A stretch of 50,010 nt of DNA, from contig JADQBQ010000035.1 of NCBI GenBank assembly GCA_016278505.1, forward strand, positions 1-50,010, in the 5' to 3' direction. Under the pieces are notes generated by a model that saw only the letters and a list, made by a program, of their open reading frames with translations, did not search any database and had not been told where the DNA came from. This DNA is from Clostridiales bacterium. Lineage in GTDB: Bacteria > Bacillota > Desulfotomaculia > Desulfotomaculales > VENG01. Positions 1 to 50,010 of this stretch are shown one piece after another (the stretch's first letter is position 1; each line of letters starts with the position of its first letter). Both the position numbers and the translations under genes were made by a program.

Positions 1-53
1 CTGTTTTTATTTATAGATTTTGGTGTTTGTGAGGGGTTTTTGCAGTGGAATCA
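1..53 (-). repeat. 53-bp terminal repeat, left copy
   Basis: This stretch matches the reverse complement of 49956-50008 at about 48 of 53 positions, including an unbroken run through GAGGGGTTTTTGCAGTGG. Identity stops at the same inner base (TGGAATCA) in both copies, which is how the end of a mobile element looks. The element body would lie outside the window. Insertion-sequence end is inference; no transposase is visible here. Confidence 0.8.
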
Positions 54-259
54 ATTAATTGAATTGGAAAATACAAAAATAGTTTGTCTCACCCATAAAC
101 TTAACATCATTAAAAAAGATCCCGATGATAACATTTTTCTGGAATCTCCCTGGGATCCCCTAAAGGGCTCTTTTTTTATCCTCAAGGAAGGAGAGAATAA
201 GTGAATTATTCAAACCCCAATCTATTACCCTGATGCCTTGGCCATTGGGTTTATATGCT
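54..259. other. intergenic region, no gene seen
   Basis: No reading frame with a ribosome site is apparent. A weak GGGATCCCC...GGGCTC stem followed by a T-run lies near 148-177. Around 196-222 the sequence AATAAGTGAATTATTCAAAC resembles a second copy at about 2626-2650 and may be a small dispersed repeat. Confidence 0.5.
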
Positions 260-574
260 TTATTTTAATTTGACTGCAGTACCGTAAACCATTATTTCCG
301 CTGCCATTTGCGAAATTGTAGATGTCATAAACCGGATATTTATTACCCCATCAGCACCAAGGCTTTTCGCTTGTTCTTCCATTTGCCCCAGTGCAATCTT
401 CCGCGCATCTTCCAGCATATCCGTATATTCACGGAGTTCTCCCCCAACTACATTTCTAAAAGATGCAATAATATCTTTCCCAATATGCTTGGCCCGAACT
501 GTACTACCCCTTACGATTCCTATTATTTCTGTCACTTCTTTACCAGGCACGCTTTCAGTATTTGTTAATAACAT
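260..574 (-). CDS. YbjQ/UPF0145 family protein
   Basis: A 104-residue protein of the YbjQ (UPF0145, DUF74) family, known as small pentameric proteins of uncertain role, sometimes annotated as heavy-metal binding. The family signature is visible: an N-terminal strand ending in IIGIVRGSTV, then DIIASFRNVVGGEL, and the helix with ARKIALGQMEEQAKSLGADG before INIRF. I chose the ATG at 574 because AAGGAG lies about ten bases upstream; a GTG at 583 sits almost on that site. The start lies inside the end of the upstream membrane gene, so the two are probably translationally coupled. The substrate is unknown. Confidence 0.85.
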   Translation of the reverse strand: MLLTNTESVPGKEVTEIIGIVRGSTVRAKHIGKDIIASFRNVVGGELREYTDMLEDARKIALGQMEEQAKSLGADGVINIRFMTSTISQMAAEIMVYGTAVKLK

Positions 575-767
575 CTTTCTCACTCTCCTTGTCCTTTAAT
601 CGTTGTTTTAGCACACAAACCAACAGGCTGAAGGTGCTGACGCCCCCCAGAACAACCGCCAGGCAGGCAAAAGCCAAAGTAAATTGTGGGGTTAAAGGTG
701 CCAACATCACACCAAATATATACATGACTACAGCAGCTACTATTAACCAGCTAAAAACAGATATCAT
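555..767 (-). CDS. small two-helix membrane protein coupled to ybjQ
   Basis: A 70-residue protein with two predicted membrane helices, at about residues 4-24 and 28-50, and a short charged tail (KQRLKDKESEKD) likely to face the cytoplasm. GGAAG lies nine bases before the ATG. Its last twenty bases overlap the start of the YbjQ-family gene, which suggests a two-gene operon and a possible membrane anchor or partner for that protein. I do not recognise a named family, and the function is unknown. Confidence 0.7.
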   Translation of the reverse strand: MISVFSWLIVAAVVMYIFGVMLAPLTPQFTLAFACLAVVLGGVSTFSLLVCVLKQRLKDKESEKDVINKY

Positions 768-870
768 AATATCATCTTCCTTTGCGTTCTTTTGCTTTAT
801 TTAATACACTAAAAGAAAAAGCTGAACCATTTCATGTACATATACCTGTGCACCCCGGGTTAAGGCCACT

Positions 871-912
871 AATTCCCTCTACGGGATGCAAACAGTAGAA
901 GGAATTTTTTTT
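871..912 (+). terminator. plus-strand intrinsic terminator without an upstream gene
   Basis: AATTCCCTCTAC and GTAGAAGGAATT form a 12-bp stem with one mismatch, followed by eight T on the plus strand. Both neighbouring operons run on the minus strand, so no plus-strand gene explains it. It may be a leftover or end a short unannotated transcript. Confidence 0.55.
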
Positions 913-942
913 CTACTATTTATTTTGTTCAAAATAACACCC

Positions 943-1223
943 TTAGTTTTCCCCAGGAAATTTAACTGCTAAAATAATAATATCCTCATCATGACGTTCA
1001 TAGTAAACCTTAATTTATTTACAACAATCCTTGAAACCCCTTGGTAAACACCGTATTGCTCAGTATAGGTTTTGGATAGTACAGGATTCAGTAAGATATT
1101 ATCAACTTGTAAAACCAAACTGGTTAAATATCTTATAGTCACTTCCTTAGTAAAGTGCCTGCTTTCATATGAAAACAGTTTATCCTGTACAGGTTTTGGC
1201 CAAATTACGCTAACCTTATTCAT
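943..1223 (-). pseudogene. RelE/ParE-family toxin, frameshifted near the C-terminus
   Basis: The first 73 or so residues match the RelE/ParE toxin superfamily (LLNPVLSKTYTEQYG, then VYQGVSRIVVNKLRF). After codon LRF the frame runs to a stop at 969 in an unrelated tail. Adding one base near 1004 restores YYERHDEDIIILAVKFPGEN and a stop at 943, the expected end of this toxin family with its conserved tyrosines. The gene is therefore probably inactivated by a single-base deletion, or there is a sequencing error. Its start overlaps the antitoxin end by eight bases, the usual type II layout. The toxin would be an mRNA interferase or gyrase poison; which one cannot be told. Confidence 0.8.
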
Positions 1224-1470
1224 TACTATACCTATTTAAAATTTCTTGTAAAAACTTTTTCGTTGTAAAAAAATTTTTATTCTTATAGGCTTCTCGACTA
1301 TCCACAATCATTTTTTCTAATTCTGGATCATTTGCAGCTTCCGCTGAAACAGATTCAACTTCTTTATTTGTACTATCAATAGATTTTAATTGCTTGATAA
1401 TTTCTTCAAGGGATATATCACCAGGTAAACTTTTAATTAGATTTATTGCCTTTTCTCTCGCTGTTTCCAC
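1216..1470 (-). CDS. type II antitoxin for the frameshifted RelE/ParE toxin
   Basis: An 84-residue acidic protein beginning METAREKAINLIKSLPGD, with ISLEEIIKQL and a C-terminal helix rich in E and K. Short REKA/LIKSLP-type N-termini followed by an acidic toxin-binding tail are common in antitoxins paired with this ParE-like toxin. GGGAGG lies eight bases before the GTG start at 1470, which I prefer to a GTG nine bases earlier. The gene overlaps the toxin by eight bases and has its own consensus promoter. With the toxin broken, the antitoxin may be an orphan that could still neutralise a related toxin. Confidence 0.7.
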   Translation of the reverse strand: METAREKAINLIKSLPGDISLEEIIKQLKSIDSTNKEVESVSAEAANDPELEKMIVDSREAYKNKNFFTTKKFLQEILNRYSNE

Positions 1471-1507
1471 TCTTAACACCTCCCATAGTTGGTGCTTACA
1501 TACTTAC

Positions 1508-1536
1508 AGTATATCCTAGTATAAATTGTCTCTCAA
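1508..1536 (-). promoter_or_regulatory. sigma-A promoter of the first TA pair
   Basis: On the minus strand, TTGAGA at 1536-1531 is followed by 17 bases and TATACT at 1513-1508. The antitoxin start is about 35 bases further on. The downstream sequence has short AAGTATGTAAG-like repeats that could be the antitoxin operator, by inference only. Confidence 0.65.
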
Positions 1537-1559
1537 TATTATTTTAAGAAGGTATTTAT

Positions 1560-2174
1560 AAAATCCACAATCGCCAAGTTCAAGCGACCACAGCCATGAT
1601 CATAAATTACCTATATAAAATGAAAGGCGGCAAGTGTTGCAGTCATCCCGGATATCACCTTAGTCACTACTGTTAACAGCTCTGGGTAGCATAGCCGGTA
1701 TTGAATTAATGAGCTCTATTAGCTGTATTTTATGAACTACCACTAACTTCTGCCCTCTTTCAGAACTTCAGCAATGCTACTGTACTCTTCATGCCATGTG
1801 CCTGTGGCACAGCCCAGTAATCTTATCGGGGCCATATATCTTGGCCATACTGGCCATGACAGTTACATATACTCTACCTCCTCCCGGAGGAGCTACAGCT
1901 TTCGTGGCCGTATAAATCCAGCAGACTTTCGACTTTTTTATTTATCCCTGTTGGGCATGGAGCCATATGCCTCTTGATAATATTTACACCTGGCCACCGA
2001 GTGACAGGTGCAATACGGAGGATCGATCCTGTTTTTTATTTTTAGTATGACCTTCGGGTTATAGGACTTTGATTCCGTTAAGATCCTCCGGGAACGGTAT
2101 CATAAACCAGTTTTCGATTGCGACTAGGAAATATTGCCGGGGAAGTACATCCAGAGTGATGGCAAAATAATAAG
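1560..2174. other. degenerate intergenic region with unrecognised coding remnants
   Basis: No intact gene is visible. On the minus strand two open stretches look protein-like but lack starts and families I can name. One, about 1789-1941, contains AVAPPGGGRVYVTVMASMAK. The other, ending near 2064, contains LVAIENWFMIPFPEDL. They may be the debris of mobile-element genes. A GC-richer composition than the flanks fits transferred, decaying DNA. Confidence 0.4.
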
Positions 2175-2193
2175 TTAGGTACCGGGTACCTAA
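2175..2193. repeat. palindromic hairpin TTAGGTACC, copy 1
   Basis: TTAGGTACCGGGTACCTAA is a perfect 9-bp inverted repeat around one base. Two more copies occur at 2542-2566 and 3705-3729. It opens the composite repeat block that flanks the second TA pair. Confidence 0.85.
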
Positions 2194-2210
2194 GTTCAGT
2201 GGAAGAAATG

Positions 2211-2566
2211 AGTGGGATTAAAGGCATTGCATGTGGGGCTTTGGGGCAAACAAATTTTTTAAAGCCCCGAAAGCCGATGCCCCAAAGCATCCTGCAAATC
2301 CTGTCAGAAAACGACCCAAAAGAAATACCCCAAATGTTTTCCCAAAAGGAATACCCTAAGATGTTTTCATATTAAAAACATAACTAAAGGAACGCATGCA
2401 AAAATCCCATATATCCCGGGCATTTTCGTAAAAAAAAGTGACCCTTAAGTCACGACCCGAACAATCTTTAGGCAAGGAAGCAAAAAAACCTCCTCATGCT
2501 TCTTTAAACAAGGATTAATTTTGTTTGGTAATTCTTTTAAAAACTTAGGTACCGGGCACCTAAGTT
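2211..2566. repeat. composite repeat block, copy A
   Basis: The first 49 bases (2211-2259) are identical to 3380-3428. A middle part near 2290-2330 (CCTGTCAGAAAACGACCC) resembles 3602-3645, and the last 80 bases (2487-2566) closely match 3649-3729, ending in the TTAGGTACC palindrome. The same order is kept in both copies, so this is one duplicated module of about 355 bp. No gene lies inside it. Confidence 0.8.
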
Positions 2567-2761
2567 TCCGTGGCAGGTTCGAACGAACCGTACCTGTTAG
2601 GTGCCTCTTTTAAGTCCAAGGCTTGAATAAGTGAATTGTTCAAGCCTGACCCCGATGTTTCTACTGTTCAGGTATGTAACTAGGAGACGGGATTATTCTA
2701 TTTATATTCTTATGGAATAATAGTATAATAATTGTATAAAAGTATACTGGAGGTGTTTCTA

Positions 2762-3037
2762 TTGATTATAAAGTCTTCCACCACACTTCGTAATGACTAT
2801 AATTCTATTTCAAAGCTAGTTCATGAAAAAGCTGAGCCTGTATATATTACAAAGAACGGGGAAGGTGACCTTGTTGTCATGAGTATTGAGGCCTTTGAGC
2901 GTAGAGAAGCCATGTTAGCATTAAAAGAAAAGCTTCTCCTTGCAGAAGAACAACGTCTTGCCGGAAAACCTACCGTTTCTCTTGAAGATACTTATAAGAG
3001 ATTGAAGGAGAAAATTGATGGAAAATTGCAAAGTTGA
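2762..3037 (+). CDS. Phd/YefM-family antitoxin
   Basis: A 91-residue antitoxin of the Phd/YefM family. The N-terminal DNA-binding part has LRNDYNSISKLVHEKAEPVYITKNGEGDLVVMS, split here as a helix then the typical PVYITKNG and VVMSIEAFE segments. The rest is an acidic, helical toxin-binding tail. GGAGG lies eight bases before a TTG start at 2762, which gives the usual family length; a longer reading from 2732 has no ribosome site. It overlaps the toxin gene by 20 bases. Like other members it should repress its own promoter, probably within the AT-rich inverted repeats at 2690-2745. Confidence 0.85.
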   Translation: MIIKSSTTLRNDYNSISKLVHEKAEPVYITKNGEGDLVVMSIEAFERREAMLALKEKLLLAEEQRLAGKPTVSLEDTYKRLKEKIDGKLQS

Positions 3038-3338
3038 ACTTCTTCCTGTAGCTTTTGAGGATCTTGATGAAATATTTGATTATATCTTATTAGAAAACCC
3101 TACAGCTGCTAAGAATATGCTTGATAATATCATGACTGCATTCCGTCGTCTTGAGCAATTTCCATACTCTGGTGTGAAACTTATAGATGAGTCACTAAAA
3201 TATTATAATTTTCGAATGCTCATTATTGAGCCCTATGTGGCTTTTTATCGCTTGATAGATAATATGGTTTATGTTTATAGGATTTTACATGGTACCAGAG
3301 ATTATATTCGTATTCTAAAGAACATAAAAAGTTCTTAG
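3018..3338 (+). CDS. RelE/ParE-family toxin
   Basis: A 106-residue toxin of the RelE/ParE superfamily, paired with the Phd/YefM-like antitoxin. Visible family features are the start VELLPVAFEDLDEIFDYI, a helical hairpin ending LEQFPYSGVKL, and the strands YYNFRMLIIEPYVAFYRL and VYVYRILHGTRDY with the C-terminal RILH-x-RDY signature. AAGGAG sits seven bases before the ATG at 3018. The frame is complete, unlike the other TA pair in this window. Whether it cleaves mRNA on the ribosome or targets gyrase cannot be decided from sequence. Confidence 0.87.
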   Translation: MENCKVELLPVAFEDLDEIFDYILLENPTAAKNMLDNIMTAFRRLEQFPYSGVKLIDESLKYYNFRMLIIEPYVAFYRLIDNMVYVYRILHGTRDYIRILKNIKSS

Positions 3339-3379
3339 CATTTTCCAATCACACCAAGTTCAACCAGTCAAAAAAAATA

Positions 3380-3729
3380 AGTGGGATTAAAGGCATTGCA
3401 TGTGGGGCTTTGGGGCAAACAAATTTTTAGACAGGATTAACAGGATTAATTGGATGCGCAATGAAGTTTATCTGTCAATGGAATTTTCCTTTAAGAATAA
3501 GTTTTTAGTGTGTTTAAAAATAAAACATTATTAGAGATAAATTTGCAATGACGAATAGAATTATCTACGCTCTCAAAGTAATGATCCTGCTTAAAAAAAA
3601 TCCTGCCAATCCTGTAAATCGTGTCAGAAGACGACCCTAAAGAAATAGAAACCTCCCCATGCTTCTTTAAACAAGGGGTAATTTTGTTGGGTAATTCTTT
3701 TAAAAACTTAGGTACCCGGTACCTAAGTT
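3380..3729. repeat. composite repeat block, copy B
   Basis: Second copy of the module at 2211-2566. It begins with the identical 49 bases, carries an extra stretch around 3429-3600 that includes ACAGGATTAACAGGATTAAT, and ends with the 80-base tail and palindrome. The palindrome ends three bases from the stop codon of the O-antigen-ligase gene. This block accounts for the otherwise gene-free region between 3339 and 3732. Confidence 0.8.
3705..3729 (-). terminator. TTAGGTACC palindrome acting as terminator for the Wzy_C gene
   Basis: Read on the minus strand, AACTTAGGTAC pairs with GTACCTAAGTT and is followed by TTTTTAAAAG. It starts just after the TAG of the gene at 3733-5631. It is also the last part of the repeated module, so its terminator role may be incidental. 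Confidence 0.6.
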
Positions 3730-3732
3730 ACC

Positions 3733-5631
3733 CTATTGTCGATTTATGTACTGCTGCAATATTGGATTTTCGGGTTTCAGTTTCTTAGCTAATTGTATCT
3801 GGTTTAAGGCCGATTCCTTTTTGTTGTCTTTGAAATATATGTTTGCCAAGTAAAGGTGAATTTTGATGGCATTATTTTCAGCTATTTCTTTATCTTCCTC
3901 ACTGCGAGCACTCTGAAGGGCAGCCTTTTTTAGGGCTAAGCCTTGTAATAAAACACTTTTGGCTTCACTAATTCGATTCGCTTGCAGGTAAAACTCGCCT
4001 AAATCCAAATACCTCTGCAAAATATATGCACCGTATTTAGCTCCGATAAGCAAATGCTTTTCTGCTTCCCACTGCTTTCCCTGGGCCCAGTAAAGCTTTC
4101 CTAACCAGTTTTGAAGCATACCGTCGGAAGGGCTCAGGTTTACTGCCTTTTGGGCAGAAGCAAGGGCTTTTTTTAATAATTCCCTGTCCTTTGTTTCCTT
4201 ATATTTATTGATATAGTTTTTACTGACAAAGTAATACCCCATGGGGTTAATAGGATAAAAGGAATTCGCCGTTTCGTAATAACGTGTGGAAGTAACAAGA
4301 TTAGCTTGCGAAGCGGCTTGGACTCCTTTTGCATAAAGAATGCCACTGGATAACTTCCATCCGGTCAGAATCACTAACAGGGGCAGTACAACCAAACCGA
4401 ATCTAGGACTTAGCTTTAACGCACTTCTGTGTTTATAATTAGTTTCAGTAACTGCCACTCCGGCCATGGCAAAAAATATGCCCGTCACGCCAGGAAAGTT
4501 CCAGCTAAAATCAATCCCTATATGCAGTAGAAAAGCTGTTAACCCAACAAGTATTCCAGGAAAATAATCGGGTAAACAGCCCTGTTTCATCTTTTTTCTG
4601 ATTCGCAAGAAAAGTGTAAGTAGAAAACCGCCGAATAATAGTACTCCAACAATACCCAATTCAGCCGCTGTTTGCAGATAATGATTATGAGCAAAACGAG
4701 CATACCATCTATTGCCTGCATACTCCTGGTAATAAGCCAAGTAAAAGGTACCCAGCCCGTAACCATGAATGGGATTGGATTCAAAAAGCCTGCCCCCTAC
4801 CTGCCAGAAATTCCATCTTCCTTCAACAGAAGAAGGTAAAAACGAGCCGGAGCGAAGCAAGATCTGAGATAAAAACTTATCAATGCCTTTATTTTTTGGT
4901 AAGTAAGTGGCAACTTCCATGATACTTTGGGTTAGTAGAATGGCCAATAATATACAAATAAGAGTCTGTTTTATAGCGGTTAAACGCAATCTGCCCTTTA
5001 GCCCCAGCAGCATAAAGGGTGCAGCTAAAATCAAGGAAAGCAGCGATCCTCTTGAGCCCGTCAATAACAAAGATGTAAATAATATTAAGCAAGCTGCAAA
5101 TAAGATTCGATTAGGCCTGCGCAAATAATATCCCCATGAAAAGCAAAAAACTAAAACCAAGAATATGCCCAGGGCATTGGGATTGAAAAAAGTGCTTGCT
5201 ATACGCCCGTTCTCAACGAAGAGATATTCGCCAATTCCGAAAGCAGCAATACCTATCCCTGTAATTAATAGCATTCTACCTACTTTAACAAAATTGTCTT
5301 TTTGCAACTGCATAGACAATAGAATAATTAAGGCATAACACACCAGTTGTAAAAATTCAACCAGAGTGCGGTGTGGGTTTAATGACCAGAAAATGCTCAT
5401 TCCACCCCAAAAAACAAATAAAGCATACCATAGTAAAGGGGTATCGAAAGCAATATTAAATAAAGAGCGCCCAGTGATCAGTAACCAACCCGAGACAGCT
5501 AAAAGAGCTAATAAAACCCAATAAACAACCTCATTATCAAATCCACCGTTTAACAAAGACAGCAAGCTTAGGGTTATCATTAGGGAAACAGTAATTATGT
5601 CCATCCCTTTTTTTAGTTCAAGCCCATTCAA
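3733..5631 (-). CDS. O-antigen ligase-family (Wzy_C) membrane protein with TPR tail
   Basis: A 632-residue polytopic protein with about 11-12 membrane helices in the first 420 residues, then soluble TPR-like repeats (for example SPSDGMLQNWLGKLYWAQGK and AENNAIKIHLYLANIYF). The large extracellular loop near residues 260-330 has SVEGRWNFW, HGYGLGTF and AHNHYLQTAAELGIVG, the Wzy_C signature of O-antigen ligases and pilin oligosaccharyltransferases. These enzymes transfer lipid-linked glycans on the outer face of the membrane. A TTG start follows GAGGTGA by nine bases. Lying just downstream of pilA, it may glycosylate the pilin; a surface polysaccharide role is equally possible. Confidence 0.82.
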   Translation of the reverse strand: MNGLELKKGMDIITVSLMITLSLLSLLNGGFDNEVVYWVLLALLAVSGWLLITGRSLFNIAFDTPLLWYALFVFWGGMSIFWSLNPHRTLVEFLQLVCYALIILLSMQLQKDNFVKVGRMLLITGIGIAAFGIGEYLFVENGRIASTFFNPNALGIFLVLVFCFSWGYYLRRPNRILFAACLILFTSLLLTGSRGSLLSLILAAPFMLLGLKGRLRLTAIKQTLICILLAILLTQSIMEVATYLPKNKGIDKFLSQILLRSGSFLPSSVEGRWNFWQVGGRLFESNPIHGYGLGTFYLAYYQEYAGNRWYARFAHNHYLQTAAELGIVGVLLFGGFLLTLFLRIRKKMKQGCLPDYFPGILVGLTAFLLHIGIDFSWNFPGVTGIFFAMAGVAVTETNYKHRSALKLSPRFGLVVLPLLVILTGWKLSSGILYAKGVQAASQANLVTSTRYYETANSFYPINPMGYYFVSKNYINKYKETKDRELLKKALASAQKAVNLSPSDGMLQNWLGKLYWAQGKQWEAEKHLLIGAKYGAYILQRYLDLGEFYLQANRISEAKSVLLQGLALKKAALQSARSEEDKEIAENNAIKIHLYLANIYFKDNKKESALNQIQLAKKLKPENPILQQYINRQ

Positions 5632-5656
5632 TGAACTTTCACCTCAGAATAAAAGC

Positions 5657-6249
5657 TCAAGATTTATTTTCCAGCCCCTTTTTGTTTCCCAGGGATAATC
5701 CCAGAACAATCCAGAAGAGGGGCATGACCGTAACTACTTCAATATTGAAAAGCCCCTGTATAAGATAAGTAGCTATCATTATAAAATACATAAACTCATG
5801 ATCAGTTTTTCCTGGCCGCAAAAAAAAGAAAAGAAACGCCATGTATGCAAATAAGGCAAACAGTCCCATGGTAACAGCAATTTCCAAGAATATATTGTGG
5901 GCTTTATCCACTGCAGTATTATCATTAATCACAATGCCTGCATAAAAGAGGTGATCCGGACCGACTCCAAATGCCCAATTCTGTGGTATTAATTTTAACG
6001 TCTCAGTCCATATCAATAACCGGTTAGACCCGGCTTGGCCCTCCAGGTGGGAGGCAGATACCACTTGCCGGGAATACTAAAGGCCCGCTTGTAAATAATA
6101 CCGCCCTTGGCCGGTGCTAGCATGATGGTTACTAGAAGAAGAATTATAACAACTGGGATTAAAGGTTTCCTTTTATCAGAAATTCTTATAAAACTGGTGT
6201 AGTATACTAAAAAATCTTGATATCTTGAGTTTTGAGTATCTAAATTTGT
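5657..6249 (-). pseudogene. remnant of a second O-antigen ligase-family gene
   Basis: The readable part at 5657-6064 is a Wzy_C C-terminal half (SNRLLIWTETLKLIP, GVGPDHLF, DKAHNIFLEIAVTMG) with two or three membrane helices. Just upstream, in another frame from 6249, comes a helix (PLIPVVIILLLVTIMLAP) ending GGIIYKRAFSIPGK, which joins naturally to the GTG-started part if one base is shifted near 6064. No start codon or N-terminal helices exist: the open stretch begins after a stop at 6250, close to the pilA terminator. It is a 5'-truncated, frameshifted paralogue of the gene downstream. Confidence 0.75.
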
Positions 6250-6269
6250 TTAGTTTATTATAGCTTGAA

Positions 6270-6306
6270 TTTCTAAGGCCTTGTTTTCAAAACAAGGCCT
6301 TAGAAA
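6270..6306 (-). terminator. perfect hairpin downstream of pilA
   Basis: TTTCTAAGGCCTTGTTTT is followed, one base later, by its exact reverse complement: an 18-bp perfect stem. It lies 75 bases after the pilA stop. There is no long U-run beyond the stem, but its own 3' arm ends in A/T. It most likely protects or ends the pilA transcript. Confidence 0.6.
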
Positions 6307-6380
6307 ATTTATCTTCGTATTTGTAAAATCACGTTGTTAATTTAGTTAAGAAACCTGGCAATATATTCAAATAAACAACC

Positions 6381-6695
6381 TTAATGTGTCGCTACCGGTG
6401 GTTCAGAACCTGTGAGATTATATCCATCTAAATCAGTCATATCCGCAATATATGGTTCTAAGTCACTTGTCAAATCATTAGGCCAATCACCGTTTTCCGC
6501 GTAATACATTTCTATTGCTGAATCAATGATCCTCAAGTTTGCCTCTTCAGCTGCATTTTCTGCTTTTTCTTTCATTCCAGTAAACTGAGGAACAGCAATA
6601 GCCGCTAAGATACCAATAATAACCACAACCACCATCAATTCCACCAAGGTAAAGCCGTCCTTCTTCTTTAAAGCCTTAGCTAGCTTATAAAACAT
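6381..6695 (-). CDS. pilA: type IV major pilin-like prepilin
   Basis: A 104-residue prepilin. The leader is 14 residues with several lysines (KALKKKDG), followed by the prepilin peptidase site G|FTLVELMVVVVIIGILAA with Glu at mature position 5, then AIAVPQF. The globular part is short (about 60 residues) and acidic, with DGDW-like ENGDWPNDL and a C-terminal VATH; no cysteine pair is present. AAGGAGGT lies seven bases before the ATG. It is the last gene of the pilus cluster and the gap of 106 bases upstream may hold its own promoter. PilD peptidase is not in this window. Confidence 0.9.
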   Translation of the reverse strand: MFYKLAKALKKKDGFTLVELMVVVVIIGILAAIAVPQFTGMKEKAENAAEEANLRIIDSAIEMYYAENGDWPNDLTSDLEPYIADMTDLDGYNLTGSEPPVATH

Positions 6696-6801
6696 AAATC
6701 CACCTCCTTTGTCTTGTATTTCTAATCACTTCTACCCATGTTATACCAACTAATAATTTTTTTAGACAGTTAACTGCAAAAAATTTAAGAATCCACTCCA
6801 C

Positions 6802-8034
6802 TTATTTCATCTCTTGCAGCATGTCCCTGAGCAGTGCAACATTATCCGGTGTTTCTTCCACCCACAGCACATATTCAGGATTATCGCTGTCGCCGGAGAT
6901 GTTTCTAGAGGTGTGCAGGTTGGATACGGGAATTCCCGTTAGTTCGCTTAACAGAAGCTTTCTGGAGTGGATACTTTGATGAGAGTTCATGGTTAATATC
7001 GGAACTTTTATTATCTCCTGCTCTCTATCAATATTCACCACCGCACTCCTTACCCGCGTTTCCAAACCCGGGGGGCAGATAACGAGTAACTCTTTGCTGA
7101 ATTTGGAGCTGTCTGAAGTCAGAGGGGTGATTTCTTCTCCAAACTTAAATTCCTGTAGTTTCTTGGCGGCGGTGGCGGCAAATACATTGTTCAGTTTAAA
7201 AGTAAGCACTTTCTCTTCCCTGGCGCTGAGGCTGTCGAAGTTCTGGGCCAATTTTTGGATCTCTTCCCAGCGATGGAATACTTCCCGGTCAAAAACCAGC
7301 AGCTTGTTATCCAGAGCCACGTATTTCTCCAGTTCTATCCCGGCTTTGGCCAGCAATTCCACAGCTCTCTCCGGTGAGATTAAATAAAGTTGTAATGTTT
7401 TGAAGTCCACGGAAAGGCTGTTTTCTTCGGTGTCCACATTATTGATCAGTTCACTTACTTTTTCCAGTGCCGGGACTGTACCCTGCACGTAAACAACGTG
7501 CGGGTTTTCTTCGACGATGATGTTTTTTTGCGGAATGGCCAGTTCATTAATCAACATCTTTATTTTTTCCGCCGGAACGTAGTATGTATCGAAGCGGGCC
7601 AGTATCATCTGGTTGTAGTAGTTGGCGTCCAGTGCTCCCGGATCACCGACGACAATGGTATTATCCTGTTGTACGTAAGAAAGTTCTTGTTTTTGGATCA
7701 ATAGTTCCAAGGCTTCGGCAGCGGTTAAATTTTTGGCTTTGAAGGATATTTCCTCCGGCTCATCATCCCCCAGCAAAATGATGTTTTTACCCATCTGCAC
7801 CGCCAGGGCGGAGAGGGCATCGCGCAGGTCCACCTGCCTGAAGTCCACGGATATAACCCCACCACCGGATGAAGCTGCATGAGCGGTATTGGACAATACC
7901 AATGAAGCAAAGGGCAAATTATTTTTTGAAAGCTGGCCTCCGGCTTCGGCATCTTCCGTAACATTAAAATTACAGAACAAGGCTATAAATATGGCGACGG
8001 CACAGGTTATGTGTAATATTTTAGGACTTTTCAC
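6802..8034 (-). CDS. secretin N-domain (STN/N1) protein lacking a pore domain
   Basis: About 410 residues. An N-terminal hydrophobic signal (HITCAVAIFIALFCNF) is followed by an STN-type domain (ISVDFRQVDLRDALSALA, IILLGDDEPEEISFKAKNLT) and several secretin N1/NolW-like repeats (TYYVPAEKIKMLINEL, VVYVQGTVPALEKVSELI, LTFKLNNVFAATAAKKL). The C-terminal secretin pore motifs are absent, so it cannot form an outer-membrane channel. It overlaps the PilP-like gene. I prefer the GTG at 8034, seven bases after GAGGTG; an ATG at 8055 is possible. It probably binds peptidoglycan or pilus assembly proteins outside the membrane; the precise role is inference. Confidence 0.78.
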   Translation of the reverse strand: MKSPKILHITCAVAIFIALFCNFNVTEDAEAGGQLSKNNLPFASLVLSNTAHAASSGGGVISVDFRQVDLRDALSALAVQMGKNIILLGDDEPEEISFKAKNLTAAEALELLIQKQELSYVQQDNTIVVGDPGALDANYYNQMILARFDTYYVPAEKIKMLINELAIPQKNIIVEENPHVVYVQGTVPALEKVSELINNVDTEENSLSVDFKTLQLYLISPERAVELLAKAGIELEKYVALDNKLLVFDREVFHRWEEIQKLAQNFDSLSAREEKVLTFKLNNVFAATAAKKLQEFKFGEEITPLTSDSSKFSKELLVICPPGLETRVRSAVVNIDREQEIIKVPILTMNSHQSIHSRKLLLSELTGIPVSNLHTSRNISGDSDNPEYVLWVEETPDNVALLRDMLQEMK

Positions 8035-8566
8035 CGGCGGGCACCTCACTTTCATTGCCGGGAGTGTCTTGCTTCTCCTCGATATCCGTGGTTTTTACCC
8101 GGCCGTTAAAACCTAAGGTCATTTCTTGTTCCTCGGACCTGAGCAGTACACTGGAACTGTCTATTTCAATTACGGTCCAGGTGCCGGAAATCCGGGAGCC
8201 GGTCTGCACCACGTAGGCATTGTTTCCGGCCTCAATGACGGCCTGGTTTGACCCGTTTCCACCGGTGATTACTCCTTTTAAAACCATAAATGAAAAGGGA
8301 TCTCGCATGGTGGATATGTCACCTGCCTCCCTGGTGGTTTGGGGTAGGAAGAAGCCTTGGTTATTGGAGTCACCCTGTGTTCCCGCAGTTACATTTAAAG
8401 GATTATTTCCCTTCCCGGTCTGGGCAGGGGCAGCGTTCAATTTTAAAAACAATAACCCGGCAATCAGCAGAACGAGTACTATCCCGCCCAGGATAAAATA
8501 TATCTTATATCTTTGGAAAGCCTTGTTTATTTGTTGACGGTCCATATTAAAATTGAGCTGAGCCAT
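8021..8566 (-). CDS. PilP/GspC-like pilus assembly protein
   Basis: A 181-residue bitopic protein: a cytoplasmic N-terminus, one membrane helix at about residues 24-46 (YFILGGIVLVLLIAGLLFLK), a Gly/Asn-rich linker, then a small beta domain with DPFSFMVLKGVITG and AYVVQTGSRISGTWTVIEID, resembling the homology region of PilP and GspC. The C-terminus is charged and disordered. GGAGGT precedes the ATG. Its place after pilO matches pilMNOP order. In Gram-negative systems PilP links PilNO to the secretin; here it would link to the pore-less secretin-like protein encoded next. Confidence 0.7.
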   Translation of the reverse strand: MAQLNFNMDRQQINKAFQRYKIYFILGGIVLVLLIAGLLFLKLNAAPAQTGKGNNPLNVTAGTQGDSNNQGFFLPQTTREAGDISTMRDPFSFMVLKGVITGGNGSNQAVIEAGNNAYVVQTGSRISGTWTVIEIDSSSVLLRSEEQEMTLGFNGRVKTTDIEEKQDTPGNESEVPAGEKS

Positions 8567-8629
8567 TAAACATGACCTCCTAGTTCTGGCTAGAGCGGTT
8601 ATTTCTTTTATCTGATGCCGGTATTATAA

Positions 8630-9160
8630 TTACTCTGCATAAAATGTTCTGCCCCAAATTTGCGTATTGACGGCAGTGGAATCACCGGATACACTGACAT
8701 CACATTGCTTGACCTGAATAATACGGGGACCTTCCTGCAAACGCGCCAGGAACTGCACCAATGAGTTGAAGCTGCCCTTGAATTCTGCGGTGAAGGGCAT
8801 TTCCATGTACCCGTCGGTACTCTGCCTGGATTCAAAACTAATATGGGCAAACTCCAGGCCCGATTTTGCCGCCTCTGTTTGCAGGCGGTGGATAATCTGC
8901 TCTTCCTGCGGGCTTTTCGGTACCATTTGTATGTAGCGATCCAACCGCTGCTGCAGCCTTGCTCCTTGCTCTTTGATATTAAGCAACTGGCTAAGCTGCA
9001 TGCGGGTGTTGGCCAGGGCTGTTTGTTCGTTAGTCACTTCCTGGCGGACTGCCTTCAGAGTCGTTGCCCGGAGATGTATTGAGTAGATTAACAGTGCCGT
9101 CAATAGCATTATTAATATCATCCATGCTAATCTCACCCGTTGATTCTTGCTCTCCGCCAT
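8630..9160 (-). CDS. pilO: PilO-like type IV pilus assembly protein
   Basis: A 176-residue protein with a short cytoplasmic start (MAESKNQRVRL), one membrane helix at residues 13-30, a coiled coil (VTNEQTALANTRMQLSQLL) and a ferredoxin-like domain ending FNSLVQFLARLQEGPRIIQV, typical of PilO/GspM. AAGGAG lies seven bases before the ATG at 9160. This start lies 131 bases inside the end of pilN in another frame; since the membrane helix starts at residue 13, the overlap cannot be removed by moving the start much. PilO pairs with PilN to align the assembly platform. Confidence 0.82.
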   Translation of the reverse strand: MAESKNQRVRLAWMILIMLLTALLIYSIHLRATTLKAVRQEVTNEQTALANTRMQLSQLLNIKEQGARLQQRLDRYIQMVPKSPQEEQIIHRLQTEAAKSGLEFAHISFESRQSTDGYMEMPFTAEFKGSFNSLVQFLARLQEGPRIIQVKQCDVSVSGDSTAVNTQIWGRTFYAE

Positions 9161-9770
9161 TGCCCGTCTCCTTTCCCTGCAAGCTGTCCTGTCCGGGATC
9201 ACCCATGCTGCCGGTAATTTCAAATTTAAGTGTCGGTTGCCCGCCCAAGTCGGTATTGGTTACATACCGGCACTGCACACCTGACAATACGGGCACCTTT
9301 TTCAGTTCTTGCAACCACTGTCCTAAAGCGGTGCTGTCGCTGGAATCACCTGTCATTGTCACGCTCAAAGCGCCGGGAGACGCGGCGTCATTGCCTTTTT
9401 GTCCTGCACCAACCGATATATTGGTTAACCTTATACCGGGAGGCATAGAGCTAACCAGACGGTCAAACAAATATACCCAATCCCGGGACTGTCCCGATAT
9501 TTTTTGCACCAACTTCTCAGCCTGCTGTACCTGGTTCTGAAATTGTTTATATTGTACAAAACCCTGCATATTACTCTCCAGGGATAAGCGTTCCTGACGC
9601 AGGCGCTGCAGTTGATCCTTTGCTTGGAGGGTGGTCAAAAAGAGAGCCCCATGAACAAAAAGAATGATCGCCAGCATGCCGCATCCAATGAAAACAAGCC
9701 GGCGCTGTTTGAGTTTTTGTGCTCGCCGGGCCAGAATCTCGGGCGGCAGGAGGTTTATCCTTACTTCCAT
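9030..9770 (-). CDS. pilN: PilN-like type IV pilus assembly protein
   Basis: A 246-residue protein. It begins with the PilN signature (VRINLLPPEI), which in the family inserts into a groove of PilM, then a membrane helix at about residues 26-47, a coiled coil, and a ferredoxin-like domain (DWVYLFDRLVSSMPPGIRLT, LGQWLQELKKVPVLSGV). An extra tail of about 60 residues, rich in Gly, Glu, Asp and Ser (SMDDINNAIDGTVNLL), extends past the normal end and overlaps the start of pilO by 131 bases. The ATG follows GGAGGCGAAATA. It shares one base with the pilM stop. Confidence 0.85.
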   Translation of the reverse strand: MEVRINLLPPEILARRAQKLKQRRLVFIGCGMLAIILFVHGALFLTTLQAKDQLQRLRQERLSLESNMQGFVQYKQFQNQVQQAEKLVQKISGQSRDWVYLFDRLVSSMPPGIRLTNISVGAGQKGNDAASPGALSVTMTGDSSDSTALGQWLQELKKVPVLSGVQCRYVTNTDLGGQPTLKFEITGSMGDPGQDSLQGKETGNGGEQESTGEISMDDINNAIDGTVNLLNTSPGNDSEGSPPGSD

Positions 9771-10759
9771 TATTTCGCCTCCAGTCCCCGGAGGGCCAGG
9801 CCGTGACAGACAGCAAAATCAGGGCCCTTTCCCGCATTGATAGACTCAACCGGAACTTCCAGCTCACTCTGCAGCAGTTCGGGTAAACCGTCAACCAAAG
9901 CTCCGCGTCCGCTTAATAAAATCAAATCCACATGGGTCCCTCTTTGTTGGGACAGATAATAGTTTATTGACGAGCGAATGGCACCGGTGAAGGAAGTACC
10001 CCATGTACCGGAAAAGGATTCACCGGTGATGTTGATATGATCATCCACTGCCGTGGCTATCTCTTGCAGTGCTTCTTTTTCATCTGCCAGGGGTTGTCCG
10101 GACTCTACAAGAGAAGAAAAAGAATAGGGAATTACCCGGGAGAACCGGGGTATTCCCTGGTGTGCTAAAAGTAAAGTAGTAAAACCTTGATTGATGTCAA
10201 CTAAAACCGTGGTACCGGAACGGCTGCTTTCCGGCACCACGGTAAGCAATGCCAAAGGGGAATAGTCCACAATTTTTGGCTCCAGGCCGGCTATGGCCAG
10301 GGCGGCAAGGTTTTGTTCCAGTGTATCCCTCCGGGCCGCCACCAGTAGAACTTCCAGCTCCGGCCCTTTTTCCTGGTCAATTTCGCCCAGTAGGCTGTAA
10401 TCAAGAACCATTTCGGAAAGGGAGATGGGGAAAAAGTCACCGGCCTGAAATCTTATCACCTGTCCTAACTTTTTCTCCACAGCTTTGGGGAAATTTGCTT
10501 TACGCATAATCACACCCGGATTGCATACACCCAAAACCACATCTTTGGCGGAAAAACTCTCTTTTCCCCACAGCTGCTTCAGCGCCTCCCCCACCGCATC
10601 CACATCCATGACCACTCCTTCATCCACCGCATCAATCGGTATTTCAACCTGCCCGGCAGCGGAAACAGAGGCGGAATGGACAGTGCCCTTTAATTCCAGG
10701 GCGCGCACTGTTCCGGTATCAATCTCTATGCCTACCGCGCTGTTTGACTTAAAGAACAT
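9770..10759 (-). CDS. pilM: PilM-like actin-fold ATPase
   Basis: A 329-residue cytoplasmic protein of the PilM family, an FtsA/actin fold. Visible are the first phosphate loop (AVGIEIDTGTVRALELKG), ARRDTLEQNLAALAIAGLEP typical of PilM, the second phosphate loop (TTVLVDINQGFTTLLLA) and the adenosine motif (LILLSGRGALVDGLPELL). It binds PilN's N-terminus and links the motors to the platform. GAGGTTTTACACA precedes the ATG. A 176-base gap containing a nested hairpin separates it from the sigma-factor gene upstream. Confidence 0.9.
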   Translation of the reverse strand: MFFKSNSAVGIEIDTGTVRALELKGTVHSASVSAAGQVEIPIDAVDEGVVMDVDAVGEALKQLWGKESFSAKDVVLGVCNPGVIMRKANFPKAVEKKLGQVIRFQAGDFFPISLSEMVLDYSLLGEIDQEKGPELEVLLVAARRDTLEQNLAALAIAGLEPKIVDYSPLALLTVVPESSRSGTTVLVDINQGFTTLLLAHQGIPRFSRVIPYSFSSLVESGQPLADEKEALQEIATAVDDHINITGESFSGTWGTSFTGAIRSSINYYLSQQRGTHVDLILLSGRGALVDGLPELLQSELEVPVESINAGKGPDFAVCHGLALRGLEAK

Positions 10760-10809
10760 TGTGTAAAACCTCTATTCCGGGTGCATTTGGTTACGCTACG
10801 GGTGCTCCA

Positions 10810-10920
10810 CCACGGGGACGGTTCCATCATCTCCCCGGTTAAGAAAAGGGGACACACCCCTTCGGGGAATGTCCCCGATTCTATTCGCTTCGCTCGGGAA
10901 CGCTCGAACCGTCCCCGTGG
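10810..10920. repeat. nested palindromic element with GGGACGGTTC arms
   Basis: CCACGGGGACGGTTC at 10810-10824 is the exact reverse complement of 10906-10920. Inside is a second hairpin (GGGGACA...TGTCCCC, with a CCCC-TTC-GGGG tip). It fills the gap between the sigma gene and pilM, so the RNA of the pilus operon would carry a large stem there. The arms share the GGGGACGGTTC core with the four short repeats elsewhere in this window. Confidence 0.8.
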
Positions 10921-10935
10921 CTTCATCTGTATAGC

Positions 10936-11652
10936 TTAGGAAATATATTTGCTTAGTTTTTCTAGGCTTTTATGTAATATACGGGAAACTTTCCGCTGCT
11001 TGATACCCAGGCTGGAGGCCACTTCGGTTTGGGTCATATCCCGGTAGAAAATCAAATTGATCACTTTTTGCTGTACGTCTGACAGTTTTGCCAGGCTCTG
11101 TTCCAAAACTATGCGGTCTTCAATGGGAAGACGAAAGGTTTCATAGTACCGACTACGGATCTTGGAAGCGTCCACTTCCTCCAAGGAAACCAGACCGGCG
11201 CGCATGGCTTGTCCAATGCCTTCTGCCCTTACATTTATAGCTTCCGCTATTTCTTCCAAGGAAGGAGGTTCCTCTTCCTCCTGTAAATATGTGTCAATAA
11301 ATGTATTTACTTTTTTTTGTATCTCCGCTGCCCAAAGAGGGCAACGAAAGGAGGACTCTTTGCGAACGTAATGACGAATCTCTCCCATTATACAATGGCC
11401 GGCGTAGGTGGCAAAGGCCACACCCCTTTTTGGGTCAAAGCGGTAGGCAGCCTTGATAAGTCCTTCATATCCGGCCTGAACCAAATCTTCCCCGGGAGAA
11501 TCGTGGCCATAAAGATGGGCAAAGTAGTACACCAGACGGGTTCCCGCCTCTACTATCTCAGCCAGGTGCTTTTGGCACCTGTGCTCAATGTAAGCGGCAG
11601 CAGCTTGTTCCAATATATTTTTGTCCACCTTTGTCCGCCGTGGAATTGACAA
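10936..11652 (-). CDS. sigma-70 family factor inside the pilus operon
   Basis: A 238-residue sigma factor with region 2 (EDLVQAGYEGLIKAAYRFDP, FATYAGHCIMGEIRHYVRK), region 3 (PPSLEEIAEAINVRAEGI) and region 4 (LSDVQQKVINLIFYRDMTQ, then TEVASSLGIKQRKVSRIL). Region 1 is missing. The layout and length resemble the SigB/SigF/SigG group of Firmicutes. A TTG start lies one base after the pilC stop, after a GGGGGT sequence, so it is translated with the pilus genes. No anti-sigma gene adjoins it. Likely targets, by inference, are pilus, motility or surface genes. Confidence 0.85.
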   Translation of the reverse strand: MSIPRRTKVDKNILEQAAAAYIEHRCQKHLAEIVEAGTRLVYYFAHLYGHDSPGEDLVQAGYEGLIKAAYRFDPKRGVAFATYAGHCIMGEIRHYVRKESSFRCPLWAAEIQKKVNTFIDTYLQEEEEPPSLEEIAEAINVRAEGIGQAMRAGLVSLEEVDASKIRSRYYETFRLPIEDRIVLEQSLAKLSDVQQKVINLIFYRDMTQTEVASSLGIKQRKVSRILHKSLEKLSKYIS

Positions 11653-11653
11653 T

Positions 11654-12865
11654 TTACATACCCCCCACGGAAGTAATAGAGGTGAAAATGGGCAGGTAAA
11701 TGGAAATCACAATGCATCCAATGGCTATCCCGGTAAATATAATTAATAAAGGCTCCATGATGGAAGTCAAAGATTTAGACATGGTTGCCACTTCGCCTTC
11801 AAAAAAGTCCGCCACCCGGTCCAACATGGACGGCAATTGACCTGTCTCTTCCCCCACGGCCACCATGTTGATCATCATGGGCGGGAAAAAGCCGCTTCTT
11901 TGCAGGGGTACGGATATGCTTTGACCTTCCTGCACCTCAATACCGGTTAGCTTAATGGTTTCTGCCACCTGTAAACTGCCGGCGGATGAACCTGAAACTT
12001 CCAAGGCCTGCAGAACGGGGATTCCTCCCCCTAAAAGCGTGGCAAAGGTTCGGGAAAAGCGGGCTAATGTATCTTTACGGAAGAGGTCACCCAACAGCGG
12101 CAGGCGAAACTTTACCCGGTCCCATAGTTGGGCACCGGCCCCGCCGGCCATGAATAACCGCAGACCCAGTATAATTAAAAGAGGAAATAATATATAAAGG
12201 TACCAGTATTCCCGCATAGTGTCACTGACTGCCATTACTATTACGGTGGGTAGCGGCAGTTCAACTCCCGGCGGAAAAAAACTCTTGAAAATAGGTACCA
12301 CAAAAAGCAGCATGGCAACAATGATAAAACCGGCAAAAACCAGGATCACCGAAGGGTATAGTGTAGCGGCGCGCATACTGTCACGAAGCCTTTTGTCACG
12401 TTCCAGTTGGTCGGCCAGCCGCTCCAGCATTTCATCGAGGGCACCCCCTACTTCACCGGCCTTAATCATATCCACAAAAATCTTGGAAAAGACATCAGGG
12501 TATGTACCCAACATTTCTGAAAAGGCCATACCGCTTTCCACGTTCCTGGCAATATCATGCAAAATTTCACCCAGAGCAGGGCTCCTTTGCTGCTTGCTCA
12601 GAGCATAAAGACTGCGGGTTAAGGGGATGCCGGCCACCAACATAGCTGCTAATTGGCGGGCAAAAATCGCCAGGTCGGCCAGTTTTACTTTTGCCTTTCT
12701 TTGCACAGCTTTCTGTAAAAAGGACTGTTTGAGTTCGTAAATATCTACTATGGTATAGCCCATATTACGCAGCCTGCCGGCAACTGCCGCCTGGTTCTCT
12801 GCTTCCATTTTTCCGTCTGTAATTGAACCTGATTGTTCTAGCACTTCAAAGGCATAAAGAGGCAC
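11654..12865 (-). CDS. pilC: PilC/GspF inner-membrane platform protein
   Basis: A 403-residue protein of the GspF/PilC family. Two repeated cytoplasmic helical domains (LADLAIFARQLAAMLVAGIP and LARFSRTFATLLGGGIPV, the F-x-R-x-L-x-x-x-L-x-x-G-I-P signature in both) are separated by membrane helices near residues 170-190 and 220-240, with a last helix near the C-terminus (SIMEPLLIIFTGIAIGCIVI). I prefer the GTG at 12865 seven bases after GGAGG, giving MPLYAFEVLE; an ATG seven codons earlier is possible. It is the rotor-like platform driven by PilB and PilT. Confidence 0.9.
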   Translation of the reverse strand: MPLYAFEVLEQSGSITDGKMEAENQAAVAGRLRNMGYTIVDIYELKQSFLQKAVQRKAKVKLADLAIFARQLAAMLVAGIPLTRSLYALSKQQRSPALGEILHDIARNVESGMAFSEMLGTYPDVFSKIFVDMIKAGEVGGALDEMLERLADQLERDKRLRDSMRAATLYPSVILVFAGFIIVAMLLFVVPIFKSFFPPGVELPLPTVIVMAVSDTMREYWYLYILFPLLIILGLRLFMAGGAGAQLWDRVKFRLPLLGDLFRKDTLARFSRTFATLLGGGIPVLQALEVSGSSAGSLQVAETIKLTGIEVQEGQSISVPLQRSGFFPPMMINMVAVGEETGQLPSMLDRVADFFEGEVATMSKSLTSIMEPLLIIFTGIAIGCIVISIYLPIFTSITSVGGM

Positions 12866-12887
12866 AGCAACCCCTCCCCCTCTCATA

Positions 12888-13973
12888 TTAAAAGGGACTG
12901 TGTTGTCTCACTACACGGGCCAATTCTGCCTGGTCAACGCAGCGTTCCAGAGCAACTTCCCGGGAGATAACTCCACTGAGGACCAAGCTGGCCAGGGAAT
13001 GGTCCATTGTATGCATACCCACATTGCGACCGGTTTGCAAAATAGTACTAAGCTGGTGTGTCTTACCTTCCCGGATCAGGTTTTTGACTGCGGGCGTGGT
13101 AAGAAGTACTTCCGAAGCCACAGCCCGTCCTTTTCCGTCCAGGCGCGGCACTAGCTGCTGGGCAATTATGCCCTGCAGCGAGTCAGCCAACTGCTGCCTT
13201 ATTTGGTCTCGCGCACCTTCTGAGAAGACATCTATAATACGGTTAAGAGTCAGCGTAGCCGTCTGTGTATGCAGAGTAGAAAACACCAGGTGACCGGTCT
13301 CTGCTGCGGTAAGAGCAATGGAGATACTCTCCAGATCCCGCATCTCTCCAATAAGAATCACATCGGGATCATGGCGCAGGGCATGACGCAGTGCATTGGC
13401 GAAGGAGTGCGTATCGGTACCCACTTCCCGCTGTTTAATAATTGATTTATTGTGTCTATGTAAAAATTCAATGGGGTTTTCCACGGTAATCATGTTCAGT
13501 GTGCGCTCACGATTAATTTTATCGATAATAGCAGCCAGTGTGGTGGATTTACCGCTTCCGGTGGGACCCGTAACAAGAACCAGGCCCCGGGGCAGATGGG
13601 CAAAATCACCTACTACCGCGGGCAGCCCCAGGTCACTCAAACCGGGTACATCAAAGGCCACCACGCGAAAATTGACTGCCATTGAGCCGCGCTGCCACAT
13701 AATATTTCCACGGAATCGGGCAGCTCCGGGAACAGCATAGGAAAAGTCGAGTTCCAGATCTCTTTGCAGTATTTCTTTTTGTTCATTAGTTAGTAAGGGC
13801 TCCATCAGAGCTTTTATATCCTGGGGCATTAGCTTGGGAGTGTCCATAAATACCAAGTCCCCGTTCACCCTGGCCATGGCTTCTATTCCCGCGGTAATAT
13901 GCAGGTCAGATGCCCCTATCTCCACACATTTGTTCAATATTTGGTGTAAATGGTACTTTTGCTCCTCGCTCAT
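12888..13973 (-). CDS. pilT: PilT-like pilus retraction ATPase
   Basis: About 361 residues. N-terminal PAS-like part (HLHQILNKCVEIGASDLHIT) then the RecA-like ATPase with Walker A GPTGSGKSTTLAAII, Asp box (TVENPIEFLH), Walker B (LRHDPDVILIGEMRD) and His box (GHLVFSTLHTQTA). The family-specific VKNLIREGKTHQL near the C-terminus distinguishes PilT from PilB. The ATG overlaps the pilB stop as ATGA and follows GAGGGTGG. It powers pilus retraction and twitching motility. Confidence 0.93.
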   Translation of the reverse strand: MSEEQKYHLHQILNKCVEIGASDLHITAGIEAMARVNGDLVFMDTPKLMPQDIKALMEPLLTNEQKEILQRDLELDFSYAVPGAARFRGNIMWQRGSMAVNFRVVAFDVPGLSDLGLPAVVGDFAHLPRGLVLVTGPTGSGKSTTLAAIIDKINRERTLNMITVENPIEFLHRHNKSIIKQREVGTDTHSFANALRHALRHDPDVILIGEMRDLESISIALTAAETGHLVFSTLHTQTATLTLNRIIDVFSEGARDQIRQQLADSLQGIIAQQLVPRLDGKGRAVASEVLLTTPAVKNLIREGKTHQLSTILQTGRNVGMHTMDHSLASLVLSGVISREVALERCVDQAELARVVRQHSPF

Positions 13974-15649
13974 ACAACCACCCTCAATACTTCTTCCAAC
14001 GAAGTTGTTCCTTTTTTGACTTTTTTCATTCCATCCTGCCACATAGTTATCATACCTTCGGCTACCGCGGCTTTCTTTATTTCTCCTGCGGGCTTACGAT
14101 CCAGGGTTAGCTGTTGCACTGCCTCGCTGGCAAATAGAAGTTCATAAACTCCCATCCTTCCCCTGTACCCCGTATTGCTGCACCGCATGCAGCCCGCGGG
14201 ACGGTATAAGGTCATGGACCCGGCGTCCTGCTCCCAGGGAAAATCATTTACGTTGTCAACATCACTACGACATATTTCATAGGGTTCTTTGCAATGATTA
14301 CATAATACCCGCACCAGCCGCTGAGAAACTACACACTTTAAGGATGAAGCAGTTAGAAAAGGTTCGATTTCCATTTCCGTCAGGCGGCTTATAGTACCGG
14401 CGGCATCGTTGGTATGCAGCGAAGAAAAAACAAGGTGGCCGGTCATGGCAGACTCCACCGCTAAACGGGCGGTTTCACGGTCCCTTATTTCACCTACCAT
14501 CATAATATCAGGGTCACTGCGCAATATGGACCTCAGTCCTGCAGTGAAGGTAAGTCCTGCCTTGGTATTAATCTGAACCTGGCTAATGCCTTCCATGCGG
14601 TATTCCACCGGGTCTTCCACGGTAATAACGTTTTTCTCACTTCTATCCACCACTTCCATGGCGGCATAAAGGGTTGTTGTCTTACCGCTGCCGGTAGGAC
14701 CGGTGACCAAAATCATGCCGTAAGGCAATTTTATAACCTGCCGAAATCTATCCAGCACTTCTGAACTAATACCCAACTCTTCCAGGGAGATTACACTGCC
14801 CGTGCGATCCAAAAGGCGCAGTGTAAGGCGTTCGCCAAAGCTTGTAGGCAAAGACGCCACGCGAAAATCGACGGTCCTTCCTTCGATTTTAAGGGACATG
14901 CGCCCGTCTTGGGGTTTCCTTCTTTCTGCAATATCCATATTGGCCATAACCTTTATCCTGGAAATAAGGGATCCATGCATGCGGCGTGGAGGTGTCAGCA
15001 TATCATGCAATACTCCGTCAATTCTAAACCGTATGCGTACATTTTTGTCGTAAGGTTCTATATGGATATCACTGGCCTTGGCATTAACCGCCTGTGACAG
15101 TATCATATTGGCCAACTGCACGGCCGGGTTGTCCCCTGTTCCTTCACTCCCGGAAGTGATATCATCCGCCTGCAGCTCATCTTCTTCCACCTGTTCAAAT
15201 TCCATATCGGTAAGCAGATATCTGTCTATGGCCGCCTCTAATTCGCTGTCCGGGGCAAAAACAGGGGTTATGTCATGACCGGTTAAAATACGTAAATCAT
15301 CAATAGCCATAAGATCAGTGGGGTGCCTCATGGCCATCACCAATTTGTCACTTTCATAAGCAATGGGAAGGGCCCGGTAACGACGCGCAGAATCAACACT
15401 CATAGTAGCCACGGCCGCAGGGTCCACAGTATATGATTCCAGGGAAACCAGAGGTACCCCGGCCCGTTTGGCAATTACTCTGGCTAAGTCATCCTCCGAG
15501 CAATAGCCCAGTTCCACCAGTGTTTCCCCAAGTAAGCCTTGTTTCCCCTTATCCTTCTTTTGTGCATTGAGGGCCTCTTCCAGTCTTTCCCGGGTTAATA
15601 CACCCTCATTAATTAAACAGTCACCTAATAAATTTTGCCCTTGTTTCAT
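13970..15649 (-). CDS. pilB: PilB/GspE-like pilus extension ATPase
   Basis: About 559 residues. The N-terminal MshEN-type domain (LLGDCLINEGVLTRERLEEA, GETLVELGYCSEDDLARVIA) is of the kind that can bind cyclic di-GMP. The motor domain has Walker A GPTGSGKTTTLYAAM, Asp box (TVEDPVEYRMEGISQVQ), Walker B (SDPDIMMVGEIRD), the His box and a zinc tetracysteine (CNHC ... CMRC). I start it at the ATG at 15649 after GGGAAGGTG; a longer frame to 15724 runs through a repeat hairpin. It is first in the operon and drives pilus extension. Confidence 0.92.
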   Translation of the reverse strand: MKQGQNLLGDCLINEGVLTRERLEEALNAQKKDKGKQGLLGETLVELGYCSEDDLARVIAKRAGVPLVSLESYTVDPAAVATMSVDSARRYRALPIAYESDKLVMAMRHPTDLMAIDDLRILTGHDITPVFAPDSELEAAIDRYLLTDMEFEQVEEDELQADDITSGSEGTGDNPAVQLANMILSQAVNAKASDIHIEPYDKNVRIRFRIDGVLHDMLTPPRRMHGSLISRIKVMANMDIAERRKPQDGRMSLKIEGRTVDFRVASLPTSFGERLTLRLLDRTGSVISLEELGISSEVLDRFRQVIKLPYGMILVTGPTGSGKTTTLYAAMEVVDRSEKNVITVEDPVEYRMEGISQVQINTKAGLTFTAGLRSILRSDPDIMMVGEIRDRETARLAVESAMTGHLVFSSLHTNDAAGTISRLTEMEIEPFLTASSLKCVVSQRLVRVLCNHCKEPYEICRSDVDNVNDFPWEQDAGSMTLYRPAGCMRCSNTGYRGRMGVYELLFASEAVQQLTLDRKPAGEIKKAAVAEGMITMWQDGMKKVKKGTTSLEEVLRVVV

Positions 15650-15662
15650 AAACACCTTCCCA

Positions 15663-15687
15663 GCAAGTGGGGACGGTTCTTGCTTGC
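15663..15687. repeat. GGGACGGTTC short hairpin repeat, copy in the pilB leader
   Basis: GCAAG and CTTGC arms enclose the GGGGACGGTT core. The element lies in the untranslated leader of the pilus operon, between its promoter and the pilB ribosome site. Matching copies are at 40327, 42599 and 49781. Confidence 0.8.
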
Positions 15688-15724
15688 TAGTCCCCCGCCA
15701 TCCTACTTCTTTATATAATAACAA

Positions 15725-15753
15725 ATTATATTCAATAAATGCCGAAATTTCAA
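15725..15753 (-). promoter_or_regulatory. sigma-A promoter of the pilus operon
   Basis: TTGAAA at 15753-15748, 17 bases, and TATAAT at 15730-15725 on the minus strand. Transcription would start near 15718, giving a leader of about 70 bases that contains the hairpin repeat. This would serve pilB and the genes that follow. Confidence 0.75.
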
Positions 15754-15762
15754 TAATTTTAC

Positions 15763-16815
15763 CTAAACTTGTCCCTGACCCTCCGGCAATAGTTTCCTGA
15801 GACCGAAAGACACAATAACCTTCAACATGGCAGACACCGGCACGGCCAGTATCATGCCCATAAGCCCGAACAGCTGCCCTCCGGCCAGTAAGACAAGTAT
15901 CACAAAAAGCGGGTGCAGCCCTACCTGGTCGCCCAGTATTTTGGGCGATAAAATATTACCCTCTAACTGCTGAATAACGAAAAAGGCTATGATTACCTTT
16001 AAGGCCAGCCACTTAGAGGTTAACAGGCCCAGAGCAATAGCCGGTAGAGCACCCATTACCGGCCCGAAATACGGAATGATCTGGGTAAGACCGGCAAAGA
16101 GCCCAAGCATAATGGGAAACTCTACTCCCAGTATGGACATGGAAAGCCATGTTAACCCGCCTACAATAAGGCTTACTGTCATATAGCCTCGAATAAACCT
16201 GTTTAATACCTGGTGAACATCGGAACCCAAGATTAACATGTCTTCACGCGCCCAAAATGGGATAGCTTTAACCACTTTTTCCTTGAATAGTTCCACATCC
16301 TTTAATAGATAGAAAGCAAGGATGGGCGCAAGAACAATATTAAATATATAACCGGCAATACCCGTAAGCCCCTCTACCGTACGCTGGGCTAATTCTAGTA
16401 AGGTTTCCTCTATCCAAGATATACGCTCGTCAATAACATTCCGGATGGATTCAGGAATGCCGGCCTGGGCATATTGCTTTTGCACCGATTGACTGAATTC
16501 TTTAACCTGCTCAGTGTATTCCGGAACAACATTAACCATTTGGTTTAATTGTTTAATTATATGGGGCATGCCGTACAGTATTAAACTGGTGCTTATGATA
16601 ATCAGGACGGCGTACGAAATCAGTATGGCGATTACTCGTGGGGTGCCCTTTGCTTCCATGGCGCATACCACGGGGTTAAGCACGTACGCTAAGGTAACCG
16701 CCAGCAAAAAAGAGAGAAAAATTCCCCGCACTAAAAATAGAAAATAGATGCCCATAGCCAATAACAATATTAAAAGGGCTATTCGGTAATATTTTTTTTC
16801 ACGCCACCAGGCCAT
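15763..16815 (-). CDS. AI-2E transporter family (PerM/YdiK-like) permease
   Basis: A 350-residue membrane protein of the UPF0118/AI-2E exporter family. There are about eight helices: three near the N-terminus, a helical extracellular part (MVNVVPEYTEQVKEFSQSVQ), then YIFNIVLAPILAFYLLKDVE and the conserved C-terminal core (GLTQIIPYFGPVMGALPA; PKILGDQVGLHPLFVILVLL). Some members export autoinducer-2, others act as sodium/proton antiporters, so the substrate is not fixed. In related genomes it sits near alaS or mnmA. The ATG follows GGTGGTGAAT. Confidence 0.85.
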   Translation of the reverse strand: MAWWREKKYYRIALLILLLAMGIYFLFLVRGIFLSFLLAVTLAYVLNPVVCAMEAKGTPRVIAILISYAVLIIISTSLILYGMPHIIKQLNQMVNVVPEYTEQVKEFSQSVQKQYAQAGIPESIRNVIDERISWIEETLLELAQRTVEGLTGIAGYIFNIVLAPILAFYLLKDVELFKEKVVKAIPFWAREDMLILGSDVHQVLNRFIRGYMTVSLIVGGLTWLSMSILGVEFPIMLGLFAGLTQIIPYFGPVMGALPAIALGLLTSKWLALKVIIAFFVIQQLEGNILSPKILGDQVGLHPLFVILVLLAGGQLFGLMGMILAVPVSAMLKVIVSFGLRKLLPEGQGQV

Positions 16816-16828
16816 ATTTTATTCACCA

Positions 16829-16857
16829 CCAAAAAAAGCAAGGAACGGACAGTTCCT
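16829..16857 (-). terminator. terminator after the YtxH-like gene
   Basis: On the minus strand AGGAAC-TGTCC-GTTCCT is followed by TGC and eight T. It separates the YtxH-like gene from the AI-2E family gene. Confidence 0.7.
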
Positions 16858-16889
16858 CACCTTTTTCTACATTCAACCGGTTTTAGCCT

Positions 16890-17102
16890 TTAATTTTTTA
16901 TATAATCGTTAAAAGACTTGCCCACTTCATTGACGGTCTTACTTACGTTTTTTAACACTCCTCTTGTTTGTGACCTATTTCTAGGCCTTTGCGCTCCAAT
17001 AAAACCGGTATTTTCATCTTTTTTTGCGGGAGCAAGGAGTAAACTCACTGCTGCCCCCAGCATACTGCCGGTAACAACACCCCTAAAAAAACTCATGCGC
17101 AT
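16890..17102 (-). CDS. YtxH-like small membrane-associated protein
   Basis: A 70-residue protein with one N-terminal hydrophobic helix containing the YtxH-like glycine pattern (FFRGVVTGSMLGAAVSLLLAP), followed by a basic, polar region and a C-terminal amphipathic helix (LKNVSKTVNEVGKSFNDYI). Members of this family are general-stress or envelope proteins of unknown activity. GGGGGAA lies eight bases before the ATG. It follows the zinc ribbon gene by about 25 bases, so the two are probably cotranscribed. Confidence 0.7.
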   Translation of the reverse strand: MRMSFFRGVVTGSMLGAAVSLLLAPAKKDENTGFIGAQRPRNRSQTRGVLKNVSKTVNEVGKSFNDYIKN

Positions 17103-17125
17103 GCAAGCAATTCCCCCTTGCTGTT

Positions 17126-17299
17126 CTAAAGAATGAAACGGTTATCAGGATCAAAAGCGACAAGGCTACCGTCTTCGGCGACATCATAAATCTGAACGCC
17201 TTCCTTATTCATCCTGTATTCTTTGCAGCAGTCCCAACAATAATACTGGTCCACTCCTACTTTCCCGGTGGCTCTGCCACCGCATACGGGGCAGTTCAA
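17126..17299 (-). CDS. small zinc ribbon protein
   Basis: A 57-residue protein not obvious from length alone. It begins MNCPVCGGRATGKVGVDQ, followed by YYCWDCCKEY, a two-pair cysteine zinc ribbon, then an acidic beta stretch (VQIYDVAEDGSLVAFDPDN). The TTG start at 17299 lies seven bases after GGGAGG; another TTG one codon earlier is too close. Coding signals are good: strong ribosome site, conserved cysteine spacing and no frameshift. It could bind nucleic acid or another protein; the role is unknown. Confidence 0.75.
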   Translation of the reverse strand: MNCPVCGGRATGKVGVDQYYCWDCCKEYRMNKEGVQIYDVAEDGSLVAFDPDNRFIL

Positions 17300-17353
17300 C
17301 AAATCGCCTCCCTTACCGCGTAACAGTATATATAAATTATTGCCATAATGGAC

Positions 17354-17380
17354 ATAAAAAATGCACGGAAACCGTGCATT
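17354..17380 (-). terminator. terminator of the isc-mnmA operon
   Basis: AATGCACGG-TTT-CCGTGCATT followed by TTTTATG on the minus strand, 60 bases after the mnmA stop. The plus strand also has a short T-run (GGTTTTTA), so it may work both ways. Confidence 0.85.
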
Positions 17381-17439
17381 GGTTTTTATATTTTATTCAA
17401 TTCATTCGCTTTGCGCCAAAGGCAGGTTTGTCCTCAGTA

Positions 17440-18522
17440 TTACTTTACTATAGTGCCGCCGCCCAGCAGGTATTCTCCCCGGTAGTATACCACTGCTTGG
17501 CCAGGTGTTATTGCCCGCTGTGGCTCTTTAAAGACCACCTTTACAGTCCCGTCACCGGCCGGATAAAGCGTGGCCGGAACCGGCTTCGAGTTATAACGAA
17601 TCTGCGCTTCGGCCTCAAATACATCGTCTAACTCTTCGTGTAATATAAAATTATTATCTACGGCCACCAGCTCCGAGCAGTCCAAAGCTTCTTGGGGCCC
17701 AACAATTACGGCATTTCTTGCCATATCGATATTGATTACGTATACTTTTTCTCCCATGGCCAACCCCAACCCCCGGCGCTGGCCGATAGTATAAAAGGGA
17801 ATACCTTTATGTTCTCCGAGCACATTACCTTCCAGGTCTATAAAAGGGCCGGGCTCAATCTTCTCCCCGGTATATTCCTTGATAAAACTGTGATAGTCAT
17901 TGTTAGTCACAAAGCAGATTTCCTGACTTTCCGGTTTTTCGGCCACTCGCAGGCCCCGCTCTGCAGCCATGGCCCTGACCTCATTTTTTGTGAGTCCGCC
18001 CAAAGGCATCAGGGTATGAGCAATTTGCTGCTGCGTCATGGGATACAAAAAATATGTCTGGTCTTTTACGGGATCTGCAGCCTTTTTAATATAATAGCGG
18101 CGCAAAGTGTTATCATAGCCGAGCCTGGCATAATGACCCGTAGCCATATAATGAGCACCTAAGCCAAGGGCTTTTTTAAGCAGTGCCTCGAACTTTATGC
18201 TGCGGTTGCATACAACACAGGGATTCGGTGTCCGTCCACTGAGGTATTCCGATACAAAATTATCAATTACTGCAGTTTCAAAAAGGGACCGGAAATTGAG
18301 CACATAATAAGCTATGCCCAGCTTATGGGCAACGGCCCGGGCGTCATCGACAGCGGAAAGGGAACAGCAGCCCACAAAATCATCGCCGACTTCGGTTTGC
18401 TCCGGATCCCAAATCTGCATAGTAACGCCGATTACTTCATAACCCTGTTCTAATAAAAGGGCGGCGGTTACAGAACTGTCAACCCCGCCGCTCATAGCAA
18501 CTATAACTTTTTCTTTCTTCAC
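17440..18522 (-). CDS. mnmA: tRNA 2-thiouridine synthase MnmA
   Basis: About 360 residues. MnmA activates U34 of Lys, Glu and Gln tRNAs with ATP and adds sulfur handed over from a cysteine desulfurase. The PP-loop SGGVDSS is at the N-terminus; the nucleophile cysteine is in NPCVVCN and the second catalytic cysteine in PESQEICFV. The C-terminal barrel has YTIGQRRGLG and PGQAVVYY. I prefer the GTG at 18522, six bases after AGGTGA; a TTG two codons earlier is too close. It follows iscS and iscU, which supply sulfur, so the operon makes pathway sense. Confidence 0.95.
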   Translation of the reverse strand: MKKEKVIVAMSGGVDSSVTAALLLEQGYEVIGVTMQIWDPEQTEVGDDFVGCCSLSAVDDARAVAHKLGIAYYVLNFRSLFETAVIDNFVSEYLSGRTPNPCVVCNRSIKFEALLKKALGLGAHYMATGHYARLGYDNTLRRYYIKKAADPVKDQTYFLYPMTQQQIAHTLMPLGGLTKNEVRAMAAERGLRVAEKPESQEICFVTNNDYHSFIKEYTGEKIEPGPFIDLEGNVLGEHKGIPFYTIGQRRGLGLAMGEKVYVINIDMARNAVIVGPQEALDCSELVAVDNNFILHEELDDVFEAEAQIRYNSKPVPATLYPAGDGTVKVVFKEPQRAITPGQAVVYYRGEYLLGGGTIVK

Positions 18523-18546
18523 AGGCAATCACCTACGTTAAGTCCA

Positions 18547-18918
18547 TTATTTTCCGTTTTTTTCTCTGTAATCTTTAATGGCAGCATGCAGTGCGTCGGC
18601 AGCCAGGTTGGAACAGTGCATTTTTTTGGGTGGCAGGCCGTCAAGGGCTTCAGCGACACTGTTATTACTGATTTGCAAAGCCTCTTCCAAAGTCTTCCCT
18701 TTTACCAGTTCAGTAACCATGCTGCTGGTGGCAATGGCTGCCCCACAACCAAAAGTTTTAAATCTAACGTCACTGATTGTATTTTGGTCAACTTTAATAT
18801 AAATCTTCATTATATCCCCACAGGTGGGGTTACCTACTTGACCAACTCCGTCCGCATCGGATATTTCTCCCACATTTCTAGGGTTTTCGAAATGATCCAT
18901 CACCTTTTCGGTATACAA
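18547..18918 (-). CDS. iscU: IscU/NifU-type Fe-S scaffold protein
   Basis: About 123 residues. The three cysteine ligands of the IscU fold are visible in NPTCGDIMKIYIKV (with the conserved Asp), FKTFGCGAAIATSSM and KKMHCSNLAADAL. The protein assembles [2Fe-2S] and [4Fe-4S] clusters with sulfur from IscS. GGGGAGGG lies six bases before the TTG start at 18918; a longer reading from an ATG at 18936 would overrun that ribosome site. It sits 73 bases after iscS. Confidence 0.93.
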   Translation of the reverse strand: MYTEKVMDHFENPRNVGEISDADGVGQVGNPTCGDIMKIYIKVDQNTISDVRFKTFGCGAAIATSSMVTELVKGKTLEEALQISNNSVAEALDGLPPKKMHCSNLAADALHAAIKDYREKNGK

Positions 18919-18991
18919 TAAAAACCCTCCCCGCATTAATAAATTGTGGATACCTAAAGCATTTTATACATCTACATTTTACGTGAAGAAA

Positions 18992-20215
18992 TTACGCACG
19001 GCACGAACTACTAACCTTACAGGCCTCACATTCACTATTCATCTGAAATTCGGTCTCCTGATCCAGCGGAGACATGGCACGCAGCCTCTCCACAATGGGC
19101 TGCATTACTTCCATAAAATAATCAATGTCTTCCTCGGTGTTATCACGGCCGAGTGTAAGTCTTATGGAACCGTGTGCCACTTCATGGGGTATGCCCATGG
19201 ACAGTAATACGTGGGACGGCTCTAAGGATCCGGATGTACATGCAGAACCACTGGATGCGGCAATACCCTTCATGTCCAAGCTTAATAACATAGACTCTCC
19301 TTCAATGTACTGAAAGCAGAAGCTGGCATGGCCCGGAATCCGCCTGGTGGGATGACCGGTTATATTAACATAACTTATATTGCTTGTAACTTCTTCGATT
19401 AGCCTGTCCCTCAATTGGCTTATGTGACGGGCTTCCGACTCCAAATCGTCAGTTGCCAACCGGCAGGCCTTACCCAACGCCACGATTCCCGCCACATTTT
19501 CGGTTCCGGCACGGCGGAGACGTTCTTGGGAACCACCATGGAAAAGCGACTGCTTCCAGCGCGTTCCTTTGCGAATATATAAGGCCCCAATTCCCTTAGG
19601 AGCATATATCTTGTGCCCGCTGATGGTGAGCAGGTCAACCCCCAAGTCATCTACATTTACCGGTATTTTGCCAAAACTCTGGACGGCATCGGTATGGAAT
19701 ATTACACCGTGCTCGCGGGTAATTTTGCTAATTTCCTGAATAGGCTGTATGGTGCCTACCTCATTGTTAGCGTGCATTATGGTCACTAGTATTGTTTTTT
19801 CCGTAATGGCATTGGCAACATCATCCGGGTCAACTACACCATGTTTGTCCACCGGGATAATGGTTATGGTAAAACCTTCTTTACCCAGTGCCTTCACAGT
19901 ATTTATGACGGCATGATGTTCAACTGCTGAGGTAATAATATGATTGCCTTTATTTTTATTGGCATGGGCCACTCCGTGAATGGCCATATTATCTGATTCG
20001 GTACCCCCGCTGGTAAAGACGATCTCATTTGTTTTGGCTCCTATAGAGGCAGCGACATTTTCCCTGGCTTCTTCCACAGCATTTCTGACCTGTCGGCCAA
20101 AAGAGTGCAGACTGGTGGGATTACCGAAATTATCAATAATGTACTTATACATTTCTTCGGCAACTTCTGCACGTACAGGGGTAGTCGCGCTATGATCCAT
20201 GTATACTCTGCGCAA
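18992..20215 (-). CDS. iscS: cysteine desulfurase IscS/NifS
   Basis: A 407-residue PLP enzyme that takes sulfur from cysteine. Features are YMDHSATTPVR at the start, FTSGGTESDNMAIHG, HANNEVGTIQPI, the PLP lysine in LTISGHKIYAPKG, and the catalytic cysteine in SSGSACTSGSLEPSHV. The C-terminal tail carries three more cysteines (NSECEACKVSSSC), not part of the usual core. A TTG start follows GGAGGAG by eight bases. It is followed by iscU and mnmA and preceded by iscR. Confidence 0.95.
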   Translation of the reverse strand: MRRVYMDHSATTPVRAEVAEEMYKYIIDNFGNPTSLHSFGRQVRNAVEEARENVAASIGAKTNEIVFTSGGTESDNMAIHGVAHANKNKGNHIITSAVEHHAVINTVKALGKEGFTITIIPVDKHGVVDPDDVANAITEKTILVTIMHANNEVGTIQPIQEISKITREHGVIFHTDAVQSFGKIPVNVDDLGVDLLTISGHKIYAPKGIGALYIRKGTRWKQSLFHGGSQERLRRAGTENVAGIVALGKACRLATDDLESEARHISQLRDRLIEEVTSNISYVNITGHPTRRIPGHASFCFQYIEGESMLLSLDMKGIAASSGSACTSGSLEPSHVLLSMGIPHEVAHGSIRLTLGRDNTEEDIDYFMEVMQPIVERLRAMSPLDQETEFQMNSECEACKVSSSCRA

Positions 20216-20252
20216 CTGTAACTCCTCCTTCTTTTAAGTATATTAATATATG

Positions 20253-20678
20253 TTATACTTTAACTTTTTCAGCATCCCGGCACATGTCTGCCAGGCTGAT
20301 GGAGTCCAATACCTCCGCAATACTGTCTCGCACCCGGGCCCAAACAGTACGGGTTATACAAAAGTCAGACTGATCGCATTCACTGGGCTCCACTTCACTG
20401 ACACAGTCTACAGGAGCAATGGGTCCTTCCAGTGACCTTATAATTTCACCCACATTAATGTGCTCGGGTTCCCGGGCTAGGATATACCCCCCCTGGGCCC
20501 CGCGAACACTCTTTACTAAGCCGGCCTTTCGCAATACCGAAATAAGTTGTTCGAGGTAATTATCAGATATGCCCTGCCGCTCAGCAATGCTTTTGAGAGG
20601 TATGGGGTGCTCACCATAATTCAAAGCTAAATCGAACATGGCTTTCAGTCCGTAATGCCCCCGGGTAGAAAGCCGCAA
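20253..20678 (-). CDS. iscR: Rrf2-family regulator IscR
   Basis: A 141-residue winged-helix regulator of the Rrf2 family. The DNA-binding part has HYGLKAMFDLALNYGEHPIP, the recognition helix region ISDNYLEQLISVLRKAGLV and the wing SVRGAQGGYILARE. Three cysteines (DCVSEVEPSECDQSDFC) suit a [2Fe-2S] cluster, so it probably senses Fe-S status. The TTG start follows GGGGGTGG. It heads the iscR-iscS-iscU-mnmA operon and two matching candidate operators bracket its promoter, which fits autoregulation. Confidence 0.9.
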   Translation of the reverse strand: MRLSTRGHYGLKAMFDLALNYGEHPIPLKSIAERQGISDNYLEQLISVLRKAGLVKSVRGAQGGYILAREPEHINVGEIIRSLEGPIAPVDCVSEVEPSECDQSDFCITRTVWARVRDSIAEVLDSISLADMCRDAEKVKV

Positions 20679-20696
20679 TATCCCACCCCCTATTTA

Positions 20697-20720
20697 ATCC
20701 ATACTAGTTTACTAGGGATT
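20697..20720 (-). promoter_or_regulatory. candidate IscR operator, downstream copy
   Basis: Read on the minus strand: AATCCCTAGTAAACTAGTATGGAT in pattern, sharing AATCCC, AGTAAA, TAGT and GGAT with the copy at 20767-20789. It lies between the promoter and the iscR ribosome site, a position suited to repression. Confidence 0.6.
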
Positions 20721-20732
20721 CAATATGGAGAT

Positions 20733-20761
20733 ATAGTAGCATAGAGTGCAAGTATTGTCAA
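20733..20761 (-). promoter_or_regulatory. sigma-A promoter of the isc operon
   Basis: TTGACA at 20761-20756, 17 bases, and TACTAT at 20738-20733 on the minus strand. The start site would be near 20726, about 48 bases before iscR. Confidence 0.8.
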
Positions 20762-20766
20762 TTTAA

Positions 20767-20789
20767 ATCCAACTATTTTACTCGGGATT
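20767..20789 (-). promoter_or_regulatory. candidate IscR operator, upstream copy
   Basis: AATCCCGAGTAAAATAGT-GGAT on the minus strand, five bases upstream of the -35 box and overlapping the rarA stop codon. It matches the copy at 20697-20720 in all four conserved blocks. Confidence 0.6.
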
Positions 20790-22066
20790 TATTTCTTTCT
20801 ATCATTATCCGATGGAGAATAAAAAACTTTATTACTGATCTGTTCTGGCAGGTATTGTTGTTCCACCCAACCACCGGGGTAATCGTGAGGGTATTTATAT
20901 CCCACACCATGTCCCATGAATTTAGCACCCTTATAGCTGGCGTCTCGCAGGTGCAGGGGTACTTCAAAAGATTTTTCATTGGTTACGCTTTCCATGGCAT
21001 TAGCGATGGCCACATAGGCGGAATTGCTTTTCGGTGCATTAGCTATGTAGATTGATACCTCTGCCAATATGATTCTTGCTTCGGGCATACCCACTCTCTC
21101 CACCGCCTGGGCCGCTGAAACAGCCAGTGTAAGGGCCTGCGGGTCAGCTAAACCCACGTCCTCTGCCGCATGAATCATAAGCCTGCGGACCAGAAACGCG
21201 GGGTCTTCACCGGCGTACAAAAGCCGAGCCAGCCAGTAAACAGCCGCCTGCGGATCTGACCCGCGCATACTCTTTATCCAAGCAGAAACCACATCATAAT
21301 GTTCATCCCTGCGACTATAATTTAAAACTCTTTTCTGAGCTACTTCCTCAGCTACACCCAGAGTAATATTGCGCTTTCCGTCCTGCCCCGGGGGTGTGGT
21401 AAGAACAGCAGATTCCAGGTAATTTAAAGCTGTTCTGGCATCCCCGTTAGCAATATCAGCCCAAAAATACAATGCGTGCTCCTGTATGCACACACTGTAA
21501 TTCCCCAGTCCTTGCTCACGGTCCTGAAGCGCCCTGTTTATAATCCGTAAAATTGCTTGCCTGGACAAAGTATTCAGCTTATATATCCTTGACCTGGATA
21601 ACAAAGGTCTATTAATTGAAAACATTGGATTCTCGGTCGTTGATCCAATCAAGGTAATTAACCCGTCTTCAACAAAAGGCAGCAGGGCATCCTGCTGCGC
21701 CTTGTTAAACCGGTGAATCTCATCTATAAACAGTATCGTTTTACGACTATAAAAGGAACGTCTGTCACGCGCCTCCTGAACAATACGCCTGATATCTGAA
21801 ACGCCCGCAACTACCGCATTTATACTTTCAAAGTAGGAGTTAGTTTTATCGGCAATTATCCGAGCCAATGTGGTTTTACCGGTTCCCGGGGGACCATAAA
21901 GTATGACGGACTGCAGGAGATCGGCTTCTATCGATCTCCTTAGTGGAGTCCCGGGCCCCACAATATTTTCCTGTTCCTCAAACTCATCCAGGGATGATGG
22001 GCGCATGCGCGACGCTAAAGGTTCTGCCAAGCGGGTATTCTGATTTCCCTCAAATAGGTTTGCCAC
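20789..22066 (-). CDS. rarA: replication-associated recombination ATPase RarA
   Basis: About 425 residues, an AAA+ ATPase of the RarA/MgsA/WRNIP1 family that acts at stalled forks. Features are [19 protein letters not shown], Walker [14 protein letters not shown], Walker [17 protein letters not shown], sensor 1 IGSTTENP, and the C-terminal tetramerisation part (YANGEDP-like [26 protein letters not shown]). I prefer the GTG at 22066 five bases after GGAGG; an ATG ten codons upstream has no site. The gene ends at the isc promoter region. Confidence 0.93.
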
Positions 22067-22087
22067 ATAAAAACCTCCATATACAGC

Positions 22088-22114
22088 AATAAGCACGCGT
22101 TATGCGTGCTTATT
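22088..22114 (-). terminator. hairpin after trxA
   Basis: AATAAGCACGC and GCGTGCTTATT form a perfect 11-bp stem around five bases. It lies between trxA and rarA. There is no clear U-run, so it may be an attenuator or mRNA-end hairpin rather than a strong terminator. Confidence 0.5.
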
Positions 22115-22149
22115 ATCAAGTATTAATAATTACTAATTAGTTCCGGGTA

Positions 22150-22479
22150 TTACATATGCTTCTCGAGCAAGTTTTTTAATTCTTTTTTGGTCTTAAATCC
22201 AATTACTCGTTCAACCTCTCGTCCATCTTTAAACACAAGCAGGGTAGGAATACTAATTATTTTATACTCTCCGGGAATACCTTTGTTTTGATCCACATTA
22301 AGCTTTCCGATGTTGACTTTATTTTCATACTCATCGGCAATTTCCTCCAAAACCGGTGTAATCATTTTACATGGTCCACACCATTCAGCCCAAAAATCAA
22401 CCAATACGGGCTTGTCGGAACTTCCAATCAGAGAAGCAAAGTTGTCATCACTAAGGTGTTGAATTTTTTCACTCGCCAA
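22150..22479 (-). CDS. trxA: thioredoxin
   Basis: A 109-residue thioredoxin with the redox motif WAEWCGPCKM, the buried Asp in VLVDFWA, and the cis-proline loop IISIPTLLVFKDGREV. Length and fold are standard. A TTG start follows GGAGG by seven bases. It has its own promoter about 110 bases upstream. It would reduce cytoplasmic disulfides, including those of MsrA encoded in this window. Confidence 0.95.
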   Translation of the reverse strand: MASEKIQHLSDDNFASLIGSSDKPVLVDFWAEWCGPCKMITPVLEEIADEYENKVNIGKLNVDQNKGIPGEYKIISIPTLLVFKDGREVERVIGFKTKKELKNLLEKHM

Positions 22480-22585
22480 AAGCTTCCTCCCCTTTCATTT
22501 AAATCTATTAAACTTACGCCGTACCGAAACCCGATCTCTCCACTAGCAGAGTCTTATTATATTGTACTTTGCATAGTTGATATCA

Positions 22586-22615
22586 ATTATAATACCCTGT
22601 TTTAGGGCTTGTCAA
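22586..22615 (-). promoter_or_regulatory. sigma-A promoter of trxA
   Basis: TTGACA at 22615-22610 and TATAAT at 22591-22586 on the minus strand with an 18-base spacer. The untranslated leader would be about 100 bases. Confidence 0.7.
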
Positions 22616-22667
22616 TGTAAGATACCATATTTGGAAATTTATTGAGCACAGAAAAAAAATTACCATG

Positions 22668-23381
22668 CTATGGCATATTGCTGATAACGTTGTTGGTTAC
22701 CACACCGGCCAGAATCATACCTGCCACAGGCGGTACAAAAGCTATACTACCCGGAGCATTTGAACCCTCTATCGCATCTTGAGGCTTGTTCTTGATAGGT
22801 GGTTCACTGGAACAAACCACAATAATTCCGGTATGGATATTCTCTCTTTTAAGCTCCCGCCGTACTTTTCTCGCCAGCGGACATACAGAAGTTTTGGAAA
22901 TATCCATAACCTTCAAAGCTGTGGGGTCAAGTTTGTTTCCCGTCCCCATAGCAGAAACCACGGGAATATTTTTTTCAACACAGCTTTTTAACAAGTGCAC
23001 CTTGTTATCTATATCATCTATAGCATCGATCACATATGACAGGCTAGCATGTAGCAGATCACCGGAATTGAACCTTGTTAGTCGCTCTTGGCGCACCTCA
23101 ACCTCAGCTTCAGGATTAATCTCTTTTATACGGTCAGCCAGCAGCGTTACCTTTGCATACCCCACTGTGTTGGAAAGGGCATGCAACTGCCTGTTAATAT
23201 TTGTTATATCCACTACATCGGGATCTACCAGTAAAAAACTGCCCACTCCGGAACGGGCAAGAGCCTCCACTGTATACGATCCTACACCACCCAAGCCAAA
23301 AACAGCAACTTTGGACCGGGCAAGTAATTCCAGCCCCTTATTACCTATAATTTTTTCAGTACGGGAAAAGCGATGCTGCAT
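22668..23381 (-). CDS. tcdA: tRNA threonylcarbamoyladenosine dehydratase TcdA
   Basis: A 237-residue E1-like ThiF/MoeB-fold enzyme. It uses ATP to cyclise t6A37 of tRNA to ct6A. Features are QHRFSRTEKIIG, the nucleotide loop VAVFGLGGVGSYTVEALARS, DPDVVDITNINRQ, and the TcdA-type DISKTSVCPLARKVRRELK with SAMGTGNKLDPT. GGGGGAAC precedes the ATG. It lies directly after the 6S RNA terminator, about 25 bases away, so it either uses a promoter inside that region or read-through. Confidence 0.9.
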   Translation of the reverse strand: MQHRFSRTEKIIGNKGLELLARSKVAVFGLGGVGSYTVEALARSGVGSFLLVDPDVVDITNINRQLHALSNTVGYAKVTLLADRIKEINPEAEVEVRQERLTRFNSGDLLHASLSYVIDAIDDIDNKVHLLKSCVEKNIPVVSAMGTGNKLDPTALKVMDISKTSVCPLARKVRRELKRENIHTGIIVVCSSEPPIKNKPQDAIEGSNAPGSIAFVPPVAGMILAGVVTNNVISNMP

Positions 23382-23400
23382 AAAGTTCCCCCTAAGGTAT

Positions 23401-23437
23401 AAAAAATTTTCCAGCCTGACATAAGCCCGGCTGGAAA
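23401..23437 (-). terminator. terminator of 6S RNA
   Basis: TTTCCAGCC and GGCTGGAAA form a nine-base stem on the minus strand followed by ATTTTTT. It marks the 3' end of the 6S RNA transcript just before tcdA. Confidence 0.8.
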
Positions 23438-23645
23438 GCTGATTGTTATTTGTTTTGACCCCACTTGTGCCGTGAACCCAGAAGTTTCTTGAACCCGTTG
23501 TCTAACAGGTGGGTGCCCTCCTAATTGCTTATTGTGTCCCTTATCGGGCATACAAGCCACAATTAGAGTTAGGCTCCCTTTATAATTGTGTTGGATCAAA
23601 ACTTCAAGGCAATCACGCACACCGTAGGGTGCAGTTAAATTTATT
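23438..23645 (-). ncRNA. ssrS: 6S RNA, RNA polymerase regulator
   Basis: A transcript of about 205 bases with the Firmicute 6S RNA layout. The closing-stem 5' part has CCCTACGGTGTGCGTGATTG and CCTTGAAG, complementary in structure to CTTCTGGGTTCACGGCA on the 3' side. ACCCACCTGTT and the GGGTTCAAGAAAC stretch lie between them, with an open central region that mimics a promoter. It has its own consensus promoter and a terminator, and no protein frame with a ribosome site. In other bacteria 6S RNA binds sigma-A holoenzyme in stationary phase. Ends are estimated from promoter and terminator. Confidence 0.85.
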
Positions 23646-23651
23646 ACTTTT

Positions 23652-23680
23652 ATGTTAACACATACGTTTATTAATCTCAA
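23652..23680 (-). promoter_or_regulatory. sigma-A promoter of 6S RNA
   Basis: TTGAGA at 23680-23675, 17 bases, and TAACAT at 23657-23652 on the minus strand. Transcription would start near 23645. It lies just after the aspS stop. Confidence 0.7.
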
Positions 23681-23704
23681 GTTACGGACTGCCTTAAATA
23701 AATT

Positions 23705-25498
23705 TTAACCCTTTTTGCTTTTTACAATGGTCTTTATGTGTAATTCCCGCAGTTGTTCCGGCTCAACAGTGTCTGGTGCCGATACCATCAAGTCTGTAGC
23801 ACTTTGGGTCTTGGGGAAGGGAATAACATCCCTGATGGTTTTTCTCTTGGCCAAAAGCATTAACAGTCGATCCAATCCGAAGGCTATGCCGCCGTGGGGA
23901 GGAGCACCATACTCAAAAGCATCGAGCATAAAGCCGAACTTCTCTCTAGCCTGCTCCTGATCAAGACCTATAACTGTAAACATCTTTTCCTGCACATCCC
24001 CGCGGTGTATACGTATGCTGCCGCCACCCACCTCAACACCGTTTAGAACCATGTCGTATGCTTTGGCACGCGCCTTAGCAGGGTCACTGTCCAACAGCGG
24101 GATATCCTCATCTCTGGGTGAGGTAAAGGGGTGATGCATGGCTTCCCAGCGTTTACCCTCATCATCATAAGCAACCAGCGGAAAGTCCAACACCCATAAA
24201 AACTGGTATTTATCCGTAGGTATCAAGTCCAGCCGCTCCGCCAGGTGCAGTCGCAGCGCACCCAAAGTATCATACGCAACCTGATGCCTGTCGGCTACAA
24301 AGAATATAATGTCTCCCGGTTTAGCTTGGAAACGGGTAAGGATTGTATCCATTTCCCGCTCCGTGAAAAATTTAGCAATAGGTGACTTTACCCCATCTTC
24401 AGTTATGACCAAGTAGGCCAGTCCTTTGGCCTTGTAAATAGCAGCAAACTTAGTCAAATCGTCTATTTCCTTGCGGGTAAAAATGCTGCAGCCGGGAGCA
24501 TTTATCCCTTTAACCACCCCGCCTGAATTAACTGCAGCATTGAAAACTTTAAAACCACAGTCCTCCGCTAGATCAGAAATATCCACCAGCTCAAGCCCAA
24601 AGCGTATGTCCGGCTTGTCCGAGCCAAAACGTTCCATTGCTTCATGATAACTGAAACGGGGAAAAGGACGTTCCACTTCCATACCTATGGTTTCCTTAAA
24701 CATTCTTTGCATCATCTTTTCCATGAGCTCTAATATGTCATCAACTTCCACAAAAGACATTTCCAAATCCACCTGTGTAAATTCGGGCTGCCGGTCTGCC
24801 CTCAGATCTTCATCCCTAAAACACCTTGCAATCTGAAAGTAACGATCCATACCGGAAACCATCAATAATTGCTTGAATAGCTGCGGTGACTGGGGCAGGG
24901 CATAGAATTTACCGTCATTAACCCTGCTGGGTACCAGATAGTCCCTTGCTCCTTCCGGGGTACTGCGGGTAAGCATGGGTGTCTCAATTTCCCAAAAGCC
25001 CTGGCTATCCAGGAAATCACGTATTACTTTAGTACCGCGGTGGCGAAGTTTCATGTTTTCCTGCATCTCAGGGCGTCGCAAGTCTAAATACCGGTGACGT
25101 AAACGCAAGTTTTCGTCCACATCTATCCCGTCTTCTATGTAAAAAGGAGGGGTTTGTGCATTATTAAGAACCCTTAATTCCGTACAAATTATCTCCACCT
25201 GACCGGTGGCAATATTTTCATTTTCAGTTTCCTCCGGGCGCCTTTGCACCGTGCCCGTAACCGCCAGAACATATTCAGAGCGAACTGCCTCAGCTTTTAT
25301 AAATGCTTCCGGGGCGGTATCCGGGCTGAATACAACCTGCACAATTCCGGTTCGATCTCGCAAATCCACAAATATTAAACCGCCATGGTCCCTTCTGGTA
25401 TCCACCCAACCGGTTACAACAACGGTTTCACCGGCATGTTCAGCCCTGAGCGTACCGCTATAATGCGTACGTTTCCAATCCTGCATTGACTCCAACAT
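23705..25498 (-). CDS. aspS: aspartyl-tRNA synthetase
   Basis: A 597-residue bacterial-type class II synthetase. The N-terminal OB-fold anticodon domain (TVVVTGWVDTRRDHGGLIF) is followed by the catalytic core: motif 2 FRDEDLRADRQPEFTQVD, then the bacterial GAD insertion, and motif 3 GIAFGLDRLLMLL. RPEMQENMKLRHRG and ETPMLTRSTPEGARD are typical. GGGAGG lies eight bases before the ATG. It follows hisS by 47 bases and should share its T-box leader. Confidence 0.97.
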   Translation of the reverse strand: MLESMQDWKRTHYSGTLRAEHAGETVVVTGWVDTRRDHGGLIFVDLRDRTGIVQVVFSPDTAPEAFIKAEAVRSEYVLAVTGTVQRRPEETENENIATGQVEIICTELRVLNNAQTPPFYIEDGIDVDENLRLRHRYLDLRRPEMQENMKLRHRGTKVIRDFLDSQGFWEIETPMLTRSTPEGARDYLVPSRVNDGKFYALPQSPQLFKQLLMVSGMDRYFQIARCFRDEDLRADRQPEFTQVDLEMSFVEVDDILELMEKMMQRMFKETIGMEVERPFPRFSYHEAMERFGSDKPDIRFGLELVDISDLAEDCGFKVFNAAVNSGGVVKGINAPGCSIFTRKEIDDLTKFAAIYKAKGLAYLVITEDGVKSPIAKFFTEREMDTILTRFQAKPGDIIFFVADRHQVAYDTLGALRLHLAERLDLIPTDKYQFLWVLDFPLVAYDDEGKRWEAMHHPFTSPRDEDIPLLDSDPAKARAKAYDMVLNGVEVGGGSIRIHRGDVQEKMFTVIGLDQEQAREKFGFMLDAFEYGAPPHGGIAFGLDRLLMLLAKRKTIRDVIPFPKTQSATDLMVSAPDTVEPEQLRELHIKTIVKSKKG

Positions 25499-25545
25499 TA
25501 TATTTACCTCCCTAAGGTCGATTCTATCTTTCTAGTCAACAGGTA

Positions 25546-26808
25546 TTAGCCCAATTTTTCATTTATCCGCGATGCTACGTCGTTTAAAGGAATTTCCTCT
25601 TGCTTTCCGGTAGCCATTTCACGTAATATACCGGCTTCCCGCTTAAGCTCATCACCGCCCACAAAAAAGGTATATCCGGCACCTATTTTGGCAGCATATT
25701 TCATCTGTGCCTTTAAGCTGCGATTTTGGTAATCCTGATCTGCTGATATTCCCGCTTGCCGCAGTTTAAAGATAAGCTCAAAGGCCTTGGGTTTATTATC
25801 CGGGCTTAGAAGGGCTACAAACACATCCGGGCCGGGTGATTCTTTTATCTGAATGCCCTGTTTATCCAGAGCTAAAATGATGCGCTCAATGCCAAGGGCA
25901 TAACCTATACCGGGGATAGAAGTTCCGCCACACTCTTCAATCAAACCGTTATACCTGCCACCCCCACCCACAGAGCTTTGTGCACCTATGTCCAGCGCCA
26001 TAATTTCAAAAGCGGTGTGGGTATAATAATCAAGCCCGCGTACTAACCTATTGTCAATTTGGTAAGGTACATGCAAGATTTGCAGGTAATGACATACCTG
26101 GTCAAAGTGCTGCCGGCATTCGTCACACAAGCAATCCAGTGTGGTTGGCGCTTCTTGGCCAATTTCCTGACACCGGCTGTTTTTGCAATCAACGATACGT
26201 AAGGGGTTACGGTCAAATCTACCCTGACAGTTAGGACATAGCTCGTCTAGCCTGGGGCGAAAATAACTCTGCAATCTTTCCCTGACCTGAGGTCTGCACT
26301 GGGGGCACCCCACGCTGTTGATATGTAACTCCATATTTTTGAGACCAAGACGGTTATAAAAATCCATGGCCATGGCCATTACTTCAGCATCTATACCTGG
26401 GTGATGGGATCCGAATACTTCCACCCCTAACTGGTGAAATTGGCGATACCTGCCGGCCTGGGGCCTGTCATAGCGGAACATGGGGCCGGTATAATAAAGC
26501 TTCACCGGCTGAGGTCCGGCATAAAGCTTGTTTTCCAAGTAAGCACGCACAACCGGGGCGGTACCTTCCGGGCGCAATGTGATACTACGTTCTCCACGGT
26601 CCAAAAAAGTGTACATTTCCTTATCCACAATGTCCGTGTCTTCACCCACACCGCGGACAAACAACTCTGTGGGTTCGAATATAGGAGTACGGATTTCCCT
26701 AAAATTATACTCTCTGCAAACCTTAGCCATGGTCTCTTCTATAAATTGCCATTTTCCCACCTCACCCGGGAGGATATCATTGGTCCCCCTCGGCCTGCTG
26801 GTCAACAT
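25546..26808 (-). CDS. hisS: histidyl-tRNA synthetase
   Basis: A 420-residue class II synthetase. Features are SRPRGTNDILPGE, motif 2 LRPEGTAPVVRAYLENK, PMFRYDRPQAGRYRQFHQ, the histidine-A motif LVRGLDYYTHTAFE, and SVGGGGRYNGL. The insertion domain holds several cysteine pairs (CPQC, CPNC, CLCDEC), a pattern seen in clostridial HisRS. The C-terminal anticodon domain follows (DVFVALLSPDNKPKAF). It is first in a hisS-aspS operon controlled by a T-box riboswitch. Confidence 0.97.
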   Translation of the reverse strand: MLTSRPRGTNDILPGEVGKWQFIEETMAKVCREYNFREIRTPIFEPTELFVRGVGEDTDIVDKEMYTFLDRGERSITLRPEGTAPVVRAYLENKLYAGPQPVKLYYTGPMFRYDRPQAGRYRQFHQLGVEVFGSHHPGIDAEVMAMAMDFYNRLGLKNMELHINSVGCPQCRPQVRERLQSYFRPRLDELCPNCQGRFDRNPLRIVDCKNSRCQEIGQEAPTTLDCLCDECRQHFDQVCHYLQILHVPYQIDNRLVRGLDYYTHTAFEIMALDIGAQSSVGGGGRYNGLIEECGGTSIPGIGYALGIERIILALDKQGIQIKESPGPDVFVALLSPDNKPKAFELIFKLRQAGISADQDYQNRSLKAQMKYAAKIGAGYTFFVGGDELKREAGILREMATGKQEEIPLNDVASRINEKLG

Positions 26809-26825
26809 TATGGCATACCTCGCTT

Positions 26826-27100
26826 TACTTGTTTTTTAAAAATCATAAAACTCCCGGCCCTGGAAAGGGACGAGAGTTTTCCCGCGTTGCCACCCTAATT
26901 GGATACATACTGTATCCCACTTACCTGACCTTTAACGGGGTCTCCGAACCGATCTACTAAGCATAACCTTTCTTCGGCCACTCGCGGGTGTCTTTCAACG
27001 TATTTCCGAGAAAAGGCTTACAGTCGAGGCCTTTACTCCCTGTACCGGAACTTTACGTTTACTCTTCCCGGTCAATGTTTTTAAACTTATTTCCACACTT
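26826..27100 (-). promoter_or_regulatory. T-box riboswitch leader of hisS-aspS
   Basis: The leader carries the T-box sequence AGGGTGGCAACGCGGG, an upstream GAAGAGTA-type stem I start, and a terminator (ACTC-CGTCCC...GGGCCGGGAGT then T-rich) immediately before hisS. T-boxes bind uncharged tRNA and then block the terminator. The stem I stretch GAAAGACACCC contains both GAC (Asp) and CAC (His), which would suit an operon making both synthetases. The specifier assignment is tentative. Confidence 0.88.
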
Positions 27101-27107
27101 ATAGTTG

Positions 27108-27136
27108 ATTTTATGGAAAAAGGATACTCTTGTCAA
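27108..27136 (-). promoter_or_regulatory. sigma-A promoter of the hisS-aspS T-box leader
   Basis: TTGACA at 27136-27131, exactly 17 bases, and TAAAAT at 27113-27108 on the minus strand. Transcription would begin near 27100. Confidence 0.85.
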
Positions 27137-27204
27137 CCTCACATTGACTCTAGGCTGCCTAAATGACATAATTGGTGAATATGAAAAATGCCGGAGGTGA
27201 TTAA

Positions 27205-27426
27205 TTGATAACCAAGGAAATGATGGACAGGATAAACTTTTTGGCTAGAAAACAAAAAACAGACGGTCTTTCCGACCTAGAAAAAAATGAGCAGCACGAG
27301 CTGCGGCAAAAATACTTACAGTCCGTCCGGCAGCAATTGGTTGACGGCCTGGAGGGGGCGGGTATCCCCCGCAAAAATGAGCATGATAACTGTTCCTGTG
27401 GTGAATGCAAAGACCATAAGCATTAA
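27205..27426 (+). CDS. DUF896 (YnzC-like) small protein
   Basis: A 73-residue protein of the DUF896 family: two helices (EMMDRINFLARKQKTDGLSD, then EKNEQHELRQKYLQSVRQQL). The Firmicute family is of unknown function; YnzC in Bacillus is SOS-linked. After the family core, the C-terminus has an unusual His/Cys tail (NCSCGECKDHKH) that could bind metal. GGAGGTG precedes a TTG start by six bases. It is the only plus-strand gene for a long way. Confidence 0.82.
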   Translation: MITKEMMDRINFLARKQKTDGLSDLEKNEQHELRQKYLQSVRQQLVDGLEGAGIPRKNEHDNCSCGECKDHKH

Positions 27427-27471
27427 AATAAACTGAACCACACTTTACCAAGCATATACTATGAACAGTCA

Positions 27472-27500
27472 TAAAAAGCCACGGCAAAAGCCGTGGCTTA
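27472..27500. terminator. hairpin with identical copy at 27753, left
   Basis: AAGCCACGGC-AAAA-GCCGTGGCTT, a perfect 10-bp stem. On the minus strand a TTTTTATG run follows. It lies about 50 bases after the DUF896 gene. An identical 25-base copy stands at 27753-27777. Confidence 0.75.
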
Positions 27501-27513
27501 AAACTGTGAACAA

Positions 27514-27722
27514 CCTGCCTTTTGCGCATAGCGAATGCATTGAATCGAGCAGCAGCCAGGCTTGGCGAAAGACGGTAAGCGGAAGCGGGACCGAGCACAG
27601 GACGTGCGAGGCCGCCCCCTGAGCCAGGACGGCGAATGGGGCGGGTATCCCGCTGGAACGTCCGGCTGAGCCTTAGCCTGGCGCTGCGAGATGAATTGCA
27701 ATGAGCGGGCGCAAAAGGCGGG
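27514..27722. repeat. GC-rich long imperfect palindrome, 209 bp
   Basis: CCTGCCTTTTGCGC at the left end pairs with GCGCAAAAGGCGGG at the right end. Further in, GCAGCCAGGCT pairs with AGCCTGGCGCTGC. The whole block could fold into one long branched hairpin and is clearly richer in G+C than its flanks. No frame has a ribosome site. It resembles a miniature mobile element or a structured RNA; I cannot name the family. Confidence 0.6.
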
Positions 27723-27752
27723 GTTAGCAACCACTATATTATCATCAACTTT

Positions 27753-27777
27753 AAGCCACGGCAAAAGCCGTGGCTTA
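27753..27777. terminator. hairpin with identical copy at 27476, right
   Basis: Same 10-bp stem as the left copy, extended by two bases on each side. It lies five bases after the stop of the acyl-CoA synthetase gene and may end its mRNA, although a U-run is missing on the minus strand. Confidence 0.65.
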
Positions 27778-27781
27778 AATG

Positions 27782-29479
27782 TTACTCAGGCTGTTCTAGT
27801 CCCATGGCCCATGTTTTCAGAGCTTTACGATCCACTGACCCATCCGCTGTGCGAGGAATCGCTTGCGTTACCTGCCATTCCCTGGGAGCAGTATGAGCCG
27901 CCAATTCTGATTTTACTGTATTTCTTAATTCCTCTGCCAGGTGATCTGACCAGGAGTACCCCGAGTTGAGTACCACATAAGCCTTTACTATCTCACCTCT
28001 TAGATTATCCGGCTTGCCGGCAACTCCGGCACCGGCTACCGCCGGGTGTGCCGTCAATTTATTTTCCACTTCCCAGGGGCTGACGCGTTCACCGGCAGTA
28101 TTGATGAGACCGTCCACCCTACCCTGGAAGAAATAATAACCTTCATCATCCCTGTAAGCAGCGTCACCGGAGACAAACCAGGGTTGGTGCTTAAAGTAGG
28201 CCTCATATTTTTCCGGCGCCTTCCAAACATTCCTGAACATGGCCGGCCACCCTGCTTTAATGGCCAGATTGCCAATTCTGTTGGCCGGTAACTCATTTCC
28301 GTCATCATCAACAATAGAAGTTTCGATGCCTGGGAAAGGTTTACCGATGGAACCCAGTTTAAGCTTCAGGCACCTGTAATTACATATTATATTCATGCCG
28401 GTTTCACTCATCCACCAGGTGTCATAAACCGGCTGTCCAAGCTTTTCTATACTCCAGCTTAATACTTCAGCGGTCAAAGGCTCTCCTACACTTAATATAT
28501 GACGCAGAGCACTGAGATCATAGTTTTGCAATAATTCATCCCCACCGGACATCATCATACGGAAGGCGGTGGGAGCACTATACCATACAGTAACACCGTA
28601 TTCAGACAAGGTTTGGCACCAATCTTCGGCATTAAACCTTCCGCCGCGGACGACAACCGGGATACCGTGCAGCCAGGGCGCTAAAAACCCATAGGCGATA
28701 CCCGTAATGAAGCCGGGGTCGGCAGTGCACCAGTAAATATCTCCGGCATGCAGATCGTGTACCCATTTTGCCGTAACCCAGAGTCCCACCATACATTCAT
28801 GAACGTGGACAATTCCTTTGGGCTTACCGTCAGCGCCGGCAGCATATAAGATAAAAGCAGGATCATCTCTGGCCACCCAAACCGATGTAAAATCAGGCGA
28901 GGCGTTATTAACCTCCGTCCACCAATTGATGACCTGCTGTGTGAGTGTGTTTTCACCGGTCAGCAAAATGTGTTTGAGATCAGGAAGTTCCCCACGCGGC
29001 ACCCTCTCCAATAGTTCACTGCTTGTTACCAAGGCCTTAGCACCACTATCCTGCAGCCGATCTTGCAACGCATCCTCCATAAAAGCCTCAAACAAAGGAA
29101 CAACCACTGCGCCTAATTTGATAGCAGCTAAAAAACTTATATACAGCTCCGGGCTACGCGGCAAAAAGATTCCTACTCGGTCTCCTTTTTTGATGCCCAG
29201 GCTGCTAAACATATTGGCGGCTTGATTGGATAGGCCGGCCAATGACTGAAAAGTAAAGTTTTCTTGTTGCCCGTCACTGTGTGAGTAATAAAGGGCTGTT
29301 CCGGAGCCGTTTTTTTCCGCCTGGCGATCCACCGCCTCGTAAGCTAAATTCACCTTACCTGTTTCATACCAGGAAAACTCTTTCTCTACTTCTGAAAAAC
29401 TAAAGGATTTTAGCTGGGCCTCGTAATCATTCAGATTGTGTTGACCCGGCAAAGGTTCAATAATACCCTTTTCTAACAA
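27782..29479 (-). CDS. acyl/acetyl-CoA synthetase-like protein with degenerate motifs
   Basis: A 565-residue member of the AMP-forming acyl-CoA synthetase family, nearest in layout to short-chain AcsA enzymes. Recognisable are KKGDRVGIFLPRSPELYISF, WCTADPGFITGIAYGFLAPW, VYDTWWMSETG and RVDGLINTAGERVSPWEVE. Two catalytic motifs are altered. The phosphate loop, normally TSGTTGKPKG, reads AAGADGKPKG at residues 213-222. The essential lysine of the C-terminal PKTRSGK motif is a serine here (PRTADGS, Ser548). The frame is otherwise intact. It could have lost adenylating activity, or act on another substrate. A TTG start follows GGGAGG. Confidence 0.85.
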   Translation of the reverse strand: MLEKGIIEPLPGQHNLNDYEAQLKSFSFSEVEKEFSWYETGKVNLAYEAVDRQAEKNGSGTALYYSHSDGQQENFTFQSLAGLSNQAANMFSSLGIKKGDRVGIFLPRSPELYISFLAAIKLGAVVVPLFEAFMEDALQDRLQDSGAKALVTSSELLERVPRGELPDLKHILLTGENTLTQQVINWWTEVNNASPDFTSVWVARDDPAFILYAAGADGKPKGIVHVHECMVGLWVTAKWVHDLHAGDIYWCTADPGFITGIAYGFLAPWLHGIPVVVRGGRFNAEDWCQTLSEYGVTVWYSAPTAFRMMMSGGDELLQNYDLSALRHILSVGEPLTAEVLSWSIEKLGQPVYDTWWMSETGMNIICNYRCLKLKLGSIGKPFPGIETSIVDDDGNELPANRIGNLAIKAGWPAMFRNVWKAPEKYEAYFKHQPWFVSGDAAYRDDEGYYFFQGRVDGLINTAGERVSPWEVENKLTAHPAVAGAGVAGKPDNLRGEIVKAYVVLNSGYSWSDHLAEELRNTVKSELAAHTAPREWQVTQAIPRTADGSVDRKALKTWAMGLEQPE

Positions 29480-29633
29480 TATTCTCCCTCCCTAAAAAAA
29501 ACCATTGCATAATCAGGTACACGATAACAAGTCAGAAAATTCCTGCTAGAGACTCGATTCGCACATTTCAATACACGTCTCATTACAGGAAACTACCGGT
29601 ATAATGTTGAAAATAACTTATTTGACAAAGCCG

Positions 29634-29664
29634 AAAACCCGGGATAAATTTCCCGGGTTTTTAA
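29634..29664 (-). terminator. terminator after the MBL hydrolase gene
   Basis: AAAACCCGGGA and TCCCGGGTTTT form an 11-bp stem, with T-rich flanks on both strands. It lies directly after the stop of the minus-strand gene at 29672 and probably works both ways. Confidence 0.8.
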
Positions 29665-29671
29665 TTTACTT

Positions 29672-30289
29672 CTATAGGAACGGGTTGGATTTTTTCTCTG
29701 CGCCTATAGTTGATTCCGGGCCGTGACCCGGATAAACCTTAGTCTCCTCCGGATAATTAAGCAGTCTTGTTTTAATAGAACCAATTAATGTGTTGTGACT
29801 GCCGCCGGGAAAATCCGAGCGTCCCACAGACCCGGCAAACAAAGTATCTCCTGTAATCAAAATGTCTCCTGTTTGTAGACTGATCCCCCCGGGGGTATGG
29901 CCGGGAGTGTGCAGTACACTTATAACGATATTACCCACTTCCACTGTATCATTATCTTTAAGCATCCGATCAGCATCCTTATACTTAATACCAGACCCCA
30001 TGAAGGTAGAAAGATTTTTACCCGCATCGGTCAACATTACTGCATCTTCTTCGTGAATAAGGACTTTCGCTCCCGTACCCTCTTGAACTTGGCCCAGACC
30101 GCCAATGTGGTCAACGTGACCGTGCGTTAGAATAATTTGCTTGCAATTAAGACCCAATTGCTGCAGACGATCTAATATTCTGTTCCCTTCTGCTCCCGGA
30201 TCGATTACTGCTGCTTCCTTGGTTTCTTCACAGCCAAGTATGTAACAGTTGGATTCAATCGGGCCAACGGCCATTTTTTCTAAAATCAT
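29672..30289 (-). CDS. MBL-fold hydrolase, glyoxalase II-like
   Basis: A 205-residue metallo-beta-lactamase-fold protein with the metal motif THGHVDHIGG, then HTPGHTPGGISL, GDTLFAGSVGRSDFPGGS and the C-terminal YPGHGPESTIGAEK. This pattern is that of the short glyoxalase II-like/YcbL hydrolases; it lacks the C-terminal helical domain of true GloB. The metal is probably zinc or iron. GAGGT precedes the ATG. It follows rel by 31 bases, the order found in many Peptococcaceae. Confidence 0.88.
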   Translation of the reverse strand: MILEKMAVGPIESNCYILGCEETKEAAVIDPGAEGNRILDRLQQLGLNCKQIILTHGHVDHIGGLGQVQEGTGAKVLIHEEDAVMLTDAGKNLSTFMGSGIKYKDADRMLKDNDTVEVGNIVISVLHTPGHTPGGISLQTGDILITGDTLFAGSVGRSDFPGGSHNTLIGSIKTRLLNYPEETKVYPGHGPESTIGAEKKSNPFL

Positions 30290-30320
30290 AATACATACCT
30301 CCCCTTATAGTTGTTTGCTG

Positions 30321-32498
30321 TTACCCTCCATGCCCGGTTCTTCTTACCTCATAGACATCTTTAACCTTATTTATACGGTTAATAACGTATTTAAGCTGCT
30401 CCAGGCTTTTTACCTGCAGAACCATCTCAATACTTGCCTGGTGATTTTTTTTCCCCCTGGCAGTAACCCAGTTGGCACTCATTTTGATGTCCGTTAATAC
30501 CGACATTACGTCGCTCAAAAGACCTGCCCGGTCTGCGCCTGTTATTTCCAGTTTAACCTGAAACGATGATTCAAAACTGTCTTCCCAGGAGACGTCAACC
30601 ATTCGTGACCCGTCATCCTTGATCAGCGAGTTAACATTACTACAATCTGCACGGTGGATAGAGACACCCCGCCCCCTGGTGATGTAACCCACAATGAAGT
30701 CACCTGGGACGGGATTACAACAATGGGCAAGCCTGATCAATAAATTGTCTATATCCTTTACTTTTATGCCCTGAGCGGGCTCTTCCTTAGGTATTGCCGG
30801 CTTGCTATCGGTTACCAGGGATTGCATCTCTTCTTCCAGGTATTTCTTCCTCTCCGGCTCAACCAAATCCTGCCTGATTCTATTGATAATGCTTTGCGCG
30901 GAAATGGTACCATCACCTACAGCGGCGAGGACATCATCAGAGTTATGCAGATTTAGCTTTTTACCGTACTCCATCAGCCTGTCGCTTTTGACTTCGTCGA
31001 AGTCAACGCCCTGCTTTTTGGCTTCTCGTTCCAGAGACTCCCGTCCTTTGACAATGTGTGTGTCTCGCTGTTCCTTTTTAAACCACTGCCGGATACGTGT
31101 TTTCGCCTGGGATGTGTTTACAATATTCAGCCAATCCCTGCTGGGCCCATTGCTTTGTTTGGAAGTTAGGACTTCAATGATGTCACCGTTTTGAAGCTGG
31201 TAATCTAAGGGAGTTATGCGGTTATTAACCTTGGCCCCAACACAGTGGTGACCCACTTGAGTGTGAACCCTATAGGCAAAATCAAGAGGAACAGCCCCGG
31301 CGGGAAGCTCCATAACGTCACCTTTGGGAGTAAAAACAAATACCACGTCAGTAAAAAGGTCAATTTTAAGATTTTCCATGAATTCGGTGGTGTCTTTTAA
31401 ATCATGCTGCCACTCCAATATTTGCCGCAACCAGCTTAACTTCTGGTCAAAGGATTTATCACCTTGGCCGCCTTCTTTATATCTCCAATGAGCGGCAATA
31501 CCGTATTCAGCAGTACTGTGCATATCCCATGTGCGTATCTGAATCTCAAGCGGCTCTCCCTGCGGGCCAATAACCGTAGTGTGGAGTGACTGGTACATAT
31601 TAGATTTGGGCATGGCAATATAGTCTTTAAATTTACCGGGGATAGGCACCCACATAGTATGAACCGTTCCCAGGCCCGCATAGCAGTCACGTACCGTGTC
31701 CACCAGGATTCTGACAGCCATAACATCAAATATTTCGCTGAAATCCTTTTTTTGTCGCAGCATCTTTTGATAAATGCTGTACAAATGCTTGGGGCGTCCT
31801 TTTATTTCAGCCGTTATATTGACCTCATGCAGCTTTTCGCTTAAACTTGCTCTCACCTTGTCAATATATTTCTCTCGCATATGTCGTGTGCGCTTGAGCT
31901 TATCGGCCAACTCATAGTACTTGGAAGGCAGTGAAAAGCGAAACGCCAGATCCTCTAATTCCCACTTGAAATAATAAATCCCTAAACGGTGTGCCAGTGG
32001 AGCGTAAATATCCAATGTTTCCTGGGCAATTTCTTTTTGTTTTCTTTCCGGCTGGTGCTCTAAGGTTCTCAAATTATGCAGCCTATCCGCAAGTTTAATC
32101 AGTACAACACGTATGTCCTTAGCCATGGCTAAAAACATTTTACGCAGGCTTTCCACCTGCCGTTCTTCTTTAGAGCGGTACTCAAGCCGCCCCAACTTGG
32201 TAACACCGTCAACCAACAACGAGATTTCTTTGCTAAAATTTTGTTCCATTTGAGATAAACTTACATCGGTGTCTTCCACAGTATCGTGCAATAAACCGGC
32301 AATAAGTGTTTCCATATCCAATTCCAAGCTCGCTAATATACGGGCCACGGCAATGGGGTGGTTTATGAAAGGGTCACCGGAAATACGGGTCTGGTCCCGG
32401 TGAGCTTTCTCTGCAAATGCATAAGCTTTTTTTAACAGGGAAAGATCTGCATTGGGATTGTATACCTTCACTTTTTGCAAAATGTCTTCTAACACCAT
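30321..32498 (-). CDS. relA: bifunctional (p)ppGpp synthetase/hydrolase Rel
   Basis: About 725 residues. The hydrolase HD domain has GDPFINHPIAVARIL and LLHDTVEDTDVSLSQ, the intact HD motif of a Rel with hydrolase activity. The synthetase domain has IKGRPKHLYSIYQKM and IAMPKSNMYQSLHTTVIGP, EIQIRTWDMHSTAEYGIAAHW. TGS (FVFTPKGDVMELPAG) and C-terminal zinc-finger-like and ACT domains (RLAHCCNPVPGD; ITGADRAGLLSDVM) follow. The ATG at 32498 has GGAGG eight bases upstream; a longer frame to 32534 lacks one. It makes and removes the stringent-response alarmone. Confidence 0.95.
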   Translation of the reverse strand: MVLEDILQKVKVYNPNADLSLLKKAYAFAEKAHRDQTRISGDPFINHPIAVARILASLELDMETLIAGLLHDTVEDTDVSLSQMEQNFSKEISLLVDGVTKLGRLEYRSKEERQVESLRKMFLAMAKDIRVVLIKLADRLHNLRTLEHQPERKQKEIAQETLDIYAPLAHRLGIYYFKWELEDLAFRFSLPSKYYELADKLKRTRHMREKYIDKVRASLSEKLHEVNITAEIKGRPKHLYSIYQKMLRQKKDFSEIFDVMAVRILVDTVRDCYAGLGTVHTMWVPIPGKFKDYIAMPKSNMYQSLHTTVIGPQGEPLEIQIRTWDMHSTAEYGIAAHWRYKEGGQGDKSFDQKLSWLRQILEWQHDLKDTTEFMENLKIDLFTDVVFVFTPKGDVMELPAGAVPLDFAYRVHTQVGHHCVGAKVNNRITPLDYQLQNGDIIEVLTSKQSNGPSRDWLNIVNTSQAKTRIRQWFKKEQRDTHIVKGRESLEREAKKQGVDFDEVKSDRLMEYGKKLNLHNSDDVLAAVGDGTISAQSIINRIRQDLVEPERKKYLEEEMQSLVTDSKPAIPKEEPAQGIKVKDIDNLLIRLAHCCNPVPGDFIVGYITRGRGVSIHRADCSNVNSLIKDDGSRMVDVSWEDSFESSFQVKLEITGADRAGLLSDVMSVLTDIKMSANWVTARGKKNHQASIEMVLQVKSLEQLKYVINRINKVKDVYEVRRTGHGG

Positions 32499-32554
32499 GC
32501 AGATTCCCTCCTCAGATGTGAATATATCAAGCAAATAAATTAAAAGCAGGTGAA

Positions 32555-35248
32555 TTAAACAAATTCTAATAAATCCGAAATATCTTCAAAATCCATTCCT
32601 AAACGCCGCCATTTAATACAATATCTCTTAACTCCCTGCAAGTAGCTGTAAGTCGGCGAATCTTCCAAACGTAGTTTTTCTTTAGGTGCAGTATATAACT
32701 CAAAACGAAATCCATCATTTTCTTGATAATTAAGAAGGTTCAGTTCTTTGAATACTTTTAAGGCCACACCAATACTAAACGGGTGCATACCGCTTAGCCC
32801 TTTTGCGGACAGTGCACTGATAGCATCGGCAGCAGAAAAGCCGGTTTGATAAGCTTGTGAAGCAGCACGTAAATAATTATAGAAACCGGCCATAAATTCT
32901 CTTTCGGGAGCCATAGAGTGCAAATAACCTTCCGCTAATTCATTCTCTTTTCGGTTGTAGAGCAAACATACCCGTGCCGGTTTACACTCTGATAATAAGG
33001 TGTAAAACTCTTGCGGGTGATAAGGCAAATTATATAACACTAAGTTATCAGCGCAAAACCCTTCCGGTAGGCATAATAGGTCGGCTGTAGACAGCAATAC
33101 CCTCACTTGGCCACCGCTTGAACTATTGTTTATAATATCCCGGGCACTGCCATATAACAATGGATTGGCCACGACTTTGTTTGCTGCTATTACCCTTTCC
33201 CGGGTCAAAAAAGAAAATAGCTCTATCGATTGATATGGGCAATTCACTATCACCACTGTGTTCTCTTGCTTTGTACACACACGGGCCAACATCTCTTCAC
33301 CGTGCGGAAAATTTCGTCGGTCATCCAGTTCAAACGGGTGTTCTGAGGGTGGCAGTGCAGATACTGTAATGTCAGAATAATTAAAACCGGTTTCACTAAC
33401 CGTACATTTAGCCAGTTGCTTATTGATAAAACCGGGTAAAAAAAGTTCCTTTTGATTATCCATATATTTATATTGTTCAGGCTGAGCACATGACACACAA
33501 TCGTTTTCTTCTTCCCGGGCCTGCAGGTAAGGATGAATACCGGTTACTGCAGGCTGTATTTCCTTAACCTCCAATTGAAGTGTTTTTCTACCGTTCCACT
33601 GGTTGACGGCCGGAATGAATGCCAGGTCCACATCCCTGGTGGCGAGCGTTTCAGCATATGCACTTAAGTTAAAGCCTATACCGTCCAAAGTAACCTGCCC
33701 TTCCTTGACCATCATTTTAAGATGTGCCCCTTCTTTGCCCACGCCCCTGTAATTAAGCAATGAAACCTCGTGACATCCAAATAAAGGGTAAGGATTTCCT
33801 TGACCATAAGGCCACAATTTATCTAACTGCTCAATCAGTTCTGCATTAATATCTGAAAGAGAAATGAGGGCATCCAATTCAATATCCGGGATCATGGATT
33901 CAGGCGTAAGCACAGTGTCAGCATAATTATTGATCGCTTCCCTAAAGGCTTCCAAATTATCGACAGGAAGGGAAAAACCAGCTGCCAAAGCATGACCGCC
34001 GTGGGCTGAAAGTTTATCTTTGCAGTGTTCTAATGCCTTATACATGTGAAAACCCGGTATGCTGCGGGCAGATCCTTTACCCGTGTCCCCGTCCAGAGCT
34101 ATAAGAAGCGTAGGACGATAAAATTTTTCTACGATCCGTGATGCAACTATACCTATCACCCCGGGATGCCACGTTTCAGATCCCAGTACCACAACCTTCT
34201 TCTCCGCCAGTTCAGGACGGCTCTCCAGTATACCCATAGCTTCTGCCAATACCATGGACCCCACTTTTTGACGCCGCTGGTTACTACTGTTAAGTTGAGA
34301 TGTAATCTCCAAAGCCTCTTCATAATCATCCGACAGTAAAAGATCTACTGCTAAGCAGGCATCACCAAGCCTTCCGGCAGCATTTAAACGAGGCACCATG
34401 GCAAATGCCACCTGCCGCGTGTCCAGTTGGTCAGTTTTTATCGAACTGGCATTTAATAGCGCTTGCAATCCTACATTAGTGGTATTTGCCAGGGCCCGTA
34501 GACCGATTTTGACGAGAGTCCTGTTCTCTCCCTTTAAAGGAACCACATCAGCCACTGTTCCTAGGCAAACTAAATCCAAAAAGTCCTTCCATAGGTCACT
34601 GGTGTCGCCTGTAGCTTTTTCCACGGCTTGACCGAGCTTCATAGCTACTCCTACCCCGGCCAATTCCTTAAACGGATAATCACAATCAGGTCTTTTGGGA
34701 TTAATTACAGCCAAAGCCGGGGGTAGTACCTCCGGGGGTTCATGGTGATCCGTAATAATTATATCCGGCCCATTGCTTTCTAGATTTTTTTTCACCGTAT
34801 CAAATGCACTAATTCCACAATCCACTGTAATTACCAGAGTATGGCCGGTTTCCTTTGCTCTGTCCAGCGCACACAGGTGTAACCCGTATCCTTCATTAAT
34901 ACGGTGCGGAACAAAATAATTTACAGTTCCCCCAAGTCGACGCAGGAAGTTTACCAAAAGAGCAGTGGCTGTGATACCGTCGGCGTCATAATCACCGTAT
35001 ATAAGTATCTTCTCCTGCTTTTCCAGCGCCGTGCAAATACGTTTAACTGCCTTATCTATATCCTTTAATAATTCCGGCCGGCTAACTGCATTTAAATCGG
35101 TGGAAAGAAAATTCCGTGCTGCATCAACCGTGTAAATGCCCCGGTTAATCAAAAGTTGGGCCACAATAGGTGAAACTCCCAACTTTTCTGATAAAATTGA
35201 CTTGAGAAGCGGATCTATTTTTTTGACGCGCCATATTTTGCGTTTCAC
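32555..35248 (-). CDS. recJ: single-stranded-DNA-specific exonuclease RecJ
   Basis: An 897-residue DHH-family nuclease. Motifs are ILIYGDYDADGITATALL, TVDCGISAFD, IIITDHHEPPEVLPPA and the DHHA1 motif SAHGGHALAAGFSLP, followed by an OB fold (KMMVKEGQVTLDGIGF). About 330 C-terminal residues beyond that are a long extension typical of Firmicute RecJ, including SIELFSFLTRERVIAANKV and DLLCLPEGFCADNLVLYN, a helicase-like fold of unclear role. A GTG start follows GAGGT. It degrades 5' to 3' in recombination and repair, and it lies 56 bases upstream of rel. Confidence 0.94.
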   Translation of the reverse strand: MKRKIWRVKKIDPLLKSILSEKLGVSPIVAQLLINRGIYTVDAARNFLSTDLNAVSRPELLKDIDKAVKRICTALEKQEKILIYGDYDADGITATALLVNFLRRLGGTVNYFVPHRINEGYGLHLCALDRAKETGHTLVITVDCGISAFDTVKKNLESNGPDIIITDHHEPPEVLPPALAVINPKRPDCDYPFKELAGVGVAMKLGQAVEKATGDTSDLWKDFLDLVCLGTVADVVPLKGENRTLVKIGLRALANTTNVGLQALLNASSIKTDQLDTRQVAFAMVPRLNAAGRLGDACLAVDLLLSDDYEEALEITSQLNSSNQRRQKVGSMVLAEAMGILESRPELAEKKVVVLGSETWHPGVIGIVASRIVEKFYRPTLLIALDGDTGKGSARSIPGFHMYKALEHCKDKLSAHGGHALAAGFSLPVDNLEAFREAINNYADTVLTPESMIPDIELDALISLSDINAELIEQLDKLWPYGQGNPYPLFGCHEVSLLNYRGVGKEGAHLKMMVKEGQVTLDGIGFNLSAYAETLATRDVDLAFIPAVNQWNGRKTLQLEVKEIQPAVTGIHPYLQAREEENDCVSCAQPEQYKYMDNQKELFLPGFINKQLAKCTVSETGFNYSDITVSALPPSEHPFELDDRRNFPHGEEMLARVCTKQENTVVIVNCPYQSIELFSFLTRERVIAANKVVANPLLYGSARDIINNSSSGGQVRVLLSTADLLCLPEGFCADNLVLYNLPYHPQEFYTLLSECKPARVCLLYNRKENELAEGYLHSMAPEREFMAGFYNYLRAASQAYQTGFSAADAISALSAKGLSGMHPFSIGVALKVFKELNLLNYQENDGFRFELYTAPKEKLRLEDSPTYSYLQGVKRYCIKWRRLGMDFEDISDLLEFV

Positions 35249-35342
35249 GTTGATTACCTCACAAAAAAATGCTAATTATGATTATAATAAAAACTGCCCA
35301 TAATTGGCAATGGGCTTATAGTAGCAGGGAAATGAACCATAT

Positions 35343-35386
35343 AAAAAAGGCAACTGGGATGCCTGTGAGCCACAGGCATCCCAGTT
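35343..35386 (-). terminator. terminator after acylphosphatase
   Basis: AACTGGGATGCCTGTG and CACAGGCATCCCAGTT form a perfect 16-bp stem, followed on the minus strand by GCCTTTTTTATAT. It lies 40 bases after the acylphosphatase stop. Confidence 0.9.
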
Positions 35387-35425
35387 ACCTTCCATCCCTA
35401 TTCTACGGGATCCAAATTTCTTACC

Positions 35426-35695
35426 TCATTTGGTGACCCTGAATTCAGCCAACTCTTTTGAATCGCCCATATCTTCTACGTACACGTCCTCAACTCTGGA
35501 CGCGGGTGACCCTTCCCAGCACCATTCCAACATCTTTTCTATTTTATTTTCACTCCCCTGAAAAACTGCTTCCACTCTTCCGTCCGGTAGATTTCGCACC
35601 CAGCCGGTAATGCCAAGTTTATCGGCTTGTTCCTTTGTACTGTCCCTAAAATACACACCCTGCACCCGGCCTGAAATGTGCACGTGTTTGATCAA
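35426..35695 (-). CDS. acyP: acylphosphatase
   Basis: An 89-residue acylphosphatase. The catalytic arginine is in HISGRVQGVYFRDSTKEQA and the catalytic asparagine in GWVRNLPDGRVEAVFQG. The length is standard. The TTG start at 35695 lies seven bases after GGAGG; a reading from 35743 would add 16 unrelated residues. It hydrolyses acyl phosphates such as 1,3-bisphosphoglycerate. Confidence 0.93.
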   Translation of the reverse strand: MIKHVHISGRVQGVYFRDSTKEQADKLGITGWVRNLPDGRVEAVFQGSENKIEKMLEWCWEGSPASRVEDVYVEDMGDSKELAEFRVTK

Positions 35696-35759
35696 ATGTA
35701 AAACCTCCTGCAAAAACGTTCCTTGGAGGTAATTATTCTCCATTAAACAAAATTATCCT

Positions 35760-36422
35760 TTAGTGGTTCAAACTTAACGTAGAAGTTAGCCCGTAGTATA
35801 TAAAGCTTACACCTAAAAATAACAAAAAAACTCCACAGATGATAATAATGATACGGTAAACACCTTGAGTAAGAAAGCGTTTGCCGCTCACCACACCGGC
35901 GGACACCATCGAGTACCATCCTAGGTCGGCTAAAATATGACCAATAAAAAAAGATATTATTCCTGCCAAACCATATTTTAAAGACATGGTAATGTAGCCG
36001 AGGCCAATGGTAGCCCACCAAAGAGTCCAATAGGGGTTGGAAAGACTAACCAGTATACCCGCCAGAATGGGGTGCATTGAATTACTTTGTGAGGTGGGTT
36101 CAATGTCTTCAAAATCCTTTAGTTTTACTCTTTCATGATATGAGTCTTTAGCCATTTGAAATCCCATCCAGGCTAAAAACAGCCCCCCTATCATAGCAAT
36201 AGAAATACTTACAGCAGGTTCGATAAGAAAGGATCCCAAGCCCAGCCCCAGAGCAATGAGCAGTGCACCTTCCAAAATCGCATGCCCCAGAATTAGGAGA
36301 GGGCCGGCAATAAACCCTCGCCTGGCAGTCTCGGTGATGGTAACAGTCAAAAGCGGACCGGGCATCATGGCACCGGAAAGCCCTACCACAACTGCTGTAA
36401 AAAATATGTACCATAAAGTCAT
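35760..36422 (-). CDS. LysE/RhtB-family exporter
   Basis: A 220-residue protein with about six membrane helices. The LysE-family signature is visible: the N-terminal GLSGAMMPGPLLTVTITETARRGF split across the first loop, the ALLIALGLGLGSFL helix, and LVSLSNPYWTLWWATIG with its conserved NP. Family members export amino acids such as lysine, arginine, threonine or homoserine; the substrate is not predictable. GAGGT precedes the ATG. It stands 64 bases upstream of acyP, possibly in the same transcript. Confidence 0.88.
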   Translation of the reverse strand: MTLWYIFFTAVVVGLSGAMMPGPLLTVTITETARRGFIAGPLLILGHAILEGALLIALGLGLGSFLIEPAVSISIAMIGGLFLAWMGFQMAKDSYHERVKLKDFEDIEPTSQSNSMHPILAGILVSLSNPYWTLWWATIGLGYITMSLKYGLAGIISFFIGHILADLGWYSMVSAGVVSGKRFLTQGVYRIIIIICGVFLLFLGVSFIYYGLTSTLSLNH

Positions 36423-36528
36423 TTTGCATTACCTCTGTTTTTTGTCGGTTACACTTATATTTCTACTATTCCTTCTCCATACCTCTGTCTTAAAATAATT
36501 TATCTACTTCTTTAAACTCCCAGACATT

Positions 36529-36559
36529 AAAAAGCCGCTGCAGTAGCAGCGGCTTTTAT
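36529..36559 (-). terminator. terminator after the CotJC-like gene
   Basis: AAAAGCCGCTGC and GCAGCGGCTTTTT form a strong stem on the minus strand with a U-run. It lies two bases after the stop of the gene at 36562. Confidence 0.88.
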
Positions 36560-36561
36560 TA

Positions 36562-37239
36562 TTATGCAAAGTTGGGGTTTTGGAAAGCCGGGGGCTGAGG
36601 GGAATGGACGTGAAAGTGATTGACCCCTGGGGAAAGATCAAAGTACAGCCTGGCATTCTGATCCACACCCCAATCCCGGTTAGACCCACTGTCTTGTATT
36701 TTTTGAAAGGCTTGCCGGAATAAAGTGTTATGGGCTTCTTCCCTGTTAAGAAGAAAGTCTATAGTCTGCCTTACATGCCTGTCATTTATTTGCCGGTGAA
36801 GGTATTCATAAACCACCTTGGCACGTTGCTCTGCCGCAATATTGGAAAGAATATCGGCTGCAAGATCTCCGGTTACATTAACATAGGTTGCCGTAAAAGG
36901 TACACCTGAACCGTTGGTTAAATATGGTGCCAGGCCGGTAAGCACATTAGCTTCAATGTTTCCCGCCGGCTGTGTCCCCTGCGCATTAATGTCATGACCA
37001 TTTAGCAAGTTCACCGCAGTGGCAACCATTTCCATATGGCTAAATTCTTCAGAGGCAATATCTAAAAATAGATCTTTAATCTCGGGGTCCTTAATACGAA
37101 AACTCTGTGATACATATTGTAATGCCGCTTTTAACTCGCCTTGAGGCCCGCCCAGCTGTTCCTGCAGCATAGCGGCATACTGAGGATTGGGGCGCTCTAC
37201 TCTTACCATTTCCAACAAATGTTTATCGTGTCTGAACAT
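36562..37239 (-). CDS. cotJC: manganese catalase-like spore coat protein CotJC
   Basis: A 225-residue ferritin-like protein of the manganese catalase family, of the CotJC type found in spore coats. The four-helix metal site is represented by GELKAALQYVSQSF, IASEEFSHMEMVATAVNLL, NIAAEQRAKVVYEYL and LLNREEAHNTLFRQAF, each supplying Glu or His ligands. The C-terminal FDLSPGVNHFHVHSP and Pro/Asn-rich end fit coat proteins. AAAGGAGGT precedes the ATG by seven bases. cotJA and cotJB are not adjacent here. Its presence suggests that the host sporulates. Confidence 0.87.
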   Translation of the reverse strand: MFRHDKHLLEMVRVERPNPQYAAMLQEQLGGPQGELKAALQYVSQSFRIKDPEIKDLFLDIASEEFSHMEMVATAVNLLNGHDINAQGTQPAGNIEANVLTGLAPYLTNGSGVPFTATYVNVTGDLAADILSNIAAEQRAKVVYEYLHRQINDRHVRQTIDFLLNREEAHNTLFRQAFQKIQDSGSNRDWGVDQNARLYFDLSPGVNHFHVHSPQPPAFQNPNFA

Positions 37240-37382
37240 TGCTTAAACCTCCTTTACCGCTTAGTTTTTACATGCCATCTCTTTTTTTATACGGAAGAAG
37301 GCCTTAAATGTCTGGAAAATATTCTGCATTTTATTTTATAATAAGATAACAAGCTGTTATTAGCGGCTTAGGGGGGATAAAG

Positions 37383-37556
37383 ATATATAAGTTTGGGGAG
37401 TTAATTCTCTGTTTAGGTGTTTTTATTTTTTTCTTAGGTGGCATAGGTCTTGCCTTAGGCATTTTAACACAAGACAGTCCTTTACTGCCTTTCATGGCAG
37501 TTGCAGCTTTAATTTTAATAGGGGTGGGAGGATTTTTCAAAAAAAGAAACCCTTAG
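37383..37556 (+). CDS. tiny two-helix membrane protein with a non-ATG start
   Basis: About 57 residues with two membrane helices (FGELILCLGVFIFFLGGIGL, then MAVAALILIGVGGFF) and a basic end FKKRNP. AGGGGGG is six bases upstream of ATA, and no ATG, GTG or TTG occurs in frame near that ribosome site. If real, it starts at ATA (37383 or 37377) or an upstream ATT, or the start has been mutated. Reading frame and ribosome site support coding. The downstream gene lies 36 bases on, on the same strand. No function can be given. Confidence 0.55.
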   Translation: MYKFGELILCLGVFIFFLGGIGLALGILTQDSPLLPFMAVAALILIGVGGFFKKRNP

Positions 37557-37592
37557 GGATAATCTGAGATTGCCATTATGGAGGGGATTACC

Positions 37593-37766
37593 GTGACTGA
37601 TTGTAGTGACGAACTACTGGAAACAGTCAACAGCACAAAAGAGGAAATACACAGGCTAAAGCAACAAATACAGGATGTTTTGGATACTGAGGAAAAGTAC
37701 AAACTAAAGTGCAGGCTAAAAGAGCTCCGGCGACTGCAATTCCAACAAATAAAACAATTAGGATGA
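37593..37766 (+). CDS. small coiled-coil protein
   Basis: A 57-residue, almost wholly helical, charged protein (VNSTKEEIHRLKQQIQDVLD; YKLKCRLKELRRLQFQQIKQ) that could form a coiled coil. GGAGGGG lies six bases before the GTG at 37593; an ATG five codons earlier overlaps that site and is less likely. It follows the tiny membrane protein on the same strand, so the two may form an operon. I do not recognise a family. Confidence 0.65.
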   Translation: MTDCSDELLETVNSTKEEIHRLKQQIQDVLDTEEKYKLKCRLKELRRLQFQQIKQLG

Positions 37767-37774
37767 AAAGGATA

Positions 37775-37800
37775 AAAATAACCCGGCGGTGCCGGGTTAA
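37775..37800 (-). terminator. terminator after htpG
   Basis: AACCCGGC-ACC-GCCGGGTT followed by ATTTTTATCC on the minus strand, about 30 bases after the htpG stop. It may also end the small plus-strand gene. Confidence 0.85.
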
Positions 37801-37830
37801 AGTTTATCCACGCCAAAGTTTTAACCGCAT

Positions 37831-39684
37831 CTAGGTTAGTGTACGCTCTAAAATGCCGTTAATACGGTTAACCATTTGCCGGGGTTCCAACATTAGTCCG
37901 GCGGCAATTAAAGCATTGTCAAACAACTGCTCACCAACCACCCGGGCAAACTCTTCATCCTTTTGTCTTAGAGCGTTGAGACCGTGGATAATAGAATGCC
38001 GGGGGTTTATTTCCAACACCTTGGGGCTCACATTATTGACATCTTTTTGCATTAACTGCATCATTCTCTGCATGCTACCTGTGACACCGCCCGGACTTAA
38101 CACCATGGCAGGGCTGTCCACCAATCGCTCTGACTTGCGGACCTCGGAAACTTTATCGTCCCCAAGCTTTTCCTTTAACCATACGGTCAAGGCCTTCAAT
38201 TCATCTTCCGCAAGAGCTTCACCAGCGGGGGTCTTCTTCTCACCGGGCAATTCCAGGTCATCCTGATCGGCCGACATTAATTTTTTCCCTTCATACTCAC
38301 CTAACTGGCCGAAAATGTAATCATCCACCGCTTCACTGGTATAAATTACTTCCAACCCCTGCTCGCGAAATGCTTCCAAATAAGGGCCGGATTCTATGGT
38401 TTCCCTGGTGGGCCCGTTGATATAATAGATGACCTCCTGGCCCTCCTGCATACGTTCTATATAATCATCAAGGGATACAAGTGCACCGGGTTCGGACTTA
38501 GAAGATTCAAAGCGGAGTAGCTTAACCAGTTTATCTCTATGGCTAAAGTCAGATGCCGCCCCTTCTTTAATAAACATAGCAAATTTATCCCAAAAATCCC
38601 GGTAGCTTTCCGGTTCTTTCCGGGCTTTTTCATTTAGGAAGCTAAGCACGCGCCCGCTTATAACGCGGCGCAATTTAGACAGCAGTGCGCTGTCCTGCAT
38701 GTTTTCTCTGGATACGTTAAGAGGTAGCTCCTCGCTGTCTACTACCCCGCGTAAAAAGCGCAGCCATTCTGGTAAGATCCCCTCAAACTTTTCCTGGATC
38801 AATACTTTTCTGCAATAAACATTAACCCCCGGCTCCATGCGACCGAATCCGTGCTGTTCAAAGTTGTTCTTGGGAACAAATAAAAGGGCATTGACGGCCA
38901 GGGGAGCATCCAAGGTAAGGTGAAAACGGAAGAGAGGCTCATCAAAATCATTGGCAATGTATTTGTAAAATTCTACATAGTCTTCTTCCTCAACCTCATT
39001 CTTGTTTTTTGCCCACAGAGCCTGCACGGTGTTAACCTTTTCACCCTCTAATATGATGGGGAAAGGCACAAAGCCGGAATATTGTTTGATGATTCGTTTA
39101 ACTGTATCTGTATTTGTAAATTCCTTGGCATCATCCTTAAGGTGCACTACTATTTTGGTGCCACGGGGAAGATCAGAGGCCTCCTCAATAGTAAAAGTGC
39201 CGCTGCCGTCTGAAGTCCATATGCAACCATTTTCATAAGGGCGGTATGAGCGTGTATAAACTGTTACCTTATCCGCCGCCATAAAAGAAGCATAAAACCC
39301 CAGGCCAAATTGACCGATTAAATTAACATCCTTTTTGTCACTGTCTATCAAATGCTGTATAAAGGCTCGGGAACCCGAATGGGCTATGGTCCCCAAGTTT
39401 TCCAGCAGCTCATCCCGAGTCATTCCAATGCCTGTATCTATAACAGACAAAGTACCTGCGGATTCATCCAGTTCAATGTTTATTTGCAGAGGCAAATCTT
39501 CATCGTGAATATCCTTCTCCGTAACCTTTAAATACCGCAGCTTCTCCAAGGCATCTGCAGAGTTGGATATAAGTTCGCGCAAGAAAACCTCGCGGTCGGT
39601 ATAGAGTGAATTAATAACAATGTCCAAAAGCTGCTTAACCTCAGCCTGAAACTCCCTGGTTTCAGGTTTATTTGTACTCACCAT
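37831..39684 (-). CDS. htpG: chaperone HtpG (bacterial Hsp90)
   Basis: A 617-residue Hsp90. The N-terminal ATP-binding domain has YTDREVFLRELISNSADALE, VIDTGIGMTRDELLENLGTI and GQFGLGFYASFMAADKV. The middle domain has LFVPKNNFEQHGFGRMEPG and GVVDSEELPLNVSRE with its catalytic-loop arginine. The C-terminal dimerisation domain has VLEINPRHSIIHGL. Length is normal. GGGGGG precedes the ATG by six bases. It has its own sigma-A promoter and no CIRCE element. It folds client proteins under stress. Confidence 0.96.
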   Translation of the reverse strand: MVSTNKPETREFQAEVKQLLDIVINSLYTDREVFLRELISNSADALEKLRYLKVTEKDIHDEDLPLQINIELDESAGTLSVIDTGIGMTRDELLENLGTIAHSGSRAFIQHLIDSDKKDVNLIGQFGLGFYASFMAADKVTVYTRSYRPYENGCIWTSDGSGTFTIEEASDLPRGTKIVVHLKDDAKEFTNTDTVKRIIKQYSGFVPFPIILEGEKVNTVQALWAKNKNEVEEEDYVEFYKYIANDFDEPLFRFHLTLDAPLAVNALLFVPKNNFEQHGFGRMEPGVNVYCRKVLIQEKFEGILPEWLRFLRGVVDSEELPLNVSRENMQDSALLSKLRRVISGRVLSFLNEKARKEPESYRDFWDKFAMFIKEGAASDFSHRDKLVKLLRFESSKSEPGALVSLDDYIERMQEGQEVIYYINGPTRETIESGPYLEAFREQGLEVIYTSEAVDDYIFGQLGEYEGKKLMSADQDDLELPGEKKTPAGEALAEDELKALTVWLKEKLGDDKVSEVRKSERLVDSPAMVLSPGGVTGSMQRMMQLMQKDVNNVSPKVLEINPRHSIIHGLNALRQKDEEFARVVGEQLFDNALIAAGLMLEPRQMVNRINGILERTLT

Positions 39685-39734
39685 ACTATTCCCCCCTGTT
39701 CTTATCGCATATTATTATTTTCTTCCAATAAAAA

Positions 39735-39763
39735 ATGATATTTACATAATAACCCTTTGTCAA
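39735..39763 (-). promoter_or_regulatory. sigma-A promoter of htpG
   Basis: TTGACA at 39763-39758, 17 bases, and TATCAT at 39740-39735 on the minus strand, about 50 bases before the start codon. Confidence 0.75.
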
Positions 39764-39784
39764 GTTTATTTATCGCTTTTATAT

Positions 39785-40306
39785 TTATATCCTGCTTAAT
39801 TCCGCCAGTGCGGTCTCAAAGTCCTTTTCCCCTGCAGCAGCACTATCAATTATATCTCCGTAAACATCCAGTATGTAATTAAACAAAAGAATGACCTCGG
39901 AAATTTCCCCTTGACTCACAGGCGAAGATTTATTTATAGAATAAACATACCTTAGATAGATTTGGTTATTGTTATTTATACCCAGATGTCCAATGGACAA
40001 CTGGCTGTTTATAGCCAGTAAGAGCTTTTCCAAAGTCTCTAAATTCACGGGATTATCACAAGGTAGAATGGAATACATCTGCAGCAGGCTAATATGGTCT
40101 AACTCCTCTTCCCAAAATGGCAGGAATGTAAAATTAATTATCCTGTCCCTTGCTTTAAAATCCTTTTCCAACTGTACAAATAATGCACTGAAAGGTGTTT
40201 CTTCGTCTTTTTCAATAAGCCTTGCCGGCAATCCTATAGCTTCCACGTATTGGAGTACTTGTTTAAGTCCTGCCATATGCCTGGCATCAACTGTTTGTGA
40301 AGTCAT
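39785..40306 (-). CDS. uncharacterised YbjN-like protein
   Basis: A 173-residue soluble, mildly acidic protein. Its order of elements (N-terminal helix with a Gly-Leu-Pro break, strand KARDRIINFTFLPFWEEE, later LGINNNNQIYLRYVYSINKS and a long C-terminal helix) resembles the YbjN/type III chaperone-like fold, by eye only. GGGAGG lies eleven bases before the ATG. It is upstream of htpG by about 100 bases but htpG has its own promoter. Function unknown. Confidence 0.6.
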   Translation of the reverse strand: MTSQTVDARHMAGLKQVLQYVEAIGLPARLIEKDEETPFSALFVQLEKDFKARDRIINFTFLPFWEEELDHISLLQMYSILPCDNPVNLETLEKLLLAINSQLSIGHLGINNNNQIYLRYVYSINKSSPVSQGEISEVILLFNYILDVYGDIIDSAAAGEKDFETALAELSRI

Positions 40307-40602
40307 TTCTTTTTAAGCCTCCCTTAGCAAGTGGGGACGGTTCTTGCTTGCCCCTTCGGGTTTTGAAGGGACAGAGCCCTGTCCCTTATTTAACTTCTAA
40401 TTACCGGAAGGAAATTCCTTCGTAATTTTCCCCTGTTTGGAATCAGCCCGATCGCTATAATTTCACGATTTACCACAATTTCTTGACAATTGTTCCGCAT
40501 TCTACTTGTACATTGTAATGAAAGGGGACAAATAACAATGTTCCCTTTTGGGGAAAAGAGTATATTTTCTGATATAATACCTCTTAGAAAGAGGAGGGTT
40601 TA
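40307..40602. other. intergenic region with repeats and candidate promoters for the two-component system
   Basis: It holds the hairpin repeat at 40327-40351 and a second hairpin at 40366-40387 (AAGGGACAG/CTGTCCCTT). Two promoter-like signals point at the regulator gene: TTGACA at 40483-40488 with a poor -10, and TATAAT at 40573-40578 with a poor -35. Just after it, CCTCTT and AAGAGG could pair and hide the ribosome site of the regulator gene. Confidence 0.5.
40327..40351. repeat. GGGACGGTTC short hairpin repeat, copy upstream of the yghN-like hypothetical gene
   Basis: Same 25-base hairpin as the pilB leader copy, identical in sequence to it. It lies about 20 bases from the start of the uncharacterised YbjN-like gene, on its upstream side. 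Confidence 0.8.
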
Positions 40603-41274
40603 ATGTTGTTTCGTATTTACCTGGTTGAAGATGAAATAAATTTAAACCAAATTATAACTTCATACTTAGAAAAAGAAAGTTGGGAGGTAAAATCTTTTAC
40701 CGATGGTGAATCCGCAATGAGCGCCATTGAGGAACACCCGGACCTCTGGATTATAGACATTATGCTGCCCGACATTGACGGTTACCAGCTTTTGCGGCAT
40801 ATCAAAGAAAGGCACCAGAATATTCCCGTTATATTCATTTCTGCCCGGGATGCCGATATTGATCGTATTATCGGCCTGGAAATGGGTAGTGATGATTACC
40901 TACCCAAACCCTTTTTGCCCCGGGAGCTGGTCATACGAGTGCACCGGGTATTGGAGAGGGTATATACTTCCAGTGAGCCCAATAACGATGTCATTAATTT
41001 AAGCACATATATACTGGATGAAGGCAAGCGTGAAGTTCGTATGGATAATGGTATAGTTGAGTTAACGTCGAAGGAATATGGTCTGGCTTTGCTATTCGCC
41101 AAACATAAGGGACAGGCCTTATCCCGCGATCAAATTATTGACCGCGTATGGGGACCGGATTATGTGGGTACTGACAGATCAGTGGATGATCTGGTACGGC
41201 GGTTGAGAAAAAAGTTACCTAAACTAAATATTGAAACCATCTATGGTTTCGGATACAGAGTACCTTCCCAATGA
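40603..41274 (+). CDS. cssR: OmpR/PhoB-family response regulator, CssR-like
   Basis: A 223-residue response regulator. The receiver domain has the acidic pair in YLVEDEINLNQ, the phosphorylation Asp in LWIIDIMLPDIDGYQ, and the conserved Lys in DDYLPKPFLPRELV. The C-terminal winged helix has LTSKEYGLALLFAKHKGQ and VDDLVRRLRKKL...YGFGYRVP. Gene order and the sensor's layout resemble Bacillus CssRS, which answers secretion stress; the exact signal here is inference. GAGGAGGG precedes the ATG. It overlaps the kinase gene by four bases (ATGA). Confidence 0.85.
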   Translation: MLFRIYLVEDEINLNQIITSYLEKESWEVKSFTDGESAMSAIEEHPDLWIIDIMLPDIDGYQLLRHIKERHQNIPVIFISARDADIDRIIGLEMGSDDYLPKPFLPRELVIRVHRVLERVYTSSEPNNDVINLSTYILDEGKREVRMDNGIVELTSKEYGLALLFAKHKGQALSRDQIIDRVWGPDYVGTDRSVDDLVRRLRKKLPKLNIETIYGFGYRVPSQ

Positions 41275-42599
41275 GAAACCTTTCCCTAACAGTAAAACTA
41301 TGGCTGGCCTTCTCTCTGGTCAGCTTATTGCTTTACTTGGTTGTATTACTATTTGTACCTTCCATAACTCGTAATTTCTTTACAAGTACCTTAGGTGAAC
41401 CGCCTGTTCCGTCACCCAAAAAAGATGTTAATAAAGAACCATTACCTTCTTTTCTCCAGATTCGGGATTTTCACATTCGCGGCTTCATTATCCTTGAAGA
41501 TACCACAACTATTCCTTCGCGAGTGCGACAGTTTCTGCCGCCATCTCTATTGCAAGAAATAAAACAAAATGCCGCGTCGCAACAATCACCCAGAAAGCTT
41601 TACGAGAGCACTAATGGCGAGATACATTTTCGTTATGGCATTCAAAAAGACACGGCTTACGGTCGTCCTCTGTATCAAGTTACATTTTTACGAAAATCGG
41701 AAGAGGATAAGTTTGTTAGGTCTATATTGCTTAGAATGATGCTTTACTCTGGTATTGCCCTGTTACTCAGTTGGCTTGCATCTCTCCTACTAGCACGTTA
41801 CCTTGCCCGGCCGTTGATTAGAATGCAGAAACACGTTAAACGTATAGCTAATCGCAACTGGCATGAACCTCTTAACGTTAAACAAGAGGATGAAATAGGT
41901 CAATTGGGCCACTCCATTGAAATTATGCGCCAACATCTTGTTCGGCAGGATGAAACCCAGCAATCCATGCTGCAGAACATCTCCCATGAGCTGAAGACAC
42001 CGGTCATGGTTATCCGCAGTTATGCCCGGGCCATGCAGGATGGTATCTATCCCCAAGGTGGCCTGGCGGGCAGCGTCCGGGTAATAGATGAGGAAGGGGA
42101 ACGTCTGGAAAAGCTTATCAAACAACTGCTTTATTTAACCCGGCTGGATTACCTGGCAAATAAAAACCCTGTTAGCGAAAAAATAAATTTGGATCATCTA
42201 ATGGAGAAAATTACTGAGCGAATGAAATTCCAAAGACCGAAAATAAAATGGAAGTTGAACCTACATCCGATAACCATTAATGGGGATGAAGATACCCTGC
42301 GGGTGATGTTTGAAAATTTGCTGGACAATCATCTCCGCCACGCTGTCTCTCTTTTGGAGATCAGCCTTTACGTGAATAATAAGTCAGAAATTGTTCTATG
42401 CTTTTATAACGACGGCTCTAAGATTGAGCCCCATGTTTTGGAGCAACTATATCAGCCTTTTCATAAGGGAATGAAAGGTAAACACGGTCTGGGGCTGACC
42501 ATTGTACAGCGAATTTTGCAGATATACCAGGGACAAATATATATAAATAATGAAAAGGGCGGCGTGTCTTCAACCGTTACCATACCAATAGATGAATAG
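41271..42599 (+). CDS. cssS: sensor histidine kinase, CssS-like
   Basis: A 442-residue membrane kinase. It has a first membrane helix at about residues 9-30, an extracytoplasmic domain of about 120 residues, a second helix near 160-180, HAMP (ARYLARPLIRMQKHVKRIA), the phosphoaccepting histidine in LQNISHELKTPVMVI, N box (FENLLDNHLRHA) and G box (GKHGLGLTIVQRIL). The sensor part is proline-rich near its start. It forms an operon with the regulator. Its stop codon lies against the hairpin repeat at 42599. Naming as CssS is by general likeness only. Confidence 0.82.
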   Translation: MRNLSLTVKLWLAFSLVSLLLYLVVLLFVPSITRNFFTSTLGEPPVPSPKKDVNKEPLPSFLQIRDFHIRGFIILEDTTTIPSRVRQFLPPSLLQEIKQNAASQQSPRKLYESTNGEIHFRYGIQKDTAYGRPLYQVTFLRKSEEDKFVRSILLRMMLYSGIALLLSWLASLLLARYLARPLIRMQKHVKRIANRNWHEPLNVKQEDEIGQLGHSIEIMRQHLVRQDETQQSMLQNISHELKTPVMVIRSYARAMQDGIYPQGGLAGSVRVIDEEGERLEKLIKQLLYLTRLDYLANKNPVSEKINLDHLMEKITERMKFQRPKIKWKLNLHPITINGDEDTLRVMFENLLDNHLRHAVSLLEISLYVNNKSEIVLCFYNDGSKIEPHVLEQLYQPFHKGMKGKHGLGLTIVQRILQIYQGQIYINNEKGGVSSTVTIPIDE

Positions 42600-42623
42600 C
42601 AAGTAGGGACGGTTCTTGCTTGC
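42599..42623. repeat. GGGACGGTTC short hairpin repeat, copy at the cssS stop
   Basis: The repeat begins at the last base of the cssS TAG. It differs from the 15663 and 40327 copies at one base (AGTAGGG instead of AGTGGGG), as does the 49781 copy. Confidence 0.8.
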
Positions 42624-42648
42624 CCCCTTTAACCGTGGATACTTTTCA

Positions 42649-42678
42649 TGGGACAGGGGACATATCCCCCTTGTCCCA
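42649..42678. terminator. GGGACA hairpin between convergent genes
   Basis: TGGGACA...TGTCCCA arms with a C/G-rich extension. It abuts the stop codon of the TolC-like gene and lies 50 bases after cssS, so it could end both transcripts. A U-run is weak on either strand. Confidence 0.5.
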
Positions 42679-43935
42679 TTATATCAACACCCCTTCTTCC
42701 GCTAATTCCAATGCTTTCTGAGCTAAATGAAAATCATATGCGGCAGATATTTTTTCATTTTCACTGTTCAAGTAGTCCAACTCACTTTGCATCAGATCCA
42801 ATTTCGAAATTCGGCCCATCTCAAACTTTTTCTCATTCCATTCATAATCTTTCTTTGCCATCTCATGGTTAGTTAGGGATATTTGGTAGCTTTCCTGTTT
42901 GGATGTAACATTTGACATGAGATTATTTATAGTTTCAACCAGTTGGGTTTTCTCATCCTTTAACTGTAATTGCTTTTGATCGATCTCCAGTTCCAATAGT
43001 TCTTCCTGGTAATTATCATCATCCACATAATCCAAATCATCTTTTCTCTCGTCAATATCCCTTTTTATTTCATCAATGGTGTTATACGCATCAGTGGCTC
43101 TTATTAATAGGATGTCATATTCCGGTATGTCGGCAGTTGCAGAAACTTCAAAGGGGGTCAAGGTTAAAGGATCATCATAGTCTCTCCCCATCACGTCATT
43201 CAAGTTCCCCTTGGACGCCTTAATTGAGCTATTCAGTTCATCAACTTTTTTGTTCATACCGGCCAAATCTGTAGACAGTTGATCTATTTGAAGCTGGTTA
43301 CTCCTATCCAAGCCCAATCTAACCCGTTCCAAGCTAAGCGAATATTGTTTTAACTCCCTTTCCTTGGTATAAATGTTTAAACTCTGTTCCTGGTTCAATA
43401 TTGTAGCGTATAGGTCCTCAACCAAATAATCCAATCTTTTTTGGTAGTTTTCCTCATCAATAACGGCCTGGTTATGTTGGGTTTCCGCATCCCTTTTTCT
43501 GTCCAGTGACGATTCTACAGAGTTAGACTCCTGATCAAGCTGTTCCCCAATTGTGTCTATTTGATTTAGAATAGATTCCATATCTGCTTTGATGTCTTCA
43601 GCATCTGCATCCGGCTTATTTAGCTGCTCTTGAAGATCAGAATATTGCTCGTTTAAGTTATTTAACCTGTACATGGAATTATCCATCTCATGACTAGCAT
43701 CATCGTACTGGTCATCGGCCCGGTAAAGTTGGTATTTTGCAATTTCAGTACTGATTTCATATCTTGTCAGGTCTCGACACTTATTGCCGGCCAGTTCTTT
43801 TGCTTGCTTTAAAGTGATCACATTTTCTGCAATATCTTCTGTGGTGCCCTCCGAAACATTTTCAGAAGCATAGCCAGTGCATAAACCACTTAACGCTAAA
43901 ATACCGGCCAATAACAAGATTAATTTTCTTCTCAT
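42679..43935 (-). CDS. TolC family-like, coiled-coil exported protein
   Basis: About 418 residues. An N-terminal signal helix (KLILLLAGILALSGLCTGYA) is followed by a long, acidic protein made mostly of coiled-coil helices (YDDASHEMDNSMYRLNNLNE; QLQLKDEKTQLVETINNLM) with two-fold repeat character. The end has FEMGRISKLDLMQSELDYLN, a TolC/OEP signature. In a bacterium without an outer membrane such proteins are thought to act with MacAB-like pumps outside the cell membrane. The ATG at 43935 follows AAGGAG by six bases. It is last in the efflux operon. Confidence 0.78.
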   Translation of the reverse strand: MRRKLILLLAGILALSGLCTGYASENVSEGTTEDIAENVITLKQAKELAGNKCRDLTRYEISTEIAKYQLYRADDQYDDASHEMDNSMYRLNNLNEQYSDLQEQLNKPDADAEDIKADMESILNQIDTIGEQLDQESNSVESSLDRKRDAETQHNQAVIDEENYQKRLDYLVEDLYATILNQEQSLNIYTKERELKQYSLSLERVRLGLDRSNQLQIDQLSTDLAGMNKKVDELNSSIKASKGNLNDVMGRDYDDPLTLTPFEVSATADIPEYDILLIRATDAYNTIDEIKRDIDERKDDLDYVDDDNYQEELLELEIDQKQLQLKDEKTQLVETINNLMSNVTSKQESYQISLTNHEMAKKDYEWNEKKFEMGRISKLDLMQSELDYLNSENEKISAAYDFHLAQKALELAEEGVLI

Positions 43936-43947
43936 ATACATCTCCTT

Positions 43948-45135
43948 TTACTCATAGCTCAATGCATCTATTGGGTTTAACTCAGCAGCTTTCATAGCGG
44001 GATAAAACCCAAAAAAAACACCTGTGATCACAGAAAATATCAATCCTATCAAAACGCCGCTTATTGAAGGCAATGCCGGAAGTTCAAAAAACTCTAAAAC
44101 GGGAACCGTAGAATAGCCAATGATCACACCCAATATCCCACCTGCTAAACTGATTAATATGGCTTCTACTAGGAACTGGTACAATATCTCGCTTTTTTTA
44201 GCACCGATTGCTTTTAATGTGCCAATCTCTTTTGTCCTTTCTTTTACCGTCACAAACATCACATTCATGATTCCTATACCGCTTACGACCAGTACAATAG
44301 CGGCTACGGATAATAAAAGCATGGACATGGTCCTGGCTGATTCCTGAGCGGCGACCAATCTACTTCCAGCATCCATAATACGAAACTGTTCCGCTCCTCC
44401 CATCCGGTGAGTCTCGTCAAGAACAGCTTTAATATCTTGTAGGGCGGACTGAACTGTCTCCAATCCCGTTGCCTGGGCCATAATAATGGGATTTGCTCTG
44501 CTGCCCAATAAATACTTTCTCCCCGTTGAGTAAGGAATAAATGCTGAATCGTCATTACTCATCCCGGAACCGCCATCACCTACCCGGCTATATATACCTA
44601 CTACCTCAAATTTTCTGTTGTTAATGTTAATACTTTGTCCCACTATTTCCGAAGCATAGCCGTCTGTAAGCGTGTTGGCCAGTTCCGCCCCTAGAACTGC
44701 ACATCTATTTGATCTACTTTCATCTTCCTGATTAAGTTCTCTACCCTGCTCAATGGTTAAATGATTGCTCGCCTGGAATTCAGGATAGATTGCCATAAAG
44801 CGACTTCCCTGGGTATAATTATCATAATTTATATCTCCCGAGCCTTGTAAGACCGGAAAAGCGTTGGCAATATTGTCACTTTCCATAAATAAGTGTACAT
44901 CGTTTTCTGTCAGGGGGTCCACCACTCTACCCCTTGATGCCGGCATTACTATTACCGTTCCTACATTTAGCCTGGAGTACTGCTCATTAACTTGAGCTTC
45001 CCCCCCGTTACCAATGGCAACAACCAAGAAAATTGTAGCGGTACCAACAATCACTCCCAGTGTAGTCAGTAAGGACCGCGTTTTGTTATGATAGATATTT
45101 ATTAATACTATTTTAATCAACTGTCTTAGCTTCAA
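43948..45135 (-). CDS. MacB-like ABC transporter permease
   Basis: A 395-residue MacB/FtsX-type permease. It has one N-terminal helix (LLTTLGVIVGTATIFLVVAI), a large extracytoplasmic domain (SRLNVGTVIVMPASRGRVVD; CAVLGAELANTLTDGYASEIVG), and three C-terminal helices with MNVMFVTVKERTKEIGTLKA and the conserved FFGFYPAMKAAELNPIDAL end. A TTG start at 45135 is five bases after the AGGTG that includes the stop region of the adaptor gene. It works with the ATPase and adaptor encoded beside it. Confidence 0.9.
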   Translation of the reverse strand: MKLRQLIKIVLINIYHNKTRSLLTTLGVIVGTATIFLVVAIGNGGEAQVNEQYSRLNVGTVIVMPASRGRVVDPLTENDVHLFMESDNIANAFPVLQGSGDINYDNYTQGSRFMAIYPEFQASNHLTIEQGRELNQEDESRSNRCAVLGAELANTLTDGYASEIVGQSININNRKFEVVGIYSRVGDGGSGMSNDDSAFIPYSTGRKYLLGSRANPIIMAQATGLETVQSALQDIKAVLDETHRMGGAEQFRIMDAGSRLVAAQESARTMSMLLLSVAAIVLVVSGIGIMNVMFVTVKERTKEIGTLKAIGAKKSEILYQFLVEAILISLAGGILGVIIGYSTVPVLEFFELPALPSISGVLIGLIFSVITGVFFGFYPAMKAAELNPIDALSYE

Positions 45136-45139
45136 GTAA

Positions 45140-46294
45140 TCACCTGCCTCTGGGATAAACAACAGTTTCGTTGCCCTTAAGACCTTCCAGAACTTCTACA
45201 TTGTTACCGTCAGTAAACCCGGCCATTATTTCTTTTTCTGTCATTTGACCATTCTCATTAACAACAGTAACGACCTGCTTCCCATTAACTATTTTGATGG
45301 CCTTATATGGCACTATCAGACAGTTAGTAACTTCTTTTCTGATAAAGGAAACCATGCCGGTCATACCGTCTTTTAGTTCCGAACTGGGATTCTCCACACT
45401 AATCTCTACCGAATAATTAACGAGACCGGAAGAATCACTAGTTGGCAGAGAATCTATTTTGCTTACTTTACCCACAAATTTTTGATCTGGCAGAGCTTCT
45501 ACGGTTACATATGCCTTTTGCCCCACCCGTAGTTGACCAACATCATATTCTATTACTTCAGTAATAGCCCGGACCTTATTGTTTTCATGGACAGTCACAA
45601 AATCCTCTTCATCAGTAACACTTTCACCTGCCTTCTTAGATAAGCCTAAAACTACACCTGAAGCCGGGGAGTATAATATAGTATCCTCCAGATCCTCCCT
45701 AGCCATATTGACTTGCAGCTCATCCTGGGTTAACTCCCGGTTTTGCAGCTGTTCTTGTTCCCTTAACAAGTTTCGATATTCCAGTTCTTTTATTTCAATT
45801 TCCGATGCTTTTAGTTTAATCTCGTGGGCAGGATAAGCCTCGGGAATAGCTTCCATTTCTTCATATTCGCCTTTAAGTTGTTGCAGCGCATCTTCAGCTT
45901 GCTTTATTGTTAACTCATCATTTAATAGTTTGGTTGATTTTTGTTCCTGAGCGTCCTCTAGATTTGCCAGAGCTAACTGGTATTGATCCTGATAATCTTG
46001 ACTGTCCAATTTAGCGATAACATCCCCTTTTCCAACCATATCACCTTCGGAAACCAATATCTCATCAATAGTGCCCCTGACGTCAAATCTTAAATTGACC
46101 TTGGAAAAGTCAATATTTCCATCAGAGTCAAAGCCCACAATTATATCTCCCCGGTTAACTTTTACCTGTTCGTATTGAGCTTCATCATCTTTGACGTCAC
46201 CCTGCTTATTGATCCAAAATGCGGTTCCGGTTGATAAGAGGGTAATTATCGCTATGACAATCCATAATGTTTTTTTTGTTTTTAGCTTACTCAA
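45140..46294 (-). CDS. MacA/HlyD-type membrane fusion protein
   Basis: A 384-residue adaptor with an N-terminal membrane helix (TLWIVIAIITLLSTGTAFWI), a beta-barrel/lipoyl part (RFDVRGTIDEILVSEGDMVG, GDVIAKLDSQDYQDQ), a central coiled coil (LALANLEDAQEQKSTKLL) and the second lipoyl half (ILYSPASGVVLGLSKKAGESV). It is the periplasmic-adaptor type, used in monoderm MacAB-like pumps. A TTG start follows a G-rich site, only loosely spaced. It precedes the permease gene. Confidence 0.88.
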   Translation of the reverse strand: MSKLKTKKTLWIVIAIITLLSTGTAFWINKQGDVKDDEAQYEQVKVNRGDIIVGFDSDGNIDFSKVNLRFDVRGTIDEILVSEGDMVGKGDVIAKLDSQDYQDQYQLALANLEDAQEQKSTKLLNDELTIKQAEDALQQLKGEYEEMEAIPEAYPAHEIKLKASEIEIKELEYRNLLREQEQLQNRELTQDELQVNMAREDLEDTILYSPASGVVLGLSKKAGESVTDEEDFVTVHENNKVRAITEVIEYDVGQLRVGQKAYVTVEALPDQKFVGKVSKIDSLPTSDSSGLVNYSVEISVENPSSELKDGMTGMVSFIRKEVTNCLIVPYKAIKIVNGKQVVTVVNENGQMTEKEIMAGFTDGNNVEVLEGLKGNETVVYPRGR

Positions 46295-46311
46295 CTCCTT
46301 TAACCCCCAAA

Positions 46312-47001
46312 CTAGTCTTTATCATAGATTTTACCGTCACGTATGTAGAACATCTTTTCCACTTGTTCAGCTACTTCAACATCGTGGGTAATTATTACTA
46401 TGGTATTACCCTGACAATTAAGCTCTTTGAATATTTCCATCGCACCGGCACTTGATTTACTGTCCAGGTTTCCGGTGGGCTCGTCTGCCAAAAGCAAATG
46501 GGGATTACCAACTATTGCCCTGGCAATGGCAACCCTTTGCTGCTGCCCTCCTGAAAGTTCAGGAGGACGATGACTTAGCCTGTCTGCCAAACCTAACAAA
46601 TCCAGTTTTTCCTTAGCTTTCTCAATAGCTTCTTCCTCATTAACCCCGCGATAAAGTAAGGGTAGCATTACATTTTGCAAGGCAGTCAATCTCGGCATCA
46701 AATTAAACTTTTGAAATACAAAACCGATTTTCTGATTTCGGATTGCGGCCAATTGGTTTTCTTTTGCGTTAAGAATATCTGTATTATCTAAAAAATATTG
46801 CCCTGAAGTTGGTAAATCCAAACAACCAAGTATGTTCATCAGTGTAGATTTGCCTGATCCGGACGGCCCCAGAATAACAGAGAAATCATTTTTCAGCACT
46901 TGTAGACTTATATCATCGAGGACTTTTAGCTCCTCGCAACCATTTTGATAAATTTTGACAATATTGCGCGCATCTATTACACACTTTGGATTCTCAATCA
47001 T
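46312..47001 (-). CDS. ABC transporter ATP-binding protein, MacB/LolD type
   Basis: A 229-residue ATPase with Walker [19 protein letters not shown] loop [12 protein letters not shown], signature [17 protein letters not shown], Walker [13 protein letters not shown] and the H loop [12 protein letters not shown]. This is the MacB/LolD/FtsE subfamily, which pairs with FtsX-type permeases. Its ATG overlaps the lipoprotein stop (ATGA). It powers the pump encoded downstream. Confidence 0.92.
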
Positions 47002-47660
47002 GGACGTCTATTACCACCCATGCCACCTATTGGTCCCATACCATAACCGCCCCCGGTTCGTTCACCGTTATCGCCCATGCCTTCTCTATTGCCGAATCCG
47101 CCACCGGTACCACCCATCAGTTGCACAAATTCCACTACATCGCCTTTTTTCCAAATTCGTAAGATTGTATCCTTTTTAATATCTGCGAGCTCAACTTGAT
47201 TGGCTTCATTGGTCCCCCTTTGTATTGTTACGATAGGAGTACCAACCGGTATAATAAAAGTCTCGGTTTCCTCGGTGAATTCCAGCCGGTTTTGGGCTGG
47301 GTTTACCTGAATGCCAAGGTTTTTAAAATCTTCTCTTGCTTGTTCAGGAGTTATTGTGTTGCTGGCGATTTTTTCGCGTACAGCGTTGATCTTTTCTTGT
47401 GACTCTTCAGTTGCAGGTTCTGCTTTTGATATCCCCTCAGCCTGAGTAACTTCCCCTTTAAATACAGTTACTTCATTGCCCACAATATCATTAACCTTGC
47501 CCATTAAACTTGGTTGTTCTTGCGGCATTACTACTTTTTCATTCTCTGCCATAGCCGCTACAACATCATGTTGCGGAGCCTTCGTCTCACTGCTGCAGCC
47601 AGCAACTGCAATAGAAATAAGTGCAACTACCACAACCAACACTAATCTTCGAAACTTCAT
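46998..47660 (-). CDS. exported lipoprotein with Gly-rich tail
   Basis: A 220-residue lipoprotein. The signal peptide ends in the lipobox VAGC|SSETKAP, so it should be lipid-anchored outside the membrane. The middle has NDIVGNEVTVFKGEVTQAEG, EKINAVREKIASNTITPEQA and a strand-rich FIIPVGTPIVTIQRG. The last 40 residues are Gly-rich (GGTGGGFGNREGMGDN...). It heads the efflux operon and is translationally coupled to the ATPase, so it may be a pump accessory or sensor. I know no function for it. Confidence 0.75.
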   Translation of the reverse strand: MKFRRLVLVVVVALISIAVAGCSSETKAPQHDVVAAMAENEKVVMPQEQPSLMGKVNDIVGNEVTVFKGEVTQAEGISKAEPATEESQEKINAVREKIASNTITPEQAREDFKNLGIQVNPAQNRLEFTEETETFIIPVGTPIVTIQRGTNEANQVELADIKKDTILRIWKKGDVVEFVQLMGGTGGGFGNREGMGDNGERTGGGYGMGPIGGMGGNRRP

Positions 47661-47816
47661 CTTACCACCTCATCCTGAATTTTTACCATAAGTAAGAATA
47701 TATGCTTTTATTATGGGATAATTATCAAGTAATTATGGGAAATTATGAAACGTATACGTACTTAGCCTTATACTTAAAGTACAGAGAAAAAATTAAAAAG
47801 AAATGTAGGTGGATTT

Positions 47817-48362
47817 ATGAAAAGTATAAATGGTCATGATACTGATTTGGCAACATTTGCGGGAGGGTGTTTCTGGTGCATGATAGCACCGTTTTCCAAT
47901 ATACCTGGGGTAGACAAAGTGATATCCGGCTATACCGGTGGATATAAAGAAAACCCTACTTACGAGGAGGTATGTTCCGGCACAACAGGTCATTATGAAG
48001 CTATACAAATAACATTCAAACCTTCAATTTGCCCTTATGATAGACTTTTAGAGGTATACTGGCGGCAAATTGACCCTACTGATGAAGGTGGTCAATTTCA
48101 AGATAGGGGTGCCTCTTACCGCACAGCTATTTTTTATCATTCTGAAAGCCAAAAACAGAAAGCGGAGGCATCAAAGAAAGCACTTGAGGAGAGCAGCCGG
48201 TTTAGGCGGCCTATAGTGACGGATATTCTTCCGGCAAAAAATTTTTATCCAGCAGAGGAAGCACACCAAAATTACCACCAAAAGAACCAGTTGCATTATG
48301 ATCTCTACCGCAGCGGCTCAGGACGGGACGATTTTATTAAACATTATTGGAAGCAAAGATAA
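47817..48362 (+). CDS. msrA: peptide methionine sulfoxide reductase MsrA
   Basis: A 181-residue MsrA. The active-site motif is FAGGCFWCMIAPF with the nucleophile cysteine, then ISGYTGGYKENPTYEEVCSG with the resolving-type cysteine, and TGHYEAIQITF with the catalytic Glu. IDPTDEGGQFQDRGASYRTA is typical. It repairs methionine-S-sulfoxide in proteins and is recycled by thioredoxin. GTAGGTGG precedes the ATG by six bases. It is divergent from the efflux operon; the 156 bases between hold both control regions. Confidence 0.94.
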   Translation: MKSINGHDTDLATFAGGCFWCMIAPFSNIPGVDKVISGYTGGYKENPTYEEVCSGTTGHYEAIQITFKPSICPYDRLLEVYWRQIDPTDEGGQFQDRGASYRTAIFYHSESQKQKAEASKKALEESSRFRRPIVTDILPAKNFYPAEEAHQNYHQKNQLHYDLYRSGSGRDDFIKHYWKQR

Positions 48363-48413
48363 AGCATCTCAAAATAAAAAGACAGTAGCCGTGTTGCACC
48401 ACGACTCTGTTCT

Positions 48414-49493
48414 TCAAGACAGTCCATCTCTAATTCGATTCCAAAATGCCTTTAACCCGGACGGCGGTTTTTTAGTGTTGCCTGTTCCTACTATTTTGTG
48501 GGCTATGTCTAAAACTTGCCTGGAGAATAAAATCTTGGGTTGAGCCAGAAGGACCGGAGTCTTTTGCTTGATAGAGCGGATAACACGTTGATCATATAGC
48601 ATCCATCCAATCAATACGGGCCGAATACCCAGGAATTGCTCGGCGGCATTAATTAGTCCGTTGCTGCACTGGCGCGCCTCGGCCTCTGACTCACAGCGGT
48701 TCACTATCAAATTAATATTGATCCCGGGATTTCTCCCGACCAGTACTTTTGTAAGGGTGTAAGCGTCCATCATGGCATGGGGTTCGGGTGTGGTAAGAAG
48801 CAGGAAATCGTCGGCGGCCTCCAGAAATTTCAGAACCGGTTCAGAAATTCCGGCCCCCGTATCCAGGATTAATACACTGCAGCTCTCTTCCAGTTGCGAG
48901 AAACCGGCGATAATTCTATTAAACTTAATGGCATCCAATTGAGTCAAAGAAGCTATGCCGCTAGAGCCCGGCAAAATACGAATTCCACCAGGCCCCTTTT
49001 GCAGTATTTCCGGTAAAGTACATTCTCCCTGAATTACATGGCTCAGGTTATAGGAGCTCTGCATACCAAGAAGCACTTCTATGTTAGCCATTCCGATATC
49101 AGCGTCCAAAAGAATGACTTGCCCATGAATTTGGTTTAAAGCTAGGCTCAGATTAATGGAAAAAGTTGTTTTCCCCACTCCTCCTTTGCCACTGCCTACT
49201 GCCAGCACTCGCGTCCGGTCTGAATTGGACTTCCCGGATGCGGGCAAAGTTACGCTCCAAACCTTCTTCGAAGTATCACGGGAAATAACCCGGGATTGCA
49301 TATTTTTAAAGCCGGGAGATAGCCAGAGTATTGTTGTACCTACCGGTAAAAGTAGTACATAACCCCGGTAAAAAGTAAGGTGAATATCCCAACGATCAGG
49401 ACGTACCGCTTTTATTTCAGCTTCGTAAACGTCTGAATGGAATTCAGAATCAGTGCTAAAAGATAATCGTTGTCCCGGCTTAATCCCATGCAT
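48414..49493 (-). CDS. MinD/FlhG-like ATPase with N-terminal YcgR-like domain
   Basis: A 359-residue protein. Residues 1-90 or so (MHGIKPGQRLSFSTDSEFHS, EIKAVRPDRWDIHLTFYRG, PVGTTILWLSP) look like the YcgR-type N-terminal domain of flagellar brakes, without the PilZ domain and its RxxxR motif. The rest is a MinD/ParA-type ATPase of the FlhG kind: GSGKGGVGKTTFSINLSL, ILLDADIGMANIEVLLG, SVLILDTGAGISEPV and an amphipathic C-terminus. AAGGAGGT precedes the ATG. FlhG controls flagellum number; here no flagellar gene adjoins it, and a role with the pilus is open. Confidence 0.83.
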   Translation of the reverse strand: MHGIKPGQRLSFSTDSEFHSDVYEAEIKAVRPDRWDIHLTFYRGYVLLLPVGTTILWLSPGFKNMQSRVISRDTSKKVWSVTLPASGKSNSDRTRVLAVGSGKGGVGKTTFSINLSLALNQIHGQVILLDADIGMANIEVLLGMQSSYNLSHVIQGECTLPEILQKGPGGIRILPGSSGIASLTQLDAIKFNRIIAGFSQLEESCSVLILDTGAGISEPVLKFLEAADDFLLLTTPEPHAMMDAYTLTKVLVGRNPGININLIVNRCESEAEARQCSNGLINAAEQFLGIRPVLIGWMLYDQRVIRSIKQKTPVLLAQPKILFSRQVLDIAHKIVGTGNTKKPPSGLKAFWNRIRDGLS

Positions 49494-49744
49494 GGGAAAA
49501 CCTCCTTATGCTCCCTCATACTGGTACAATGTTTCGACAATAATTTCGGGTTTCCCTGCGAAGTTAATTTTTTTGTTGTGGTAAGAAAAAGTAATCTACG
49601 CAGATTTATTTATTTTTAAATTTTTTGAATTTTGTCGCTTAACTGACAGCAATGGTACTGTTAAATTACTATAATATGTTTAGGTTTCAATATTAGTGAT
49701 CAAAGTGTTTCACTTCTCGCCTCCTGTTTCCACAGATATAGACT
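49494..49744. other. intergenic region upstream of the FlhG-like gene
   Basis: No gene of normal size is seen. TATAAT at 49670-49675 on the plus strand, with no convincing -35, could start a short RNA ending at 49771. On the minus strand GGAGG precedes a six-codon frame (GTG to TAA) near 49700. Both are weak. Confidence 0.4.
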
Positions 49745-49771
49745 AAACGCCCCTTTTGGGCGTTTTTTTTC
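49745..49771 (+). terminator. plus-strand intrinsic terminator
   Basis: AACGCCC-CTTTT-GGGCGTT followed by seven more T. The adjacent protein gene is on the other strand, so this terminator has no obvious transcript. Confidence 0.8.
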
Positions 49772-49780
49772 GTTTCATCC

Positions 49781-49805
49781 GCAAGTAGGGACGGTTCTTG
49801 CTTGC
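49781..49805. repeat. GGGACGGTTC short hairpin repeat, right-end copy
   Basis: Same sequence as the copy at 42599-42623. It lies just after the terminator and about 150 bases before the right-end repeat. Confidence 0.8.
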
Positions 49806-49955
49806 TCCCTTATTGCACCCCTAATGTCTTTAGCTGTGCAGGAATTTAAGTGTTTTTGAGGAATAGTTACCGGTAAACAAAACACACAATACGGCTGAGA
49901 ATAGTGGTTTTAAAGCCAAATATAGCTTGTTTCCGAAGAATTTACAGTTAAAAAA

Positions 49956-50008
49956 TGATTCCACTGCAAAAACCCCTCGCAAACAGCAAAATCCATAAAT
50001 ACAAGCAG
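49956..50008 (+). repeat. 53-bp terminal repeat, right copy
   Basis: Inverted copy of 1-53 (about 48 of 53 identical). The inner boundary begins TGATTCCACTGCAAAAAC. The sequence beyond runs off the window, as expected if the contig was broken inside a repeated element. Confidence 0.8.
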
Positions 50009-50010
50009 GG

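Follow-up and report, generated by a model that had tools for sequence, protein, structure and literature searches.

In diderm Neisseria, Pseudomonas and Vibrio, the secretin of type IVa pili is PilQ. PilP binds the N0 domain of PilQ (PMC3441751), and the HR domain of GspC binds the N0 domain of GspD (PMC3169554). In the literature on monoderm bacteria, the secretin, and PilP where it is discussed, are treated as absent (PMC4471445, PMC5007114, PMC6916266, PMC6668835), and the passage of type IV pili through the thick monoderm wall is described as unclear (PMC5007114, PMC6916266). PilQ homologues were noted in 2011 in Gram-positive pil operons, including those of D. reducens and P. thermopropionicum (Imam and others, PMC3244431); that report apparently neither names PilP nor remarks on the loss of the pore in these homologues.

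The stretch of DNA analysed here (50,010 nucleotides of contig JADQBQ010000035.1 from a Clostridiales bacterium, hereafter the window) contains an operon with the gene order pilB, pilT, pilC, sigma factor, pilM, pilN, pilO, pilP, pore-less secretin and prepilin (Table 1). A type IVa pilus set (PilB, PilC, PilM, PilN, PilO, prepilin and a PilT-type ATPase) is thus present in one operon, like the PilB, PilC, PilM, PilN, PilO, PilT and prepilin of the monoderm type IV pili of Streptococcus sanguinis and Clostridia. Unlike the described monoderm systems, which have neither PilP nor a secretin (PMC6916266, PMC4471445), the operon in the window has both PilP and a secretin-like protein.

Table 1. 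Positions of the pilus genes, of the domains of the pore-less secretin-like protein and of its C-terminal motif in the window.
Feature	Position	Strand	Basis and remarks
pilB ATPase with MshEN domain	13970..15724	-	PF00437 E 2.4e-138, MshEN E 2.4e-19
pilT-like ATPase (retraction type by sequence; name inferred)	12888..14042	-	PF00437 E 9e-48
pilC platform protein	11654..12886	-	PF00482 E 5.8e-62
sigma-70 family factor between pilC and pilM	10936..11652	-	Sigma70_r2, r3, r4
pilM	9770..10759	-	PF11104 E 2e-30; TIGR01175 above cut-off
pilN	9030..9770	-	PF05137 E 2.7e-6
pilO	8630..9223	-	PF04350 E 7.7e-18
PilP/GspC-HR protein, 181 aa	8021..8566	-	membrane helix residues 10-44; HR domain about residues 91-155 (8102-8296)
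pore-less secretin-like protein, 417 aa	6802..8055	-	exported, signal-peptide-like N-terminus; Pfam STN and Secretin_N without PF00263; AlphaFold model; fold matches
N0 (STN) domain, residues 67-139	7639..7857	-	Pfam, AlphaFold model
N1 domain (Secretin_N), residues 148-212	7420..7614	-	Pfam, AlphaFold model
N1-type module N2, residues 214-276	7228..7416	-	hhalign to N1 96%; AlphaFold model
N1-type module N3, residues 278-346	7018..7224	-	hhalign to N1 69% (less sure); VIA match to GspD N3, 5w68
C-terminal N1-type module N4, residues 347-416	6808..7017	-	hhalign to N1 95%; AlphaFold model
conserved motif YVLWVEETPDN within N4	6841-6873	-	
prepilin downstream of pore-less secretin	6381..6695	-	N_methyl E 6.9e-10; GspG/ComGC-like

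The original prediction, made from the sequence of the window, held that the pilus cluster encodes a secretin STN/N1 protein without a pore domain, and the searches bore this out. The start codon of the gene is uncertain (ATG at 8055 or in-frame GTG at 8034). Pfam recovered STN in its product (E 1.1e-7, above the cut-off) and Secretin_N (E 5.1e-6, falling slightly short of it) but no secretin pore (PF00263), and the NCBIfam matches to the GspD and PilQ models were confined to their N-terminal part. Secretin_N was found in 19 of 21 relatives (best E-value 7.6e-22) and STN in 13 of the 21. An AlphaFold model made with these 21 relatives (mean pLDDT 80) showed N0 (residues 67-137) and four further small alpha/beta modules, reaching residue 416, and no barrel. 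The best Foldseek matches of the model in the PDB were the N domains of XcpQ/GspD (E 4.7e-9). Using VIA-align, we matched it to N0-N1 of meningococcal PilQ (4av2; Z 9.4, 136 aligned residues, rmsd 13.2 across flexed domains), PilQ N0 (4ar0; Z 9.0, 84 aligned, rmsd 3.1), P. aeruginosa PilQ (Z 9.1, rmsd 1.9 over 60, at residues 150-210) and GspD (5w68; Z 7.8, rmsd 2.4 over 62, at residues 281-346).

The protein therefore resembles PilQ in having the secretin-family N0 and N1 domains and in adjoining pilP in a pilMNOP order, and PilQ gave its best profile matches in the PDB. It differs from PilQ in having extra N1-type modules and no pore domain, in being found in hosts without Omp85, and in that some of its relatives carry an N-terminal LysM domain or are fused to PilP. 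It is more than a truncated secretin: extra N1-type modules occupy the place of the pore. Barring one reduced relative (L022) and a fragment, pore-less proteins have three to five N1-type modules. They are closed by a conserved C-terminal LW..(E/Q)TPD motif, with nearly all members ending 12-30 residues beyond it; L397 and W398 are invariant across the 21 relatives. No peptidoglycan-binding domain was recognisable in the protein from the window. The PilQ homologues reported from Desulfotomaculum reducens and Pelotomaculum presumably belong to the same family.

The other product, likewise foreseen as PilP-like, gave weak matches as a single sequence (TIGR03021, E 0.0012; T2SSC, E 0.0067), but T2SSC was matched by 11 of 15 members of its family (best 9.6e-7). 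Structural comparison of its model placed PilP/GspC/GspB/DotF-type domains in all of the first 12 VIA rows (Z 9.8 to 5.1; next row 4.2); the top match was the HR domain of GspC in its complex with GspD (3oss_C; Z 9.8, rmsd 1.7 over 62 residues), followed by PilP entries. As modelled, the HR beta domain of the PilP/GspC family is present. The protein is similar to PilP and GspC in its HR fold, its DPF motif and its place after pilO, and N0 of the pore-less secretin would be its predicted partner, by analogy with these proteins. Unlike the lipoprotein PilP of diderms, it is anchored by a membrane helix, as is GspC, and occurs in a monoderm; it has no cysteine at all and therefore lacks the lipobox cysteine typical of diderm PilP. 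With N0, N1-type modules and the PilP HR fold recovered, the profile searches and structure prediction suggested with the original prediction confirmed that the cluster encodes both proteins.

The host genome (3.92 Mb, completeness 100) has Desulfoscipio and Sporotomaculum as its closest named relatives, which are spore-forming Firmicutes with a single membrane. Other genomes of the window's order have copies identical in length and scores to those of Desulfoscipio and Sporotomaculum, so that the window most likely belongs to that order. Profile searches found no PF00263 secretin pore anywhere in this genome, and no Omp85 (PF01103) or LpxC (PF03331), for both of which the controls were matched. 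Hence neither a full secretin C-terminal domain encoded elsewhere nor an outer membrane of the host, the two findings named beforehand as contrary to the original prediction, came to light. This gene content supports the view that the host is a single-membrane bacterium without outer-membrane genes.

Roughly one genome in four of one class has the family, which is scattered elsewhere in the phylum. Within the host's class, the pore-less protein was found in 30 of 113 genomes, and PilP in 30/30 of these. PilP-profile matches were present in 31 of the 113, namely these 30 and G390, in which the match was weak and partial (1 among the other 83). PilP and the pore-less protein are passed on as a unit (Fisher p about 1e-26 for co-occurrence in the class, kinship ignored); since the genomes are related, the counts are not independent. 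The PF00263 search detected a secretin pore in 0/113 class genomes. PilM was found in 102 of the 113, and most class genomes with a pil system have no PilP/pore-less pair; the pair is therefore not required for every monoderm pilus.

In a sample of 329 genomes from the phylum, a pore-bearing secretin and Omp85 were found together in 80, a secretin match alone in 3 and Omp85 alone in 4. Neither was found in any of the 14 genomes of this sample with a clear pore-less form (one-sided p 0.015 for the exclusion, kinship ignored and the pore-less form having a single origin). A secretin match without Omp85 was seen in G281 (E 1.1e-13), and Omp85 without a secretin in G264, G297 and G319.

In nearly all loci, pilP lies directly upstream of the pore-less gene, often with a 4-base overlap. 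In G372 and G373 (L059, L062), the two genes are about 8 kb apart on opposite strands, and both are retained. In G047, G086 and G153, all of one genus, PilP is fused with the pore-less secretin into a single polypeptide of 539-541 residues. The genomes of L004 and L005 have no PilP anywhere, and their pore-less protein has lost N0; the two loci are close relatives, so that this joint loss counts as one event. An apparent N0 in L004/L005 vanished once both sequences were removed from the N0 profile, and a weak PilP match in L005 turned out to be the membrane helix of PilN. The joint loss of PilP and N0 fits what would be expected by analogy with the published PilP-PilQ N0 and GspC-HR-GspD N0 binding.

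Three relatives (L006, L007 and L020) have gained an N-terminal LysM domain. The reduced relative L022 (G185, 1231-2697 (+)) has N0-N1 and an InlB-type repeat, and its C-terminal module is eroded. We rejected G185 as an example of a half-lost pore: the PF00263 match of this genome was weak (E 1.6e-4), and L022 has Secretin_N and the InlB-type repeat without a pore. A diverged, deep-branching relative, L069 (G397, 1399-2622 (+)), carries about 20 inserted residues within its N0.

In a tree based on N0-N1, 44 pore-less proteins formed one clade against 18 pore-bearing secretins (support 99/94). Some diderm relatives are as short as N0-N1-pore (for example L023), which suggests that in the pore-less protein the pore was replaced by extra modules rather than simply cut off. 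Reading frames are intact in nearly all members of the pore-less family, and dN/dS was 0.10-0.25 in eight pairs, indicating strong purifying selection; one PilP pair was less constrained (dN/dS 0.5-0.6).

Based on these results, we propose that PilP and the pore-less secretin are a functional part of a type IV pilus machine suited to a cell that has no outer membrane, in which the secretin, docked on PilP, forms a scaffold or collar at the level of the wall, with a probability of roughly 0.6. By analogy with the diderm proteins, PilP would sit in the cytoplasmic membrane beside PilN and PilO, with its HR domain gripping N0 of the exported pore-less secretin. In secretins, which assemble into 12-15-fold rings, the domains that build the ring are of N1 type. 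Judging from this fold, the N1-type modules may encircle the growing pilus as a collar or as stacked rings, in the space that separates membrane and wall; the LysM domains of the three relatives suggest that in some lineages, at least, the collar may be tethered to peptidoglycan. Such a collar would keep the fibre in line with an opening in the wall and steady the machine while the pilus retracts. Its ancestor would have been a pore-bearing secretin, the pore of which gave way to further N1-type modules. Guidance of the pilus through the cell wall, which had been suggested for these domains, is plausible in view of the LysM domains, the natural PilP fusion and the ring-building fold; five small domains, stacked, may not reach across a thick wall. 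The wider reading, that a single-membrane lineage repurposed the pilus secretin by exchanging the pore for ring modules, in places with a LysM anchor, into a predicted PilP-docked conduit taking the type IV pilus through thick peptidoglycan, is tentative: we consider it possible, short of probable.

The alternative that survives best, although we regard it as unlikely, is a stabiliser of assembly that builds no ring: the N0-PilP contact would just stabilise PilN and PilO, as the dependence of PilN/PilO stability on PilP in Neisseria might suggest (reviewed in PMC6916266), and the N1-type modules would be a monomeric spacer or sensor. A module number of three to five fits a loosely constrained spacer. 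A spacer accounts less well for modules of a ring-building type that have multiplied and are under purifying selection, or for the gain of LysM in three relatives.

Less likely still, the operon could encode a pseudopilus resembling that of type II secretion, which would push proteins through the wall instead of forming a surface pilus. The PilP-like protein is GspC-like in its membrane helix and its top fold match, and the best score of the pilin was to GspG. However, the ComGC and PilA models scored much like GspG on the pilin, and the second, PilT-type ATPase and the separate pilM, pilN and pilO are as in type IVa pili.

We consider it very improbable that the pore-less protein is a relic without function, left over from the outer-membrane secretin of an ancestor; the missing pore and hosts without an outer membrane would agree with such an origin, but the low dN/dS, the intact frames, the conserved C-terminal motif, the PilP fusion and the gain of LysM would not be expected of a relic. 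That the host is truly diderm and the C-terminal module, conserved as it is, a diverged pore is scarcely credible, because the genome has no Omp85, LpxC or PF00263 and the last module, of about 70 residues and N1-type, is too short for a barrel protomer; with no barrel in the model, a hidden diverged pore was rejected.

Reviews have argued the role of PilP from the absence of PilP and secretin in monoderms, to which the pore-less family is an exception. Our literature search, to which subscription papers were mostly inaccessible, found no account of the pore-less form or of the PilP that accompanies it, nor of the fusion or the LysM domain. Together with the later reviews that call PilP and secretin absent in monoderms, this supports the claim that the operon represents an under-described variant of type IV pili. 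For the part of monoderm pili that crosses the wall, the pore-less protein is a tangible candidate that can be deleted, and the family provides a natural test of how PilP and secretin N-domains function without a pore; it also bears on the refitting of an appendage after loss of the outer membrane.

A sigma-70 family gene between pilC and pilM was also found in L001-L003; in the window, this factor may regulate the operon, or it may link pili to a programme of stress response or development. In total, the host genome has one pore-less protein and one PilP. Another PilM match was found on a different contig (G000:C30:19849-20727 (-)), and the host therefore probably has a second pil system. Downstream of the pilin in the window are two adjacent O-antigen ligase (Wzy_C) ORFs, 3733-5631 (-) and 5657-6064 (-), with a possible role in pilin glycosylation; the latter matches just the C-terminal half of the Wzy_C domain, as would a duplicated or broken gene.
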